From NCBI GenBank assembly GCA_002699145.1, contig PABK01000008.1, forward strand, positions 62,001 to 126,000: a DNA stretch of 64,000 nt, written 5' to 3'. Shown in pieces: positions 1 to 64,000 of the stretch. The stretch's first letter is position 1. Each line of letters begins with the position of its first letter. Source of the DNA: Halioglobus sp. (GTDB lineage: Bacteria; Pseudomonadota; Gammaproteobacteria; Pseudomonadales; Halieaceae). A program made the position numbers and the translations under genes. The notes under the pieces were generated by a model. That model saw only the letters and a program-made list of their open reading frames with translations. It made no database searches and had not been told where the DNA came from.

Positions 1-1384
1 CCTGGCGCAGGGCGACCGCGTCGTGCTGCAGGTCGGCCTCGAGCGCGGGCGCCAGCGCCGCGCGCAGGGCCGGCAGCATCTCGGTGCCGCCGGAGGCGTG
101 CAACTGGCGCACGAATTCCTGCGCGGCCTGCACGTGGTGGCGCGAGGCGGGCACGGGCGAGCGAAACAGGCTGCGCTGCTGCGAGTTGAACTCGATGATG
201 TTGAAGCGATCCGCCGGGTGCAGTTGCGCCAGTGCCCGCGACAGGCTCGCCCGCGCCTGCTCGATGGACACGCCGCCCATGGAGCCGGAGGTGTCCACGA
301 CGAAGATGATCTCACGCGGCAGCGGGCGGGTCGCCGCCGGCGCCGACGGCGGCACCACCAGCAGCAGGCCGAAGTGCTCGCCATCCACCTGCTCGGTAAA
401 CAGCGCGGCGCGCGGCGCCGAGCCGGTGACCGGCTCCCAGGTGAGTACGAAATCGCGATTCATTTCACTGACTCCCTGGGCCAGGCGCAGGTCGTAGACC
501 CCGGCGCGGCGCGCCAGGGCGATGTCGTGATACGGCGAGTCCACCGCGGCCAGGGGCATGCCCATGTCGAGTCGGGCGCTGATCTCGATGGGATTGAGCG
601 GCGCGTGGTCGCCGCCCGGCGCCGGGTGTAACAGCGGCGAAATGGCGTCGGCGTCGGGCACCTGGTCGGTGGGCAGCGCCCAGCCCAGGTAGGGGTCCGG
701 CGTGAGCGCGAGCGGCGCCTCCTCGTCCGTGGCCAGGGGCACCCCAGGCATATAGCGCGGCGTGATGGTCATGGGAAAGCGCAGCGAGAACACCCCCGCG
801 GTGTACGCCACGGGCTGCACGTATTCCAGTTCCACCGTGACCGCCTCCCCCGGTGCGATGTTGGCGACGCGGTTGGTGAACAGGTTGGGCCGCTGCTGCT
901 CGACCAGGCTGGCCTTGCGGCCCGCCTGTTTGGCCGCCTGGTAGAGCTTTTTCGCCTCGGCCTTTTCACGCACCGCGCCGACGATGCGCCGCTCGCCGAT
1001 GCGCATCTCCATGTAGCGCACCGCCGCATCCTGCGGCAGCGGGAAGGCGTATACGCCCTCGACGTACTGCGCGCTGTCGTTGTGGAAGGTCTGCTGCAGG
1101 CGCACGGTGGCGAGCATGCCGCTGATATCGAAATGCACCTTGCTTGCCTGGATGATCGCCGGCACGAAGGGCTGGCCGGCGGCGCGCAACAGCAGCTGGC
1201 CGCTCTCCAGTTCGTTCAGCGGATTTGGCGCCTGCGCGCGCGACGGCGAGGCGGCCAGCAACAGCAGCATCAGGCCCGCGACGAGCAGCGCCGGCAGGCA
1301 GCGAAAGGCCAGCCACAGGGGCAGGCCGCCAAAGGTGGCGGCCTCGCGCCGGCAGCTACGGTACAGTCGGTATTGTGGGGTCAT
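1..1384 (-). CDS. Marine proteobacterial sortase target protein (VIT + VWA), 3' end outside window
   Basis: Cell-envelope protein of the proteobacterial dedicated sortase system. The frame is open without stops from the ATG at 1384 to the left edge (about 461 residues seen), so the C-terminal part, with any LPxTG-like sorting motif, is missing. Seen: basic N-terminus, hydrophobic segment at about residues 27-50 (signal peptide or anchor), a VIT domain at about 55-190 with the family's FPLPQDAAV stretch, then a VWA domain whose MIDAS motif DTSGSM starts at D364. AGGAG lies 7 bases before the ATG. It is divergent from the response regulator/kinase pair at 1552-4344, the arrangement known for this system, in which a class D-like sortase usually lies nearby, here presumably beyond the left edge. 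The family is recognised from VIT+VWA order plus neighbours. The cargo and ligand are unknown. Confidence 0.88.
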   Translation of the reverse strand, partial: MTPQYRLYRSCRREAATFGGLPLWLAFRCLPALLVAGLMLLLLAASPSRAQAPNPLNELESGQLLLRAAGQPFVPAIIQASKVHFDISGMLATVRLQQTFHNDSAQYVEGVYAFPLPQDAAVRYMEMRIGERRIVGAVREKAEAKKLYQAAKQAGRKASLVEQQRPNLFTNRVANIAPGEAVTVELEYVQPVAYTAGVFSLRFPMTITPRYMPGVPLATDEEAPLALTPDPYLGWALPTDQVPDADAISPLLHPAPGGDHAPLNPIEISARLDMGMPLAAVDSPYHDIALARRAGVYDLRLAQGVSEMNRDFVLTWEPVTGSAPRAALFTEQVDGEHFGLLLVVPPSAPAATRPLPREIIFVVDTSGSMGGVSIEQARASLSRALAQLHPADRFNIIEFNSQQRSLFRSPVPASRHHVQAAQEFVRQLHASGGTEMLPALRAALAPALEADLQHDAVALRQ

Positions 1385-1551
1385 GGCGATTCTCCTGGGT
1401 TGCTCAGACCCAGTGAACCGCGCCGGGATGGCGTGGCCGGGATGAATGCTGGCGCGCGCCTGACGAATCATGGCGAATTCTGGCGGGCGCTTGAGCCCGG
1501 CAGCCGAATCTGAAAATATGGTGGACGGGCCAGACAGCACACGGGATACCT

Positions 1552-2244
1552 ATGTCGCAGCACATCGCGATCGTCGAGGACGAGGCGGCGCTGGCCGCCA
1601 ACTACCGCGACGCCCTGCAACGCCACAGCTACCGGGTGTCCCTGCTGGCCGACCGCCGCAGCGCCCTGAGCGCCTTCCAGCGCCAATTGCCGGACCTGGC
1701 CATCATCGACGTCACACTGGGCGACGAAATCGAGGGCGGCTTCGAGCTGTGCCGCGAACTGCGCAGCCGCTGGGCCGAGTTGCCCATCGTCTTTCTCACC
1801 GCGCGGGAATCGGAACTGGACGTGGTCAGCGGGCTGCGCCTGGGCGCCGACGACTACTTCACCAAGGACATCGGTCTGAACGAGATGCTCGCGCGCATCG
1901 CCGCCCTGCTGCGCCGCGTGCAGGCGCTGCGCGCGCCGGAGCGCGCCGAACACGTGATCGAGCGCGGCGCGCTGTGCCTCAACGGCGAGCGCATGACCGC
2001 CGCCTGGCGCGACACGGCCCTGGAGCTGACGGTGATCGAATTCCGCATCCTGCAGGAACTGGCGCAACGGCCCGGACACGTCAAGTCGCGGCAGCAATTG
2101 CTGGACGCCGCCGGGGTGGTGCAGGACGACAACACCATCACTTCCCACATCAAGCGCATCCGCCGCAAGTTCCAGGATATCGACGCACAGTTCGCCATGA
2201 TCGAGACCGTGTACGGACTCGGCTACCGCTGGTCCGGCGCCTGA
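1552..2244 (+). CDS. pdsR: Dedicated sortase system response regulator
   Basis: OmpR/PhoB-type response regulator of 230 residues. The receiver domain (about 1-120) has the acidic pocket E9-D10, phospho-acceptor D53 in IIDVTLGDE, a conserved T in FLTARE and K in DDYFTKD. The C-terminal winged helix (about 135-228) ends in the usual YGLGYRW. It presumably activates or represses the sortase-target gene transcribed away from it, 167 bases upstream. The kinase gene starts 3 bases after its stop, so the two are co-transcribed. Assignment to the dedicated-sortase subfamily rests on the VIT/VWA neighbour and the unusual kinase; the response-regulator call itself is certain. Confidence 0.9.
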   Translation: MSQHIAIVEDEAALAANYRDALQRHSYRVSLLADRRSALSAFQRQLPDLAIIDVTLGDEIEGGFELCRELRSRWAELPIVFLTARESELDVVSGLRLGADDYFTKDIGLNEMLARIAALLRRVQALRAPERAEHVIERGALCLNGERMTAAWRDTALELTVIEFRILQELAQRPGHVKSRQQLLDAAGVVQDDNTITSHIKRIRRKFQDIDAQFAMIETVYGLGYRWSGA

Positions 2245-2247
2245 GCC

Positions 2248-4318
2248 ATGACCCTGCGCCGGCAACTGCTCGTGGTCAGCCTGCTGCTGCTGTCGCTGCC
2301 CTGGGCGGGCTGCCAGTTCATCCGCGAGATGGAGGGCGCCCTGCGCACCGGGCAGGCGCAGTCGCTGCAGGCGACGGCGTCCGCGGTGGCCGCGGTGCTG
2401 GGACAGCGCGCGGAGCTGCTCTACCCTTTCCCCGGGCGGCGCGAGGCCGACGACGAGCGCCGCGACCCCATCTACGCGCTCGCGGCGCCCGGGCCGGTGA
2501 TCGTCGACGGCTACGCCGACGGCTGGGACGAGGTCACCGGCATCACCTACCAGGGCGGCACCGGTCGTACCCCCCTGACCATCAACTGCCGCGCGCAGAC
2601 GCGCAACGGCTACCTGTACCTGCTGTTCACGGTGCAGGATCCGGAGGTGGTCTATCACAACCCCGGGCTGTCCAGCGAACCCAACGGTGACCGCCTGGTG
2701 CTGCGCCTGTGGCGCGACAACCGCCGCCAGGAGTATGTCATCGCCACCGCCGCGCCCGGCAGCGTGCGCGCGCGTCCGGGCAACCGCCGCCAGCGCGGCA
2801 TCGACCCGGCGCGGGTGCGCGGCTACTGGCAGGACGCGCTGGGCGGTTACAGCATCGAACTGGAAGTGCCGCTGTCCTACACCGGCGGGCGCCTGGGCTT
2901 CTACCTTCTCGACGCGGACCGCCGGGGCGGCAACGAGACCGCGGTGGTGGGCAACATCCGCCGCCTGGACGCGACGCCGCCGCCCTGGCTGATCCACAGC
3001 CCGCAGCAACTGCAGCACTCCCTGGCGCCCTTCGCCGCCCAGGGCGCGCACCTGCAGGTCATCGACCGGCAGCACTGGCTGATCGCCGACCTGCCCCCGG
3101 CGCCGCGCGACGCGGACCAGGGCGCGCAGACCTTCTGGCTGCTGCGCCTGCTGTACCGCACCATCCTGTCCCAACGCACCCTGGCGACACCGCCGCAGCC
3201 GCCCTCCCCCGGCAGGGTGCGCGGCGCGGAAATCGACGCCGCGCTGGCCGGCAACGCCGCCGACCGGCGCTACCGCGACCCGCGCTACCAGACGCGCAGC
3301 ATTCTCTCCGCCGCCGCCCCCATCGCCGACCGGCACGGCGTCATGGGCGTGGTCCTGGCGCGGCAGAGCGCCGAGACCTACCTCAGCCTCACCGACCAGG
3401 CCTTTTCGCGCCTGCTCGGCTACAGCCTGCTGGCCCTGGCCGCCGCCGCGCTGGGCCTGCTCGCCTACGCCAGCGTGCTGTCCTGGCGCATCCGCCGCCT
3501 GTCCCTGGCGGCGCGCGAGGCGGTGGGCGAGGACGGCCGCGTCAGCGGGCAGTTCCCGCGCAGCGCGGCGCGCGACGAGATCGGCGAACTCTCGCGTCAC
3601 TACGCCGATTTGCTGGAACGGCTGCGCGAGTACAACGACTACCTGCGCAGCCTCAGTCGCAAACTGTCCCACGAGCTGCGCACGCCCATCGCGGTGATTC
3701 GCAGTTCCCTGGACAACCTGGAACAGACGGGGGTAGACGACAAGGACGCCGCGGTCTACCAGCGGCGCGCGCGCGAGGGACTGCAGCGCCTGCAGCACAT
3801 CCTCAACGCCATGAGCGAGGCGAACCGCCTGGACGAGAGCATCCGCTTCCAGGAAGCGGCGCCGTTTGACCTGGTACCTTTACTGGAGGAGGTGTTCGCC
3901 GCCTACCGTGGCATCTACCCGCGCCACGCATTGCGGCTGGACATCCAGCCCGAGCGCGCCATGGTGAGCGGCGTACCGGAACTGCTGGTGCAGGCGCTGG
4001 ACAAACTCATGGACAACGCCGCGTCCTTCTGTCCGCCCGGCGGCGTAATCGAGTTACAACTTGCCCAGAGCCCGGATGGCTGGCTGCTGCGCCTGGCCAA
4101 CGCCGGCCCCTGCCTGCCGCCAGACGGCGGCGAGCGCCTGTTCGAACCCATGGTCAGCCTGCGCCAGGACAGCGGCGAGGCGGTGCACCTGGGACTGGGA
4201 CTGCACATCGTACGCCTGGTGGTGGAGTTCCACCGCGGCAGCGTGCGCGCGCACAACCTGCCCGACGGCAGCGGCGTGGAGGTGGTGATCGAACTGCCGG
4301 CGGACGACGCCGCCGCGC

Positions 4319-4344
<26 letters not shown>
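2248..4344 (+). CDS. pdsS: Dedicated sortase system sensor histidine kinase with large extracytoplasmic domain
   Basis: Inner-membrane sensor kinase of 698 residues. Order: membrane segment (about 5-22), extracytoplasmic region of about 365 residues, second membrane segment (about 389-411), a linker, a dimerisation domain with H475 in SHELRTP, and an ATPase domain with N590 in the N-box DKLMDNA and a GLGLH glycine box near 650. Residues about 84-240, beginning [13 protein letters not shown], resemble the CBM9-like sandwich fold, so a glycan or envelope polymer may be the signal (inference). It follows pdsR by 3 bases. The last 26 bases overlap the 3' end of the convergent uvrB. It is far longer than a generic OmpR-partner kinase, as known for kinases of this sortase system. 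Confidence 0.88.
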
Positions 4345-6337
<1,993 letters not shown>

Positions 6338-6443
6338 GGCGGCAGCTGCCTGGGCTTGGCGTTGGGGACAGCCCTTTATTATCAACTACATAGGGGTGAA
6401 TTGCAGCCCGGAATTCTGTCCAGACGAAAGCTGCCGCTGGTGG

Positions 6444-6472
6444 TTGACCGGGGGGCCTCGCATCATTAATAT
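6444..6472 (+). promoter_or_regulatory. sigma-70 promoter of tRNA-Asn
   Basis: The -35 TTGACC (6444-6449) and -10 TAATAT (6467-6472) are separated by exactly 17 bases. The start would be near 6479, about 12 bases before the mature tRNA. The segment after the -10 (ACGCGACC) is G+C-rich, like the discriminators of stringently controlled stable-RNA promoters. Confidence 0.85.
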
Positions 6473-6490
6473 ACGCGACCTTTCTACCAT

Positions 6491-6566
6491 TCCGCCTTAG
6501 CTCAGTTGGTAGAGCAAATGACTGTTAATCATTGGGTCGCTGGTTCGAGCCCAGCAGGCGGAGCCA
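6491..6566 (+). tRNA. tRNA-Asn (anticodon GTT)
   Basis: A 76-base cloverleaf: acceptor TCCGCCT pairs with AGGCGGA, D arm GCTC/GAGC, anticodon arm AATGA-CTGTTAA-TCATT with anticodon GTT, variable loop GGGTC, and T arm GCTGG-TTCGAGC-CCAGC. GCCA, the discriminator plus an encoded CCA, ends the gene. A promoter lies just upstream and a terminator just downstream. Confidence 0.98.
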
Positions 6567-6978
6567 TTTTTCAGACATGCCGGTGTGAGAGTCCTCAGCC
6601 GGCATTTTTCGTTCCAGCGTCAGCACATTTTTCGCCAGCAGATCAAACGGTTCCCGGTACTCTGCCGTGAGCTGACCATCCCTCCAGGTGCAGTTCGATA
6701 GCACAAAACCCGGCAGGCGCCGTTCTTTCGCTCAAAGAACTCGGCGTCTATCCGGCCATCCAGCTTGTCGATGTACATGGCGTCAATGCGCTTTTGCGAG
6801 CGGTCGTACTCGGCCTGAATCCGCTGCATCGCAGCTTCATGAGGCTGTTTCGCGTCTCCGTGGCTAACTCGTAGGGCCTGGGATACCCACTCCAGGACCT
6901 CGTCGTAGTAACGCAGACGGCCCAGAAGTCCGGCGAGATGTTCTTCCAGCACCTCTTCACGGCTGCAGGGCTCCGCCT
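6567..6978 (-). pseudogene. Remnant of a site-specific serine recombinase (C-terminal part)
   Basis: Two out-of-frame pieces match the C-terminal half of large serine recombinases. The upstream piece (from about 6978 down to 6720) contains REEVLEEHLAGLLG, then YDRSQKRIDAMYIDKLDGRI and EFFERK. It is preceded in frame by a stop (TAG). The second piece, in another frame, reads RRLPGFVLSNCTWRDGQL then EYREPFDLLAKNV, the usual last segment of these enzymes. The roughly 60 residues normally between EFFERK and the last segment are absent, so an internal deletion and a frameshift are both present. The catalytic N-terminal domain is missing altogether. Its position against tRNA-Asn suggests the scar of an integrated element. 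Family recognition is from these motifs. Confidence 0.72.
6577..6609 (+). terminator. Rho-independent terminator of tRNA-Asn
   Basis: ATGCCGG (6577-6583) pairs with CCGGCAT (6599-6605), with an inner TGAG/CTCA stem, followed by a run of T. It lies 10 bases after the tRNA. It overlaps the end of the recombinase remnant on the other strand. Confidence 0.8.
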
Positions 6979-7007
6979 ATGCCCCGGTGAAACAACCGGC
7001 GGACAGG

Positions 7008-9545
7008 TCACAGCGCAGTGCAAAGCTCCTCGCCAGTCTGCGGCACGATGAAACAGGCGCGGGAGCCGGAGGCGTCATTCAGCACGACGCCGTCGCCGAA
7101 ATCGACACCCTGGAAGGTGCCGCTCACAGTGCCGGTCAGGCCGTCACGCGTGAGGCGCAGGGCCACCCGCGCGTCGACGATGCCGTCTTCCAGGGGCAGC
7201 GCCTCGCGCTCGGCGCGCAGAGCGACCAATGCCAGACGCGCTTCCTCGCGGGCATCAAGGGCCAGGTCCACCGCGCGCTGGGCGCCGGCGACCAGCAAGG
7301 CCGCTTCGTCGTAGCTGCGCTGCAGGCTGTTGACTGCCGCCTGCGCGAGGTTGACCGCACCCTCGGCGGCCGCGACTGCACCTGTAAGCACCGGTACCGC
7401 GCCCTCGCGCCAGGCCAGGCAGGCGCCCACTTTCGCCAGGCAGATGGCGTCGTACCAGTTGCACGAACCGCAGTCATAATTGCTCACTCGGTTCAGTTCG
7501 GCGCGCCGGTTATCCAGCCAGTCCTCGGCCGTGCGCAACGCTGCACGCTCGTCCTCGAGCGCGGCCGACTCCTGTGCGAGCAGCGCCTGGTAGTCGCGCA
7601 GTTGGGCGAGGTTCGCCTCGTAATCGGCCTGCGCGATGCGCTCCGCCTCTTCCATGGCGGCGATCTCGCCGGCGATGTCGACGATGCTGTCCACCGCCGC
7701 GTAGCGGTAGGGCAGGCGCGCATCGGCGGAACCTTCCAGCCAGGCGCCCTCGGCCGTAAACTCACCTTCGAGGCGGTAGCCGTAGTTTGGCGTCACGTAT
7801 TCGCCCCAGTGACGGAAGCTCTGCTCGGTGAGATGCTTGCCGTAGTTGCGCAGGGCCACGCCGCCGATCTCACTCTGGGTCTCAACATACAGATCGAACT
7901 CTGCATCGCTGGACAGCGGAATAGTGACACGTGTCAGGCTGCTGGCAGTGTAGGTCACGTCCGGATGGAAGGACTCGATCCACGCCTCGGACAGCATGGA
8001 AAGCTCCCTGGCATTGATCTCTACCACGCTCTGCTGGAGCAGGAGCTCGCTGGCTGCAACCCCGTGGACAGAGGCCATCGTTGCGGCGTCGATCTCGACT
8101 GCGCTCTCGGTGGCCGCGCGGAAGAAATTGTCGTCTTCCCCGGGGCCGTAGTAGAAGACCGAGGCAGCGCGCTCGCCGGGCATGCGGAGCCAGCCATGCG
8201 CGGTTTCCTCGACCGCTGTGAGACTCGGCAGGTCAAAGGAAAGCCACACCTCGGAGCGCTCACTGGCCGTGCCCACGCCTGTCTTCGAGGTGATCAGGTG
8301 GAAGGGCAGTGGCTCCTCTGGCAGATACTCGCTGTCCAGGTCGAACGAAAAGCCGTACGCCAGTGGGATGTTGTAGCTGGGTGTGAAGGTGCCTGCCATT
8401 GCACGAATGCGATCGCGAGAATCCGCATCAGAGCCCCCGAACACATAGGCGCCGTTCTCGTCGGGATCCTCGTCGGTAATGATGACTCCTTCCAGCCGCA
8501 ATTCCAGTGCAGCAATCCAGTTGGTGAGATCCTGGCTGCCGTAGAAGATGGAATCGCCCTGTACCTCCGGGAGCACTTCCTGGATCGCCGGTGGCACCGA
8601 GGGCGCGTACGGGATACTGCCACTGAGGGAAACGCCGTAGCCGGAGCCTATGTCCGTCACGTCAGGGCCGACGCCCCAGCCAACGGTGGGAATTGGCAGC
8701 GACTGGTCGGTGCCGACGTAGAGGAAGGGGTCGAGCGGATCGAGGATCAGGCGCCAGGAGTTCGTGCCGGTGGGCAGGGGGAACAGCAAATTGCCGATCA
8801 CGATGTCGAAGTCCAGGTTGGCGATGGGGTCCAGCAGCCCGGTCTGGGTAAAGACCACGTAATACCTGTCAGCGTAGACAGGGACCTCGAGCTCGACATC
8901 GGCGCCGATGGCAGTGGCAACCTCTACAGGCAGTGGACCAACGTCAGGCGGCGAGCCTGCCAGGTCGCCGATCGCGTAGTCGGGAGAGAGCGAAGTACCG
9001 CTCATGCCGACACCCGGCTCGATAACGAGGTTCGCCTCGGCCAGGACGACACCGCCTTCCGACGTGAGGATCTGCGCGTCGCCGACGATGGCAAACTCGC
9101 CGTTCGCGCGGTTTTCGATGGCCACAGCGGCCGCTTCGATCTCGATACCCGGCAACACGTACAGTGTGCAGAAGCCGCCATTGCAGGTTTTGTTCGGCAC
9201 GTCCTCTGGAACAAAGATCGCACGCAGTGCCGGAACGGTTTCGCCGGCGGCCTTCATCACAGCCGATTCCGGTATGTCGAAACTACAGGGCGCGCTACCC
9301 TGGTCTTCGCAATAGTTTTCCCAGCGCTCAAAGCGCCAGCCGCTGCGCGCCTGCCCGTAGTAGGTCTCGTGATAGGCAGACTCCACGAGATTCTCCGTGC
9401 AGTTTTCCGCCGCTGCCTGGTAGTCCTCCAGCAGGCAGTCCCTGTCGCCGCTGGCAGACAGGATGTCGCCCTCCCCCACTATTTCCAGCGGATGGGAACA
9501 GGCGGTAGCCAGTGCCACCAGCAGTAGAGTCGTTGCAGTCCTCAT
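7008..9545 (-). CDS. Large putative lipoprotein with C-terminal coiled coil, function unknown
   Basis: Predicted secreted lipoprotein of 845 residues, with a signal sequence ending ATAC (lipid-modified C16). I chose the ATG at 9545 because AGGAGG stands just upstream; an in-frame start at 9584 has no ribosome site. Residues about 18-110 form a module with GEGDILSAS...RDC and a later GWRFERW, repeated in the lipoprotein at 12908-13759. The middle has no motif I recognise. Residues about 640-690 and 725-790 are rich in A, E, L and R and look like a helical hairpin; between them is a Cys cluster (CGSCNWYDAIC). It ends against the recombinase remnant. No function can be assigned. Confidence 0.8.
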   Translation of the reverse strand: MRTATTLLLVALATACSHPLEIVGEGDILSASGDRDCLLEDYQAAAENCTENLVESAYHETYYGQARSGWRFERWENYCEDQGSAPCSFDIPESAVMKAAGETVPALRAIFVPEDVPNKTCNGGFCTLYVLPGIEIEAAAVAIENRANGEFAIVGDAQILTSEGGVVLAEANLVIEPGVGMSGTSLSPDYAIGDLAGSPPDVGPLPVEVATAIGADVELEVPVYADRYYVVFTQTGLLDPIANLDFDIVIGNLLFPLPTGTNSWRLILDPLDPFLYVGTDQSLPIPTVGWGVGPDVTDIGSGYGVSLSGSIPYAPSVPPAIQEVLPEVQGDSIFYGSQDLTNWIAALELRLEGVIITDEDPDENGAYVFGGSDADSRDRIRAMAGTFTPSYNIPLAYGFSFDLDSEYLPEEPLPFHLITSKTGVGTASERSEVWLSFDLPSLTAVEETAHGWLRMPGERAASVFYYGPGEDDNFFRAATESAVEIDAATMASVHGVAASELLLQQSVVEINARELSMLSEAWIESFHPDVTYTASSLTRVTIPLSSDAEFDLYVETQSEIGGVALRNYGKHLTEQSFRHWGEYVTPNYGYRLEGEFTAEGAWLEGSADARLPYRYAAVDSIVDIAGEIAAMEEAERIAQADYEANLAQLRDYQALLAQESAALEDERAALRTAEDWLDNRRAELNRVSNYDCGSCNWYDAICLAKVGACLAWREGAVPVLTGAVAAAEGAVNLAQAAVNSLQRSYDEAALLVAGAQRAVDLALDAREEARLALVALRAEREALPLEDGIVDARVALRLTRDGLTGTVSGTFQGVDFGDGVVLNDASGSRACFIVPQTGEELCTAL

Positions 9546-9626
9546 TGCCTGACCTCCTGGAATGACTTCGTATCTCGCGCGCAAAGGGCGCAGTATTCAA
9601 TCCTACGGAGGTCACAGGGGCAGGGT

Positions 9627-9646
9627 TATGGGGTAAAGACCCCATA
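9627..9646. promoter_or_regulatory. Perfect inverted repeat upstream of the lipoprotein gene
   Basis: TATGGGGT and ACCCCATA form a perfect 8-base inverted repeat around AAAG. It lies between the TetR gene's stop (9673) and the lipoprotein start (9545). No T-run follows in the direction of the TetR gene, so an operator for the lipoprotein gene is as likely as a terminator. Confidence 0.45.
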
Positions 9647-9672
9647 TTGGAAAATGGGCGGACGGTAGCCGA

Positions 9673-10359
9673 CTAGCTCGCCCCTTCGATAATCGCAGCG
9701 ACACTGTCGAGCATGCGCTGCTGGCAGAAAGCGAGGTAATCCTCGGGGGTGACGCCGCGCTGCTGCTGCATGAAGTGGAGCACTTCGCGCCGGTCTTTTT
9801 CCCTGAGCGCATGCAGGGTGTCCAGGCTGATCCGCTGTTGTTCAATCGAGGCGGAGGCCTGGATCAGTACGATAGCGGCGCAGGATTCCGCCACCCAGCT
9901 GGTGGCCATGACCAGCTCGGCGCCGTCCAGGCCCTCCTTGCGCAAGGCGCGAATCACCGGTGACAGCGCCCCCATCCAGGCCGCACTGACCTGGTTGTTG
10001 TAGGCGAAGATCTGGATCGCCTGGGGGTGCCCGCTGAGGTGCTCGGACAGGTTCGACATCCAGTTGGTCAGGATGTCCTGCCAGCCCGCCTCCTCGAGGT
10101 CATCCAGGTCCGGCAGGTCCGCCAGCACGCGCTCGGCCACCCCGGCCATGATGTCGTCCAGGTCGCGCACGTGGTTGTACAGCGACATGGGCACCGTGTG
10201 CAGGGACTTGGCGATGGCGGTCAGGGTCAGGTCCCTGGCGTCGGTGGTTTTCAACAACTCCAGGGCCGCCAGGAGGATCATCTCCCGCGACAGGCGGGCG
10301 GGACGACCGCGCTTTTTGCGGGCGGCGCCGTCCGGTTGCGCGTGCCTGGAGCGGGTCAT
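9673..10359 (-). CDS. TetR family transcriptional regulator
   Basis: DNA-binding repressor of 228 residues. After a basic N-terminal tail (RKKRGRPARLSRE), the TetR helix-turn-helix covers about residues 24-68 (LTLTAIAKSLHTVPMSLYNHV). The remaining helical domain would bind an effector and dimerise. I prefer the ATG at 10359: the longer frame from 10461 adds 34 Arg-rich residues atypical of the family. The gene is divergent from the molybdopterin oxidoreductase, and an inverted repeat suited to a TetR dimer lies in the shared region (10488-10504), so it probably controls that enzyme and itself. The inducer is unknown. Confidence 0.9.
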   Translation of the reverse strand: MTRSRHAQPDGAARKKRGRPARLSREMILLAALELLKTTDARDLTLTAIAKSLHTVPMSLYNHVRDLDDIMAGVAERVLADLPDLDDLEEAGWQDILTNWMSNLSEHLSGHPQAIQIFAYNNQVSAAWMGALSPVIRALRKEGLDGAELVMATSWVAESCAAIVLIQASASIEQQRISLDTLHALREKDRREVLHFMQQQRGVTPEDYLAFCQQRMLDSVAAIIEGAS

Positions 10360-10487
10360 AGGCGTCTCGTCCCTGCGGCGGGTGCGATGGGCGCACCATA
10401 CTAACACAGCACCAACACGGCGTCGGGCGCGCGAATCCACGTGGCGGAATTCGGGCTGCAAGGCGCCGCCGCGACCCGGCTATTGCA

Positions 10488-10504
10488 TTTAACTTATAGT
10501 TTAA
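10488..10504. promoter_or_regulatory. Candidate TetR operator
   Basis: TTTAACT and AGTTTAA form an inverted repeat with one mismatch around TAT; the core AACTTATAGTT is perfect. This A+T-rich 17 bp stands out in G+C-rich surroundings and lies between the divergent TetR and oxidoreductase starts, 46 bases before the oxidoreductase GTG. Confidence 0.55.
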
Positions 10505-10549
10505 GTAAAACATGACACCTCAGCCGCAGCAACAAGGACATCGAATCCC

Positions 10550-12805
10550 GTGACCCACAACAACATCGAAACCCTGCGCCGCACCTGCCCCACCTGTGAA
10601 GCCTGTTGCGGGCTGGTGGTCCAGGTCGACCGCGAGCAGCAGAAGATTATTTCCATCAAGGGCGATGTCGAGGATCATCGTTCGCAGGGCTATGTCTGCG
10701 CCAAGTCCCAGGCCTTCAACTACATCTACGAAGACGGCGAACGCCTGCGCCATCCGGTGAAAAAAACCGGCGACGGCTGGCAGGCGATTTCCTGGGACGA
10801 GGCCTTCGATACCATCGCCGGGGAATTCACCCGCATCCGCCAGCAGCACGGCAAGGACGCCATTGCCTTCTACGTCGGCAACCCGCTGGGCCACGATTTC
10901 GCCGCCGGCGTCTACCTGCAGTCGCTGATGTCCGTTGCCGGCACGGAGCGCTTTTTCTCCGCCGGCACCGTCGACCAGCACCCGCAGCAGCTGGTGTGCT
11001 GGGGCCTGATCGGCCACGAGTGGCTGTTCCCGGTACCGGACCTGGACCGCACCGACCTGTTTATCTGCATGGGAGCCAACCCCGTGGTGAGCCAGGGCAG
11101 CATTATCGGCAAACCGGATATCAAGGCGGCGATGAACGCGATACAGGCCCGCGGGGGGCAGTGTGTGGTCATCGACCCGCGCTACACCGAAACGGCGGCG
11201 GTGGCCGACCAGCACATCGCCATCAGGCCGGGCACCGACGCCTGGTTCCTCATGGCCTTCGCCAACGTGCTGTTCAGCAAGGGCGCGGTCGACCCCGGAC
11301 ACCTGGCGCCCCATGTCGACGGCATCGATGCGCTGCGCGAGGCCGTCAGCGCCTATACGCCGGAGAGCACTGAGGCCGTCACCGGCGTGCCCGCCGCGAC
11401 CCTGCGCCAACTGGTGGACAGCTACTGCGCCACCGACAAGGCGGCGCTGTACGGGCGCATTGGCCTGTGCACCCAGGAATTCGGCATGTCGGCCCACTGG
11501 ATGCTGATGGCGATCAACATCCTGGCCGGCAAGCTCGACCGCGAGGGGGGCATGATGTTCGCCACCGCGCCCGTCGGGGGCTCCGGACCGGGCGCCGAAT
11601 CCAGCGAAAAGCCCTATGGCCGCTGGCACTCGCGCGTGCGCGGTGTGCCGGAAACCTGCGGCGAACTGCCGGCGTCCCTCATGGCCGAGGAAATCACCGC
11701 GCCGGGCGAGGAGGTCCGTGCGCTGCTGACCATCTGCGGCAACCCGGTGCTGTCGGTGCCGCGCGGCGACAAGATCCGCGAGGCCCTCGGCAGCCTGGAG
11801 CTGATGGTCAGTCTCGACATCTACATCAACGAGACCACCAGCCAGGCGGACATCATCCTGCCCAGCACGGTGCACCCGGAACACAGCAACGTCGATGTCA
11901 CCTTCCAGAATTTCACCGCGCGCAATTACGCCTCCTATTCCCCGCGCATCTTCGAGCCCGAGGCGGGGCTGAAGGACCTGGGTGAAATCATCCTGGAAAT
12001 CTCCGCGCGCATGGCCGGCCTGGGCCGCGACGAGATGGAGGGCTTTGTCTACCAGGGCATGGTCGACATGGGCTGCCGGCGTGCGGAGCAGGATGGCTAC
12101 GCCCTGGACGCCGAGACCATCAACGCCGCTGTCACCGGCGATTCCGCGCCGGAGCGCTACCTCGACATCATGCTGCGCACCGGGCCCTACGGAGATCGTT
12201 TCGGCGCCAATCCCGACGGCCTGTCACTGGAGAAACTCAAACGCCACCCCCAGGCGTCCATGGACCTGGGCCCCCTGCAATCCCGCCTGCCCGACGTGCT
12301 GCGCACGCCCGGCAAGCGAATCGACCTGATGCACGAGTTGTTCGACAACGACCTGCCGCGCCTGCACGCGCGCTTTGACGAGCTGACACAACAGGCCGCC
12401 GGCACGGCGCCCGACAACGCGATGCAATTGATCGGGCGCCGGCATGTGCGTGACATGAATTCCTGGCTGCACAACCTGAAACCCTATGTCCGTGGCAAGG
12501 ATCGCTGCACGATGCTGGTGAACAGCGCCGATGCCCGGCGCCTCGGGCTTACCGACGGCGGCGCTGCCCGGGTGGTGTCGGCCGTGGGCGAGGCACGGGT
12601 GCCGGTCGAGGTCTCGGACCAGATGATGAACGGGGTCGTCAGTATTCCGCACGGCTTTGGCCATGTGTATCCCGGCTCGCAACAATCCACGGCGGAAGAC
12701 CTGTTGCCGGGCGTCAGTTGCAACGACCTGATCGACGAATCGCTGGATGTCGCCTCCAGCACCTGCGTGGTGAACGGGGTGCCGGTCAGCGTGTATCCCG
12801 CCTGA
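10550..12805 (+). CDS. Molybdopterin-dependent oxidoreductase (DMSO reductase superfamily)
   Basis: Molybdenum/tungsten bis-pterin enzyme of 751 residues. The N-terminus binds a 4Fe-4S cluster through C13-x2-C16-x3-C20 and C50. The central catalytic domains follow, and the C-terminal pterin-binding barrel spans about 630-750, including the GFGHVYPGSQ region. There is no Tat signal, so it is probably cytoplasmic and soluble. The start is GTG with AAGGA upstream; the nearby ATG at 10512 is in another frame and soon stops. No electron-transfer or chaperone subunit lies next to it. The metal ligand position (near SAGTVDQHP) cannot be settled by eye, and the substrate is unknown. The divergent TetR gene suggests a substrate-induced catabolic enzyme. 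Confidence 0.92.
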   Translation: MTHNNIETLRRTCPTCEACCGLVVQVDREQQKIISIKGDVEDHRSQGYVCAKSQAFNYIYEDGERLRHPVKKTGDGWQAISWDEAFDTIAGEFTRIRQQHGKDAIAFYVGNPLGHDFAAGVYLQSLMSVAGTERFFSAGTVDQHPQQLVCWGLIGHEWLFPVPDLDRTDLFICMGANPVVSQGSIIGKPDIKAAMNAIQARGGQCVVIDPRYTETAAVADQHIAIRPGTDAWFLMAFANVLFSKGAVDPGHLAPHVDGIDALREAVSAYTPESTEAVTGVPAATLRQLVDSYCATDKAALYGRIGLCTQEFGMSAHWMLMAINILAGKLDREGGMMFATAPVGGSGPGAESSEKPYGRWHSRVRGVPETCGELPASLMAEEITAPGEEVRALLTICGNPVLSVPRGDKIREALGSLELMVSLDIYINETTSQADIILPSTVHPEHSNVDVTFQNFTARNYASYSPRIFEPEAGLKDLGEIILEISARMAGLGRDEMEGFVYQGMVDMGCRRAEQDGYALDAETINAAVTGDSAPERYLDIMLRTGPYGDRFGANPDGLSLEKLKRHPQASMDLGPLQSRLPDVLRTPGKRIDLMHELFDNDLPRLHARFDELTQQAAGTAPDNAMQLIGRRHVRDMNSWLHNLKPYVRGKDRCTMLVNSADARRLGLTDGGAARVVSAVGEARVPVEVSDQMMNGVVSIPHGFGHVYPGSQQSTAEDLLPGVSCNDLIDESLDVASSTCVVNGVPVSVYPA

Positions 12806-12907
12806 GGGGCCTGGCGCTGCGGCGGGTCGTCGCCCTGGACGCCGCCGTGCCCCCCATCAACAAGTCGCCGACGGGCGGTAGCATCCTGTCGGCGGGAGAC
12901 CGCGCTG

Positions 12908-13759
12908 TCAGTTCTGCTCCGGCGGCGGTCCGTTGAACGTGATCAGCCCGTGCGCCGTTTCCGCCACAATCACGCCGTCCTCGATGACATAGCTGCGTAC
13001 GCCGTCCTCGATCTCGACCCAGCCCGCGTCCAGCGAATACAGCACGCGGGCGGTGTCGCGAAAAATGTCCTCCTGGATAACCTGCGGGTTGACGCCGTTG
13101 AACAGGTCGTTGAGGCTCTGCACCGCGGCGATGATGTCAGCGTGTCCCAGGAGGATGCCCTGGTCATCGAGCACAAACGCGTCAGGCCTGTAGTGGCAGG
13201 CGACATCCTCCCAGTTTTCCCGCCCTATCGCGTCGCGAAGTTCAAACAGCACCTGGGAGTTGGTCCGCTGCGCGTACTGGGCGGGGCAGGTCAAATCGGG
13301 ATTCAGCGGGTACAGGTCATCGACATCCAGGACCCCGTCATTGTCATCGTCATCATCGAGGTGATCCTGCAGGCCATCACCATCGGAGTCCGTGCCGACA
13401 AACTCGAACAGCGGCATGGCATAGTTGATATGGTCGCCGGCGATGAAGTCCAGCACCCCGTCGATACCGCCCAGGCCGACATTGGACGCCACGCAGGTGG
13501 GGTTGGTCGAGTCCGCACAGATAAAGCCGGAGCCGGCCGCCCAGTGCTTGAAGGCGTAGCCCGCCCGCGGCACGGCCGTGAAGGATTCATTGAAATCGTC
13601 CGCGGCAATCGCGAACTCGCAGACGCTTTCCGACGCGCAGTTGCGGGTGTCAGAGGCGGACTGGATATCGCCGCCCGAGGTGGCGATGACGGCGAGCTTG
13701 CAGCTGGCCAGGAGCGGGACGAGGCAGGCGGTGACTGACAGTCGAATGGTCATTCTCAT
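12908..13759 (-). CDS. Putative lipoprotein with calcium-type acidic repeats and SnoaL-like C-terminal domain
   Basis: Secreted protein of 283 residues with a lipobox LASC (C20). The N-terminal module (about 20-75: SGGDIQSAS...RNC...PRAGYAFKHW) matches that of the lipoprotein at 7008-9545. Residues about 122-147 carry a thrombospondin type 3-like calcium repeat (DSDGDGLQDHLDDDDDNDG). The last 120 residues look like a SnoaL/NTF2-type alpha+beta cone, a fold often of unknown role. It is convergent with the oxidoreductase, 102 bases apart. Function is unknown; an envelope or extracellular calcium-binding role is inference. Confidence 0.82.
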   Translation of the reverse strand: MRMTIRLSVTACLVPLLASCKLAVIATSGGDIQSASDTRNCASESVCEFAIAADDFNESFTAVPRAGYAFKHWAAGSGFICADSTNPTCVASNVGLGGIDGVLDFIAGDHINYAMPLFEFVGTDSDGDGLQDHLDDDDDNDGVLDVDDLYPLNPDLTCPAQYAQRTNSQVLFELRDAIGRENWEDVACHYRPDAFVLDDQGILLGHADIIAAVQSLNDLFNGVNPQVIQEDIFRDTARVLYSLDAGWVEIEDGVRSYVIEDGVIVAETAHGLITFNGPPPEQN

Positions 13760-13921
13760 GGGAGATCCGGCGGGATTTATGGATTTGGCCTTTACGTTAT
13801 AGCCAAACGCGCCGGCGACAAAATTCCATGGCGCTATAAAAAACTTATTGGAACACCCCTGAACAGCATAAGCGTCCGCATCGCTGGTCGGCCTGAGCCA
13901 GCGGGGCCCTGCCGGGCTTCG

Positions 13922-14752
13922 TCATGCGCGTACAGCAGGCACCGATCTGCGGAACAGGGCGTAGACCAACAAACCGGACAGCAGGAGTAGCCCGGTGGCG
14001 CTCACCGGCACCACGCCGCGAACCTGGGTAAGCCTGGCACTGCCGGTGTAACGCAGCCCTTCGGCATAAGCCTCGCTGTTCACAAAGTCGGAGAAATCAC
14101 CGAGGGTTTGTTGCGCAAATGCCTGGAAACCAAACTCGACCGCGTCGTCCACCAGCGTCTGCACATAGTCCAGGTAATCCTGCGCTGTCAGCAGGTATCC
14201 GTTTGCGATGTCTGCGCCCGCTAGCAACTGCAGATCCTGGCTGGCAAACAGGTAGAGGCTGCGGTTCGCCAGGTCCGTGGCAGCAAACAGGTCCGGGTCG
14301 TTTCGCGCCGATCCGGTATAGCGCACTGCAAAATCAGTGACGTAGGTTTCCGGGAAAAACGAGGTGGCTGACGTCGACAACCTGCTGAGGCCGTTATCGT
14401 AGCCCAGCGCGGGCCAGCGGGTTAAAACCGCGTCGAGGTAGGCGTCCAGGGGCGTGGTCGGCGCCTCGGATATCCCCGTTTCGGCTTGCGCATAGGCAAA
14501 CCCGGTGCTTGGGTCGAGGGTGTCGGTGTCGACGGTGAACTCCAGGGTAAACGCGTCACCGGAATAACCGTTGTCCACTACCCAACGATCGCTGTCGCCG
14601 AGCCCGTAGATGTCATCGTAGGTTTCCCGCTGGTCGACCTCGACTTCGAAAACGAGCGAGATGAGGTCGGCGCTGGCGGGGTTGCCCAGGAGCATCGCCC
14701 CGATGGCCAGGAGCAGAACGGGAGATGGGTGCTTGCGGCTGGAACGTTGCAT
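13922..14752 (-). CDS. Secreted protein with PEP-CTERM-like C-terminal sorting signal
   Basis: Protein of 276 residues with an N-terminal signal peptide (cleavage after about residue 28, NPASA). The C-terminal tail from residue 248 has the three-part exosortase signal layout: VPVSA, a hydrophobic stretch of about 14 residues, then RR and a short basic tail. This is a VPxxA variant of PEP-CTERM/VPLPA tails. The body (GYSGDAFTLEFTVDTDTLDPS) resembles the beta-rich extracellular proteins that usually carry such tails. No exosortase is in the window. An inverted repeat lies just before the start codon. Function is unknown; an exopolysaccharide-associated surface role is inferred from the tail. 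Confidence 0.8.
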   Translation of the reverse strand: MQRSSRKHPSPVLLLAIGAMLLGNPASADLISLVFEVEVDQRETYDDIYGLGDSDRWVVDNGYSGDAFTLEFTVDTDTLDPSTGFAYAQAETGISEAPTTPLDAYLDAVLTRWPALGYDNGLSRLSTSATSFFPETYVTDFAVRYTGSARNDPDLFAATDLANRSLYLFASQDLQLLAGADIANGYLLTAQDYLDYVQTLVDDAVEFGFQAFAQQTLGDFSDFVNSEAYAEGLRYTGSARLTQVRGVVPVSATGLLLLSGLLVYALFRRSVPAVRA

Positions 14753-15183
14753 ATCACAGACTACGGCTTATTTTTTCTTGACTGTAGTCTGGGAAATCTG
14801 GAATTGCAAAGATGTTTTGCAACTGGTGTGGGGTGCCTTGGGCTGGAGAGGGAGGGGCGAGCCAGACTGCCCGAATGTCGGAAAAGGCGTCTGTAGATAC
14901 GGTCGGCATGCTGCACACCGCTAATGGCTGACCGTACCCGGAATTACCAAAAACCATCTGCCGCGTAAACTCTCTCGCTAATCGAGAGGTATCACGCACC
15001 CGTGAATGAGCGCGACCAGCGTAAGTAGTTGTACGCATCCATCCGTAAGTAATCATCCGTCTGGTCATTGTCTGCGGCATGCCTATTGTAATAAAGCATG
15101 ACCGACGCCTTGACTGTCGCTGAGGCGCCTGGACAGCGTACAGACATGCAGGATACCTGAGACGAAAAACATACGAGGTTGAC
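14753..15183. other. Divergent intergenic region with 5'-leader inverted repeat
   Basis: There are 431 bases without a convincing gene between the PEP-CTERM-like gene and the protease gene. CAGACTAC (14757-14764) and GTAGTCTG (14784-14791) form a perfect 8-base inverted repeat with a 19-base A/T-rich loop. It ends 5 bases before the ATG at 14752, so in the mRNA of that gene it would fold against the start codon. A 150-codon frame across the region on the minus strand has no supporting features. Confidence 0.5.
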
Positions 15184-16425
15184 ATGGTTGAAGATACGGA
15201 TACCACTGACTACTCATTGGAAGAATACGCCCAGGCCCGCTTTGAGCTGACCAGGCCCATCCCAACCGGGGCCAGAATCGTGGTAGCCCGCCAGGGAGAC
15301 AAGTCATTGTCATCTCTTGTTGCAGATGCGTGCGCCAGTTTCGACGCGACAGCGCAGGTGGCGACGTTCACTACCGAAGCAGACCTTGACTCACTGAACC
15401 ATAGCGATGCAGTGGTATTTGAGGAGCTGGGCCTTGCGGTCCTCGACCACAATGACGGGTTCGACGCAACCACGTCAATGACAGAGTTCATCACCAGCTC
15501 GGGCAGCGTCGAGGATTCCTATCCTGAGTTCTATGCTTTCGCCGATGAAGCGCCAGCCTCGGCTCACTTTTTAGATACCGCCACCTACACCTGGGGGCTT
15601 CAGGCGACCCGCACAGACGTGTGCAGCTACACTGGAAAGGGCATCAGGGTTGCGGTACTGGATACCGGAATAGATTTGCAACATCCTGACTTCACCGGAC
15701 GGATCGCCGATTCACGCTCATTCGTTGCCGGAGAATCTGTCGACGACCTGAACGGCCATGGCACGCATTGCTGCGGAACGGTTGCGGGGCCGATGGGCGC
15801 AAGCCCGCGCTATGGGGTCGCGCCTGATGTGGAGCTTATCGTTGGAAAAGTATTATCGAACCGCGGCAGCGGGCGCCAGAGAGACATTCTGGCGGCAATG
15901 CTATGGAGCGTCCAACAAGGCGCGCAGGTTATCTCCATGTCACTGGGCAGGCCAACTCGTCCCGGCGAGCCATTTGATCCGGCATATGAACGTGCCGCAG
16001 CCTATGCCCTCGAAAACGGCAGTCTGATCGTCGCCGCGGCCGGCAACGAAAGCGAACGACGCTTCGGGTTCATTGCGCCGGTTGGCGCACCTGCCAACTC
16101 ACCCAGCATCCTGGCGGTGGCTGCACTCGACCAATCGCTAATGGAAGCGGATTTTTCATGCGGCGGCATAAATGACAACGGTGGCGAGGTTGATATCGCC
16201 GCCCCGGGGGTTGCCATTTATTCCAGTTGGCCGCTTCCTAGAGGTTATCGACGCCTAAGCGGTACCAGCATGGCCTGCCCACACGTCGCCGGTCTGGCCG
16301 CGCTTCATGCAGAGAGCTCGGGAGGCTTGCGCGGAACTGCTCTTGCCCAGCAAGTCATTGCGTCTGTGCAGGATATCGGTCGACCGCAGAGAGATACAGG
16401 CGCAGGCCTGGCCATCGCTCCGTAG
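15184..16425 (+). CDS. Subtilisin-like serine peptidase (S8 family)
   Basis: Serine endopeptidase of 413 residues with the full subtilase triad: D160 in VAVLDTGID, H192 in NGHGTH, S362 in GTSMACPHVAG, and oxyanion N288 in AAAGNES. The catalytic domain spans about 145-405. The first 135 residues have no signal peptide; residues about 30-90 (RIVVARQGDKS...) could be an I9-like propeptide domain. Lack of a signal peptide implies cytosolic action or unconventional export. GAGGT stands before the ATG. It is followed by a small I9-like gene (16488-16724) that could inhibit or fold it. Base composition is visibly less G+C-rich than the flanking genes, so transfer is possible. Subtilase identity is certain; the substrate is unknown. 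Confidence 0.93.
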   Translation: MVEDTDTTDYSLEEYAQARFELTRPIPTGARIVVARQGDKSLSSLVADACASFDATAQVATFTTEADLDSLNHSDAVVFEELGLAVLDHNDGFDATTSMTEFITSSGSVEDSYPEFYAFADEAPASAHFLDTATYTWGLQATRTDVCSYTGKGIRVAVLDTGIDLQHPDFTGRIADSRSFVAGESVDDLNGHGTHCCGTVAGPMGASPRYGVAPDVELIVGKVLSNRGSGRQRDILAAMLWSVQQGAQVISMSLGRPTRPGEPFDPAYERAAAYALENGSLIVAAAGNESERRFGFIAPVGAPANSPSILAVAALDQSLMEADFSCGGINDNGGEVDIAAPGVAIYSSWPLPRGYRRLSGTSMACPHVAGLAALHAESSGGLRGTALAQQVIASVQDIGRPQRDTGAGLAIAP

Positions 16426-16427
16426 AC

Positions 16428-16466
16428 AAAAGGTCCCTCCGCAAGCATACTGAGGGGGTCTTTCGT
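16428..16466 (+). terminator. Possible hairpin terminator or attenuator after the protease gene
   Basis: AAAGGTCCCTC pairs imperfectly (wobbles and a bulge) with GAGGGGGTCTTT downstream. It sits between the protease stop and the small I9-like gene, so it could reduce rather than stop read-through. Confidence 0.35.
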
Positions 16467-16487
16467 GCTAATGAGTAGGTATCTCTG

Positions 16488-16724
16488 GTGGCACAGAAAA
16501 ACGTTGTGGTAGTTGCCGAGGGCACGGACAAGCAGTCATTTGCGAAATTGAAAGTGATGCTTGAAAACTGCGGCCTGCGGGTAGAGGACATCTTTCCGGA
16601 GATCGGCACCCTGGTCGGCATTGTGGATGACTCCCAACTAGAAGCGTTATCCATCCTGGAAGGGGTAGCTAGCATTTCGGAGGAGGATGTTATTCACCTG
16701 CCGGAACCCGGGAAACCACAGTAG
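16488..16724 (+). CDS. Small stand-alone peptidase-inhibitor I9 / propeptide-like protein
   Basis: Protein of 78 residues starting at GTG, with AGGT upstream. The layout is strand (VVVVAEGT), helix (KQSFAKLKVMLENCG), strand (RVEDIFPEIGTLVGIV), helix (DSQLEALSILEGV), strand (ASISEEDVIHL). This matches subtilisin propeptides and free I9 inhibitors such as yeast Pbi2, including the late 'GV..I.ED' pattern. It lies 62 bases after the S8 peptidase gene on the same strand. I infer that it acts in trans on that peptidase as inhibitor, immunity factor or folding helper. There is no signal peptide, matching the peptidase, so both would share a compartment. The fold call is from pattern, not from a search. 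Confidence 0.72.
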   Translation: MAQKNVVVVAEGTDKQSFAKLKVMLENCGLRVEDIFPEIGTLVGIVDDSQLEALSILEGVASISEEDVIHLPEPGKPQ

Positions 16725-16833
16725 CATCCAGTCGGCAACGCCTATCTGGCAAAGTCAGTCGATTACTCGGCAAGTACCAGGGCCGACACACTCGACCTGC
16801 CCCAGCCGAACATATTCAGACGTCAACCGCCAG

Positions 16834-18216
16834 CTAGCTACTGGAGGGTTTGTATTCCTCCAGTAAGTCCAGTTTTTTCCCAATGAACACACTGAACACG
16901 GTACCATCTTCATCGTCCCATTCGACTTTCAGCCCGCCGTTGAAGGCGTTTTTGCTTTTCTGGGAAAAATAGATGGGTAGGGCAAGGTGGACTTCATCAC
17001 TATCGAAATCGTAGGTAGCCTTTGGCGCCACTGCGATCGTGGGAAATCGAGTCGCCTTCGAGAAGAACCTTAGCGGAGTTCTCAGGTTCAGAGATACCAG
17101 GTCTTTCTCTACCTTGTCTGGCGACTTCCCCGGTGCACTGGCGCACTTCAAGAAATTGTTGGAGTCTACAGGCTCAGTATCGCACCTGCTTTCAGTTTTG
17201 GCAGGCTTGTACCCCTCCGCATAGGCATACCTTACAGTTGTTGCCCACTTCCCTATTACTCCGTAGTTCAGATAGGCGCTCATTTCCCATGGATTCTCGG
17301 AGCGCTTCGAGGTTTCGGTAGACCCCTCCTGGAAAAATTCGTAATCCTTGGTTCCGTACTTACCTGTGATACCACCCACCCAGATCGGCTCACTTACAAG
17401 TTGCTCAACGAATCGCGTACCCAACGGAAGTTCCTCCACCCCCGCGGGCTGACTTGCATTCTGTTTCAGCGCGGCGTTCAATCTGTCAATATTCTGGCAG
17501 GTCGCGTTCCAGCTTGCCGCGAGCACCTCCATGCGAAGCATGAGGGACTCGCGTTCCGCATCCCCCAGGGACACTGCCGATGAGGATGTGGTGACCTGTT
17601 CCGCCAAGCCCTCAAAATCTAATTCCTGGCAATCACCCTCAAACCGAGCGGCAGTGAACTGATACCTGCTGGATAACAACTCGGCCTCCTCGGTGAGGCG
17701 GCGTTTTTGCTCCTGTTCATCCCGCAGCTCTTGTTGCAGCATATTCTCTGCGTTGTTGACATACGACAGATCCCAGCACTCGCGGCCACTCAGGTATCCA
17801 CTATCGCAGAGGCTGGAATACCTGAAGCCATCGCTCAGCGCTTCTCCTTTTTTTTCTCGCTTGAAGCTCTGCCACTGCAGGTTAAATTCTACCGAAGCCG
17901 CATTCTTGAACACGTCAAATTCTGAGAAAGACGCCTCCCCGGTCTCTTTGTCCAGGGGGGCACTGAATGTGATATACGATATATGTTTTTCACCAGGCAA
18001 GGACAGTTTCAGCGTGGCGGTTGAATCCTTGTCATTTGAACCTGCCTCTATTTCAAATCCGCCACTGGAGGTATCAGCCACCTCACCGGCGTCAACCAGG
18101 CCCAGTGAGTAGGAGTAGGCATCGGGCATCTTGTCGTCTGCGAACGAACTCTGTACCGAGACAATCTGAGTGGTCAGTAGTACCAAGAACGAAACTAGCA
18201 AGGTCACTTCACGCAT
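16834..18216 (-). CDS. Secreted protein of unknown function
   Basis: Hypothetical protein of 460 residues from the ATG at 18216, which has GAGGAA at good spacing; an in-frame TTG at 18246 lacks a site. There is a signal peptide (about 1-27, ending SSFA). Residues about 150-185 (ENMLQQELRDEQEQKRRLTEEA) are a short coiled coil. Several paired Cys (CDSGYLSGREC, CQELDF, CQNID) suggest periplasmic disulfides. The C-terminal 200 residues alternate polar and apolar positions with many aromatics, perhaps a small outer-membrane barrel (inference). Its G+C content is visibly lower than the flanking genes, as for the protease pair it converges with. I do not recognise the family. Confidence 0.75.
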   Translation of the reverse strand: MREVTLLVSFLVLLTTQIVSVQSSFADDKMPDAYSYSLGLVDAGEVADTSSGGFEIEAGSNDKDSTATLKLSLPGEKHISYITFSAPLDKETGEASFSEFDVFKNAASVEFNLQWQSFKREKKGEALSDGFRYSSLCDSGYLSGRECWDLSYVNNAENMLQQELRDEQEQKRRLTEEAELLSSRYQFTAARFEGDCQELDFEGLAEQVTTSSSAVSLGDAERESLMLRMEVLAASWNATCQNIDRLNAALKQNASQPAGVEELPLGTRFVEQLVSEPIWVGGITGKYGTKDYEFFQEGSTETSKRSENPWEMSAYLNYGVIGKWATTVRYAYAEGYKPAKTESRCDTEPVDSNNFLKCASAPGKSPDKVEKDLVSLNLRTPLRFFSKATRFPTIAVAPKATYDFDSDEVHLALPIYFSQKSKNAFNGGLKVEWDDEDGTVFSVFIGKKLDLLEEYKPSSS

Positions 18217-18793
18217 GGTTCTATTCCTCAATTTATTGTGCGGCAAGCAGGGCTGCAGCGGAGCTCACTCGACTCCACTGGCCGGCTTCACAGTCAACGG
18301 TCCTGCTTGCGCAACACCGTGAGCGTGCGGCAATGCCTTCTCACTGGCCGGTACAAGTATCCGCCAGAACGAATGCAGTTTCTGTTGGGTTCATTACCTA
18401 GGGCCGCGTAGGTAAGAGTACGTACTGGCCGAACCGCACTACCGCCGGCCGGGGTAGCTCAAATTCGCAAGCATCTGTAGAGAAGTGGGAGAAACTAATC
18501 GCAGCCGGCGTGTCCTCCAACCTCTGTCAGGCCAGACGGATCATGGGCGGCGCCTGCCACGGCAATTGATTCTGCTCGTCCGCGGCGACCAGTCGTTCTC
18601 CGGGGCCGGTCCTTACCCCCGGCAACGAAACACGTAAAACTCGTCGCTGGACAGGTGTTGACAACTGCTGCAATTGCCACAGGATAGTGGCTACCACACC
18701 GATCGCAGAGCAGGCAAGGTCCAGCCCCGTCCGCACCGGATTACCCAACAAGCCTGCAACGGCAGGCACTGTCTAGCTTGACTGAAGCCCACT
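18217..18793. other. Intergenic region upstream of the TonB receptor
   Basis: These 577 bases lie between divergent genes, and no coding frame has support. The only promoter-like element noticed is TTGACA (18658-18663) with a weak -10 (GGATAG) 18 bases on, about 105 bases before the receptor gene. I see no repeat or operator. Confidence 0.4.
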
Positions 18794-21043
18794 ATGAGAA
18801 AAATCACGCTTACCCTGCTGACAACCATCCTCGGCCTCTCGCTCCCCACGGCAACCCAGGCCCAACCCCCCGGCGCCCAGCACCTGGAAGAGATCCTCGT
18901 CTCCGCCCAGCGCCGCACGCAAAACTTGCAGGACGTCCCCATCTCCATCAGCGTGGTCAGCGCGGACGACATCGCGCGCAATTCCATCTTCGACTTTACC
19001 GACACCGCGCAACTCACCCCGGGGGTCAGCCTGAATACCTCCAGCGCCTCGCTGGCCTCGGTGAACGTGCGCGGTGTCGGCCCGGGTTATTTCGCCAGCA
19101 CCGCCCAGGGCGTCCCGCTGTTCGTCGACGAGGTGCCCGCTTCCCAGCCCGGGGCGGTATTCAACACCATGGTGGACATCCAGCGGGTCGAATTACTCAA
19201 GGGCCCACAGGGCACGCTCTACGGCAAGAACGCGCCTTCTGGGGCATACAACATCACCACCGCCGCGCCCACAGCGGAACAGGTCGAGGGCTACGTGAAC
19301 GGCTCCTGGTCGCGCTGGGATGCCAACGGCGAGCCGACAGTGGACCTGCGCGGGGCGCTCAATCTGCCGCTGGCGGACAATCTCGCTGCCCGCTTCGCCG
19401 CGGTATACGCGCAAACCGAGGGCGGCATCGACATGAAGAGCCCCTTCGCTTCCGACGAGGCTACCGGCGGCAAGGACCACCGCTCCCTGCGGGCCCGGCT
19501 GTTGTGGCGACCCTCCGAGTTGTCGGAGTTCGACCTTATCGGCAACTACCAGGAACTGGACGACTACTACTCGCTGCGCCTCTACGATGGCCTGGTGCCG
19601 GCCACCGGCGGCGACAACCCGGTGCCCGCCATCCACACGCGCTTTGGCGATCGTGAGGATTTCGGCGGCCGGCGCAGCGAGTCCACCACGGATGTGCAGG
19701 ACATCGCGCTGAAATACCAGTGGGATGGAGGCCTCACCGAACTCGACGTCATCCTGGCCTACCAGGAATTCGACACCACCCTGTTCCAGAACCAGAACCC
19801 CTACCCCATCCTTGACCCGGGCGAGATCGATTTCGAGTTGAACACCGACCAGACCACCCTGGAGATACGCGCCTCGGACACGGGCGAGCACCTCGACTAC
19901 GTCGCCGGCGTTTTCCTCAGCGACGCGGATACGAAAGCGTTCACGCTGCTGGACACAGGACCCATTGTGCCATCCACCGTATGGGTGGAGACCTTTGGCG
20001 CGGCCCTGTTTGGCAATTTTACCTTCCACCTGGCGCGCCGCTGGGACTTTTCCGCGGGGCTGCGCTACGAAGACAACTCACAGGACTATCGCAGCGATAC
20101 GGACATCGCCGGCTTCACCGGCGACCTGGATGAAAAGCTGGACTTCGACCACCTCTCCTGGAGCCTGAAGCTTAAGTATTACCCCGGCGAGGACACCACG
20201 GTTTACCTGGCCGTAGACAACGCCTACCGCGAGGGCGGTGTGAACGCCTATTCTCCGGGAACAGTTGCCGTCGGCGAAGCTCTGGATAACCCGGCCATCG
20301 TAGAGACCGCCGAAGCCTTCCTCTTCTATGACGAGGAGGTGTCCACCGCTTTCGAGGTCGGCGTGAAAGGCAACCTGCTCGATAACAAACTACGCTACAG
20401 CCTCGCCGTGTTCTACCAGCTGTTCGACGATCACATCATCCGTCAGTCGGACCCGAGTTCGCCGCAGTTGCAGACCATCGGGCCCCTGTACACGCTCTAC
20501 TTCGTCAATGCCGAGGAAGTGGTCACCCAGGGTTTTGAATTCGACGTCACCTACTTGCTGGGCGCACGCTGGACACTGGACTTTCGCTCCGCGTACTTCG
20601 ACGCGACCGTGGAGGAATGGCAGGACCGACTGTGCACCGTCGGCAGCGACGATCCGGCCGACGGCGTGTTCTGCCCCGGCGAGTCCGGCTCGGAACTGAG
20701 CGACCTGCCGAAGTGGAATACCAATACACAGCTCTCCTACTTCCGCCCGCTGGACTCGGACTGGAACCTGTTCGGTACCCTGTCCTGGACCTGGCGTTCG
20801 GAATCCGCGCAGAACAGCAATGCCACCAGCCGCTACGACGAGCCGTTAAACTTCATCAACCTGAATGTGGGAACAGGAAACGGGGAGTTCTCCATCACCG
20901 CCTGGGGCAAGAATCTCACCAACGAGCAGCTTATCCAGACACCTTTCGAGACTCCCAACGGCGACCCCGCCCTGCCCCCAGCCCTGAGCGCCGTGCACAA
21001 CGCAGGTCGCCAGTACGGTTTGACACTGGGCTACGTCTTCTAG
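18794..21043 (+). CDS. TonB-dependent outer-membrane receptor
   Basis: Outer-membrane active transporter of 749 residues, energised by TonB-ExbBD. Signal peptide about 1-23 (ATQA). A TonB box-like EEILVSAQRR follows at about 31-40. The plug domain spans about 45-160 (DVPISISVVSADDI, NVRGVG, VELLKGPQGTLYGKNAPSG). The rest is a beta barrel ending in the canonical aromatic terminus LGYVF. It belongs to the broad group common in marine sphingomonad-like and OM60-type bacteria, whose ligands are seldom predictable. The aldehyde dehydrogenase and sulfatase nearby hint at an organic substrate rather than a siderophore (inference). Only a weak ribosome site precedes the ATG. Confidence 0.95.
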   Translation: MRKITLTLLTTILGLSLPTATQAQPPGAQHLEEILVSAQRRTQNLQDVPISISVVSADDIARNSIFDFTDTAQLTPGVSLNTSSASLASVNVRGVGPGYFASTAQGVPLFVDEVPASQPGAVFNTMVDIQRVELLKGPQGTLYGKNAPSGAYNITTAAPTAEQVEGYVNGSWSRWDANGEPTVDLRGALNLPLADNLAARFAAVYAQTEGGIDMKSPFASDEATGGKDHRSLRARLLWRPSELSEFDLIGNYQELDDYYSLRLYDGLVPATGGDNPVPAIHTRFGDREDFGGRRSESTTDVQDIALKYQWDGGLTELDVILAYQEFDTTLFQNQNPYPILDPGEIDFELNTDQTTLEIRASDTGEHLDYVAGVFLSDADTKAFTLLDTGPIVPSTVWVETFGAALFGNFTFHLARRWDFSAGLRYEDNSQDYRSDTDIAGFTGDLDEKLDFDHLSWSLKLKYYPGEDTTVYLAVDNAYREGGVNAYSPGTVAVGEALDNPAIVETAEAFLFYDEEVSTAFEVGVKGNLLDNKLRYSLAVFYQLFDDHIIRQSDPSSPQLQTIGPLYTLYFVNAEEVVTQGFEFDVTYLLGARWTLDFRSAYFDATVEEWQDRLCTVGSDDPADGVFCPGESGSELSDLPKWNTNTQLSYFRPLDSDWNLFGTLSWTWRSESAQNSNATSRYDEPLNFINLNVGTGNGEFSITAWGKNLTNEQLIQTPFETPNGDPALPPALSAVHNAGRQYGLTLGYVF

Positions 21044-21202
21044 GAGGGTGTGTAGTGCTTCCAGCCTCCGCTCGCCAGTCCGGTTCTTGCATTGTCTTGA
21101 GATGACAGAGCCGTGCCCACTCACCCACCAGCGCTTCATTGCCGGCCTCGCCACGTATGCTAATCTTCCCTTGGACAGACGCCAGCCCTGCGGAGGCCCA
21201 CC

Positions 21203-22642
21203 ATGGCCCAGACAGCCCAGATCACCCCATTCCCCACAGAGCCTGAAAACGAGGCACAGCGTGTGCTGCAGTTGCAGCGCCAGGCCCACTTCGACAATCC
21301 CTACCCCGATTATGAAGAGCGCCTGGACAACCTGCTCAAACTGGAACAGATCCTGGTCGACAACCAGGACGCAATCGCCCAGGCAATCCGCACCGACTTT
21401 GGCAATCGCGCGATCGAAGAGAGCAAGTTGCTGGAGATATTCCTCTCGATAGACGGTATCCGCTATGCGCGCAAACGCTTGAGAAAGTGGATGAAACCCC
21501 GGCGCCGCGGTGTGTCGATCTGGTTTGCCGGGGCCGGCAACCGGCTCCTGCCGCAGCCCAAGGGCGTGGTCGGCGTGGTGGTGCCGTGGAACTACCCCCT
21601 GTTCCTGGCCATCGGCCCGCTGACCAGCGCGCTGGCCGCCGGCAATCGCTGCATGGTCAAGATGGCGGCGAATTCGCGCAACCTCTGTGAACTGCTGGAT
21701 CGCCTGGTTGCTGAACAGTTCGACGAGTCCACGCTGTCTATCCTGCCGGGCGTGCGCGGCTCGGACTTCACCACCCTGCCCTTCGACCACGTGATATTCA
21801 CCGGCTCGGCGGATACCGGGCGCACGGTGATGCGCGCAGCGGCCGAGAACCTGACGCCGGTCACCCTGGAACTGGGCGGCAAGTCACCCACCATCATCGC
21901 CGACGACTTCGATGTGGAACTGGCGGCCAGCCGCATCCTGTTTACCAAGTTCATGAACGCCGGGCAGACCTGCGTCGCGCCGGACTACCTCTTTCTGCCG
22001 GAATCGAAGAAGGAGCAGTTCGTGGAGGCGGCGCGCCGCATCATGGCCAAACGCTACCCGGACCTCGACAACGGCCAGTTCACCAGCATCATCGACGACG
22101 CCTCCTACGGCCGTCTAAGCGACACCCTGGCCGAGGCGCAGGGCAGCGGCGCCGAGGTGATCAACCTCTGCCCAGGGCACGCGGCGCAGGCGTCAAGCCG
22201 GTTGATGCCGCCACACCTGGTGATGGAGCCCGGCGACGACACCACCCTCATGCGCGAGGAGATCTTCGGCCCGCTGCTGCCGGTGCGCGGCTACAGCGAT
22301 ATCGACCAGGTGCTGGACTACATCAACCGGCGCGACCGGCCGCTGGGGCTGTACCTGTTCAGCAACGACAAGACCCTGCAGGACAAGGTGATCCGCAGCA
22401 CCCTTTCCGGCGGGGTGAGCATCAATGACTGTTCGTTCCAGGTGGCGCAGCACGACATGCCCTTCGGCGGCATCGGCGCCTCCGGCATGGGGCACTATCA
22501 CGGTCACGAGGGCTTCGTGGAGTTCAGCAAGCTGCGTCCGATCTTCACCCAGTTTCGCTTCTCCGCCCTGCCCCTGCTGCACCCGCCCTACGGCAGGGTT
22601 TTCAATACCCTGTACCGGCTGATGATTCGCCTGAAACTTTAG
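21203..22642 (+). CDS. Aldehyde dehydrogenase, ALDH3 / coniferyl-aldehyde dehydrogenase type
   Basis: NAD(P)-dependent oxidation of an aldehyde to the acid; 479 residues. Seen: PWNYP cofactor region (about 128-132), general base E223 in LELGGKSP, catalytic C257 in NAGQTCVAPDY, and EIFGPLLPV. The C-terminus FVEFSKLRPI with a hydrophobic tail is typical of the ALDH3/CalB subgroup, which acts on coniferyl, medium-chain or fatty aldehydes. GGAGG precedes the ATG by 7 bases. It follows the TonB receptor by 159 bases on the same strand and may be co-expressed. The exact substrate cannot be read from sequence. Confidence 0.93.
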   Translation: MAQTAQITPFPTEPENEAQRVLQLQRQAHFDNPYPDYEERLDNLLKLEQILVDNQDAIAQAIRTDFGNRAIEESKLLEIFLSIDGIRYARKRLRKWMKPRRRGVSIWFAGAGNRLLPQPKGVVGVVVPWNYPLFLAIGPLTSALAAGNRCMVKMAANSRNLCELLDRLVAEQFDESTLSILPGVRGSDFTTLPFDHVIFTGSADTGRTVMRAAAENLTPVTLELGGKSPTIIADDFDVELAASRILFTKFMNAGQTCVAPDYLFLPESKKEQFVEAARRIMAKRYPDLDNGQFTSIIDDASYGRLSDTLAEAQGSGAEVINLCPGHAAQASSRLMPPHLVMEPGDDTTLMREEIFGPLLPVRGYSDIDQVLDYINRRDRPLGLYLFSNDKTLQDKVIRSTLSGGVSINDCSFQVAQHDMPFGGIGASGMGHYHGHEGFVEFSKLRPIFTQFRFSALPLLHPPYGRVFNTLYRLMIRLKL

Positions 22643-24250
22643 TTGGCGCGGCCCAGCAGCGCATCCAGGCGGGCCCGGAGTTCGCGCTTGCGCGGCGCAT
22701 GCTCGTCGTCGTAGGCAAGGTTGGCGATCTCGCGCGGGTCCAACTGGTGGTCGTACAACTCCTCCTTGCCATTCTGGTAGAGGATATATCGCCAGCGTGC
22801 GGTACGCAGGGTGACATGCATCGCCCCCTTCTGCCCGCCTGCCTGCCGCTCCGAGATCACGAACCGCTGTCCGCCACCATCCGCCCCGGACATCAGGGGC
22901 ACAAGGCTGGAACCGAACAACTGCGCCGCCTTTCCGGTCCTGGACAGCGCACCGCTAGCCTGGGTAATTTGCGCGATCGTCGGGTACAGGTCGATGAGGC
23001 TGACCGGCGCATCGACCAGCGGCACGCTCTTCGTCCTGGGGTCGTAGATAATCAGCGGGATGCGCGTGGCGCTCTCCCAGAGGTTGTTCTTGAACAGGTA
23101 GTCTTTCTCGCCCAGTGTGTAGCCGTGGTCGCTGGCCAGTATCACGATGGTATTGTCCCTGAACGGGCTGTTCTCCAGTGCATCCAGTACCCGTCCGACC
23201 TGCTCGTCCGCAAACGCAATGCTCGCCAGGTAGGCCTGGTAGTAGTGCCGCAGGGCGGTGTCGCTGTTGCCGTAGGAGGCGACCAGCGCGTTGTACAATT
23301 TCCGCCCCAGTGACTGCTTGCCGGGGGAGTTCGCCTCGAGGAAGGTATCATCGGCATCGCCAGCAAGCAGTTCGGGCAAGACGATATCCTCCAGGGGAAA
23401 GCGGTCAAAGTAGGCTTGCGGCACGACCAGGGGAGTGTGCGGCCGCACAAATCCGACATTGAGAAAAAACGGCTTCTGCGGCGGCTCTATTCTCCCACAG
23501 TTTCAGCAGGCGGATGGCCCAGCGTGCGTAAAGCTCGTCGGGCATCGGGTCCCTGTCATCGGCATCCACATAGCGGAACGGGCGCCTGAACTCCCGGTAC
23601 CACCAGCCGTTGTAGCCGGGGGCAGTCACCTGTGGCGCAACAGACGGAACCATCGACAGGGGCGCAAAGGTGCGGTGGTAGTCCCGGTCGTTCCGGAACG
23701 GCGCCGGGATCGCCGGGTGCACCACCGCCTTGCTGCCGTTGTAGGCTGTCGGGGTGTAGTCGGTCCGGGGTCCAAAGATATCCCAGTGTTGCGGGCGGTC
23801 GAAATGCGTGACCTTGCCGACGGCCGCCGTGTAGTAGCCGTTGCGGCGCAGGTACTGCGGTAGCGTGTAGCGGTTGGCGAGCACGGGATTGTTGTGCCAG
23901 TCGTTCTTCGGCGCCAGGTAGCCCGACTCATGCGGCATCATTCCCGTGTACAGGCTCGCGCGGGAGGGCGCACAGATCGGCGCGTTGGCATGCGCGTTGG
24001 TGAACAGCGTGCCCTGCCGCGCCAACCTGTCGATATTGGGGGTTTCGATGTTGGGAGCGCCATCCATCGCACCGACCATGGCGTTCAGATCGTCGACCAG
24101 GATCAAGAGCACGTTCGGCCTGCTTGGCTGGACCAGCGATGCCGCGTCGGTTGAACAGGCAGCGACAGCCAGCTGACAGCAGGCCAGAATGGCCAGTCGG
24201 GCGAATAGTCGTCGGCGTCGCCCCGCGCTTGCTACGAGGGAATGGAGCAT
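22639..24250 (-). pseudogene. Type I sulfatase lipoprotein, broken by one frameshift
   Basis: Two overlapping frames together make a full-length sulfatase. The first (24250 down to about 23490) has a lipoprotein signal with C32 (AVAAC), metal ligands D53-D54 (ILVDDLN) and the formylglycine motif C93-A-P-S-R. The second begins at about 23490 with PPQKPFFLNVGFVRPHTPL and runs to 22639, carrying the late metal site SDHGYTLGEKDYLFKN. A one-base indel between KLWEN and IEPPQKP accounts for the break. The domain order resembles iduronate/choline-sulfatase-like S1 enzymes. Everything else is intact, so this is either a very recent mutation or a sequencing error. The last 4 bases overlap the 3' end of the aldehyde dehydrogenase (convergent). 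Confidence 0.85.
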
Positions 24251-24620
24251 CCCTTATACAACTCCCTGTCAGTCAGGTCATCTCCCTGCCGAATGCGACA
24301 ACAGCGAACGGCACCGGGATTTGATTGTCTTGCGACACGCGTCCCACGTGATCACGAGGTGCTTTATACCACGATTGCCGGGCAAGTCACCGGAGTTATG
24401 CCGAACCTGCAGGGTAAGGCCTGGGTGACAGCACGCGCCCGCAACCATCGCCAGCCCGCAGGGCAGCGGACACCGTGGGCCTGACCGGACGCATCGCCAC
24501 GCAGGCGCGGACTTGACCAGAGCGGAGATTCCGCGCCCCGGTGGGCTATGGCCAGGCAACTTGCGCCAGCCCGACTATACTGGGCCTAGTCGCAACCTCC
24601 TCCCTCGCAAGGAGCGAAGT
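24251..24620. other. Divergent intergenic region, nothing recognised
   Basis: These 370 bases lie between the frameshifted sulfatase and the first radical SAM gene. Short frames here lack ribosome sites or motifs. I saw no clear promoter pair, operator or hairpin, though promoters for both directions must lie here. Confidence 0.4.
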
Positions 24621-25913
24621 ATGCCTCACCCCGATGTCCGCCTGGCAACGGACCCGGATGGCCGCCCCCGGCTCATCCAGTATTTTTCCCTGTGCGGCGT
24701 CTGGGCCGTAACGCCCTACGACGCCTGTGACCTGCGCTGCTCCTACTGCATTACCTTCTCCCAGGGCAGGTCCACGCCACGACTGACCACGGGGGTCGCC
24801 GCGACCCTGCAGCGCGAACTCGCTGCGCTGCCTCGGGACGCCACCCTGGCGGTGGGCGGCCTGGTTGATGCCTACCCCTCAGTGGAGGACGAACTGGGCG
24901 TTACGCGCAAGGTACTGCAGGCACTGGTGGACAGCGGTCGACGCGTCATCGTGATTACCAAGGGGCCCTGCGTCGTTCGCGATACTGACTTGCTGCTCAA
25001 GGGCGCAATGCGCGTGTGCATGTCACTCAGTACGCTGGACGACGAGGCGCTCCAGTCCATCGAACCCCATGTCGCTCTGCCCTCCGAACGCATGGCGGCG
25101 GTCGAAACACTTTGTGCGGCCGGTGTCGACGTCACCCTGCAGGCGCAGCCGTGGATACCGGGCGTGACCGATGCCGAGAGCATCATCAGCTGGGCGAACG
25201 GCCGCTTTCCGGTGTCCTTCACGCCGCTCAATGTGGACTCGCCGGGCGTCGCGCGCACCCAACTGGGGCGGCAATTAAACCAGCACGATATCAACCGCGC
25301 CTATCTGACGGAGCGGGCGCGACTTGCCGGACGAGCAAAGGTTATCTGGCACAAACCCCTGTGGGTCGGCACCGCGCGGCGCGACAAGCCCTCGCACCCG
25401 GGCCGGCGTGCGACAGATACAGAACGCCGCAATCTTGCGGCGGTGGGCCGTTACCTGGATGCATTCGGGGAGCAGGCGCAATTTGAGGCCCTGATCGGCT
25501 TCATCTCTCCCTACGCACGGCTGCAAGACACAACAGGACATGCCGGCGACCGCGCCTTCCCCCAATCGGGTCGAGCCTACGATCTGCTATATGCCCTGTA
25601 CGACGTGTTTGATAGTCCCGCCATGCAAATCACCTTGCTGCAAGCCAGCGGCGACGCGGTGGACCTGCACCTGGAAGTACGCGGCGTACACGCCCGGCCG
25701 CTTTTCGATATCCCGGCAGGCGGCCATGAGGCCTGCGTTCCCCTCGCGTTCCGCTACGTCTTCGATTCCCGGGGCCTGGTACTGGACTACACCCAGTGGG
25801 CCGACCTGGATGCCTTGTATGCAGGCTCACACGGGGCGAGTCCAGACATGCGGGGCCAACAGGTGTCTCGGGAGCAGCCGCAGCCGGCCAGCGGTCACAG
25901 GAATACCTTATGA
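24621..25913 (+). CDS. Radical SAM protein (SplB / Rv2578c-like)
   Basis: S-adenosylmethionine radical enzyme of 430 residues. C36-x3-C40-x2-C43 in YDACDLRCSYC would bind the 4Fe-4S cluster. The next 230 residues follow a radical SAM barrel, with LAVGGLVDAYPSVE and VIVITKGP resembling the strands of SplB-like repair and Rv2578c-type proteins. The C-terminal 120 residues are of unknown type. I chose the ATG at 24621 because AAGGAG precedes it; the in-frame ATG at 24513 has none. Its TGA overlaps the next gene's ATG (ATGA), so the two radical SAM enzymes are translationally coupled and probably act on one pathway. Substrate unknown. Confidence 0.88.
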   Translation: MPHPDVRLATDPDGRPRLIQYFSLCGVWAVTPYDACDLRCSYCITFSQGRSTPRLTTGVAATLQRELAALPRDATLAVGGLVDAYPSVEDELGVTRKVLQALVDSGRRVIVITKGPCVVRDTDLLLKGAMRVCMSLSTLDDEALQSIEPHVALPSERMAAVETLCAAGVDVTLQAQPWIPGVTDAESIISWANGRFPVSFTPLNVDSPGVARTQLGRQLNQHDINRAYLTERARLAGRAKVIWHKPLWVGTARRDKPSHPGRRATDTERRNLAAVGRYLDAFGEQAQFEALIGFISPYARLQDTTGHAGDRAFPQSGRAYDLLYALYDVFDSPAMQITLLQASGDAVDLHLEVRGVHARPLFDIPAGGHEACVPLAFRYVFDSRGLVLDYTQWADLDALYAGSHGASPDMRGQQVSREQPQPASGHRNTL

Positions 25914-27019
25914 ACGACTCACAATCCCTGGAGCGTTTCAGGCGGCGCGGCAAGGCGCTCAGCAGTGCCCTGGCAAAGGAAATGAATCGCGTGGGCGCCT
26001 TCCACGCAGCCGAAACTTTCGTCATTGACGTGGAGGCCAGCAATCGCTGCCACGCCACCTGTGATTTCTGCCCGCGAGATCGCACCCCTCACCAGGGCTT
26101 CATGTCACAGGACACCTTTGGACAAGTCCTGAACCGGGCCATGGAGTTTCGTGACATCGTCCAGGAGATGCAAGCCGGGCGTCTGGATTTTTCTTTTTGC
26201 GGCCTGGGCGAGGGGGCGCTCAACCCCCTGCTGCCCGGCTTCATGCGCATGGCCACGGATGCCGGTTTCCGGCCATGCCTGTGCACCAACGGCGACCTGC
26301 TCACCGAACGGCGCTCGCAGGAACTGCTGGACGCAGGTCTGTGCGACATTTTCATCAACGTCGGCGCACTGAATGAAGAGTACGACAGGGTCTATGGCCT
26401 GAGCTTTGAGCGCACGGTGCGCAACATCGAGCGCTTCATGGAACTGGCACAAGATCGCTGCCACACCTGGATTGTGCTGGTGGATTACCGCATGGACGCA
26501 GAGCATACGGCTCGGGTCCGAGCCTTCTGGGAAGCGCGCGGGGTCCGGCGGTTCTACCCCTCCCCCATGCTCAACCGGACCGGCGCCATCGAACACGAGG
26601 TACTGAACTTTCATGACCACGCCATGGAGGCCTCCGCCCGGGCGCTGTTCGACGGCAACGTGCCGGGCTGCTACGCGCCGATCCAGTGCATCGTCATCGG
26701 CTACGACGGCAACTTCTACCTGTGCAACTCGGACTGGCAAAAAGAAGAAGCAGCCGGCAGCGTGTTTGAGGTCTCGGTTACCGAGGCGATGCGCCGCCGC
26801 TTGAGCAGGGCCAGGGACAGGAACTGCTCGATCTGTCAGCGCTGCAATCATGACCCGCTCAACCAGGTGAGTCGCATGCTCGCAGAGGGAGCCGAGCCTG
26901 ACCTCGTGCGCGCCAGCGTGGATGTGCTGCAGCAGCGGGAGCGCTCCGCCGATGCGTTCCTGGCGGCTCTCGCCCGGCGCGGCTACCTGGCTGACCCGGC
27001 CGGACTCGCCTCTCCCTGA
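25910..27019 (+). CDS. Radical SAM/SPASM protein
   Basis: Radical SAM enzyme of 369 residues with C47-x3-C51-x2-C54 (CHATCDFCPRD). A C-terminal SPASM-like segment (about 250-335) contains GCYAPIQCIVIGYDG, then LCNSDW and CSICQRCNHDP. These Cys could hold auxiliary 4Fe-4S clusters, as in peptide-modifying and sulfatase-maturing enzymes. The start ATG overlaps the upstream gene's stop by the ATGA arrangement. An alternative start at 25796 would put 38 residues inside the upstream gene. The next gene, 180 bases on, is a sulfatase-fold protein. Maturation of one of the nearby sulfatases is possible but unproven, because the sequence does not look like a standard anSME. No precursor peptide was seen. 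Confidence 0.9.
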   Translation: MNDSQSLERFRRRGKALSSALAKEMNRVGAFHAAETFVIDVEASNRCHATCDFCPRDRTPHQGFMSQDTFGQVLNRAMEFRDIVQEMQAGRLDFSFCGLGEGALNPLLPGFMRMATDAGFRPCLCTNGDLLTERRSQELLDAGLCDIFINVGALNEEYDRVYGLSFERTVRNIERFMELAQDRCHTWIVLVDYRMDAEHTARVRAFWEARGVRRFYPSPMLNRTGAIEHEVLNFHDHAMEASARALFDGNVPGCYAPIQCIVIGYDGNFYLCNSDWQKEEAAGSVFEVSVTEAMRRRLSRARDRNCSICQRCNHDPLNQVSRMLAEGAEPDLVRASVDVLQQRERSADAFLAALARRGYLADPAGLASP

Positions 27020-27199
27020 GAGTAGCTACCGCGCGAGGCTTTGCAAGGGCTCCCGGGGGCCGCAGTGTGACAGGCCATCGGCGCCTATAACCAGTCTCGA
27101 ACGCCTCTCCACACGCCGTCATTCACCCACATGCAAAGCTGGCGCGGTTCAGATTTTTGACCTATCCTGCCAAAAAAGATAACGAGATCGTGGGGGCAC

Positions 27200-28615
27200 A
27201 TGAACTGCAAACAAGGCGTTTACCTACTCACTATCTGTGCACTGCTTGCCGGTTGCTCGGGCGATACACCTGCCCATCCAAAACACCTGCTTCTTATCTG
27301 TATGGACACCGTCAGGGCGGACACCTTTTACCAGTTGGGCGAGGCGCGGGCCGATGCGCTGACACCCTGGCTCGACGAGGGGCTGGTTTTCACGCAGGCA
27401 CACTCCACCGCGCCCTGGACAGTGCCCTCTATCGCCTCGGTTTTTACCGGGCTATCGGTGCCTCACCACGGCGCCGGCACCTTCGAGGGCATGTACGGCC
27501 TGCTGAGAAAAGCGCCGCCCGGCCAACTGCGAGGCACGGCCACCACGATGGCAGAGGTATTGAGCGAACAGGCGAATTTTGCAACGACCGTTGTTTCCGC
27601 CTCGGCCTGGACTTCTCTTGCCGGCATGACCCTTGGGCTCGTGCGCGGCTTCGACGAGGTGTCACGCCACGCGATGTCCGGCATGGAGACAAGCTGGCAG
27701 CCCCTGCTCGACGACTGGCGCGCGCGCTTGCGTGAAAACACCAACGGCTCTCGCCACTACCACTACGTTCACTTGATGGAAGCGCACAACTGGCACATGG
27801 CCTCCCTGGAAGGCATCGCCACAATGCTGGACACCATGCCGGCCCCGGAACGGGACATCTACAGGGACATCGCCCCCGCGGGTATATGCGAAGACGAGAC
27901 ATTCTACCTGTGCAGGATGTTCCAGGTGTACGCCTCCGCCGTGCGCGCGGAGCGACAGGCGATCGCGGAGGTACTGGATACCTTGCACGAAGAAAACCTG
28001 TTGAACGACACCCTCGTGGTGGTCTTTTCAGACCACGGCGAGGAGTTCCGGGATCACGCGGACGACGGACGCGACCTCTCTTTCGGCCATCCCTACACAC
28101 ACTACCTGGGCCACGGCCGCACCCTGTACCAGGAGCAATTGCACGTCCCCCTTCTGATCTGGCTACCCGGAGCAGCGGGCGCCACCATCGAGGCGCCTGT
28201 CAGCCTGCTTGATATCGCCCCGACGGTGCTCAACTGGCTGGGTATCGAATTCGTCGCAGAGGATTGGGAAGGTGAGAAACTGGACGATTATCTTGAGGAC
28301 CCGGCTGCCCATGCTGATCGGGTGCTTTACGCCACGGGCATGTCCAAGGGACCGCAACAGGTGAGCGCCCGTCAGGGAGCACATAAATCGATCTGGAATT
28401 TGGTCACGGACCACACCCAGTATTTCGATCTCGTCACCGACCCGCTGGAACTGGATCCCGAACCCACCGACGCACTGGTCATGAAGTTCGACGGGCATTT
28501 CGTGGATTTTGTGCAGAATGTCCCGAAAGTCACGGTTGAACCGGGTGTACTTTCCGACGAGCAGGTGAGGCACTTGCAGTCCATCGGCTATCTGCAGGGT
28601 GTTGAAACCGAGTAG
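27200..28615 (+). CDS. Sulfatase-fold lipoprotein lacking the formylglycine cysteine
   Basis: Alkaline phosphatase-superfamily hydrolase of 471 residues with a lipoprotein signal (LLAGC, C19). Metal-site elements: D36 in CMDTVRAD and VVFSDHGEEF near residue 277. The motif normally C/S-x-P-S-R reads T74-V-P-S-I here, so formylglycine cannot form at that position. Thr could be a direct nucleophile, as in phosphoethanolamine transferase-like relatives (inference). The C-terminal 70 residues end SDEQVRHLQSIGYL, a tail common in this 'DTVRAD' subgroup. It is probably an outer-membrane or periplasmic lipoprotein. It follows the radical SAM pair on the same strand. Substrate unknown. Confidence 0.88.
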   Translation: MNCKQGVYLLTICALLAGCSGDTPAHPKHLLLICMDTVRADTFYQLGEARADALTPWLDEGLVFTQAHSTAPWTVPSIASVFTGLSVPHHGAGTFEGMYGLLRKAPPGQLRGTATTMAEVLSEQANFATTVVSASAWTSLAGMTLGLVRGFDEVSRHAMSGMETSWQPLLDDWRARLRENTNGSRHYHYVHLMEAHNWHMASLEGIATMLDTMPAPERDIYRDIAPAGICEDETFYLCRMFQVYASAVRAERQAIAEVLDTLHEENLLNDTLVVVFSDHGEEFRDHADDGRDLSFGHPYTHYLGHGRTLYQEQLHVPLLIWLPGAAGATIEAPVSLLDIAPTVLNWLGIEFVAEDWEGEKLDDYLEDPAAHADRVLYATGMSKGPQQVSARQGAHKSIWNLVTDHTQYFDLVTDPLELDPEPTDALVMKFDGHFVDFVQNVPKVTVEPGVLSDEQVRHLQSIGYLQGVETE

Positions 28616-28621
28616 ATAACC

Positions 28622-28680
28622 CACAACACGCCCCGCCCAACAACGCTTCCGCCGGGTGACAATACCAGCGGGGCGTTGTA
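28622..28680 (+). terminator. Possible long-stem terminator
   Basis: CACAACACGCCCCGC (28622-28636) pairs, with one bulged A, with GCGGGGCGTTGT (28668-28679) across a 31-base loop, just after the sulfatase-fold gene. Only a weak T-rich tail follows. Confidence 0.4.
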
Positions 28681-28725
28681 CATTTCGGTATCGATGCTCC
28701 TGGCCACTCCCCGGGATAAAGTACA

Positions 28726-29016
28726 ATGCTCAGGTGGACCCCCTTGCTGAGCGCACTTGCGCTCACACTCCCGATCACTGCCGAATCTGCCTCGGACGTG
28801 GAGCTTGAAGATGAGGCCCGGGCACTGACACAACAGTTTATCGGCCAACTCAAGCCACGTTTACAGGAGGCGATGTCCGAGGGCGGTCCCTCCCACGCCA
28901 TCGATATCTGCGTGGAAGTGGCACCGCGCATAGCCGACGCCCTCAGCGCCGATACCGGCTATGGCCTGGGCCAGGTGCGCGGTGCGATCAGCCTCAGCAA
29001 GGGGCTTGCCCCCTGA
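28726..29016 (+). CDS. Truncated DUF3365 (Tll0287-like) family protein
   Basis: Small secreted protein of 96 residues with a signal peptide (about 1-22, AESA). GGPSHAIDICVEVAPRIADA followed by DTGYGLGQVR matches the first half of DUF3365 proteins. In those it is followed by a conserved RTSL..RNP..AP..WE segment of about 70 more residues. Here the frame ends shortly after the match, and I could not find the missing part in another frame downstream. It is probably a gene fragment, or a degenerate first gene of the outer-membrane protein operon that follows. There is no clear ribosome site. Confidence 0.5.
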   Translation: MLRWTPLLSALALTLPITAESASDVELEDEARALTQQFIGQLKPRLQEAMSEGGPSHAIDICVEVAPRIADALSADTGYGLGQVRGAISLSKGLAP

Positions 29017-29135
29017 CGATCGTATCGGTGCAAATGCTAGCAATCACCCGCCTTACAAGGTTAGGATTGGCGCGGGGCCACCCCGGGCGGCAATCCCGCC
29101 CGCGCCCAGTCGAGCTCAAATACAAGGAATTCGCA

Positions 29136-30173
29136 ATGAGATGCCAACGAGTAACGCGATTGTCGCTTCCGGGTATGCTACTGGCCAGTTCGGCGACGCT
29201 CGCCGCCCCGGCAATACCCGACAAGGCTGGCTGGAGCGGGCATTTCAATATCGGCGTGGGTATCGGCAGTTCCGAAAGCAATATGGTCGCCAGTATTTTC
29301 TCCCAGGACCTGGGCAGCGAGACGGTGTCCAGCCTCGACGCGAGCCCCGATGACGAGGACGTGGCACTGCCCAACCTGGCCTTCGAGGTGGCCTACACCC
29401 TCGCCGATATGCACACGCAGCTCTACCTGGGCAACAAGGCCGAGGATCACCTGACCTTCGACGTCGATACCACGCTGGAAACGCATTTTGGCGTGCGCCA
29501 GGGCATTCCCGGCGTGGGAGTATTCGATTTTTCCTACGCGGCGTCCGCATCACCGACTGACGTCTGGAAGGATCCTTATATCGTCGACGCCCCGCGCGGC
29601 GATACCGAACGCACCAGCAAGGGCATACACATCGAGTGGGACGGCATCTTCGATACCGGGCTGCAGTTCATGTGGTCCAACCGCGAGGTCGAAATCGACG
29701 ATGAACGCAGCGGTGAGGACGGCACACTCGGCCTGACCCAGCGGGAACAGCGCTCACTGCACCGGACCGGCAGCATCCATCGGGTGGAGTTCCACTATTC
29801 CTGGGCAATCAACGAAAATCATCGCCTGGTGCCGGGCATCGGCTACCTGGATCACGACCTGGACGGTGAAGCGATGGCCGACGACGGCCCATTTGCGCAG
29901 GTTCAGTACATTTACACCCGCAATCGCTGGGAAGTCGTCAGCAAGCTGTTCTACCATGACCTCGAATCCGGCGCGACCAACCCGATCTACGGCGAACAGC
30001 GCGACGAGGAGACCCTGGGCGGCAGCGCCACGGTATTTTACGCCGAACCCTTCGGGTTGCAGCGCTGGACCGCGAACGCGGGGGTCTCCTTCTACGAGGG
30101 CGACAGCAACATCGACTTCTACGATTCATCTTTCGTGATGGCAACCGTTGGCATGCTCTACAGGTTTGACTAA
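29136..30173 (+). CDS. DUF2860-type outer-membrane beta-barrel protein
   Basis: Predicted outer-membrane barrel of 345 residues. Signal peptide about 1-23 (TLAA). The mature start GWSGHFNIGVGIGSSESNM, the many alternating strands and the terminal TVGMLYRFD are typical of the DUF2860 family, whose role is unknown. The ATG at 29136 has AAGGAA upstream; an in-frame ATG 108 bases earlier has none. The stop TAA directly abuts the FadL gene's ATG, so the two are co-translated. By context it may assist uptake of a hydrophobic or sulfated compound, with FadL and the arylsulfatase (inference). Confidence 0.85.
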   Translation: MRCQRVTRLSLPGMLLASSATLAAPAIPDKAGWSGHFNIGVGIGSSESNMVASIFSQDLGSETVSSLDASPDDEDVALPNLAFEVAYTLADMHTQLYLGNKAEDHLTFDVDTTLETHFGVRQGIPGVGVFDFSYAASASPTDVWKDPYIVDAPRGDTERTSKGIHIEWDGIFDTGLQFMWSNREVEIDDERSGEDGTLGLTQREQRSLHRTGSIHRVEFHYSWAINENHRLVPGIGYLDHDLDGEAMADDGPFAQVQYIYTRNRWEVVSKLFYHDLESGATNPIYGEQRDEETLGGSATVFYAEPFGLQRWTANAGVSFYEGDSNIDFYDSSFVMATVGMLYRFD

Positions 30174-31418
30174 ATGAAGACCACCAGCACAGTTCGCAAC
30201 TCAACAGTATCTATCGCGGCGGCACTGGCCATGGCGAATGCAGCCGGCGCCCTGGCCGGCGGACCGGCCCTGAGCGGCATCATCGCCGAGGCAGACAGCG
30301 CCGAGTCGGCCTTTGCCGCGCCGGCTGGCATGTCACGCCTGGAGGGCACGCACCTGGCGGTCCAGACGATGGTGGCGGCCGGCATCAGCAGCTTCGAGGT
30401 GGACGAGAGCAAAACCGAGGTCAGCGGCGGCGACCCTGACAACGGTTCCGACCCGGTAATCATCCCCTCCATCTATTATGTGCGCCAGCTCAACGACAAG
30501 TGGCACGCGGGCCTGTCGTTCACCGTGCCCAGCGGCTTCGGCTCCAACTACGGCGGCAGCTGGGCCGGGCGCTACGAAACGGTGGACTTCTCCCTGGTCT
30601 ATATCGCGCTGACGCCCGCGGTGTCCTACCGGGTCAATGACCAGTTATCACTGGGCGCCAGCCTGGGCATCAACTACACCTCCGAAACCAGCGAGATAAA
30701 GATCGTACAGCCGCTGGAAGAAGGCGACGGCAAGCTCACCTCGGAACTGGACGGCGTGGGCGTGAATATCACCCTGTCGATGCTGTACGAATTTACCGAA
30801 CGGACCCGCGCCGGCTTCGCCTGGACCTCGGATTCCGACGCGGACATCGAGGGCAATGTACGCCTGCGCAAACTCGGCCCGGTCAGCGACAGGGTCTTCA
30901 GCGAGCTCGGCCTGAAAAATATCAACACCGAGGTGACCAATACCCTGCCCCAGCGCGCACTCGCGGGCGTCTATCACGAGTTCGAATCCGGCCGGTTTTT
31001 CACCCTCGATGGCATGTGGATGAAGTTTTCCGACTTCAAGGTGACCGACGTGAAGCTCAATGGCAACGACGTCAATATCACCTCGCCGGATATCTACAAC
31101 GACCTGTGGGCCGTGACGGCGGGCGTGGGCTTCCCGGTGGATGAACGCCTGACCTACAAGCTCGGCGCCATGTACCTGTCGCAGGCGGTGGACGACGACG
31201 ATCGCACCTTCTCTATTCGCATGGACTCCGTATGGGGTGTGGGCGCCGGACTGACCTACCAGCTGACCGACGAGCGCAGCGTGGACGTCAACGCGAACTT
31301 TTTCCACGTCGGCGAGGCGCCCGTGGACACCGGCAACGGCGAGCCCGGGTTCGGCCGGGTCGTGGGCGAGAACAAGGATCCCTACGCGTTCATGTTCGAG
31401 TTGACCTACCACCTGTAA
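30174..31418 (+). CDS. FadL/OmpP1-family outer-membrane transporter
   Basis: Outer-membrane channel for hydrophobic substrates; 414 residues. Signal peptide about 1-28 (GALA). Features of the FadL family: the short N-terminal region with GPALSGIIAEADSAESAFAAPAGMSRLEG, which in this family lines the hatch, then barrel strands such as YYVRQLNDKWHAGLSFTVPSG and GRYETVDFSL, and a terminal ELTYHL. It is immediately downstream of the DUF2860 gene (0 bases between) and upstream of the arylsulfatase. Long-chain fatty acids, alkanes or other hydrophobic compounds are usual ligands; which applies here is not known. Confidence 0.92.
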   Translation: MKTTSTVRNSTVSIAAALAMANAAGALAGGPALSGIIAEADSAESAFAAPAGMSRLEGTHLAVQTMVAAGISSFEVDESKTEVSGGDPDNGSDPVIIPSIYYVRQLNDKWHAGLSFTVPSGFGSNYGGSWAGRYETVDFSLVYIALTPAVSYRVNDQLSLGASLGINYTSETSEIKIVQPLEEGDGKLTSELDGVGVNITLSMLYEFTERTRAGFAWTSDSDADIEGNVRLRKLGPVSDRVFSELGLKNINTEVTNTLPQRALAGVYHEFESGRFFTLDGMWMKFSDFKVTDVKLNGNDVNITSPDIYNDLWAVTAGVGFPVDERLTYKLGAMYLSQAVDDDDRTFSIRMDSVWGVGAGLTYQLTDERSVDVNANFFHVGEAPVDTGNGEPGFGRVVGENKDPYAFMFELTYHL

Positions 31419-31468
31419 CGCGACAGGACATCCGCATCGTCGATAGCTGAACGCCACGGAGGGCCACC

Positions 31469-31696
31469 ATGCAATACACACTGCTTGCCGGCCCCGCGCC
31501 GCCAGTGCCGCAATCACGGGTCTGCCCCGAACCGGCCTGGCAACGCCCTGCGGCGCTCGCCGCGAGTTGCAGGGCGCGACGTCGTGCGCCTGTCACAACA
31601 ACGTCCTATTCTCAGTTTTCCACCCAGCCCGGCGCGGGATCGGCACATGCTCCCGGCCGCCAGGCCACGCTAGCGTTGCAGAGGAACTTGCCATGA
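31469..31696 (+). CDS. Possible small leader ORF coupled to the arylsulfatase
   Basis: A frame of 75 codons begins with ATG behind a strong GGAGG at good spacing, and its TGA overlaps the sulfatase's ATG (ATGA). Both traits suggest it is translated and couples expression. Its Ala/Arg/Pro-rich sequence has no motif or signal peptide and may have no function as a protein. It could be chance in G+C-rich DNA. Confidence 0.35.
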   Translation: MQYTLLAGPAPPVPQSRVCPEPAWQRPAALAASCRARRRAPVTTTSYSQFSTQPGAGSAHAPGRQATLALQRNLP

Positions 31697-34095
31697 AACG
31701 GGTGTCAATGACTGCCAGAAGAATAATCCCGGCCCTGTCGCTGGTCGCACTGTCGATCACCGCCTCACCGGGCGCATTCGCCGCGAAGGACAATCGCGTC
31801 AAAGCGCCCGTACCGAGCTTCGAGGACCGGGAAGTACTGCCGATCAAGGCACCAAGACTGGCGCCGATCACCACCGTGGACGCGCGCGACGTGCAGCCGC
31901 CGTCCGTGTTCGAGGTCAAAGCGCCACGCGAGGCGCCCAACGTGGTCATCATCCTGGTCGACGACCTGGGGTTTGCCGGCACCAGCCACTTTGGCGGGCC
32001 GGTGCAGACCCCGACCTTTGACCAGCTCGCCAACGAGGGGCTGGCCTATAACGAGTTCCACTCGACGGCGCTGTGCTCGCCCACCCGGCAGGCGCTGAAA
32101 ACCGGCCGCAACCACCACTCCGCGGCGATGGGCAAGATTACCGAGGTGGCCACCTCCTTCCCCGGCTATACCGGCATGTTGCCCGACGACGTGGCGTCCA
32201 TCGGCAAGATGCTGAACTACAACGGTTTCAGCACCGCCGCATTCGGCAAGTGGCACGAGACCGCCGTGTGGGAAATCAGCCCCTCCGGTCCCATGGATCG
32301 CTGGCCCAATCACCAGGGGTTTGACGAGTTCTACGGTTTTCTCGGCGGCGAGACCAACCAGTGGACCCCCACGATCTATCACAACCAGAACAGGGTGGAG
32401 ACACCGGACGACCCCGAGTATCACTTCCTCTCCGACATGACCACGCGCGCGATCAACTGGATGGAGTTCCAGCAGGCGCTGACGCCCGACAAGCCCTTCT
32501 TCGTCTACTTTGCCCCCGGCGCCGTGCACGCACCGCACCACGTGCCGCAATCCTACATCGACAAGCAGAAGGGCCGCTTCGACGCCGGCTGGGACGCGAT
32601 CAGGGAAGATATCTACCAGCGCCAGCTGCAGCAGGGCGTTATTCCTGCGGGCACGCAGCTCGCCAGCAAGCCGGACTGGATCAAGGACTGGAAAGATCTG
32701 AGCGCGAACGAGAAAAAGCTGTTCGCCCGCCAGGCAGAAGTCTTTGCCGCCTATGTCGATATGACCGACACCGAGATCGGCCGCCTGGTCGAGGCCATCG
32801 ATGACATGGGCGAGCTGGACAACACGCTGATCTTCTATATCGCCGGTGACAACGGCACCAGCGCAGAGGGCGTCGCCAACGGCCTGTACAACGAGATGAC
32901 CTATTTCAACGCCGAGCCCAGGGGCTCCGACGTCGACTTCATGCTGCAGTTCTACGACAAGTGGGGCGGCCCCGAAACCTACCCGCACATGGCCGCTGGC
33001 TGGGCCGTGGCATTCGATTCACCCTTCCAGTGGACCAAGCAGGTGGCCTCTGATTACGGCGGCACGCGGCAGGGCCTGGCCGTACACTGGCCGAACGGCA
33101 TCGAGTCCAGCGGCGAACTGCGCACACAGTGGCACCACGTGATCGACGTGGTGCCGACCATCCTCGAGGCGGCGCAACTGCCGCAGCCGAAGGTGGTGGA
33201 CGGCGCACCGCAACGGCCGATCGAGGGCGTGAGCATGCTGTACAGCTTCGACGACGCGAAGGCGGCAGACCGTCACACCATCCAGTACTTCGAGATGTTC
33301 GGCAATCGCGCGCTGTACCACGACGGCTGGTATGCGCGCGCCATCCACTCGGCGCCCTGGGACGGCGCGCCGACCAGGCGCATCGCCGAGGACACCTGGG
33401 AGTTATTCCACACCGATGAAGACTTCAGCCTGTCCACGGACCTGGCCGACAAGCATCCCGAGAAGCTGGCGCAGCTGCAGAGCCTGTTCCTGGCGGAGGC
33501 GATGAAATACAACGTGCTGCCGATGGATGACCGCAAGATTGAGTTGACCAATCCGCAGGTTGCGGGCCGGCCCGACCTGATGTTCGGCCGCACCTCGCTG
33601 ACCCTGCACGAGGGTATGTACGGGCTGCTGGAGAACGACTTCATCAACATCAAGAATACCTCGTTCACGGTGGAAGCGGACATCGAGACCGACGGCAGTA
33701 CCGCCAACGGTGTCATCGTCGCCCAGGGCGGCCGCTTTGGCGGCTGGAGCCTGTATCTCAAGGACGGCATACCGACCTTCATCTACAACTACCTCGGCCT
33801 GGAGAGCACCACGGTCAGCGGCGGTTCGGCGCTGCCCGAGGGCGCTGCCACGGTGACCATGGCGTTCGACTACGCCGGTGGCGGTCGCGGCAAGGGCGGC
33901 AAGGTCACCCTGTCGGTCAATGGCATAAAAGTCGGCAGTGGCAAGGTGCCGCGCACCCAGCCGAATATCTTTTCCGCGGATGAAACCGCCGGGGTGGGCG
34001 TCGACATGGAGACTCCGGTCTCGACCGACTATACCCTCGCCAGCAGCAAGTTCACCGGCAAGATCAGGCAGGTGACGGTCTCGACCGACACCTGA
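31693..34095 (+). CDS. Arylsulfatase, periplasmic, type I (formylglycine)
   Basis: Sulfate-ester hydrolase of 800 residues with a signal peptide about 1-30 (GAFA). Metal ligands D90-D91 in ILVDDLGFAG; the formylglycine motif is C128-S-P-T-R. FGKWHE and AGDNGTSAEG supply further active-site residues. The large size, with an extra C-terminal beta-sandwich of about 170 residues (VEADIETDGSTANGVIVAQGG), fits the AtsA-like subgroup (S1_4). The ATG at 31693 has GAGGAA upstream; the longer frame from 31567 lacks a signal peptide at its N-terminus. It needs Cys-to-formylglycine maturation. It lies in one strand run with DUF2860 and FadL and is closed by a terminator. Confidence 0.95.
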   Translation: MKRVSMTARRIIPALSLVALSITASPGAFAAKDNRVKAPVPSFEDREVLPIKAPRLAPITTVDARDVQPPSVFEVKAPREAPNVVIILVDDLGFAGTSHFGGPVQTPTFDQLANEGLAYNEFHSTALCSPTRQALKTGRNHHSAAMGKITEVATSFPGYTGMLPDDVASIGKMLNYNGFSTAAFGKWHETAVWEISPSGPMDRWPNHQGFDEFYGFLGGETNQWTPTIYHNQNRVETPDDPEYHFLSDMTTRAINWMEFQQALTPDKPFFVYFAPGAVHAPHHVPQSYIDKQKGRFDAGWDAIREDIYQRQLQQGVIPAGTQLASKPDWIKDWKDLSANEKKLFARQAEVFAAYVDMTDTEIGRLVEAIDDMGELDNTLIFYIAGDNGTSAEGVANGLYNEMTYFNAEPRGSDVDFMLQFYDKWGGPETYPHMAAGWAVAFDSPFQWTKQVASDYGGTRQGLAVHWPNGIESSGELRTQWHHVIDVVPTILEAAQLPQPKVVDGAPQRPIEGVSMLYSFDDAKAADRHTIQYFEMFGNRALYHDGWYARAIHSAPWDGAPTRRIAEDTWELFHTDEDFSLSTDLADKHPEKLAQLQSLFLAEAMKYNVLPMDDRKIELTNPQVAGRPDLMFGRTSLTLHEGMYGLLENDFINIKNTSFTVEADIETDGSTANGVIVAQGGRFGGWSLYLKDGIPTFIYNYLGLESTTVSGGSALPEGAATVTMAFDYAGGGRGKGGKVTLSVNGIKVGSGKVPRTQPNIFSADETAGVGVDMETPVSTDYTLASSKFTGKIRQVTVSTDT

Positions 34096-34116
34096 TCGGG
34101 CGCGGGCCACTCTGCG

Positions 34117-34148
34117 GGGCGGCTGTCTGGCGACAGCCGTCCTTTTTT
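34117..34148 (+). terminator. Rho-independent terminator after the arylsulfatase
   Basis: GGGCGGCTGTC pairs with GACAGCCGTCC around TGGC, followed by TTTTTT. It ends the DUF2860-FadL-sulfatase run. Confidence 0.88.
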
Positions 34149-34255
34149 CTGCGCGCGAACCTGCCCGCCTGCGTAATGGCCCACCCCGCGCGACAAGCCC
34201 TGCACGGGCTTGCTATGATCTGAACGTGTATGCGGCCATAACCAACAGGGACATC

Positions 34256-35629
34256 GTGCGGGCACTACTTATCGCTTACCTGGCGCTGGCGACCTGCTGG
34301 ATCTTGCCGATTCACGCGGCAGAGACGAAACAGATTGCGCCCGCCGATAATCCGCCAGCGTCCGCGGAGGACACGAGCGAGGCCCCGGTCGCCGGACCCG
34401 CCCTGCCCCGCGCCCGCAGCATCGACCTGGACAAACCCGTCGAGGACGAAAACCTGGCCGAGCCCCAGGTCGAGGATGCGCAGGCGCCGGCAAGCACAAC
34501 CGTGGAGGAGGACGCGCCGCCGCTGGTCATGCTGGGCACCGAGGTTCCGCCGCTCACCTCCACCCGCCTGTCCTGGTCACCGGACCAGTCCTTCGAGGGC
34601 CTGGCCAGCCCGACACCGGTGCTGGTGATCAACGGCGCTCGCCCCGGGCCGACCCTGTGCCTGACCGCGGCGATCCACGGCGATGAACTCAACGGCATCG
34701 AGATCGTGCGCCGCGTGCTCTACGACATCGAGCCCGAAGAACTCAGCGGCGCGGTGATCGGCGTGCCCATTGTCAACCTGCAGGGTTTCCAGCGGCGCTC
34801 GCGCTACCTCACCGACCGGCGCGACCTCAACCGCCACTTTCCCGGCTCGCCCGCCGGCAGTTCCGCAGCGCGGATCGCGTACTCTTTCTTCCACGAGGTG
34901 ATCGAGCACTGCTCCGCCCTGGTGGACATCCACACCGGTTCGTTCGACCGCACCAACCTGCCGCAGCTGCGCGCGGACCTGTCGCAGGCCGAGGTCGTGA
35001 ACCTGACCGAGGGCTTCGGCGCCACGGTTGTGTTGCACAGCACGGGCGCGTCCGGCACGCTGCGCCGCGCCGCCGTGGAACAAGGGATACCCGCGGTCAC
35101 CCTCGAGGTGGGCGGGCCGATGCGGCTGCAACAGTCCGCGGTCAAACACAGCGTCAAGAGCCTGCAAACCTTGCTGGATCACCTGGACATGGTGAAAAGC
35201 TCGCGCATCTGGGGCGCGCCGGAACCGGTGTACTACCGCAGCCAGTGGCTGCGCGCCGATGTCGGCGGCATCCTGCTGAGCGAGGTCGAGTTGGGGGAAA
35301 AGGTCGACCAGGGCGACACCCTCGGCAGCGTCACCAACCCGATCACCAACGTGCGCACCGAGATCATCAGCCCCATCGACGGCCGCGTGCTGGGCATGGC
35401 GCTGGACCAGGTCGTGCTGCCCGGTTTCGCGGCCTACCACATCGGCACCAGCGAAGAGGCGCAGAACATCACCGCGCTGGAGGCTGACGCGGGCGAAGCG
35501 CCGCCCCAGGACGAGAGCGAGGACGACGGTAGCTCCGGGATCGTCGACGGTGAAGAGGCGGATACGCAGGACTCACGCGAGGATGCCGCCAGTGCGGCTC
35601 CCGAGGACGAGATCATGCAGTTCGACTGA
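34256..35629 (+). CDS. Succinylglutamate desuccinylase/aspartoacylase-family protein, exported
   Basis: Zn-dependent M14-like deacylase of 457 residues. I take the GTG at 34256, which begins a good signal peptide (RALLIAYLALATCWILPIHAAE) behind GGGA; an in-frame GTG at 34226 has no ribosome site. After an acidic, Pro-rich linker (to about 95), the catalytic domain has the zinc motif H-G-D-E in AAIHGDELNG, RDLNRHFPG and the third ligand in DIHTG. A C-terminal beta domain (about 335-410) resembles a lipoyl-type hairpin. An unstructured acidic tail ends the protein. Homologues act on N-acyl amino acids in the cytosol, so the signal peptide makes this one unusual. Its substrate is unknown. Confidence 0.88.
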   Translation: MRALLIAYLALATCWILPIHAAETKQIAPADNPPASAEDTSEAPVAGPALPRARSIDLDKPVEDENLAEPQVEDAQAPASTTVEEDAPPLVMLGTEVPPLTSTRLSWSPDQSFEGLASPTPVLVINGARPGPTLCLTAAIHGDELNGIEIVRRVLYDIEPEELSGAVIGVPIVNLQGFQRRSRYLTDRRDLNRHFPGSPAGSSAARIAYSFFHEVIEHCSALVDIHTGSFDRTNLPQLRADLSQAEVVNLTEGFGATVVLHSTGASGTLRRAAVEQGIPAVTLEVGGPMRLQQSAVKHSVKSLQTLLDHLDMVKSSRIWGAPEPVYYRSQWLRADVGGILLSEVELGEKVDQGDTLGSVTNPITNVRTEIISPIDGRVLGMALDQVVLPGFAAYHIGTSEEAQNITALEADAGEAPPQDESEDDGSSGIVDGEEADTQDSREDAASAAPEDEIMQFD

Positions 35630-35645
35630 ACGCGCAGCGCTGCGC

Positions 35646-36830
35646 TCACTGGCGACTCTCGATAAGCTGTAACCAAGGCGTGAATAGTTGCAGCCGGGCG
35701 AGCACCAGTTTCACGCAGATCATCAGCGGCACCGCGATCAGTACCCCCGCCGCGCCCCACAGCCAGCCCCACAGCATCAGCCACAGCACCGTGAGCAGCG
35801 GATTGATGCGCATGCTGCGTCCCAGTACATAGGGCGTCACCAGGTTCGCCTCCACCGCGTTAAAGGCGAAGTACACCAGCGCCGGCAGCAGCGACGCCCA
35901 GGCGAAACCGGATTGCTCCAGCCCGGCGATTGCGATGACTGTCGCACCCAGCAGCGGACCGACGTAGGGCGCGAAGTTCAGCAATGCGACCATCACGCCC
36001 CACAGCAGCGGGTCTTCAAACCCCATAAACCACAGGGCCGTCGCGGTCAACGCGCCCAGCCCCGCATTGATCGTGCCCACCGTGAGCACGTAGCGCGACA
36101 GCTCGCGCTGGGTGTCCTGACCCAACGCGCCGGCCGCTTCCTTGTCCTGAATCTGCGGAAATACCTCGATGACCGTGCGGTAGACCCCCGGCCCGTAGAC
36201 CAGCAGGAACAACACCAGCAGGATGACCGCCAGGCACTGCGCGAGGAACACCGGCGTTGCCGCGAGCACGTCCATGAACAATGCCAGGCCGCCGAGCATG
36301 ATCTGGTTGGAAATATCCTGCCTGGAGCCCCCCGCACCCTGCCCCGGCGCCGCTGGCGCCTGCGCGTCCTGCCCGGGCTCGTCGTCGAACCAGGCGAAAA
36401 AACGCTCCAGAGCGGACGCCTCTTCCGCGGGCGGCGCCGGCTGCTCCGTGACCTGTGGTGCGAACGCCTCGGTAATACTGTCCAGTTGCTCATGGAGCTT
36501 CCCTGTCAGCTCCGGTACGCGTTCCAGCCAGCGCTGCGCCGGCCCCGCCAGTTCGGCCCCCAGCAAGGTGAACGGCACACCAATGCATAGCAGCAGGAGC
36601 ACCCCGGCGACCACCCGTGGCACGTAGAGCCGGTTGAGGAAGTTGACCACGGGGTAAAGGGCCAGCGCCAGCAACAACGCGACCACCATCGGGATCACCA
36701 ACGGCGCGGCGAAATGCAGTGTGTAGAGTACGGCAAGCCCCAGCAGCACAGCCAGCAGCGGTCCGCTGCGCGGGCGCGTGCCCGCCGGATGCTGGTCTGG
36801 TCGTTCGGTGGACTGCTTGGTGGCGGACAC
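35646..36830 (-). CDS. AI-2E family transporter (PerM-like)
   Basis: Inner-membrane permease of 394 residues with about seven or eight hydrophobic segments. The family hallmarks are LNFAPYVGPLLGA and the C-terminal segment NLVTPYVLGRSMRINPLLTV. Members export small solutes or act as Na+(Li+)/H+ antiporters; export of autoinducer-2 is shown only for some. A soluble loop at about 120-180 is Ala/Pro/Gln-rich and longer than usual. GTG start with GAGGAA upstream. It is convergent with the deacylase gene, 16 bases apart. Confidence 0.93.
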   Translation of the reverse strand: MSATKQSTERPDQHPAGTRPRSGPLLAVLLGLAVLYTLHFAAPLVIPMVVALLLALALYPVVNFLNRLYVPRVVAGVLLLLCIGVPFTLLGAELAGPAQRWLERVPELTGKLHEQLDSITEAFAPQVTEQPAPPAEEASALERFFAWFDDEPGQDAQAPAAPGQGAGGSRQDISNQIMLGGLALFMDVLAATPVFLAQCLAVILLVLFLLVYGPGVYRTVIEVFPQIQDKEAAGALGQDTQRELSRYVLTVGTINAGLGALTATALWFMGFEDPLLWGVMVALLNFAPYVGPLLGATVIAIAGLEQSGFAWASLLPALVYFAFNAVEANLVTPYVLGRSMRINPLLTVLWLMLWGWLWGAAGVLIAVPLMICVKLVLARLQLFTPWLQLIESRQ

Positions 36831-36884
36831 GATCGTTCCTCGGGTGGTTGGCGGAGCGGCGCCCTCGACGCCGGCATGGCAAGA

Positions 36885-37136
36885 CTAGTCGCCGGGCCCG
36901 GCCTGACCGGCGGACAGCAACAACGCCGACGCCATGCGGTACAGGGGCAGGTGCGGCAAACCCGTGGCGCGACCCAGCAGGAATCCGCCAACGGCGGCGC
37001 CACCGAGCAGCCAGCAAGGGTTCACACGCGACAGTTGCGCGTGCAGTGCAGACTGCGCGTGCGCCATCTCCCCCTGTAACGCCTGCAAACGTTGCCGCCG
37101 CGTCCGGACCTGGACGACAAGCGCATCACGTCGCAT
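36885..37136 (-). CDS. YqjK-like small membrane-associated protein
   Basis: Protein of 83 residues: a basic helical N-terminus (RRDALVVQVRTRRQRLQALQ) and one hydrophobic segment (about 40-60). It starts 2 bases after the stop of the YqjE-like gene and is third in a yqjD-yqjE-yqjK-like operon, as in E. coli. The assignment rests on order, size and topology more than on sequence identity. Confidence 0.68.
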   Translation of the reverse strand: MRRDALVVQVRTRRQRLQALQGEMAHAQSALHAQLSRVNPCWLLGGAAVGGFLLGRATGLPHLPLYRMASALLLSAGQAGPGD

Positions 37137-37138
37137 GG

Positions 37139-37567
37139 CTACGCACCCTGCCGCAACATACCCAGGAGCGCGGCTAGCTGCTCCCGGGTGTGCGGCATTG
37201 ACAGGTAGCGCCGGTAGCGGCACCAGGCGCTGCGCGCGGCGCCGAGCGCCAGTAACTGGCACAGCAGGAAGGCCGCGATCGCCGGCACCGGGCTACCCAG
37301 GTACTGGTACGCCAGCGCGGCGACGAGGCCGGCCAACGCAAGCCAGGCAAGCGCGGCAAGCAACAGGGCGGCGATGAACAACAGCGCCATGCGCAGGGCG
37401 CTGTCCGCCGCCAGGCGCAGTTCGGCGCCGGCGAGGTGGGACAATTCGCGCACCGTGGCGAGCGCCAGCGACAACACGGCGCTGGCGGCCCCGTCGCCGG
37501 GATGGTCGTCACGCTGCGGCGCGGGCCGGCTCGCCTCCTGCGGCCGCGGTTCACCTCGCTGGTCCAT
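37139..37567 (-). CDS. YqjE-like phage-holin-superfamily membrane protein
   Basis: Inner-membrane protein of 142 residues. A polar N-terminal tail (1-30) and an amphipathic helix (VLSLALATVRELSHLAGAELRLA) precede two hydrophobic segments (about 58-80 and 84-108). This is the layout of YqjE/DUF1469 proteins of the holin 3-6 superfamily. Its ATG overlaps the stop of the YqjD-like gene (TGATG), so translation is coupled. E. coli relatives are stationary-phase proteins tied to membrane-associated ribosomes; that role here is inferred from family. Confidence 0.8.
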   Translation of the reverse strand: MDQRGEPRPQEASRPAPQRDDHPGDGAASAVLSLALATVRELSHLAGAELRLAADSALRMALLFIAALLLAALAWLALAGLVAALAYQYLGSPVPAIAAFLLCQLLALGAARSAWCRYRRYLSMPHTREQLAALLGMLRQGA

Positions 37568-37881
37568 CAGCGCGACACCAGGCGGGCCAGCACAAAGCCC
37601 GCCAGCGCCGCGAATCCCAGGGACCGCAGCGGTTGGTCCTGCACAGCGCGTTGCAATCGATCATCGAGTTCGCCCAGTTGCCGTCGCCCGGCGTCCACCC
37701 GCGCCTCCGCCTCGTCGGCGATATCCAGCCCGGCCGCCTCCACGGCCTGGCGAAAGTGGTCGCGCGCCTCGACCAGTTTGTCCAGCGCGGCACTCACGGA
37801 TTCGCGCGCCGCGTCCATTTCATCCCGTCGCTGGCCGCTGCCGTCCTGTGCGGCGCCATCCACCCTGGCTGTTCCTGACAT
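37567..37881 (-). CDS. YqjD/ElaB-like DUF883 protein
   Basis: Tail-anchored helical protein of 104 residues. A long charged amphipathic helix (about 20-85) ends in a single membrane segment with the family motif PLRSLGFAALAGFVLARL. The ATG at 37881 follows GGGAGG; the in-frame upstream ATG would add 26 residues without a site. First gene of the three-gene yqj-like operon. E. coli YqjD anchors ribosomes at the inner membrane in stationary phase. Confidence 0.85.
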   Translation of the reverse strand: MSGTARVDGAAQDGSGQRRDEMDAARESVSAALDKLVEARDHFRQAVEAAGLDIADEAEARVDAGRRQLGELDDRLQRAVQDQPLRSLGFAALAGFVLARLVSR

Positions 37882-38006
37882 CGTATGCCTCCCGTCTCCG
37901 TAGTGGGCGAGCGCGGGGCCGTCGGTCGGCTCACCGCGCCACTGCCTGACCGGGGTCATGCCAGAAGCGTGCCATCATCGTGGAAAGGAGTCGGAAGAGC
38001 GTAGTT

Positions 38007-38039
38007 GGGGGACGGCAGGGACGGCGGGGACGACGGGGG
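38007..38039 (+). repeat. G-rich run with quadruplex-forming pattern
   Basis: Four G-runs (5, 3, 4 and 5) are spaced by 6, 5 and 5 bases built on an ACGGC-like unit. The pattern meets the usual G-quadruplex rule. It is in the gap between the yqjD-like start and the HAO-family gene's 3' end. Confidence 0.4.
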
Positions 38040-38060
38040 CGCGCAGCCTGCCGGCTGACG

Positions 38061-38093
38061 GTAAATTTGTCCGCAGCTCGCGGAAAAATTTAC
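38061..38093. terminator. Long stem-loop between the HAO-family gene and yqjD
   Basis: GTAAATTTGTCCGC and GCGGAAAAATTTAC form a 14-bp stem with one G/A mismatch and a 5-base loop (AGCTC). The outer half is A/T-rich, the inner half G/C-rich. It lies 72 bases after the cytochrome gene on the same strand. It could end that transcript, although no separate T-run follows. Confidence 0.45.
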
Positions 38094-38164
38094 AAGCGCT
38101 TGCGCCTGGCTTGCCCGCGAACTACCCCGGGCCGCGCAGCGCGCCTGCCCGGTTGCGCCGGGCT

Positions 38165-39475
38165 CTAGTCGATGCGACCCGACTCCATGCGCCGCGCGTG
38201 GATCTGTTCCAGCTTGTACAGGTCCTGCTGCAATTCGAAGAAGCCGTGCCAGTGCGCGTAGTCGGCGGCGCCCATCATGGCGCCCTGGCGCGCCCGCCTG
38301 CCCTCGTGATGCCACAGGTAGTAGTAGGTGATCTGGAATTCGTCATCCCAGGGGTTGTCCTTGAGCAGGTCGCGCGCGCGCAATTCCTCGAGCATGTCCG
38401 TGGCGGGACGGTAATAGGCCTCGTTGTAGAGTTTCACTGCCTTGTCGCCCTGGGCGAAGAAGCCTTCGGTGTGCGTGCGCGAGTGACAATTGCCGCAAAC
38501 CTGCTTCATTTTCTCGCGGCCGGCAGGCCCGTCACCGAGCAGCGGACTGAGCACGTCATCGGAGCCGCGCACCTTCGACTCGGGCGCCCACAGGTTCCAG
38601 TACAACCGCTCGCTGACGTTGTGCGTCACCGACAGGTCGCCGATACCGCTCATGTGGCAGGTGGCGCAGGTCGGGCCGCGGTAGTCGCCCGGTTCCCAGG
38701 CGTCCGGGGCGGTATCCCAGGTCCAGTCGTCGCCCTGGGTGTTGTACACATGCCCGTGCTTGCTGTTGTTGAAAATCTCGATATTCGGGTGGTCCGGACC
38801 GAGGTGGCAGGAGGCGCAGGCGTTGGGGCGGCGCGCCTCGGCGATATCGAACAGGTGCCGGCTGTGGCAGGCGGTGCAACTGCCGGTGGCGCCGTCGGGG
38901 TAGATGTTGCCCATGCCGTTGTTGGGCCAGGTCTCCGGGGTTGGCCGGTTGTTCTCATCGAGTTCGATTTTCGTGCCGTGGCACTGCATACAGCCGGTTT
39001 CATTGGGGGCGCCGCCAAACTCGGGATGCTCGCGGCCCTCGTGCACCTGGGTCAGGGCGTGCAGGCTGTCCTTGGGAATGATCTGCCGGTAGGCGCGGAA
39101 GTGGCCGCTGGCGTCGAACTGCGCCTTCGCATCCACGTGACAACGCCCGCACACCGCCGGCGACACCAACGCGGAGACAAACACCGGCGTGTCTTCCACG
39201 TTGGCGTGGCGCGCGGCCATCGGGGAATCCTCAGCCACGCGGTGACAGTCGATACAGGAGACGCCGGCGTGGGCGTGGCGGCTCTGTTTCCAGTCCGCCA
39301 CCTGCCCTGGGGTGGTCTCGCGGTGACAGCGGATGCAGGCCTTGCCCTCCTCGCTCATGTGACGGTCCACCTGCAGGGTTTTCACGTTCGCCAGGCTGCC
39401 CATACTGGTGTCGGCCAGCACGGGCAGGCAGGCCAGCGCGGCCAGCAGGAGCAAGACAATGCGACAGACTGACAT
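38165..39475 (-). CDS. Octaheme cytochrome c of the hydroxylamine oxidoreductase (HAO) family
   Basis: Periplasmic octaheme enzyme of 436 residues. Signal peptide about 1-21 (PVLA). Eight CXXCH motifs in order: CIRCH, CIDCH, CGRCH, CMQCH, CTACH, CASCH, CATCH, CGNCH. The C-terminal helix with YYLWHHEGRRARQGAMMGAADYAHWHG is characteristic of the HAO fold. The ATG at 39475 overlaps the NapC/NrfH-type gene's stop (TGATG) and has GGAGG upstream. Homologues in pairs with a NapC-type gene (epsilon-HAO with CycX) are thought to reduce nitrite or hydroxylamine rather than oxidise it. I cannot tell from sequence alone whether the Tyr-haem cross-link of true HAO is present. Electrons would come from quinol through the partner. 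Confidence 0.92.
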   Translation of the reverse strand: MSVCRIVLLLLAALACLPVLADTSMGSLANVKTLQVDRHMSEEGKACIRCHRETTPGQVADWKQSRHAHAGVSCIDCHRVAEDSPMAARHANVEDTPVFVSALVSPAVCGRCHVDAKAQFDASGHFRAYRQIIPKDSLHALTQVHEGREHPEFGGAPNETGCMQCHGTKIELDENNRPTPETWPNNGMGNIYPDGATGSCTACHSRHLFDIAEARRPNACASCHLGPDHPNIEIFNNSKHGHVYNTQGDDWTWDTAPDAWEPGDYRGPTCATCHMSGIGDLSVTHNVSERLYWNLWAPESKVRGSDDVLSPLLGDGPAGREKMKQVCGNCHSRTHTEGFFAQGDKAVKLYNEAYYRPATDMLEELRARDLLKDNPWDDEFQITYYYLWHHEGRRARQGAMMGAADYAHWHGFFELQQDLYKLEQIHARRMESGRID

Positions 39476-40044
39476 CACGGAGCCTCCGTTGCTTCGGGCT
39501 TCATCCAGCCGTGCTCTTCCAGGTGAAAGCCGAGCCGGGCGTGGCCGGCATCATCGTGGCACTCGACACAACTGTAATCATCCGGGTCGTCGAAATAGCG
39601 CCGGTGCGAACGAAAGGCGCGCCGGTTGCTCTCGGTGGCCTCGCGCAGGTACTTGTGACACTCCAGACAGCCCGAATCGTAGACAAATTCTGTGCGCCGC
39701 TCGCGGATGGCGTGCCAGTCGATCTCGTGCGGCTCCTTGAGCAGTTCCATGGTCGGGTCGACGATGCCGTGCTTCGCCTTGATGAGAAAATAGTGAAAGG
39801 CGTTGTCGTGGGGCAGGTGACAATCGTTGCAGGCGGCGCGAAACCCCACCTCGTTGTTGCCGCCGTGGGGCGATTCGCGGTAGGCCGCGGCGATCGGCGC
39901 GTAGGCGTGACAACTGGTGCAGAACTCGTAGTCGGAGGTGGCGTGAAACGCGGTGTCCAGGGCCGCCCAACTGAGTACGGCGATACCACCCAGCGCGGCG
40001 AGACCGATAACTGTCATGACCAGGCGATTGCGCAACAGTTTCAT
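39475..40044 (-). CDS. NapC/NrfH/CycX-type tetraheme quinol dehydrogenase
   Basis: Membrane-anchored tetraheme cytochrome of 189 residues. One N-terminal membrane anchor (about 9-30) precedes four CXXCH motifs: CTSCH, CNDCH, CLECH, CVECH. Such proteins oxidise menaquinol or ubiquinol and pass electrons to periplasmic reductases. AAGGA lies before the ATG at 40044. The stop overlaps the start of the octaheme gene by one base, so the two make a translationally coupled pair like cycX-haoA'. The nearby UbiA prenyltransferase could supply the quinone (inference). Confidence 0.93.
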   Translation of the reverse strand: MKLLRNRLVMTVIGLAALGGIAVLSWAALDTAFHATSDYEFCTSCHAYAPIAAAYRESPHGGNNEVGFRAACNDCHLPHDNAFHYFLIKAKHGIVDPTMELLKEPHEIDWHAIRERRTEFVYDSGCLECHKYLREATESNRRAFRSHRRYFDDPDDYSCVECHDDAGHARLGFHLEEHGWMKPEATEAP

Positions 40045-40224
40045 CTTCAGGCATCCTTGTCGAGCGTATGGCGGCGCGAAAATTTCGGTGGGACGCTATG
40101 ACCCCACAAAGATTACGGCTAGAATATCTCAGCGGTGTGACAGCGCGCAATAGCGCAATCGCGCGTCGACGACCGGCACGGACCGCTCGGCACGCCGCCG
40201 GGCACGGGGTGGGTAGATAACAAC

Positions 40225-41244
40225 ATGATCGACATCAGGATGTGGGCGCGGGCCATGGACAGGATGCCCCGGCTCAGCCAGAGCGAGTGGCAGGCCCTGG
40301 ACCCCGTCGCCAAGTGGCTCATCGCCTGCCGCGCCTCCGTCCTGTTCATGACCTTCACCGCCGCTGCCCTGGGCGGGCTGATGGCCTGGCGCGCGCAGGC
40401 GTTTTCGCTGGAGCTGTGGCTGGCCACGGTACTCGGTTTGTTGTTCGCCCACGCCACCAACAACCTGCTCAACGACTACACTGACTCGCGTCGCGGTATC
40501 GACCGCGACAACTACTACCGCAACCAGTACGGCGTGCACGTGCTGGAAGACGGCCTGATGAGCGAGCGCCAGTTCTGGCGCTACCTGGGGGTCACCGCGG
40601 CCGTGGCGCTGGCGCTGGGCGCCTGGCTGATCCAGCAGCGCAGCGGGCTGACCCTGAACCTGATGCTGGCCGGCGCCTTCTTCGTGCTGTTCTACACCTG
40701 GCCGCTGAAATACTACGGCCTGGGCGAGCCCGCGGTGCTGCTGGTGTGGGGCCCGCTCATGGTCGGCGGCAGCTACTACGTGCTCACCGGCGCCTGGGAC
40801 TGGGGCGTCGCCTGGCTCAGCCTGGTATTCGCGTTCGGCCCAACCACCGTACTGTTCGGCAAGCACACCGACAAACTCGACGCCGACCGCGCCAAGGGGG
40901 TGAATACCCTGCCGGTGATCATCGGCGAGGCGCGCTCGCGGCGCTGGGTGCTGGCGATGATGGTCGGCCAGTACCTGCTGTGTATCGCACTGGTGCTGTC
41001 CGGCCACTTCGGCTGGCCGCTGCTGCTGGTGTTGCTCAGTGCGCCGGCCCAGCGTGAACTGTTCGCCGTGTACAGCGCTCCCAAGCCGACCGTACCGCCG
41101 GCGGACTATCCCGCGGAGATCTGGCCGCTGTGGTTTTCCGCCTTCGCCTTTCGCCATACGCGGCGCTTCACGTCCTGGTTCCTCGCCGCGGTGATACTGG
41201 ACACGGTGCTGGGCCGGCTGGGCGTCGGGACGGGCCTGATTTAA
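40225..41244 (+). CDS. UbiA-family prenyltransferase (MenA-like)
   Basis: Integral membrane prenyltransferase of 339 residues with about eight or nine hydrophobic segments. The two Asp-rich prenyl-diphosphate motifs are NNLLNDYTDSRRGID (about residues 79-93) and KHTDKLDADRAKG (about 214-226). It attaches an isoprenoid chain to an aromatic head group. Similarity of the first motif to MenA-type enzymes and its position between cytochrome operons suggest a quinone, possibly menaquinone, for the anaerobic chain, but the head group is not certain. It is divergent from the NapC-HAO pair and upstream of the mtr-like operon. Confidence 0.88.
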   Translation: MIDIRMWARAMDRMPRLSQSEWQALDPVAKWLIACRASVLFMTFTAAALGGLMAWRAQAFSLELWLATVLGLLFAHATNNLLNDYTDSRRGIDRDNYYRNQYGVHVLEDGLMSERQFWRYLGVTAAVALALGAWLIQQRSGLTLNLMLAGAFFVLFYTWPLKYYGLGEPAVLLVWGPLMVGGSYYVLTGAWDWGVAWLSLVFAFGPTTVLFGKHTDKLDADRAKGVNTLPVIIGEARSRRWVLAMMVGQYLLCIALVLSGHFGWPLLLVLLSAPAQRELFAVYSAPKPTVPPADYPAEIWPLWFSAFAFRHTRRFTSWFLAAVILDTVLGRLGVGTGLI

Positions 41245-41249
41245 ATCAA
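41236..41249. promoter_or_regulatory. FNR/ANR-type binding site upstream of the mtr-like operon
   Basis: CTGATTTAAATCAA matches the FNR consensus TTGAT-N4-ATCAA at 9 of 10 fixed positions and is a near-perfect palindrome. It spans the UbiA stop codon, 142 bases before the MtrA/DmsE-type start. A TATAGT at 41302-41307 could be the -10; then the site is centred near -71, a known class I activator position. Confidence 0.6.
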
Positions 41250-41301
41250 TCTATGTGAGGATACGGCGGACCATGGAATGGCACCACACCAAAGCATAAA
41301 C

Positions 41302-41307
41302 TATAGT
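41302..41307 (+). promoter_or_regulatory. Possible -10 element of the mtr-like operon
   Basis: TATAGT, one mismatch from TATAAT, lies in the gap before the decaheme cytochrome gene. The -35 region 17 bases upstream (TGGCAC) is poor, as expected of a promoter that needs an activator such as FNR. Confidence 0.4.
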
Positions 41308-41390
41308 CACTACAGGTTCTCGACTGCCGGGAGGGGCGTCGGTTGCGCGCGCGAGGTGGTCGTGACGGGAATCATGCGGAGTCCACTAAA

Positions 41391-42272
41391 ATGACAACAG
41401 GACTACGGCTGGCGGCGCTGCTGTTTACTGTGTGCCTGGCGCTGGCCGGTGGCGTCCGTGCCGCCGATGAACCGGGTTGCCTGGACTGTCACGACGACCC
41501 CCAGTCCCCGGAACACGCCATCTACACAACCCTGCACGGCTCCCTCAACGGCGGCGGTGCCCTGGCCTGCACCGCCTGCCACGGCGCCAGCGAGGCGCAC
41601 GATCGGCGCGGCCGCAGGGTGCCCCCCGACATCAGCTTCGGCCCGCGCTGGCCCTCCCCCGTGGAAGACCGCAACGGCAGTTGCCTGTCCTGCCACGAGA
41701 GCGGCGCGCAACTGCTGTGGGCCGGCAGCGCGCACCAGCAGGAAAACCTCGGCTGTGACGGGTGCCACGACAGTCACCGCCAGGCGGACCTCGCCCTGGA
41801 CCATGGCGCGGCCGAGGCGCAATGCCTGGACTGCCACACCGAGGTCAGGGCGCAACTGAACCTGCCCTCACGCCACCCCATTAAAGAGGGTAAGACGGCC
41901 TGCCGCGACTGCCACAACCCCCACGGCGGCCTGGGTGACAGCGCGCTGCACGAGGTGACCCTGAACGACACCTGCTTCGACTGCCACCAGGAGATGCGCG
42001 GGCCCTTCCTGTGGGAACACCAGCCGGTAGCCGAGGACTGCTCCCTGTGTCACCGCCCGCACGGTTCTGTCCACGATCGCCTGCTGACCACGCGCGGCCC
42101 GGCCCTGTGCCAGCAGTGCCACGCGGCGGCGTTCCACCCCAGCGTCCCCTACGGCAGCGAGGGGCTGCCCGGCGCGGGCGCCAACGCCAACGTGCTGGGC
42201 AAGAACTGCCTGAACTGCCACAGCAAGGTGCACGGTTCCAATCATCCCTCCGGCGCGAGGTTGACGCGATGA
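41391..42272 (+). CDS. MtrA/DmsE-family periplasmic decaheme cytochrome c
   Basis: Decaheme electron carrier of 293 residues that, in the known MtrCAB complex, fills the MtrB barrel and wires periplasm to cell surface. Signal peptide about 1-24 (VRAA). Ten CXXCH motifs: CLDCH, CTACH, CLSCH, CDGCH, CLDCH, CRDCH, CFDCH, CSLCH, CQQCH, CLNCH. The ATG at 41391 has GGAG upstream; a longer in-frame start at 41343 would spoil the signal peptide. Its TGA overlaps the ATG of the barrel gene (ATGA). Length is a little under Shewanella MtrA (about 330). It is probably under the FNR-like site 142 bases upstream. Confidence 0.95.
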   Translation: MTTGLRLAALLFTVCLALAGGVRAADEPGCLDCHDDPQSPEHAIYTTLHGSLNGGGALACTACHGASEAHDRRGRRVPPDISFGPRWPSPVEDRNGSCLSCHESGAQLLWAGSAHQQENLGCDGCHDSHRQADLALDHGAAEAQCLDCHTEVRAQLNLPSRHPIKEGKTACRDCHNPHGGLGDSALHEVTLNDTCFDCHQEMRGPFLWEHQPVAEDCSLCHRPHGSVHDRLLTTRGPALCQQCHAAAFHPSVPYGSEGLPGAGANANVLGKNCLNCHSKVHGSNHPSGARLTR

Positions 42273-44545
42273 GGCGGTTTCGACTGAAAGTACTGCCGCT
42301 GCAGGTGGCGCTGGCCGTCACCGCGCCCGCCGCGCTGGCCGCTGACGAGCCGGCCGGGGAAGAGGCGCCGGGACGTTACACGCCACTGGCGCTGGCCAAC
42401 AGGGCCGCCTGGAGCGGCCCGGATGACGCCTTCGCCGGGCGCTTCCAGCTCGGCGGGGCCTACACCTTCGACGACAACTACAGCTTCGGCCAGTACAACG
42501 GCCTGAGCGAGGAGACGCTGACCCTGATCGGCGACCTGCGCTGGCAGGATTACAGCAACGGCGACAGCTACTGGCGCGCGTCTTTTTCCGACCTGGGGCT
42601 GGACACCCGCGAGGGACAGGTCACCTGGGGCATGGCTGACCGCATGCGCCTGACCCTGGGCTTCGATTCACAGCAACAGGTGCGCAACGACAGCGGCGCC
42701 ACGCCATTCAGTGGCGACTACCGCCAGTCCCTCCCCGCGGACTGGGTCAGCGGCGTCAATACCGGCGATTTCAGCGCGCTGGCCGGCGCCCTGCACGGTT
42801 TCGACCGCGAACTGGACCGCGACACCCTGTCGCTGGCCTTCGAGGCGCGCCTGGCGGAGCGCTGGCGGCTGCGCAGCAATCTCTCCCACGAGCAGAAGGA
42901 AGGACACGGCGACATCGGCGCCGGCATCTATATCGACGCCGCCTCGGCGGACTCGGTGCTGCTGCGCGCACCGGTGGACTACGCCACCACCGAGGCCGAC
43001 CTGGGGCTGGCCTTTGCCGGGGATAAACTGCACCTGGACGGCGAGCTCGCCTGGTCGCGCTTCGACAACGACAAGGACCTGCTGAGCTGGCAGAATCCCT
43101 ACGCGAACTTCGGCGCGGACGTCGCCTACCCGGCCGGCACCGGCGGCATGAGCCTGGCGCCCGACAATGAGCAACTGCGCGGCCGGCTCGTGGGACACTA
43201 CCTGTTCTCGCCCAAAGTGCGCCTGCAGTTCGACGGCAGCTACGCCCTGGCCAGCCAGGACGACGACTACCTCGACTACACGGTGAACGACGCGCTGAGC
43301 GTGACTGAACCGCTGCCGGCAGGCGACCTGGACGGCGAGGTCGCCTCGGGCACCTTCAACGGCAAGCTGCTGCTGATGCCCTGGCGCAAGTTCAGCGCGC
43401 AGGTCTACTACCGGCTGCGCGACCGCGACTACGACGTGGACCGCGACGGCTACCTGTACGTGCGCGGCGATGGCGGCGACCAGCCGGACTCCGCGTTGAC
43501 CGTCTACAACACCACCCATGACCTGACCTCACAGACCGGCGGCCTGGAAGCCAGCTATCGCCTGCCCCTGCGCAGCAAGCTGACTCTGGGCTACGCCTAC
43601 GAGGAGGTGGAGCGCAGCAACGCGGCGGTGGAGAAAACCGAGGAAGACCGCTACACACTCACCTACCGCATCCAGCCCTGGTCCAGCGTCAGCGCGCGTA
43701 TGGAACTGCTGTACGCGGACCGCGCGGCGGATACCTACGCGTGGGACCAGTCCTACTACGCGCTGCTGGACGCCCAGCTGATCAATGCCACCCCGGACAG
43801 CCAGCGCTATATCAATCACCCGCAGCTGTACCAGTACTACCTGGCCAACCGCGAACGCTACGAGGGCAAGCTGAACCTGACGGTCCTGCCCGGCGAGCGC
43901 TGGAACCTGAACTTCAACGCCCTGTGGCGCTACGACGACTACGACCAGAGCCAGCTCGGCCTGACCGAATCCGAGTGGATCGGGGGCCACCTCAGCCTCA
44001 GCTACGCCGCGGCGGACGACCTGACTGCGAGCCTGTACGGGGGTTACGACCGCTACGACGGCAACCAGCAGAGCCGCGCCTTCCGCGGCGGCCAGGAAAA
44101 GAATGCCTTCGAGATATTCCCGCCGCTGCCACAGGCCTCTGACCCGAACCAGGACTGGACGCTGGACGCCACGGACCACAGCGTGACGCTGGGCGCAAAC
44201 CTGCACTGGCGGCCCGCGCCCGACTACGAGATCGAGCTGGACTACAGCTACGTCGACACACGCGGCGAACAGGAATTGTCCACCCAGCCAGGCGCCAGTG
44301 TCAGCGCCTCCGACCTGCCGAACGTGAACACCCGGCTACACCATGTGGAGGCCGGGGCGACCTGGCACGTGGTGGACGATGTTTCGCTGCGCCTGGACTA
44401 CCAGTTTTACAGTTACGAATCCGATGACTGGGCGTGGGAAAACGTCGAGGCGAACACCCTCGACAAGGTACTGACTTTCGGCCAGGACAATCCGGACGAG
44501 GATATTCATTACGTGGGCGTGTCGGCGATCTATCGCTGGCAGTAA
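42269..44545 (+). CDS. MtrB/PioB-family decaheme-associated outer-membrane porin
   Basis: Outer-membrane barrel of 758 residues that sheathes the decaheme cytochrome. Signal peptide about 1-25 (ALAA). More than twenty alternating strands follow, ending in an aromatic terminus (SAIYRWQ). The first mature segment (RFQLGGAYTFDDNYSFGQYNGL) matches the family's characteristic start. Shewanella MtrB has a CXXC near its N-terminus; no Cys is visible in this one, as in PioB-like members. Start overlaps the MtrA-type stop by 4 bases. The MtrC-type gene follows 19 bases after the stop. Confidence 0.94.
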   Translation: MRRFRLKVLPLQVALAVTAPAALAADEPAGEEAPGRYTPLALANRAAWSGPDDAFAGRFQLGGAYTFDDNYSFGQYNGLSEETLTLIGDLRWQDYSNGDSYWRASFSDLGLDTREGQVTWGMADRMRLTLGFDSQQQVRNDSGATPFSGDYRQSLPADWVSGVNTGDFSALAGALHGFDRELDRDTLSLAFEARLAERWRLRSNLSHEQKEGHGDIGAGIYIDAASADSVLLRAPVDYATTEADLGLAFAGDKLHLDGELAWSRFDNDKDLLSWQNPYANFGADVAYPAGTGGMSLAPDNEQLRGRLVGHYLFSPKVRLQFDGSYALASQDDDYLDYTVNDALSVTEPLPAGDLDGEVASGTFNGKLLLMPWRKFSAQVYYRLRDRDYDVDRDGYLYVRGDGGDQPDSALTVYNTTHDLTSQTGGLEASYRLPLRSKLTLGYAYEEVERSNAAVEKTEEDRYTLTYRIQPWSSVSARMELLYADRAADTYAWDQSYYALLDAQLINATPDSQRYINHPQLYQYYLANRERYEGKLNLTVLPGERWNLNFNALWRYDDYDQSQLGLTESEWIGGHLSLSYAAADDLTASLYGGYDRYDGNQQSRAFRGGQEKNAFEIFPPLPQASDPNQDWTLDATDHSVTLGANLHWRPAPDYEIELDYSYVDTRGEQELSTQPGASVSASDLPNVNTRLHHVEAGATWHVVDDVSLRLDYQFYSYESDDWAWENVEANTLDKVLTFGQDNPDEDIHYVGVSAIYRWQ

Positions 44546-44564
44546 CACCCGGGAGAGGACAGCA

Positions 44565-46850
44565 ATGCTTACACCCATGCGCAAGCGGATACTGGCGGGC
44601 CTGCTCGTCGTCTGTAGCGGCCTGCTCGTCGCCTGCAGTGGCGGAGGTGGCGGAGACAGCGCCGATGGCGTACAGCCCGGGCCGCCGCCTCCCGGCGGCC
44701 CGGTGGACCCGACGCCACCGGACCTGCCGGATCCGCCGCCCTCCCCCTACGCCGAGGCGCAGCGACTGATTGCCACCATCACCAGCGTGAGCCTGAACGG
44801 CGACAACCAGGCGGTGGTGGAATTCCAGCTTACCGACGGCAGTAACATCGCCATTACCGATCTCACCGTGGACGATGTGCGCTTTGTCATTGCCAAGTTG
44901 GCGGCGAGCAGCCTGGGTAACCTGACCGGCAACTGGCAGTCCTACGTCAACGATATCGAGACCGCCGGCAGCGTCGGACCGGGCACGCAGGATAGGCTGC
45001 AGGCGACCTATGAGCGCGACGGCGAGTTCGTCAACAACGGCGACGGCACCTACGTCTACACCTTTGCCACCAGCCTCAGTGACCTGCCCCAGGAGATTCT
45101 CGACCAGGCGGCGGTCGAGGGCCTGGACCTGTCCTTCGAAGACGATCGCACCCACCGCGTCGCCATCCAGTTCGACAACTCCAACTCCACCGCCAACCCC
45201 AACTATGACTGGGTTCCGGCGACCGGCGCCCTGGCGAGTTTCAGCCGCGATATCGCCGCCACCGAGAACTGCAACGCCTGCCACGATCCACTGGGCATAC
45301 ACGGCGGCAACCGGCGCGAGATCGAGTACTGTGTGACCTGCCACAACCCGGGCAGCACCGACGCCAACAGCGGCAATACCGTCGACATGAAAGTCATGGT
45401 GCACAAGATCCACATGGGCCGCGACCTGCCCAGCGTGCAGGACGGCGGCGAGTACGCCATCTACGGCTTTCGCGACAGCAAGCACGACTATTCCGACCTT
45501 GGCTACCCGCAGGATATCCGCAACTGCGTGAACTGCCACGTCGGCACCGGCACGGTGGGCGAGCGCGAGGACCTGGTGCTCACCGCCCAGGGCGACAACT
45601 GGGCCGAGGTGGCCTCCATGGCCGCCTGCGGCAGCTGCCACGAGGACCTGGATTTCAGCGTCCACGCCGGCGGCCAGGAGGACGACTCGGGCTGCGGCTC
45701 CTGTCACTCCGCCGGCGGCCCCGCGGGCAGTATCGCCGACAGCCACCGCATTCTCAGCCAGGAGGCCAGCGCGCGCTTCGCCGCCGAGGTGGTGCGCGTG
45801 GTCAACAGCATGCCCGGCGACGTGCCGCGGGCGGTCATCGCCATCAGCAACCCGGAGACCGGCGAGCGCTACGACCTGCACAACGACCCGGAATTCGAAG
45901 GCGGGTCCGTGAACGTACGCGTGTCCTGGGACACGCGCGACTACCACAACACCGGCAACGGCGCGGAAGACGCCGGATCCATCTCCGCCAGCGCCCTGAG
46001 CGGCTCCACGGACAACGGCAACGGCACCTACAGTGTGAGCATGCCCATCGCCCTGCCCGACGGCAGCGAGCCACCGGGGGTTGCGGCCTCCGGCAGCGGT
46101 GTCGCGGTGGTCGAGGGGCGCCTGTCACTGGTGCTGGAGGAAGGCGCGGACGCCGAGACCGTCCCCCTGGTCAACGCCCACGGCTTCTTCTCTATCGACG
46201 AACCCGACGCGGTCGCTGTGCCGCGCCGCGATTCGGTGGAACTGGGCGCCTGCCTGGCCTGCCACGGCTCGCTGAGCCTGCACGGCGGCAACCGCACGGA
46301 CAGCATCAACAGCTGTGTCACCTGCCACAACCCACGCAACACCGACCGCGAGGTACGCGAGATCGCGGCCGACCCGCCGACGGACGGCAAGGCGGAGGAG
46401 TCACTGCACTTCAAGACCATGATTCACGGCATCCACGCCGCGGCCATGCGCGAGAACCCGCTGCAGATCGTCGGTCGCAATGGCGGCACAACCCACGTCT
46501 ACGACGAGGAGGAGGTGCACTACCCCGGCAACCTCGCCAACTGCACCGCCTGTCACGGCGACAGCGGCTTCGGCCTGGCCCTGGCCGACGGCGTGCTCGG
46601 CACCACGGTGGACACCGGGGCGGACCACACGGATCCGGCCGACGACACGGTGGTGTCGCCGATGGCCGCTGCCTGCGCCAGTTGTCACGACAGCGATGTC
46701 GCCGCGGCGCACATGGAGTCCCAGGGCGCCAGCTTCGCCACCTCACAGGCGGCGCTGGACAGTGGCGCGGTGGTCGAAACCTGCGTTGTTTGCCACGGCG
46801 AGGGCAAGGCGAACGACGCCTGGGTCAGTCACCAGTCCTTCCTGGACTGA
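44565..46850 (+). CDS. OmcA/MtrC-family decaheme surface lipoprotein cytochrome
   Basis: Cell-surface terminal reductase of 761 residues. Lipobox LLVACS (C24), a Gly-rich then Pro-rich linker (to about 62), then two beta-rich domains, each followed by a pentaheme cluster. The first set is CNACH, CVTCH, CVNCH, CGSCH, CGSCH (about 239-390); the second CLACH, CVTCH, CTACH, CASCH, CVVCH (about 563-750). This 5+5 split with 'IHGGN' after the first haem of each set is the OmcA/MtrC plan. It could reduce metal oxides, humic substances or electrodes, or form a link to other cells. Third gene of the operon, ended by a strong terminator. Confidence 0.95.
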   Translation: MLTPMRKRILAGLLVVCSGLLVACSGGGGGDSADGVQPGPPPPGGPVDPTPPDLPDPPPSPYAEAQRLIATITSVSLNGDNQAVVEFQLTDGSNIAITDLTVDDVRFVIAKLAASSLGNLTGNWQSYVNDIETAGSVGPGTQDRLQATYERDGEFVNNGDGTYVYTFATSLSDLPQEILDQAAVEGLDLSFEDDRTHRVAIQFDNSNSTANPNYDWVPATGALASFSRDIAATENCNACHDPLGIHGGNRREIEYCVTCHNPGSTDANSGNTVDMKVMVHKIHMGRDLPSVQDGGEYAIYGFRDSKHDYSDLGYPQDIRNCVNCHVGTGTVGEREDLVLTAQGDNWAEVASMAACGSCHEDLDFSVHAGGQEDDSGCGSCHSAGGPAGSIADSHRILSQEASARFAAEVVRVVNSMPGDVPRAVIAISNPETGERYDLHNDPEFEGGSVNVRVSWDTRDYHNTGNGAEDAGSISASALSGSTDNGNGTYSVSMPIALPDGSEPPGVAASGSGVAVVEGRLSLVLEEGADAETVPLVNAHGFFSIDEPDAVAVPRRDSVELGACLACHGSLSLHGGNRTDSINSCVTCHNPRNTDREVREIAADPPTDGKAEESLHFKTMIHGIHAAAMRENPLQIVGRNGGTTHVYDEEEVHYPGNLANCTACHGDSGFGLALADGVLGTTVDTGADHTDPADDTVVSPMAAACASCHDSDVAAAHMESQGASFATSQAALDSGAVVETCVVCHGEGKANDAWVSHQSFLD

Positions 46851-46864
46851 GCCTGATCACCCCG

Positions 46865-46895
46865 AACACCCCCGCCTGCGCGGGGGTGTTTTTTT
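46865..46895 (+). terminator. Strong rho-independent terminator of the mtr-like operon
   Basis: AACACCCCCGC pairs with GCGGGGGTGTT around a short loop, followed by seven T. It lies 14 bases after the MtrC-type stop. Confidence 0.93.
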
Positions 46896-47075
46896 GTGCA
46901 GCGCAAGCGTTGACGCGCGGACGCTGCAGGAGCGTCAGGCATGAGCGGCATGCACAGGCATGCACGGCATTGCCTATGCAGCCGGGCACCGAGAACTCAC
47001 GCAACACTCCCACGACACGCCAAAAGTAGGCTACTATTGCCCGGTCACGAGCCAAGGGCGCAGGAGGGAAACGCC

Positions 47076-48206
47076 ATGACGGGTCATTCACGGGGATTGC
47101 TGCCCATCGTACTTTCGCTGCTGCTCGCCGCCTGTGGTGACGCCGTGGAGGAGGCGCCTGCCGAGACAGCCAGACCGGTCAAGTTGTTCACCGTCGCCGG
47201 CGGCGCCACCGACGCCATGCGCACCTATCCCGGCCGCGTCGACGCCTCGCAGCGCGCCGAACTCGCATTTCGCGTACCGGGCAAGCTGCAGGAACTGCCC
47301 GTGCGAGAGGGCGACCTGGTGGAGGAAGGCCAGGTGCTGGCCAAACTGGACCCCACCGAATACGCGCTCATCGTCGAGGACCGCCAGGCCAGGTTCGACA
47401 AGGCGCAGCGCAACTTCAACCGCGGCAAGGAACTGGTGGCCGAGGGCAATATCTCGCGCCTGGATTTCGATCGTATGGAGGCGGAGTTTCGCAGCGCCTC
47501 CGCCGCGCTGTCCCAGGCGCGCAAGGACCTGGAATACACCGAACTCGTATCGCCCTTTACCGGCAGGATCGCCGAGCGTGCGGTAGAGAACTTCGAAGAG
47601 GTGCTGGCCAAGCAGACCGTGATCACGCTGCAAAATATCGAGCAACTCGACGTGGTCATCGACCTGCCCGAATCCGTGGTGCGCGGTATCCGCGGCGCCT
47701 TCCGCAAAGCCAGCGTTGGCACTTCCGCCAGCGAGCCGGCGGCGCGGGCCTCGGCGCGCTTCGAGGGCCACAACAACGAGAGCTTCCCGCTACAAACCAA
47801 GGAACTGGCCACCAAGGCCGACGCACAGACCCAGACCTACCGCGCCACTTTTACCATGGCGGCGCCGGACAACTTTCCCGTGCTGCCCGGCATGACCGCC
47901 ACCGTGGCGCTGGACCTGAGTGAACTGACCAGCGCCGACGCGGTGAAATGGGTGCCGCAGCGCGCGGTGCAGGCCAGCAACGAACTGCAGCCGAGGGTCT
48001 GGCTGCTGGACGCGCAGAGCATGACAGTCAAGCCGCGTCCCGTTGAACTCGGCCGCGTGTCGGGGGATATGATAGAGATCCGCGACGGGCTGGACGGCGG
48101 CGAGGAGATCGTCGCCGTCGGCGCCGCTTATCTCGCCGAAGGTATGCCGGTGACACGCATGGCCGCATCGGAGCAGGCCGTGCCCCGGGCGGACGACCCG
48201 TCCTGA
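47076..48206 (+). CDS. RND efflux periplasmic adaptor (membrane-fusion) lipoprotein
   Basis: MFP subunit of 376 residues joining an RND pump to an outer-membrane channel. The ATG at 47076 has AGGAGGG; the longer in-frame start at 46941 overlaps no signal. Lipobox LLAAC (C20). Seen: lipoyl half-motifs around the helical hairpin (REGDLVEEGQVLAKLDP ... LVSPFTGRIAER), the hairpin at about 95-155, and a beta-barrel and membrane-proximal domain to the end (RDGLDGGEEIVAVG). It is followed 21 bases on by the pump. No outer-membrane channel gene is adjacent, so a TolC located elsewhere is expected. The drug or solute is unknown. Confidence 0.94.
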   Translation: MTGHSRGLLPIVLSLLLAACGDAVEEAPAETARPVKLFTVAGGATDAMRTYPGRVDASQRAELAFRVPGKLQELPVREGDLVEEGQVLAKLDPTEYALIVEDRQARFDKAQRNFNRGKELVAEGNISRLDFDRMEAEFRSASAALSQARKDLEYTELVSPFTGRIAERAVENFEEVLAKQTVITLQNIEQLDVVIDLPESVVRGIRGAFRKASVGTSASEPAARASARFEGHNNESFPLQTKELATKADAQTQTYRATFTMAAPDNFPVLPGMTATVALDLSELTSADAVKWVPQRAVQASNELQPRVWLLDAQSMTVKPRPVELGRVSGDMIEIRDGLDGGEEIVAVGAAYLAEGMPVTRMAASEQAVPRADDPS

Positions 48207-48227
48207 TCAGCGCGGAGCTTCGACTAC

Positions 48228-51200
48228 ATGAACATCGGTGAGTATTCGGTCAGCAACCCGGTCATATCCTGGCTGCTGGTAGTGATTATGGTAGGCGGCG
48301 GTCTCATCGCCTACGAGCAGATGGGAAAACTCGAGGACCCCGCGTTCACCATCAAGTCGGCGAAGATCCTCACCCGCTACCCCGGCGCCACCGCCCGCGA
48401 GGTGCAGGAGGAACTGACCTACCACCTGGAAGACGCGATCCAGAAGATGCCGCAGATCAAGCGCATCAAGATGTCCGTGTCGCGCCCGGGACTGTCCGAT
48501 ATCCTCATCGACTTCAAGGACGAGTACAAGGCGGCGGACCTGCCCAACATCTTCGATGAACTGCGGCGCAAGATCACCGATGTCAAACCGGATTTGCCGC
48601 CCGGCGCGCTGGCGCCGGTGGTGCTGGACGATTTCGGCGACGTCTATGGCATTTACCTGGTATTGACCGGCGAGGGCTACAGCTGGCGCGATCTCTACGA
48701 CACCGCGGACGCGGTGAAGAAGGAGCTGGTGCTGGTCGACGGCGTGCGCAAGGTGGTCATCCAGGGCGAACAGCGCGAGGTGGTGTACCTGGATATCTCG
48801 CGCAGCAAGGTCGCGGAACTGGGCCTGGACCTGGCCGACGTCGCCAGGGTGATCGGCTCGCAGAACGTCGTGGTCGACGCCGGCAGCATCCCCGTCGGCG
48901 ACGACTACATCCGCATGAGCCCCACCGGTGATTTCCGCTCCGTACAGGAGATCGGCGACGTCCTGATCAGCTCCACCGACAGGAAGCTGATACGCCTGAG
49001 CGACTTCGCCACCATCACCCGCGCCTACGAGGAAGTGCCGGCCAAGATCTACTACGTCAACGGCAAACCCGGCCTGAGCATCGGTATATCCATGCTCGGT
49101 GGCGAGAACGTGGTGGAAGTCGGTCGCAATGTGTCGGCCAAGCTGGACGAACTGCTGCCGGTGATCCCCATCGGCATGCAACTGGAATCTGTCTACGACC
49201 AGCCGCTGGAGGTCGAGAACTCGGTCAGCGGTTTCCTGGTCAGCGTGGGCCAGGCGGTGGCGATCGTACTCATCGTCCTGCTCGCCTTCATGGGGCTGCG
49301 CACCGGTATTGTCATCGGCGCGGTACTGCTCATCACGGTCGCCGGCACCCTGTTCATCATGAACATCTTCGGCATCGAACTGCAGCGCATCTCCCTGGGC
49401 GCCCTGGTCATCGCCCTGGGCATGCTGGTGGATAACGCCATCGTGGTCGCCGAGGGCATGCTGGTACGCATGGAATCCGGCATGAAGGCGATGCAGGCCG
49501 CCGGCGAGGCGGTGGGGAAAACCATCTGGGCATTGCTCGGCGGCACGGTTATCGGCATTCTCGCCTTCTCCGCCATCGGCCTGTCGCCGGACAACACCGG
49601 CGAGTTCGCCAGTTCACTGTTCTACGTCATCCTCATCTCCCTGGCGCTGAGCTGGGTCACCGCTATCAGCACCACACCCCTGCTCTGCGCGCTGCTGTTG
49701 AAGACCAGCGAAGGTGACAGCGGCGACAGCAAGGATCCTTACGCCGGGCGCCTGTTCCAGGGCTATCGCGGTCTCGTCGGCTGGGCCATCGATCACCGCT
49801 GGGTGACCCTGGGCACGGTGGTGGGCCTGTTCGTCATCTCCGTGATTGGGTTCGGCTCGGTGAAAAGCGGCTTCTTCCCCGATTCCAACACGCCGATCTT
49901 TTTCGTCGACGTGTGGGAGCCGGAGGGCGCCGACATTCGCACCACGCGCGAGGACACACTGCGCGTCAGCCAGTTCCTGCGCGAGCAGCCGGGCGTGGTG
50001 CAGACTACCTCGGTGATCGGGGGGCCGCACCAGCGTTTCACCCTGGTCTACGACGCCAGGGAACCCACGCCGACCTACGGCCAGATCATCGTGCGTACCG
50101 AGCAGCGCGACCAGATACCCGCGGTCACCGAGGCGGTGCGCGAGTACATGGCGCAGCAGATGCCCTGGACCGATCCCATCATCAAGCCCCTGCGCATCGG
50201 GCCCGGTCGCGACTCCCGCATCGAGGCGCGTTTTTCCGGACCGGACCCGGCCGTGCTGCGCCGGCTCTCCGCCAAGGCAGAGGCCATCATGCGCGCCGAT
50301 GCCGACGCCACGGATGTGCGCAATGACTGGCGTGCGCCGATGAAAGTCGTCACCCCCGTATTCAACGAACAGGTTGCGCGGCAGCTCGGCGTCGACCGCG
50401 AGGCCCTGGGTGACGCGCTCAAGTACGCCTTCGACGGTCTGCAGGTAGGTACCTACCGCGACGGCAACCGGCTGCTGCCGATCCGCCTGCGCGCGCCCGC
50501 CGACGAACGCGGCAGCCTCGACGACGTGCGCGACATCCAGGTGTGGAGCCCCATCCTGCGGCGTTCCGTCCCTGTCTCGCAGGTGGTCTCGGGCTACCAG
50601 ACGACCTGGGAGAACACCGTTATCCGCGGGCGCAATCGCATCCAGACCATCATCGCCTCCTGCAACCCCCTGCACGGGCTGGCGGCGCCGCTGCTGGAGC
50701 GCCTGCGCCCGCAGATCGAAGCGATAGAACTGCCCCCGGGCTACCACCTGGAATGGGGTGGCGAGTACGAGGATTCCGTCAATGCGCAGGCGGGGCTCGC
50801 CACGTCGCTGCCGGTGGGCTTCCTGCTCATGATACTCACCAGCATCTTCCTCTTCGGCAAGCTGCGCCAACCGCTGATCATCTGGCTCACCGTGCCACTG
50901 GCCATTGTCGGCATTACCGCCGGCTTGCTGTCCATTGACGGGGCCTTCGACTTCATGTCCCTGCTGGGCGCCCTGTCGCTGATCGGCCTGCTGATCAAGA
51001 ACGCCATCGTGCTCATCGAGGAAATAGACCAGCAGATCGAGAGCGGCGACAAACCGCCCTACGACGCGCTACTGGACTCCTGCGTCAGCCGTATGCGGCC
51101 GGTCATGCTCGCCGCGACCACCACCATACTGGGCCTGATTCCGCTGCTCAGCGACGTGTTCTTCGTCAACATGTCGGTCACCATCATGGCCGGCCTGGGC

Positions 51201-51302
51201 TTCGCCAGCATCCTCACCCTGGTGGTGGTGCCGACGCTGTACGCGGTGATGTTCAAGATACAGAAAGATGAAGCTGCGGGCAGCGCAACAACGGTCACCT
51301 GA
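48228..51302 (+). CDS. RND-family efflux permease
   Basis: Proton-driven inner-membrane pump of 1024 residues with the duplicated AcrB plan. There is one N-terminal membrane segment, a large periplasmic domain (about 32-330), five membrane segments, then the same again. TM4 carries the proton-relay region LGMLVDNAIVVAEG. The second half has LIGLLIKNAIVLIEEI and RMRPVMLAATTTILGLIPLL. Its sequence places it with the HAE1-like/multidrug branch rather than with heavy-metal CzcA pumps (inference). Adaptor gene directly upstream; same operon. Confidence 0.95.
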   Translation: MNIGEYSVSNPVISWLLVVIMVGGGLIAYEQMGKLEDPAFTIKSAKILTRYPGATAREVQEELTYHLEDAIQKMPQIKRIKMSVSRPGLSDILIDFKDEYKAADLPNIFDELRRKITDVKPDLPPGALAPVVLDDFGDVYGIYLVLTGEGYSWRDLYDTADAVKKELVLVDGVRKVVIQGEQREVVYLDISRSKVAELGLDLADVARVIGSQNVVVDAGSIPVGDDYIRMSPTGDFRSVQEIGDVLISSTDRKLIRLSDFATITRAYEEVPAKIYYVNGKPGLSIGISMLGGENVVEVGRNVSAKLDELLPVIPIGMQLESVYDQPLEVENSVSGFLVSVGQAVAIVLIVLLAFMGLRTGIVIGAVLLITVAGTLFIMNIFGIELQRISLGALVIALGMLVDNAIVVAEGMLVRMESGMKAMQAAGEAVGKTIWALLGGTVIGILAFSAIGLSPDNTGEFASSLFYVILISLALSWVTAISTTPLLCALLLKTSEGDSGDSKDPYAGRLFQGYRGLVGWAIDHRWVTLGTVVGLFVISVIGFGSVKSGFFPDSNTPIFFVDVWEPEGADIRTTREDTLRVSQFLREQPGVVQTTSVIGGPHQRFTLVYDAREPTPTYGQIIVRTEQRDQIPAVTEAVREYMAQQMPWTDPIIKPLRIGPGRDSRIEARFSGPDPAVLRRLSAKAEAIMRADADATDVRNDWRAPMKVVTPVFNEQVARQLGVDREALGDALKYAFDGLQVGTYRDGNRLLPIRLRAPADERGSLDDVRDIQVWSPILRRSVPVSQVVSGYQTTWENTVIRGRNRIQTIIASCNPLHGLAAPLLERLRPQIEAIELPPGYHLEWGGEYEDSVNAQAGLATSLPVGFLLMILTSIFLFGKLRQPLIIWLTVPLAIVGITAGLLSIDGAFDFMSLLGALSLIGLLIKNAIVLIEEIDQQIESGDKPPYDALLDSCVSRMRPVMLAATTTILGLIPLLSDVFFVNMSVTIMAGLGFASILTLVVVPTLYAVMFKIQKDEAAGSATTVT

Positions 51303-51407
51303 GACTGCTACCGTGGCAGTGAACACCCGTGAATCAGCCCCTTCTCGGCGCGCTGCGCAGGTGGGCTGACACAACCACCACCAAGCAACCAGGAAAGGAA
51401 ACCCGTC

Positions 51408-52664
51408 ATGCTGGAAGCCACCAACCGTTTCTTCAACAACGCCGCGGACCACCTCGAACTCGACGAACGCCTGCGCACCATTCTCAGCACGCCGCGGCGT
51501 GTGGTGCGCGTGGAGATCGTTACCGAGAGCGACAGCGGCGAGCTGATGCACCACCTGGGCTACCGCGTGCAGCACAACCAGGCGCGCGGACCGATGAAGG
51601 GCGGCCTGCGCTTCCACCCGGATATGGACGAGGATCACGCGGCCAGCCTGGCCAGCCTGATGACCTGGAAAACCGCCGTCGTCGATGTGCCCTACGGCGG
51701 CGCGAAAGGCGGTATCAATTGCGATCCCTCCAAACTCAGCGAGGCGGAATTGCACCGCATCACCACCACCTTCGTCAGCCTGGTGCGCGAGGTCATCGGG
51801 CCGACCATCGACATTCCCGCGCCGGATGTCAACACCAACGCGACGATCATGTCCTGGATCATGGATGAATACTCCAAGTTCTACGGCTTCAGCCCCGGCG
51901 TGGTGACCGGCAAACCGGTGGACCTGTTCGGCTCACTGGGCCGCGAGGAGGCGACCGGCCGCGGTGTGATGTACGCGCTGGAGGAATGCCTGAAGGAGAG
52001 CGGTCGAGAACTGTCAGACGTCAGCGTGGCCATACAGGGCTTCGGCAACGTGGGCAGCCATGCCGCCCGGCTCATTCACGAGCGCGGCGGCAAGATCGTC
52101 GCCGTCTCGGACATCAGCGGGGGACTGCGCAATGACAATGGCCTGGATATACCCGCCCTGCTCGACTGGGTGGCCAGGAACAAGGTCGTCGAGGGTTTTC
52201 CCGGCGGCGACAAGGTCGACGGCGCAGCGGTGCTCACCGGCAAGTGCGACGTGCTGATTCCCGCGGCGCTGGAAGCTGCGGTCACCGCGGACAATGTGGC
52301 GGATGTGCAGGCGGAGATCGTGGTGGAAGCGGCCAATGGCCCGCTGACGCCGGATGCGCACGAGATACTGGTGGGGCGCGGCGTTACCGTAATCCCGGAT
52401 ATCCTCGCCAACGCCGGCGGTGTCACGGTGAGCTACTTCGAGTGGAGCCAGAACATCCAGCAGTTCCAGTGGGAGGAAGCCCGCGTGATCGAGGAACTCG
52501 AGCGCAAGATGCGCCGCGCCTACCAGTCGGTGGCGACGCTGGCGCGGGACGAGGGCGTCGACCAGCGCACCGCGGCCTTTGTCCTGGCCATCAAGCGCGT
52601 CGCGCGCGCCGCCTCCATGCGCCAGGCCATATCTCACCTGCTGCCGGCCAGCCTGAAAGGCTGA
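51408..52664 (+). CDS. Glu/Leu/Phe/Val-family dehydrogenase (probably glutamate dehydrogenase)
   Basis: Oxidative deamination of an amino acid, probably glutamate to 2-oxoglutarate, with NAD(P). Length 418 residues, as in hexameric catabolic GDHs. Seen: substrate-site GPMKGGLRFHP, catalytic Lys in PYGGAKGGI, APDVNTN, and the Rossmann motif GFGNVGSHAA near 210. Leu, Phe and Val dehydrogenases share the fold but are usually shorter (about 350-370). Single gene, convergent with acnA (30-base gap). AGGAAAGG precedes the ATG. It would feed the TCA enzymes encoded next to it. Confidence 0.93.
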   Translation: MLEATNRFFNNAADHLELDERLRTILSTPRRVVRVEIVTESDSGELMHHLGYRVQHNQARGPMKGGLRFHPDMDEDHAASLASLMTWKTAVVDVPYGGAKGGINCDPSKLSEAELHRITTTFVSLVREVIGPTIDIPAPDVNTNATIMSWIMDEYSKFYGFSPGVVTGKPVDLFGSLGREEATGRGVMYALEECLKESGRELSDVSVAIQGFGNVGSHAARLIHERGGKIVAVSDISGGLRNDNGLDIPALLDWVARNKVVEGFPGGDKVDGAAVLTGKCDVLIPAALEAAVTADNVADVQAEIVVEAANGPLTPDAHEILVGRGVTVIPDILANAGGVTVSYFEWSQNIQQFQWEEARVIEELERKMRRAYQSVATLARDEGVDQRTAAFVLAIKRVARAASMRQAISHLLPASLKG

Positions 52665-52694
52665 GCCGGCGCAAACTGCCGGTGGCGCAGCGAC

Positions 52695-55418
<2,724 letters not shown>

Positions 55419-55515
55419 AGCGAGGTCTCTTGCAGTAAATACCAATTGTGGCGGCGCGGCGGCCCCGCGCCGACTATGCTGGTAACTATAGCAGTCCTGA
55501 GAGGAGGAACAGAGC

Positions 55516-56892
55516 ATGCGCGAGGTGTCGGACAGCCTGGGGGTCGTGGAAGTACCGGACGAGGCCCTGTACGGCGCCCAGACCCAGCGCGCCGTGGACA
55601 ATTTCACCATCAGCCACCGCCGCATGCCGGAGAGGTTCATACGCAACCTCGCCCGCCTCAAGGCCGCCGCGGCCCGCGCCAACCGCCACTGCCGGGCGCT
55701 GGACGAACAGCGCGCCGAGGCCATCGAGCAGGCCGCGCTGAGCGTGGCCGCCGGCGCTCACCCGGAGCAGTTTCCCGTGCCGGTGCTGCAAACCGGTTCC
55801 GGCACCAGCAGCAACATGAACATGAACGAGGTGCTGGCGCGGCTCGCCGGCGCCACCTGCCCGCTCGAGGTGCATCCCAACGACCATGTGAATTGCAGCC
55901 AGAGCAGCAACGACGTCATTCCCAGCTGCATCCAGATCTGCGCCCTGGAGCAGGTGCAGCACGAGTTACTGCCGGCGCTTGAGCGACTGGAGGCGGTTAT
56001 CCGCAAGCGCGCCGCCGAACTGTCCGGCGTGGTCAAGACCGGCCGCACCCACCTCATGGATGCCATGCCGCTGAGCATGGGACAGGAACTGCAGGCCTGG
56101 GCCGCGCAACTGGCCGAGTGCGGGCAGCGATTGCGCGAATGCGCGCCGCGCCTGGCGCAGTTGCCCATCGGCGGCTCGGCGGTGGGCACCGGGGTCAACG
56201 TCCCCGCGGGTTTCGCGGCCAGGGTGGCGCAGGAGCTGGGCGCGCTCACCGGCGTCGACTTCAGCCTTGCCGACAGCGCGTTCGCGCGCATGGCCGGGCA
56301 GGACGTGGCGCTGGAGTGTTCCTCGCACCTGCGCGCGACAGCGGTGGTGCACACCAAAATCGCCAACGACCTGCGCTGGATGTCCTCCGGCCCCCTGGCG
56401 GGACTGGCGGAAATCGAGTTGGAGGCCCTGCAGCCGGGCTCTTCCATCATGCCGGGCAAGGTCAACCCGGTGCTGCCGGAGGCGGTACTGATGGCCGCGG
56501 CCCAGGTGCTGGGTAACGACGGCAGTATCGCGCTGGCGGCCCAGTCCGGGAACTTCCAGCTCAACGTGATGCTGCCGCTGATCGCCGACAAGCTGCTCGA
56601 CTCGCTGCAGCTGGTCGCCGGCGCCTGCGGCGCGCTGGAGCGCACCATCGGCGGCTTCAGCGTGAATACGCGGCGCCTGGAGGAGACGCTGGCGGCGAAT
56701 CCCATACTGGTCACGGCGCTGAACCGCCACATCGGCTACGAGCAGGCTGCGCACATCGCCAAGCGCTGTTTCGCCGAACGGCGCCCGGTACTGGACGTCG
56801 CCGCGGAGGAAACCGGGCTGCCGCGGGAGGAACTGGCCGGCTTGCTGGATCCCCGCCGCCTAGCTCACCCGCAGGATCCGGCGGGCGGCTGA
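55516..56892 (+). CDS. fumC: Class II fumarate hydratase
   Basis: Oxygen-stable hydration of fumarate to malate; 458 residues. Signature [15 protein letters not shown] at about 313-327, substrate-site segments [14 protein letters not shown] (about 93-106) and SQSSNDVIP, and catalytic His in [20 protein letters not shown] precedes the ATG. The iron-free class II enzyme suits oxidative conditions. Divergent from acnA, so two TCA enzymes share one regulatory region. Confidence 0.96.
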
Positions 56893-56968
56893 CTGCAAGC
56901 GTGGTCGCAACCAGTACACCGGCCGGCCGTGAATCCCATTGAGACAAACTCCCAGTCCGTCATCCCGC

Positions 56969-56985
56969 CTGGCACGGGAGTTGCA
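56969..56985 (+). promoter_or_regulatory. sigma-54 (RpoN) promoter of the PRC-barrel gene
   Basis: CTGGCACGGGAGTTGCA matches the sigma-54 consensus YTGGCACG-N4-TTGCW at every fixed position, with the required GG-N10-GC spacing. The start would be near 56997, about 73 bases before the ATG. AACTCCC just upstream (56947-56953) mirrors GGGAGTT within the promoter. Confidence 0.8.
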
Positions 56986-57069
56986 CCGCTGTAGGCAGGG
57001 CTCGCGACATCCGCGCGGGCGCGACTGGACGTATTTCGCGGGCGCGCGCGTCCGCAGGGAGGACTCGCT

Positions 57070-57804
57070 ATGTTGTTTGGCATCGACGAACTCAAGGGTA
57101 TGAAACTGTCGGCATTGGACGGGGAAATCGGCAAGTGCATGGATTTCCTGTTCGACGACGAGCACTGGGCGATCCGCTACATGGACGCCCGCGCGGGCAG
57201 CTGGCTGACCGGGCGCCGCGTGCTGATCTCGCCTATCTCACTGGGCGGTCCCGACTGGGACGCAGGCCAGTTGCCGGTGCGCCTGAGCCGCGAGCAGATC
57301 AAGGACAGTCCCGCACCGGCGCAGGACCAGCCTGTCTCGCGCGATTTCGAGCGCAGCTTCTTCAAGTTCTACGGCTACGGCTACTACTGGATGGGCGGCG
57401 CTACCTGGGGCGCAGGCCTGCTGCCCAGCGAACTGGAAAACCGGTACCTGGCGGAAACGGTGGACGATGACAGCAAGGACAACCACCTTCGCTCGTTACA
57501 GGAGGTCACCCACTACAAGGTGATGGCTGGCGGGGAAAAAGTCGGCAGACTGGACAACCTGCTGGTCGACGCCGCCAGCTGGACCGCACCCTACGTCGTG
57601 GTGGATACCGGCAACTGGCTGGCGCACGAGCGCGTGGTACTGCCCAGTCGCTGGGTCGGGGATATCTCCTGGGCGAAACGCGAGGTCGTGCTGCAAGTCG
57701 CCAGCCAGCAGGTAGAAGCCGCGCCGGCATTGCGCTCCGCCGCGCCGCTATCCAGGGACGACGAGTCGCGCTACCAGAACTACTTCGACAGCGCAGCCGC
57801 CTGA
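57070..57804 (+). CDS. Protein with two PRC-barrel domains
   Basis: Soluble protein of 244 residues built of two PRC-barrel units. The first (about 1-80) begins FGIDELKGMKLSALDGEIGKCMDFLFDDE; the second (about 139-215) begins EVTHYKVMAGGEKVGRLDNLLVD. Each contains the paired 'WTxRYVVVDTGxWLxGRxVLxSP' pattern typical of these stress-linked proteins. PRC-barrels often bind RNA or membrane complexes; a specific role is not known here. GGAGG precedes the ATG. Transcription is probably RpoN-dependent from 56969-56985, unusual for this family. The 3' end overlaps the small minus-strand gene by 25 bases. Confidence 0.9.
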   Translation: MLFGIDELKGMKLSALDGEIGKCMDFLFDDEHWAIRYMDARAGSWLTGRRVLISPISLGGPDWDAGQLPVRLSREQIKDSPAPAQDQPVSRDFERSFFKFYGYGYYWMGGATWGAGLLPSELENRYLAETVDDDSKDNHLRSLQEVTHYKVMAGGEKVGRLDNLLVDAASWTAPYVVVDTGNWLAHERVVLPSRWVGDISWAKREVVLQVASQQVEAAPALRSAAPLSRDDESRYQNYFDSAAA

Positions 57805-58052
57805 GGCGAGGCCGCCCGGCCAAAGCGCAGCTCGCGCTGCCGCGCAAGCTCACAGGCGCGGCGGCGCGAGGCCCGGCGCTCGCTGCGGGTGCGCAGTACC
57901 GGGTCGCGCGTGAGCTGCCCCTCGCGCATCACCTCCAGCCAGCGCCGCGACTTGTAGCCGGCCGGGGAGTTTGTCGCGCTCGTCACCTGCCTGGCGCGGT
58001 TATGGCGCGCCGCGAGGTACCTGTCGATGGATTCTTCCAGTCTGGCCAACAT
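57780..58052 (-). CDS. Small basic hypothetical protein
   Basis: Protein of 90 residues, rich in Arg, without signal peptide or membrane segment. GGAAGAGG just before the ATG supports translation. Its sequence (LEESIDRYLAARHNRARQVT...SRRWLEVMREGQLTRDP) suggests helices but no known domain. It overlaps the 3' end of the PRC-barrel gene. The 196 bases beyond its start hold nothing recognised. Confidence 0.55.
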   Translation of the reverse strand: MLARLEESIDRYLAARHNRARQVTSATNSPAGYKSRRWLEVMREGQLTRDPVLRTRSERRASRRRACELARQRELRFGRAASPQAAALSK

Positions 58053-58248
58053 CGCCTCTTCCTGTTTGTTCAGTTGCTAGGAATAAAGCAACAATCGGGC
58101 CAGGCAGCCTGTCGCAGCACGACGCCGCGCGGAACGGCAAGCGCGAACGCCTCACATGCCTGCGCGACGCGGCAAAAACGATTTCGCTCGAGCAGGCCGC
58201 AGGCAGCATGCGCCAGTACAGCTCTACCGCCCGGGTCCTGGCGTGGTG

Positions 58249-58575
58249 TTATTCCCCGCGGAGTCGCGCCACATGTTTCTCCACCAGTTCGAGATAGCGC
58301 GGCGTCTCGCCGATATCCTCGAAAATGGGGTCGCCCTCCTCGTCGCGGGCTATCACACGCTCGCCCTGCACGTAGGGGAAGCTGGCGACCACCTCATCCA
58401 GCGCCGCGTGCAACAGCTCGGCGATGAACTGCTCGGCACTGCGCCGCGGGTACATCTCGACCAGCGCCTCGATCTTGGCCGCGTCCTGCAGCGGCAGGCA
58501 GACACGGTAGCGCTCCCCGGCCGGGCCCGCCGCCGCGTCCCGGGCCCACATGGCCACGAGTTCATCAAACTTCAT
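58249..58575 (-). CDS. Conserved protein of the 'pilin assembly/type 1 pili tip component' group
   Basis: Protein of 108 residues with no signal peptide. KFDELVAMWARDA, YRVCLPLQDAAKIEALVEMYPRR and the GDPIFEDIGETPRYLELVEKH end match a small family found in Pseudomonas and relatives. The central part resembles a ribbon-helix-helix-like segment, and the common database name is not backed by function. GGAGTGAGGG stands before the ATG. It lies between small genes of the same strand. Confidence 0.72.
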   Translation of the reverse strand: MKFDELVAMWARDAAAGPAGERYRVCLPLQDAAKIEALVEMYPRRSAEQFIAELLHAALDEVVASFPYVQGERVIARDEEGDPIFEDIGETPRYLELVEKHVARLRGE

Positions 58576-58594
58576 TCGCCCTCACTCCTGTCTC

Positions 58595-58621
58595 CCGTGT
58601 ACCGGGCCACCGTGTACCGGG
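58595..58621. repeat. Short tandem direct repeat
   Basis: CCGTGTACCGGG occurs at 58595-58606 and again at 58610-58621 (period 15), just upstream of the small gene ending at 58249. Each copy contains the palindrome CCGTGTACCGG-like core, so it could be a tandem protein-binding site. Confidence 0.4.
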
Positions 58622-58636
58622 ACACCGCCTGCCGAA

Positions 58637-58661
58637 CCGCCCCATCACGTCAGTGGGGCGG
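58637..58661 (-). terminator. Possible hairpin after the dodecin gene
   Basis: CCGCCCC and GGGGCGG form a 7-bp G/C stem around an 11-base loop, 59 bases past the dodecin stop on its strand. No good T-run follows, so it is a weak candidate. Confidence 0.35.
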
Positions 58662-58719
58662 CTGGCCCCGCCGGGTATTACGGTCCGGCAGGGTCAGCGC
58701 TGCCGCCGTACAACCCGGT

Positions 58720-58935
58720 TCAACTTCCCTCGATCCTGAAACCAAGCTTGAGCACCACCTGGAAGTGATCCACCTCCCCATCGACAATATGGCCGCGGGT
58801 CTCGACGACCTCGAACCACTCGAGCAGGTCGACTGACTTTGCCGTTTGCCGGATGGCGTTGCGGATCGCATCGTCGATGCCCTCTTTCGAGGAACCCACG
58901 ATTTCCACTTTCTTGTAGGTGTGATGATTTGACAC
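58720..58935 (-). CDS. Dodecin family protein
   Basis: Small flavin-storage protein of 71 residues; dodecins form hollow dodecamers that bind riboflavin, FMN or FAD. The family patterns KKVEIVGSSKEGIDDAIRNAI, LEWFEVVETRGHI and HFQVVLKLGFRIE are all present; the W in the second is the flavin-stacking residue. GTG start behind AAGGAG. A candidate sigma-54 promoter lies about 120 bases upstream. Confidence 0.93.
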   Translation of the reverse strand: MSNHHTYKKVEIVGSSKEGIDDAIRNAIRQTAKSVDLLEWFEVVETRGHIVDGEVDHFQVVLKLGFRIEGS

Positions 58936-59055
58936 TGGCTTGCTCCTTTTCTGTTCGGTTTAACCGCTCGCCGCCGCGAGCTTCACTGCGACGACACGAC
59001 AACGCCGCGCGACCCAGGGAACACCCGGGTACAGCGGCACCATCCAATGACATGC

Positions 59056-59071
59056 AGCACGATTCGTGCCA
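59056..59071 (-). promoter_or_regulatory. Candidate sigma-54 promoter of the dodecin gene
   Basis: On the minus strand, TGGCACGAATCGTGCT has a perfect -24 element and the invariant GG-N10-GC spacing; the -12 element has one mismatch (GTGCT for TTGCW). It lies in the 318-base gap between the dodecin start and the fadE 3' end, in which I see no gene. Confidence 0.45.
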
Positions 59072-59253
59072 CGCAAAAGCCGTGTGCATATCGACCCACG
59101 GCGCCCTGGCGACGGCCGGTCGCAGCGGCGCCGCGGAAGCAGCGTGCAAGTTGTACAAACCGTGTGTAAATCTTGCGCCGCTGCACGCTGCGCTACGCAC
59201 TGCAATAAGCCCGCACACGGGCCGATGCCGTGCACACCCCACCCTTCGTACCG

Positions 59254-61656
59254 TTACAGCAGCTGGTCGAACTGGTCCGTGAGCAGGCAGTCGTAGCGTT
59301 TACGGTCGTAAGCCAGCAGGCGCTCCACGTCATCCCCCCCGATCACGCCCTTGCCGGCCGCCTCCTGCAGGCCGGCCTCCAGGGTATCCGCCTCGATCTC
59401 TCCCCTGGCGCGCGCCTTGACGAAGGCGACCCAGGGTTCCTCGACAGCGAGCAGCGCGCGGTAGGTCGACTCGACGCGGCCCACGGCGTCTTCCGGGTCA
59501 TCGCTGAGGTAGACGAACTGCGCCAGCGCCTCGCGCACCGGGTTCGGCTCCATGATGAGATTGCCCAGGTCGCGCGTCTGCTCGTCGCGCGGTGCGCGCA
59601 GCGCCAGGCCGGTGGGAAAGCAGATCACACGCAGCACGACGCCCAACGGGCGCAGCGGAAAATTGGCGCAGAACGCCAGCAACGCCTCCTGGGCGAAAAG
59701 CAGGGCGCGCTGCAGCGCGTAGTCGGCATGGGCCGTCGCCGCCTCACTGCGCGGCGTCATGTCGTGGTACTTGAGGATACTGCAGGCGATAAGCAACTGG
59801 CTGTGCACGTCGCCCAGGCGCGCCGACAACAGTTCGCGGCGCTTGATGTCGCCACCGAGCACACCCAGGGCGAGGTCGGCGCACAGCGCGAGCGCTGCAC
59901 TAAAGCGGCTGACCAACCGGTACCAGGAGCGGCTGAAGTCACTGGCGTCGTCCGGTGCGGCGGCGAACCGGCCGCGTGTCAGGCCGAACAGCAACGCGCG
60001 CGACAGGTTGCCCATGGCGTGCCCCAGATGGCCCAGCAACAGCGGGTCGAAGTTTGCCAGGCCCGTGCTCTCGTCCTCCTCCAGGGTCTGCAATTCCTCG
60101 AACAGGTAGGGATGGCAGCGCATCGCACCCTGGCCGAAGATCATCAGCGAACGGGTGAGGATGTTCGCGCCCTCCACGGTGATGGCCACCGGCAGCGCCT
60201 GGTACACCGGACTGAGGAAGTTGCGCGGCCCCTGCTGGATGGCGCGCCCGCTGACCACGTCCATACCGTGGTTGACCACCTCGCGCATCATCTCGGTGGT
60301 GTGGTACTTGGCCATGGCGGTCATCACCGCGGGCGCGCCATCCTCCAGCCCGCGGGTCACGAACTGGCGCATGGCCTCCAGGGTGTAGGCGGTGGAGGCG
60401 ATCTCGGCGGTGGCTTCCTGCACGCCCTCGAAACGGCCGACCTCCATATTGAACTGGCGCCGGATGCGGGCGTAGGCGCCCACGGTGAGATAGCACATCT
60501 CCCCCGCCGCCGTGGCCAGCGCGGGCAGCGACACGCCGCGTCCGGCGCCCAGGCACTCGATCAGCATGCGCCAGCCCTTGCCGGCCATGTCCGGCCCGCC
60601 GATGATCCAGTCGATGGGAATGAACACACCCTCGCCGCGGATGGGACCGTTCATGAAGGGCGAGCCCGGGTCGTGCCGCCGCCCGATCTCCACACCTTCG
60701 GTGTCCGCGGGCAGCAACGCGCAGGTGATGCCGTAGTCGACCTTGTCCGGGTCCCCTAGCAGGCCTTCCGGGTCTCGCAGCTTGAAGGCCAGGCCGACGA
60801 CCGTGGCCACCGGCGCCAGCGTGATCCAGCGCTTGCGGAAGGTCAGTTTCAGCCCGAGGACTTCCTCGCCCTGGTACTCCCCGCGGCACACCACGCCCAC
60901 GTCGGGCACGGCGCCCGCGTCGGAGCCGGCCTCCGGGCCGGTCAGCCCGAAACAGGGCAACTCGCTGCCGTCGGCGAGCCGAGGCAGCCAGTGGGACTTC
61001 TGTTCGTCCGTCCCGTACTTGACCAGCAATTCACCCGGACCGAGGGAGTTGGGCACCATGGCGGTCACCGCGGCGGTGATGGAACGGCTGGCCAGTTTGC
61101 TCATCACCCGGCTCTGTGCATAGGGGCTGAAATCGCGGCCGCCGTATTCACGCGGGATGATCAGGCCGAAGAAACCCTTGTCGCGCAGGAACTGCCAGGT
61201 TTCAGGGGACAGGTCCTGGCGCTGCTGCACGTCCCACTCGTCGATCAGGCCGCACAGCTCCTCGACCTCGCCGTCGATGAAGGCCTCCTCCTCCGCGCTC
61301 AGTTCAGGCAGCCGGTAGGCGGCGAACTCCCGCCAGCGCGGGTTGCCGCTGAACAAGTCCTTCTCCCACCAGGTGGTGCCGGCCTCCAGCGCCTCCCGTT
61401 CCGTGCTGCTCATGGAGGGCATCGCCTGGCGCAGCAGGCGGTACACGGGGGCGGTGAGGAAGCGCCGGCGCAGGTCCGGCAGGTTGAGCGCGGCCAGCAC
61501 CGCCAGGGTCACCAGCAGCAGCCAGAACATATCATCGCAGAACAGGGTGAGCGACAGTGCCGCCAGCCCGACCGCCACGGAGCCGGCAAGCAGCGACAGG
61601 CCGCGGTAGAAGACAAACAGTAGAACTGCCAGGTAGAGAATGAGAGCCAGCAACAT
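59254..61656 (-). CDS. fadE: Acyl-CoA dehydrogenase, FadE type
   Basis: First step of fatty-acid beta-oxidation; FAD-dependent; 800 residues (E. coli FadE 814). Two hydrophobic segments fill the first 60 residues, then an FadE-specific region with FLTAPVYRLLRQAMPSMSSTEREAL. The dehydrogenase core follows: EYGGRDFSPYAQSR, CFGLTGPEAGSDAGA and FRKRWITLAPVA. The ATG at 61656 has GGGAG upstream; a longer frame to 62124 is unsupported. It fits the FadL porin and aldehyde dehydrogenase elsewhere in the window as part of lipid use. Confidence 0.96.
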   Translation of the reverse strand: MLLALILYLAVLLFVFYRGLSLLAGSVAVGLAALSLTLFCDDMFWLLLVTLAVLAALNLPDLRRRFLTAPVYRLLRQAMPSMSSTEREALEAGTTWWEKDLFSGNPRWREFAAYRLPELSAEEEAFIDGEVEELCGLIDEWDVQQRQDLSPETWQFLRDKGFFGLIIPREYGGRDFSPYAQSRVMSKLASRSITAAVTAMVPNSLGPGELLVKYGTDEQKSHWLPRLADGSELPCFGLTGPEAGSDAGAVPDVGVVCRGEYQGEEVLGLKLTFRKRWITLAPVATVVGLAFKLRDPEGLLGDPDKVDYGITCALLPADTEGVEIGRRHDPGSPFMNGPIRGEGVFIPIDWIIGGPDMAGKGWRMLIECLGAGRGVSLPALATAAGEMCYLTVGAYARIRRQFNMEVGRFEGVQEATAEIASTAYTLEAMRQFVTRGLEDGAPAVMTAMAKYHTTEMMREVVNHGMDVVSGRAIQQGPRNFLSPVYQALPVAITVEGANILTRSLMIFGQGAMRCHPYLFEELQTLEEDESTGLANFDPLLLGHLGHAMGNLSRALLFGLTRGRFAAAPDDASDFSRSWYRLVSRFSAALALCADLALGVLGGDIKRRELLSARLGDVHSQLLIACSILKYHDMTPRSEAATAHADYALQRALLFAQEALLAFCANFPLRPLGVVLRVICFPTGLALRAPRDEQTRDLGNLIMEPNPVREALAQFVYLSDDPEDAVGRVESTYRALLAVEEPWVAFVKARARGEIEADTLEAGLQEAAGKGVIGGDDVERLLAYDRKRYDCLLTDQFDQLL

Positions 61657-61732
61657 GGACACTCCCGGCGCACGGCGCCCAGGTGAAACGATAACCCCGC
61701 CGGCGCTATGCCAGGCGCCGGCCCCTACCCCT

Positions 61733-61760
61733 AACATAGTCACTGGCGGTGAATGCGCAA
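61733..61760 (-). promoter_or_regulatory. Candidate sigma-70 promoter of fadE
   Basis: On the minus strand, TTGCGC and TATGTT are 16 bases apart, about 75 bases before the fadE ATG. Just downstream CCCCTACCCC-type repeats occur. The rest of the 301-base gap (61657-61957) holds no gene. Confidence 0.35.
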
Positions 61761-61957
61761 CAACAGGCGAAGTGGCAGTGCTCGAGCAGCGCCTGGAGCG
61801 CGCTGTGCAAGGTATTCCCCGGGGCGACACTGGCCTGCCGGTGCCGCAGAGAGGGAGAGCGCGGCGCACGCGCCGGGTACGCTGACGGCGCGGGATTTCC
61901 GCCCGCACGGGCAGCTGCCTGTCAGTGCCTGCAGGGCCGTCCAGAAGACGGAAACCC

Positions 61958-62362
61958 CTAGTTCCCGCGCCGCTCCTCGCGCTCCAGCAGCATCTGGGCG
62001 CGGCTGTGCAGTTCTTTCTTGTCGCGCAGGAAATCGAAACCGTCGTCCTGTCGCGGCGGGCGGGCCTGCTCTTGCCGCGCGGCCGGCTGCTCGGGGGGCA
62101 TGTTTCCCCGTGCGCGGCCCACACCCATGACCGCGAGCAGGAAGTATGCGAGCACGCCGCACACCAGCGCCAGCCACTTGAGCAGGTAGGACCAGACCAG
62201 GAAATCGCGATTGCCGGACAGCTCCACGTAGCCCAGGTATTCGCCGTGCAACACGTGCACCAGCAACACGAAGGCGACCAGCGCCAGCAGGCCGCGCCAG
62301 CGTGGCCGCAACCAGAGCAGCGCCGAACTGACCAGGGTGAAGCGGAGTAGCTGGTTGAGCAT
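61958..62362 (-). CDS. Hypothetical membrane protein
   Basis: Protein of 134 residues with three hydrophobic segments (about 7-20, 24-42 and 57-80) and a charged cytoplasmic tail (85-134) that ends in a helical DFLRDKKELHSRAQMLLEREE stretch. No family is recognised. It begins 3 bases after the stop of the upstream small gene, so the two form an operon. Confidence 0.7.
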   Translation of the reverse strand: MLNQLLRFTLVSSALLWLRPRWRGLLALVAFVLLVHVLHGEYLGYVELSGNRDFLVWSYLLKWLALVCGVLAYFLLAVMGVGRARGNMPPEQPAARQEQARPPRQDDGFDFLRDKKELHSRAQMLLEREERRGN

Positions 62363-62365
62363 ACC

Positions 62366-62599
62366 TCAGCTCAGCCCCAGCGTGATGAGCAACGCGACGA
62401 CCGCGGACTGCTTGATGCTGCGTTTCACCTTGTCCTCCTCGTCCTTGACGATCACCTCGAGTTCGTCGGCAGAGAAGTCCTCGAACTTGCGCTCGGACAG
62501 TGCGATTCGCGCCTTGGCCTGGGTGATCGCGCGCTCCCGGATCTTCGCGCGGTAGCGGTCCGCCACGCCCCCCCTGAGCTCACCGACTTTTTTCAGCAC
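62366..62599 (-). CDS. Small hypothetical protein with C-terminal membrane helix
   Basis: Protein of 77 residues from the GTG at 62599, with GAGGGG at good spacing; the frame runs back to 62791 but has no other supported start. A charged helical body (VADRYRAKIRERAITQAKARIAL...DELEVIVKDEEDKVKRS) ends in one hydrophobic segment (SAVVALLITLGLS). No known family. First gene of a two-gene unit with the membrane protein above. Confidence 0.68.
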   Translation of the reverse strand: MLKKVGELRGGVADRYRAKIRERAITQAKARIALSERKFEDFSADELEVIVKDEEDKVKRSIKQSAVVALLITLGLS

Positions 62600-62719
62600 G
62601 GGATTGTCCCCTCCTCTGCACGCATGCCTAATCTGGGGCAAATTCGCCCCGGGCGACCGTGCAAGTATACCACCGACCGCCCGCTGTCCGCGGGCCGCCG
62701 CCGGCCGGGCCCAGGGGCG

Positions 62720-62749
62720 AATGTAGAATATATTATTCTTTTTTATCAA
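62720..62749 (-). promoter_or_regulatory. sigma-70-like promoter of the small membrane-protein operon
   Basis: On the minus strand, TTGATA (-35) and TACATT (-10) are 18 bases apart within a strikingly A/T-rich patch. They lie about 120 bases before the GTG at 62599. The remainder of the 339-base divergent gap (62600-62938) shows no gene. Confidence 0.45.
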
Positions 62750-62938
62750 TAGCTTAGGATGTCTTCCTGAAGTAACAACAAAATGACGCATCCCGACCCG
62801 GGCGCGCCCTGGACACCGCGGCGGGCTACCACGTTTGGGTAGTGGCGCCCCCGTTCCCCCACCCCGCCCGCTGGCCTAGAGTCTCATCACGGGTACACAG
62901 GGCAACGCCTGACAACGATACCCGAGGGGATTACGCCT

Positions 62939-63139
62939 ATGAGCGCAAGTGGCCTGAAGCAACCGGCCCCCGCCCCGCACGGCGCGGCGGAAGATATCCT
63001 GGACATCGAGGTCATCCGGGACGAACACTACAAACAGAACACCGTCTACTGCAGCTGGCAGGAGATCATCTCCAACAGGACGCCGGACGACAGCGCCCTG
63101 CAGCTACCAGGGAGCATGCTGCCCCTGCCGCGGCGCTGA
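62939..63139 (+). CDS. Small hypothetical protein
   Basis: Protein of 66 residues with GAGGGGA upstream of its ATG and a strong terminator 29 bases after its stop; these are the main grounds for calling it. The centre (DILDIEVIRDEHYKQNTVYCSWQEI) looks like an acidic helix followed by an aromatic patch. No family, signal peptide or membrane segment is recognised. Confidence 0.6.
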   Translation: MSASGLKQPAPAPHGAAEDILDIEVIRDEHYKQNTVYCSWQEIISNRTPDDSALQLPGSMLPLPRR

Positions 63140-63167
63140 CGGCGCCCGGCACACCAGTTCTCCATTT

Positions 63168-63199
63168 GGCTGGCCCGCTTCGGCGGGCGCCTTTTTTTC
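63168..63199 (+). terminator. Rho-independent terminator
   Basis: GGCTGGCCCGC pairs with GCGGGCGCC (one bulge) around TTCG, followed by seven T. It ends the small gene at 62939-63139. Confidence 0.88.
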
Positions 63200-63379
63200 C
63201 CAACAACAGTTGTCAGCGCGGCATTTTGCGCGCCGCTTGGCAGTTTGCGGCATTAATTCCCCTGGCACGGCCCTCAGGCGCGGCTTTTTGCGGTAGTATT
63301 TTCGCTTCTCGCCCCCGGGGCAGTGGGCGCGGTAAACCTTCACAAATATAAGCAATCCGGACTGTCAGCACGCCTCATC

Positions 63380-64000
63380 ATGAAGCAATGTCTCATCGTA
63401 CTGGGAATGCACCGCAGCGGGACCTCCGCGTTCACCGGCCTGCTCGACCTGCTGGGGGTAAACCTCGGCAGCCGCATGCTGGAGACCCAGGCCGACAACC
63501 CCAAGGGCTTTTTCGAAAACAAGTACGTGGTGCAGGCCAACGACTGCATCCTCGAGACGCTGGGCAGCAGCTGGGACGACACCCTGCCCCTGGCAGAGGG
63601 GTGGCGCGAGCACTTCGAGGGCGCGCAACTGCACCAGGACATCCGCGCCTTCCTGCGCCGGGACATGCTCGAAGGACAGCTTAGCGCACTGAAGGACCCG
63701 CGGTTGTGCCGCCTGCTGCCCCTGTGGCTGCCGCATTTCGCCGCCGAGGGCGTGACACCGCACTTCGCCCTGGTAATTCGCAACCCGCTGGAAATCGCCG
63801 ACTCCCTGCGCCAGCGCAACGGCTTCTCCAGCGCCAAGTCGCTGCTGTTGTGGATGCAGTACACACTGGACGCGGAGCGGCACAGTCGCGGCCGTCCGCG
63901 CGGATTCGTCAACTTCGACGACCTGCTGGCGCAACCGCGTCAGGCCGTCACGCGCCTGTTCGACAGCGCCGGACTGGACATGCCGGCCGAAGGCGCCGCC
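63380..64000 (+). CDS. Sulfotransferase-family protein, 3' end outside window
   Basis: The first 207 residues of a sulfotransferase-like enzyme; the frame is open to the right edge. The PAPS 5'-phosphosulfate loop is at residues 7-15 (VLGMHRSGT). IRNPLEIADSLRQRNG near 135-150 corresponds to the 3'-phosphate-binding region with the conserved R and S. Such bacterial enzymes sulfate surface glycans or small molecules, and some are fused to glycosyltransferases; the missing end could decide. No strong ribosome site is seen, and in-frame alternatives are few. Confidence 0.85.
   Translation, partial: MKQCLIVLGMHRSGTSAFTGLLDLLGVNLGSRMLETQADNPKGFFENKYVVQANDCILETLGSSWDDTLPLAEGWREHFEGAQLHQDIRAFLRRDMLEGQLSALKDPRLCRLLPLWLPHFAAEGVTPHFALVIRNPLEIADSLRQRNGFSSAKSLLLWMQYTLDAERHSRGRPRGFVNFDDLLAQPRQAVTRLFDSAGLDMPAEGAA

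Follow-up and report, generated by a model that had tools for sequence, protein, structure and literature searches.

Two multihaem cytochrome systems lie side by side in the 64,000-nucleotide stretch of Halioglobus sp. DNA analysed here (the window), and their arrangement raises the question of whether a single quinol dehydrogenase could deliver electrons to both. Six genes in less than 9 kb make up the block: a minus-strand pair encoding an octahaem cytochrome and a NapC-type protein is divergent from plus-strand genes for a UbiA-family protein, MtrA, MtrB and MtrC (Table 1). On recount, the 4 + 8 + 10 + 10 haem motifs, the two gene overlaps, the MtrB barrel and the UbiA family reported by a first-pass annotation all proved exact, the overlaps being of 4 bases each (39475-39478 for octahaem/NapC and 42269-42272 for mtrA/mtrB); the six genes also lie where that annotation had placed them, except that the mtrC stop is at 46850 and not at 46895. 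Shuffling each of the four haem proteins 2000 times gave a mean of 0.02-0.12 CXXCH motifs and a maximum of 3, and just these four among the window ORFs of at least 90 aa carry at least two such motifs. The assembly of this genome (G000 below) comprises 5.2 Mb in 61 contigs.

Table 1. Features of the cytochrome block, with positions counted from the first nucleotide of the window
Feature	Position	Strand	Length	CXXCH motifs	Remarks
Octahaem c-type cytochrome, HAO family (PF13447)	38165..39478	-	437 aa	8	Predicted reducing type (Trp410 + Met402)
NapC/NrfH-family tetrahaem quinol dehydrogenase (predicted)	39475..40044	-	189 aa	4	PF03264; a single membrane helix at the N-terminus, as read from the sequence
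Divergent region between NapC and UbiA genes	40045..40224	.			Scanned for FNR-like boxes
UbiA-family prenyltransferase, MenA/UBIAD1-like	40225..41244	+		0	PF01040; Asp-rich stretches NDYTD and DKLDAD seen in the sequence
MtrA/DmsE-type periplasmic decahaem cytochrome	41391..42272	+		10	TIGR03508; PDB 6r2q chain A
MtrB/PioB outer-membrane barrel	42269..44545	+		0	TIGR03509; PDB 6r2q chain B; Cys count 0
OmcA/MtrC-type decahaem lipoprotein, predicted surface	44577..46850	+		10	TIGR03507; lipobox-like LVAC seen in the sequence

The three mtr products all exceeded the curated cut-offs of their NCBIfam models, with 262 bits for MtrA against TIGR03508 (cut-off 192), 356 bits for MtrB against TIGR03509 (cut-off 240) and 481 bits for MtrC against TIGR03507 (cut-off 209). 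MtrA and MtrB also matched chains A and B of PDB 6r2q (E 5e-69 and 2e-26, respectively), and the PDB matches of MtrC were MtrF, OmcA and MtrC. The window genes are an MtrCAB conduit of the kind known from Halieaceae, for which electron transfer across the outer membrane is predicted. The first-pass annotation had considered extracellular electron transfer unusual for such an organism, a view that was overtaken by the publication of MtrCAB in Halieaceae in 2022 (Baker et al., mBio, PMC8805035). The available part of that paper describes 'Group 6' mtrCAB clusters, mostly from Halieaceae, that have a single mtrC and up to four further cytochromes, including a tetrahaem of the inner membrane and an octahaem of the periplasm (ohc). 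Since Halieaceae clusters combining mtrCAB with a tetrahaem and an octahaem are described there, the cluster type is already known: as in the window, these clusters run mtrA-mtrB-mtrC with one mtrC and have c-cyt group 6, the tetrahaem just mentioned, as well as ohc in the neighbourhood; we equate these two with the window NapC and octahaem by their description in this part of the text. Differences from the same description are that Group 6 neighbours include mtrA-DOMON, whereas the window cluster has neither CymA nor mtrA-DOMON, and that an RND pump, not hemH, lies downstream of the window cluster. The main text of the paper makes no mention of hydroxylamine, ubiA or prenyltransferase, and in the accessible parts of the literature on MtrCAB in Halieaceae we found no account of how such a cluster is wired. 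To this the present analysis adds the reducing signature of the octahaem protein, the NapC-octahaem module, the retention of NapC beside mtr, the pattern of NapC in place of CymA, and a quinone puzzle.

The octahaem protein scored 104 bits against Pfam PF13447 (cut-off 21.9), and its best PDB sequence match was 4qo5, followed by HAO and anammox HAO-like proteins. While 4qo5, the Ignicoccus hospitalis octahaem cytochrome, is its nearest solved relative by sequence, its best fold match is 6h5l, the Kuenenia reducing HAO-like complex (19% identity over the fold alignment), and partners and host differ in both cases. Since the AlphaFold model of the protein is weak (pLDDT 70.6, with 6h5l and 6hif matched at a TM of about 0.3, a modest quality), an active-site comparison based on it was dropped. 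According to the available portion of PMC8940962, a cross-linking tyrosine divides oxidising from reducing HAOs, and the Campylobacterota-type Hao has a Trp at the place of this Tyr and a Met eight residues before it. The tyrosine is likewise absent from Nautilia profundicola HaoA in the excerpted text of PMC3701875, and a histidine is found at the cross-link site in reductive ancestors, so that the residue there varies (PMC12758564). When the window protein was aligned with its counterparts from 57 of 58 octahaem loci of a wider genome scan (the partial L097 was excluded), Trp410 was present in 58/58 rows and Met402 in 54/58, the four exceptions being L055-L057, whose octahaem genes have no NapC neighbour, and L077, which has one. 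Since N. europaea HAO failed to align at that region, the signature site was placed by the spacing given in the consulted part of PMC8940962 and not by alignment. Since all 58 rows have Trp where this spacing puts the cross-linking Tyr, we rejected a hydroxylamine-oxidising HAO. The Trp410 + Met402 signature leads us to predict a reductase, and the protein is probably a reducing-type HAO relative with nitrite and/or hydroxylamine as its likeliest substrates.

This pair resembles the reverse-HURM pathway of Nautilia profundicola (HaoA with CycB/NapC; PMC3701875), where, in the portion of that paper available, an octahaem protein without the critical tyrosine is also fed by a NapC/NrfH-family tetrahaem protein; it differs in that the NapC and octahaem genes are adjacent here and in that Hcp, a later enzyme of this ammonification pathway that turns hydroxylamine into ammonium, has no TIGR01703 match in this genome (1/140 Halieaceae genomes exceeds the cut-off). 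As judged from its families, the pair is a reverse-HURM-like NapC-octahaem combination. Elsewhere in the window, a molybdoenzyme at 10550 scored 58 bits, far below the NapA cut-offs of more than 900.

The genome scan returned 58 octahaem loci, ranging from Gammaproteobacteria to Chloroflexota, and in 52 of them the octahaem gene is immediately preceded by a co-oriented NapC gene; the remaining six are L084 (at a contig edge), L097 (partial), L098 (where NapC is distant) and L055-L057 (without NapC). Once clusters judged to be overlapping false frames had been removed, the next most frequent neighbour family was a Crp/FNR-type regulator (10/58 loci, with one member Pfam-checked), and beyond NapC and this regulator the 58 loci contained no conserved neighbour that would name a substrate. 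FNR-like control through the divergent region of the window led nowhere: this region holds no FNR-like box with one mismatch or fewer, and one two-mismatch site is located at the UbiA start. One-mismatch boxes are present in the Halieaceae genomes G014 and G015, and FNR-like boxes occur upstream of NapC in 3/51 named loci vs 0.8 expected by shuffling. A selection of our own choice, covering 35 of the 58 loci, was searched at genome level for MtrC, which exceeded the cut-off in 10 of these genomes and did not do so in the other 25. The ten comprise seven Halieaceae, a Ketobacter MAG, Wenzhouxiangella limi and a Planctomycetota MAG whose MtrC passes the cut-off only if neighbouring pieces in frame are included; none of the 13 Marinobacterium, Oceanospirillum and Neptuniibacter genomes searched among those with the module had MtrC over the cut-off. 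The NapC-octahaem module thus reaches wider than its linkage to mtr.

Within the family, 140 Halieaceae genomes were compared (G numbers), among them Halioglobus japonicus isolate BC5_1 (G001), Candidatus Litorirhabdus singularis (G022), Mangrovimicrobium sediminis (G023), Pseudohalioglobus sediminis (G027) and P. lutimaris (G093); since they partly overlap with the named loci of the wider scan (L numbers; G023 is L043), the two sets are not independent. MtrC was found in 33 genomes, an intact octahaem gene in 17 and this NapC type in 21 (one cut by a contig end), and G092, beyond the 17, carries an octahaem stretch with three stop codons. This NapC and MtrC occur together in 19/140 genomes (p = 1e-12), octahaem and MtrC in 16 of the 17 octahaem genomes (p = 4e-11), both p values ignoring kinship, and octahaem and this NapC in 14 of the 140. 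In the 16 genomes that have both octahaem and MtrC, the octahaem gene adjoins mtr in eight and lies far away or on another contig in eight, a count in which G047 stands as unlinked although its short contigs could hide a link. The MtrA+B+C tree, which covered 32 of 34 genomes (G100 and G047 were left out because of their short length), required at least 10 changes for octahaem (scored as next to mtr, elsewhere or none), 3 for NapC adjacency and 4 for CymA, these counts being blind to gain vs loss; all trees were of a quick kind, without a mixture model. With the octahaem gene unlinked in 8/16 genomes and the module without MtrC over the cut-off in 13/13 Marinobacterium, Oceanospirillum and Neptuniibacter genomes, we rejected the initial view that both operons form one fixed inherited unit; operons that are unlinked and independently inherited in relatives were found for octahaem and not for NapC.

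The NapC-type protein scored 100 bits against PF03264 (cut-off 24), whereas the CymA-type proteins encoded in the mtr clusters of relatives, to which it is 27-32% identical, scored about 200 bits. By these matches it shares the NapC/NirT tetrahaem family with CymA but is not of the subtype found in relatives' mtr clusters. The mtr loci of 29 of the 33 MtrC genomes could be classed for CymA (G002, G025, G102 and G104 were excluded since their contigs are cut, and G009, G032 and G047 were classed from split or cut loci): 19/29 have a CymA-type gene and 10/29 do not. NapC is adjacent in nine of the ten loci without CymA vs four of the 19 with it (Fisher p = 0.001, ignoring kinship). In the nine, NapC is divergent from UbiA/mtr (G000, G012, G014, G015, G027, G093, G094, G097 and G099), and G023, G096, G098 and G103 have both CymA and an adjacent NapC. 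The cultured Pseudohalioglobus sediminis NY5 and P. lutimaris HF004 come close to the window layout and likewise have no CymA in the cluster, but they carry mtrA-DOMON too. In G032, whose mtr genes are split, neither CymA nor this NapC lies alongside, which may point to a third donor or to a donor gene concealed by the assembly. A kinship-corrected test of the relation between CymA and NapC had no power because there were too few independent changes: tree-based pairing gave three independent pairs on starred branches and four on all branches, and NapC adjacency accompanied CymA loss in a mean of 0.5/3 pairs, with no difference in 2.5 and significance out of reach.

This NapC is the sole PF03264 match in G000, G012 and G014, and G015 and G027 each have just one further match, which falls within a different multihaem frame; G093, G094 and G097 each have one match to the window NapC, and G099 has a second NapC-family match elsewhere. 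Five genomes keep NapC beside mtr without any octahaem match (G012, G014 with G015, and G096 with G098), and their NapCs occupy three places among octahaem-paired NapCs in a quick tree of 60 rows, which omits L043, L050, L126, L129, L131, L132 and L140 (repeat genomes) and the cut L122. The dN/dS of NapC is 0.06 for G096-G098 and 0.075 for G014-G015, the second value being rough since dS in this pair is saturated at 2.5. Since NapC is retained beside mtr where octahaem is missing, something besides octahaem must account for its retention, most obviously mtr; in G096 and G098, where CymA is present as well, NapC is not needed as a replacement. Considering that NapC is adjacent where CymA is missing and that it is the sole NapC-family match here, it has probably taken over from CymA in this genome and probably serves both outlets.

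Which quinone would supply this NapC is less straightforward. UbiA scored 104 bits against PF01040 (cut-off 34), its best NCBIfam matches were PRK05951 and MenA models, all below cut-off (82 bits vs 277 and 264 for MenA models; 62 vs 102 for TIGR00751), and its sole PDB match was UBIAD1 (8djk, E 1e-13). MenD was not over the cut-off in this genome; among 77 relatives searched it passes in one (G054, without an MtrC match) and in 0/19 of those bearing MtrC. MqnC was over the cut-off in 0/18 genomes including this one, and in 0/4 MtrC-bearing genomes tested; its match in this genome (313 vs 428 bits) lies inside an 881-aa frame that we take to be a fused CofG/CofH-type protein. With MenD and MqnC both below cut-off, a role of UbiA as the MenA of a normal menaquinone pathway is weakened. 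The UbiA gene is present in 17/19 MtrC-bearing vs 5/29 other Halieaceae (48 genomes; p = 8e-7, ignoring kinship; G034, among the five, is a partial match). In relatives without mtr, UbiA can have ferrochelatase (L148) or NnrS (L146, assigned by cluster membership) in its vicinity. NnrS-family genes lie near UbiA in the relatives L125, L131, L121 and L146 (Pfam was run on L125 and L131), and UbiA lies away from mtr in G014 and G015; the linkage may therefore reflect an insertion site. For a dedicated role speak the position of UbiA beside mtr in the window and the absence of ferrochelatase and NnrS from the ten window genes scanned. A quite improbable version of such a role is that UbiA would prenylate a scavenged DHNA headgroup, giving a host without de novo menaquinone a low-potential quinone for the NapC that feeds the surface and the periplasmic reductase. 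UbiA would then be the conduit's own travelling prenyltransferase, for which a precedent, and only that, may be seen in the quinone auxotroph Lactiplantibacillus plantarum, which, according to the available part of PMC10746273, contains MK-6 and MK-7 when grown with DHNA.

Alongside the observed gene content, families, gene order and co-occurrence, the retention of NapC without octahaem and the lack of any other PF03264 match, we infer an electron path, its direction, a substrate for octahaem and that NapC reaches MtrA. The NapC-type tetrahaem protein would draw electrons from membrane quinol and pass them either to the periplasmic octahaem, which would probably reduce nitrite and/or hydroxylamine, or to MtrA and through the MtrB barrel to the decahaem MtrC at the surface, NapC taking, in this genome, the part of the CymA-type gene present in the mtr cluster of most classed relatives. 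That the two modules share this one quinol dehydrogenase is, in our judgement, about evenly balanced. By analogy, the arrangement may function as the CymA hub of Shewanella does, supplying a periplasmic reductase as well as the cell surface. The combination of a NapC/NirT-family quinol dehydrogenase with MtrCAB is the same in both organisms; the window NapC is of another subtype, and two menaquinone markers are missing here whereas Shewanella CymA is reportedly specific for menaquinone-7. Besides its surface outlet, Shewanella CymA also feeds several periplasmic reductases, as stated in the available text of PMC6295460. What lasts of the early proposal of one quinol-linked system with two outlets is NapC as a plausible common quinol outlet (kept without octahaem, present at CymA-less loci, sole PF03264 match), not the single unit. 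Against shared wiring count G032 without either donor, the four loci with both CymA and NapC, the extra NapC of G099, the missing Hcp and the lack of a good FNR box.

A real, if minority, possibility is that the two modules are independent neighbours, with NapC feeding octahaem alone, MtrCAB using another inner-membrane donor, and both having come to a common insertion site and suiting low oxygen. The octahaem genes lying far from mtr or on another contig in 8/16 genomes would fit this, as would the module genomes without MtrC (10/35 over the cut-off, seven of them Halieaceae), the lack of CymA and NapC in G032, and mtr-less UbiA near ferrochelatase or NnrS, which resembles a native site; it is harder to reconcile with NapC being retained beside mtr without octahaem at three places in the tree, with its low dN/dS in both sister pairs measured, and with its being the sole PF03264 match in G000, G012 and G014. 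Somewhat unlikely is that octahaem is a detoxifying or electron-buffering cytochrome for NO, hydroxylamine or a sulfur oxyanion and not a respiratory reductase, an idea in keeping with the missing Hcp match and the four loci with NnrS-family genes near UbiA, against which the quinol dehydrogenase partner in 52/58 loci fits respiration. It is compatible with a shared NapC, and its probability overlaps with those of the other readings.

We regard it as unlikely that the flow is inward, with MtrCAB drawing on external electron sources (Fe(II), reduced minerals or other cells) and NapC or CymA reducing ubiquinone, as proposed for Mto/Pio. A ubiquinone pool is a poor electron donor for many Fe(III) oxides, which together with MenD over the cut-off in just 1/77 relatives, not here, and MqnC in 0/18 genomes would favour uptake; against it, an MtrC-type lipoprotein is present here and is not known from Mto and Pio systems, and a reducing-type octahaem paired with the same NapC would point outward from quinol. 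For other groups, the available part of Baker et al. (PMC8805035) does mention mtoC/mtoD for uptake.

That MenD and MqnC stay below cut-off in the MtrC-bearing genomes searched bears directly on the identity of the quinone behind MtrCAB in Halieaceae and on the direction of electron flow. From Gammaproteobacteria to Chloroflexota, the NapC-octahaem pair can be viewed as a candidate reductase of nitrite or hydroxylamine. If NapC does feed both octahaem and MtrCAB, relatives with NapC beside mtr but without octahaem would be cases in which nature has separated the two branches, and would show quinol dehydrogenases being swapped as extracellular electron transfer evolves.

The near-invariant Met402 of the octahaem alignment is replaced by lysine in each of three Halieaceae octahaem genes that lack a NapC neighbour (loci L055, L056 and L057), and this substitution would perhaps reflect a different electron donor. 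The octahaem-like stretch of another Halieaceae genome, G092, is interrupted by three stop codons and is apparently a copy in decay; this genome gave no MtrC match.

Genes of interest in the window and in related loci
Feature	Location	Strand	Context
Molybdopterin oxidoreductase, 751 aa	window 10550-12802	+	
MtrB	window 42269-44545		
RND efflux adaptor and permease genes	window 46992-51302	as mtrC	directly 3' of mtrC
FAD-binding-like protein	L121 2044-4110		between UbiA and mtrA-DOMON genes
FAD-binding-like protein	L131 9293-11350		between UbiA and mtrA-DOMON genes
Octahaem gene	L055 7211-8434		no NapC neighbour
Octahaem gene	L056 4435-5694		no NapC neighbour
Octahaem gene	L057 10001-11179		no NapC neighbour
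Octahaem-like stretch	G092:C1:1670739-1671227		

The window MtrB contains no cysteine, unlike Shewanella MtrB, which carries a CXXC motif near its N-terminus. Elsewhere in the window, the molybdopterin oxidoreductase resembles formate dehydrogenase and thiosulfate reductase families, with scores far under the NCBIfam cut-offs for every family among the matches listed, and is a possible additional anaerobic enzyme. The FAD-binding-like protein (685-688 aa), whose family is unclear, occurs in G032 and in G099, which belong to a single genus.

Outside Halieaceae, the genome of a Ketobacter MAG (L052) holds two MtrC matches above the cut-off, both on one contig. The record title of this MAG bears the label 'metal_reducer'. 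Its octahaem/NapC module and that of Alteromonadaceae bacterium Bs31 (L054) nest within the Halieaceae section of the NapC tree, which suggests transfer.
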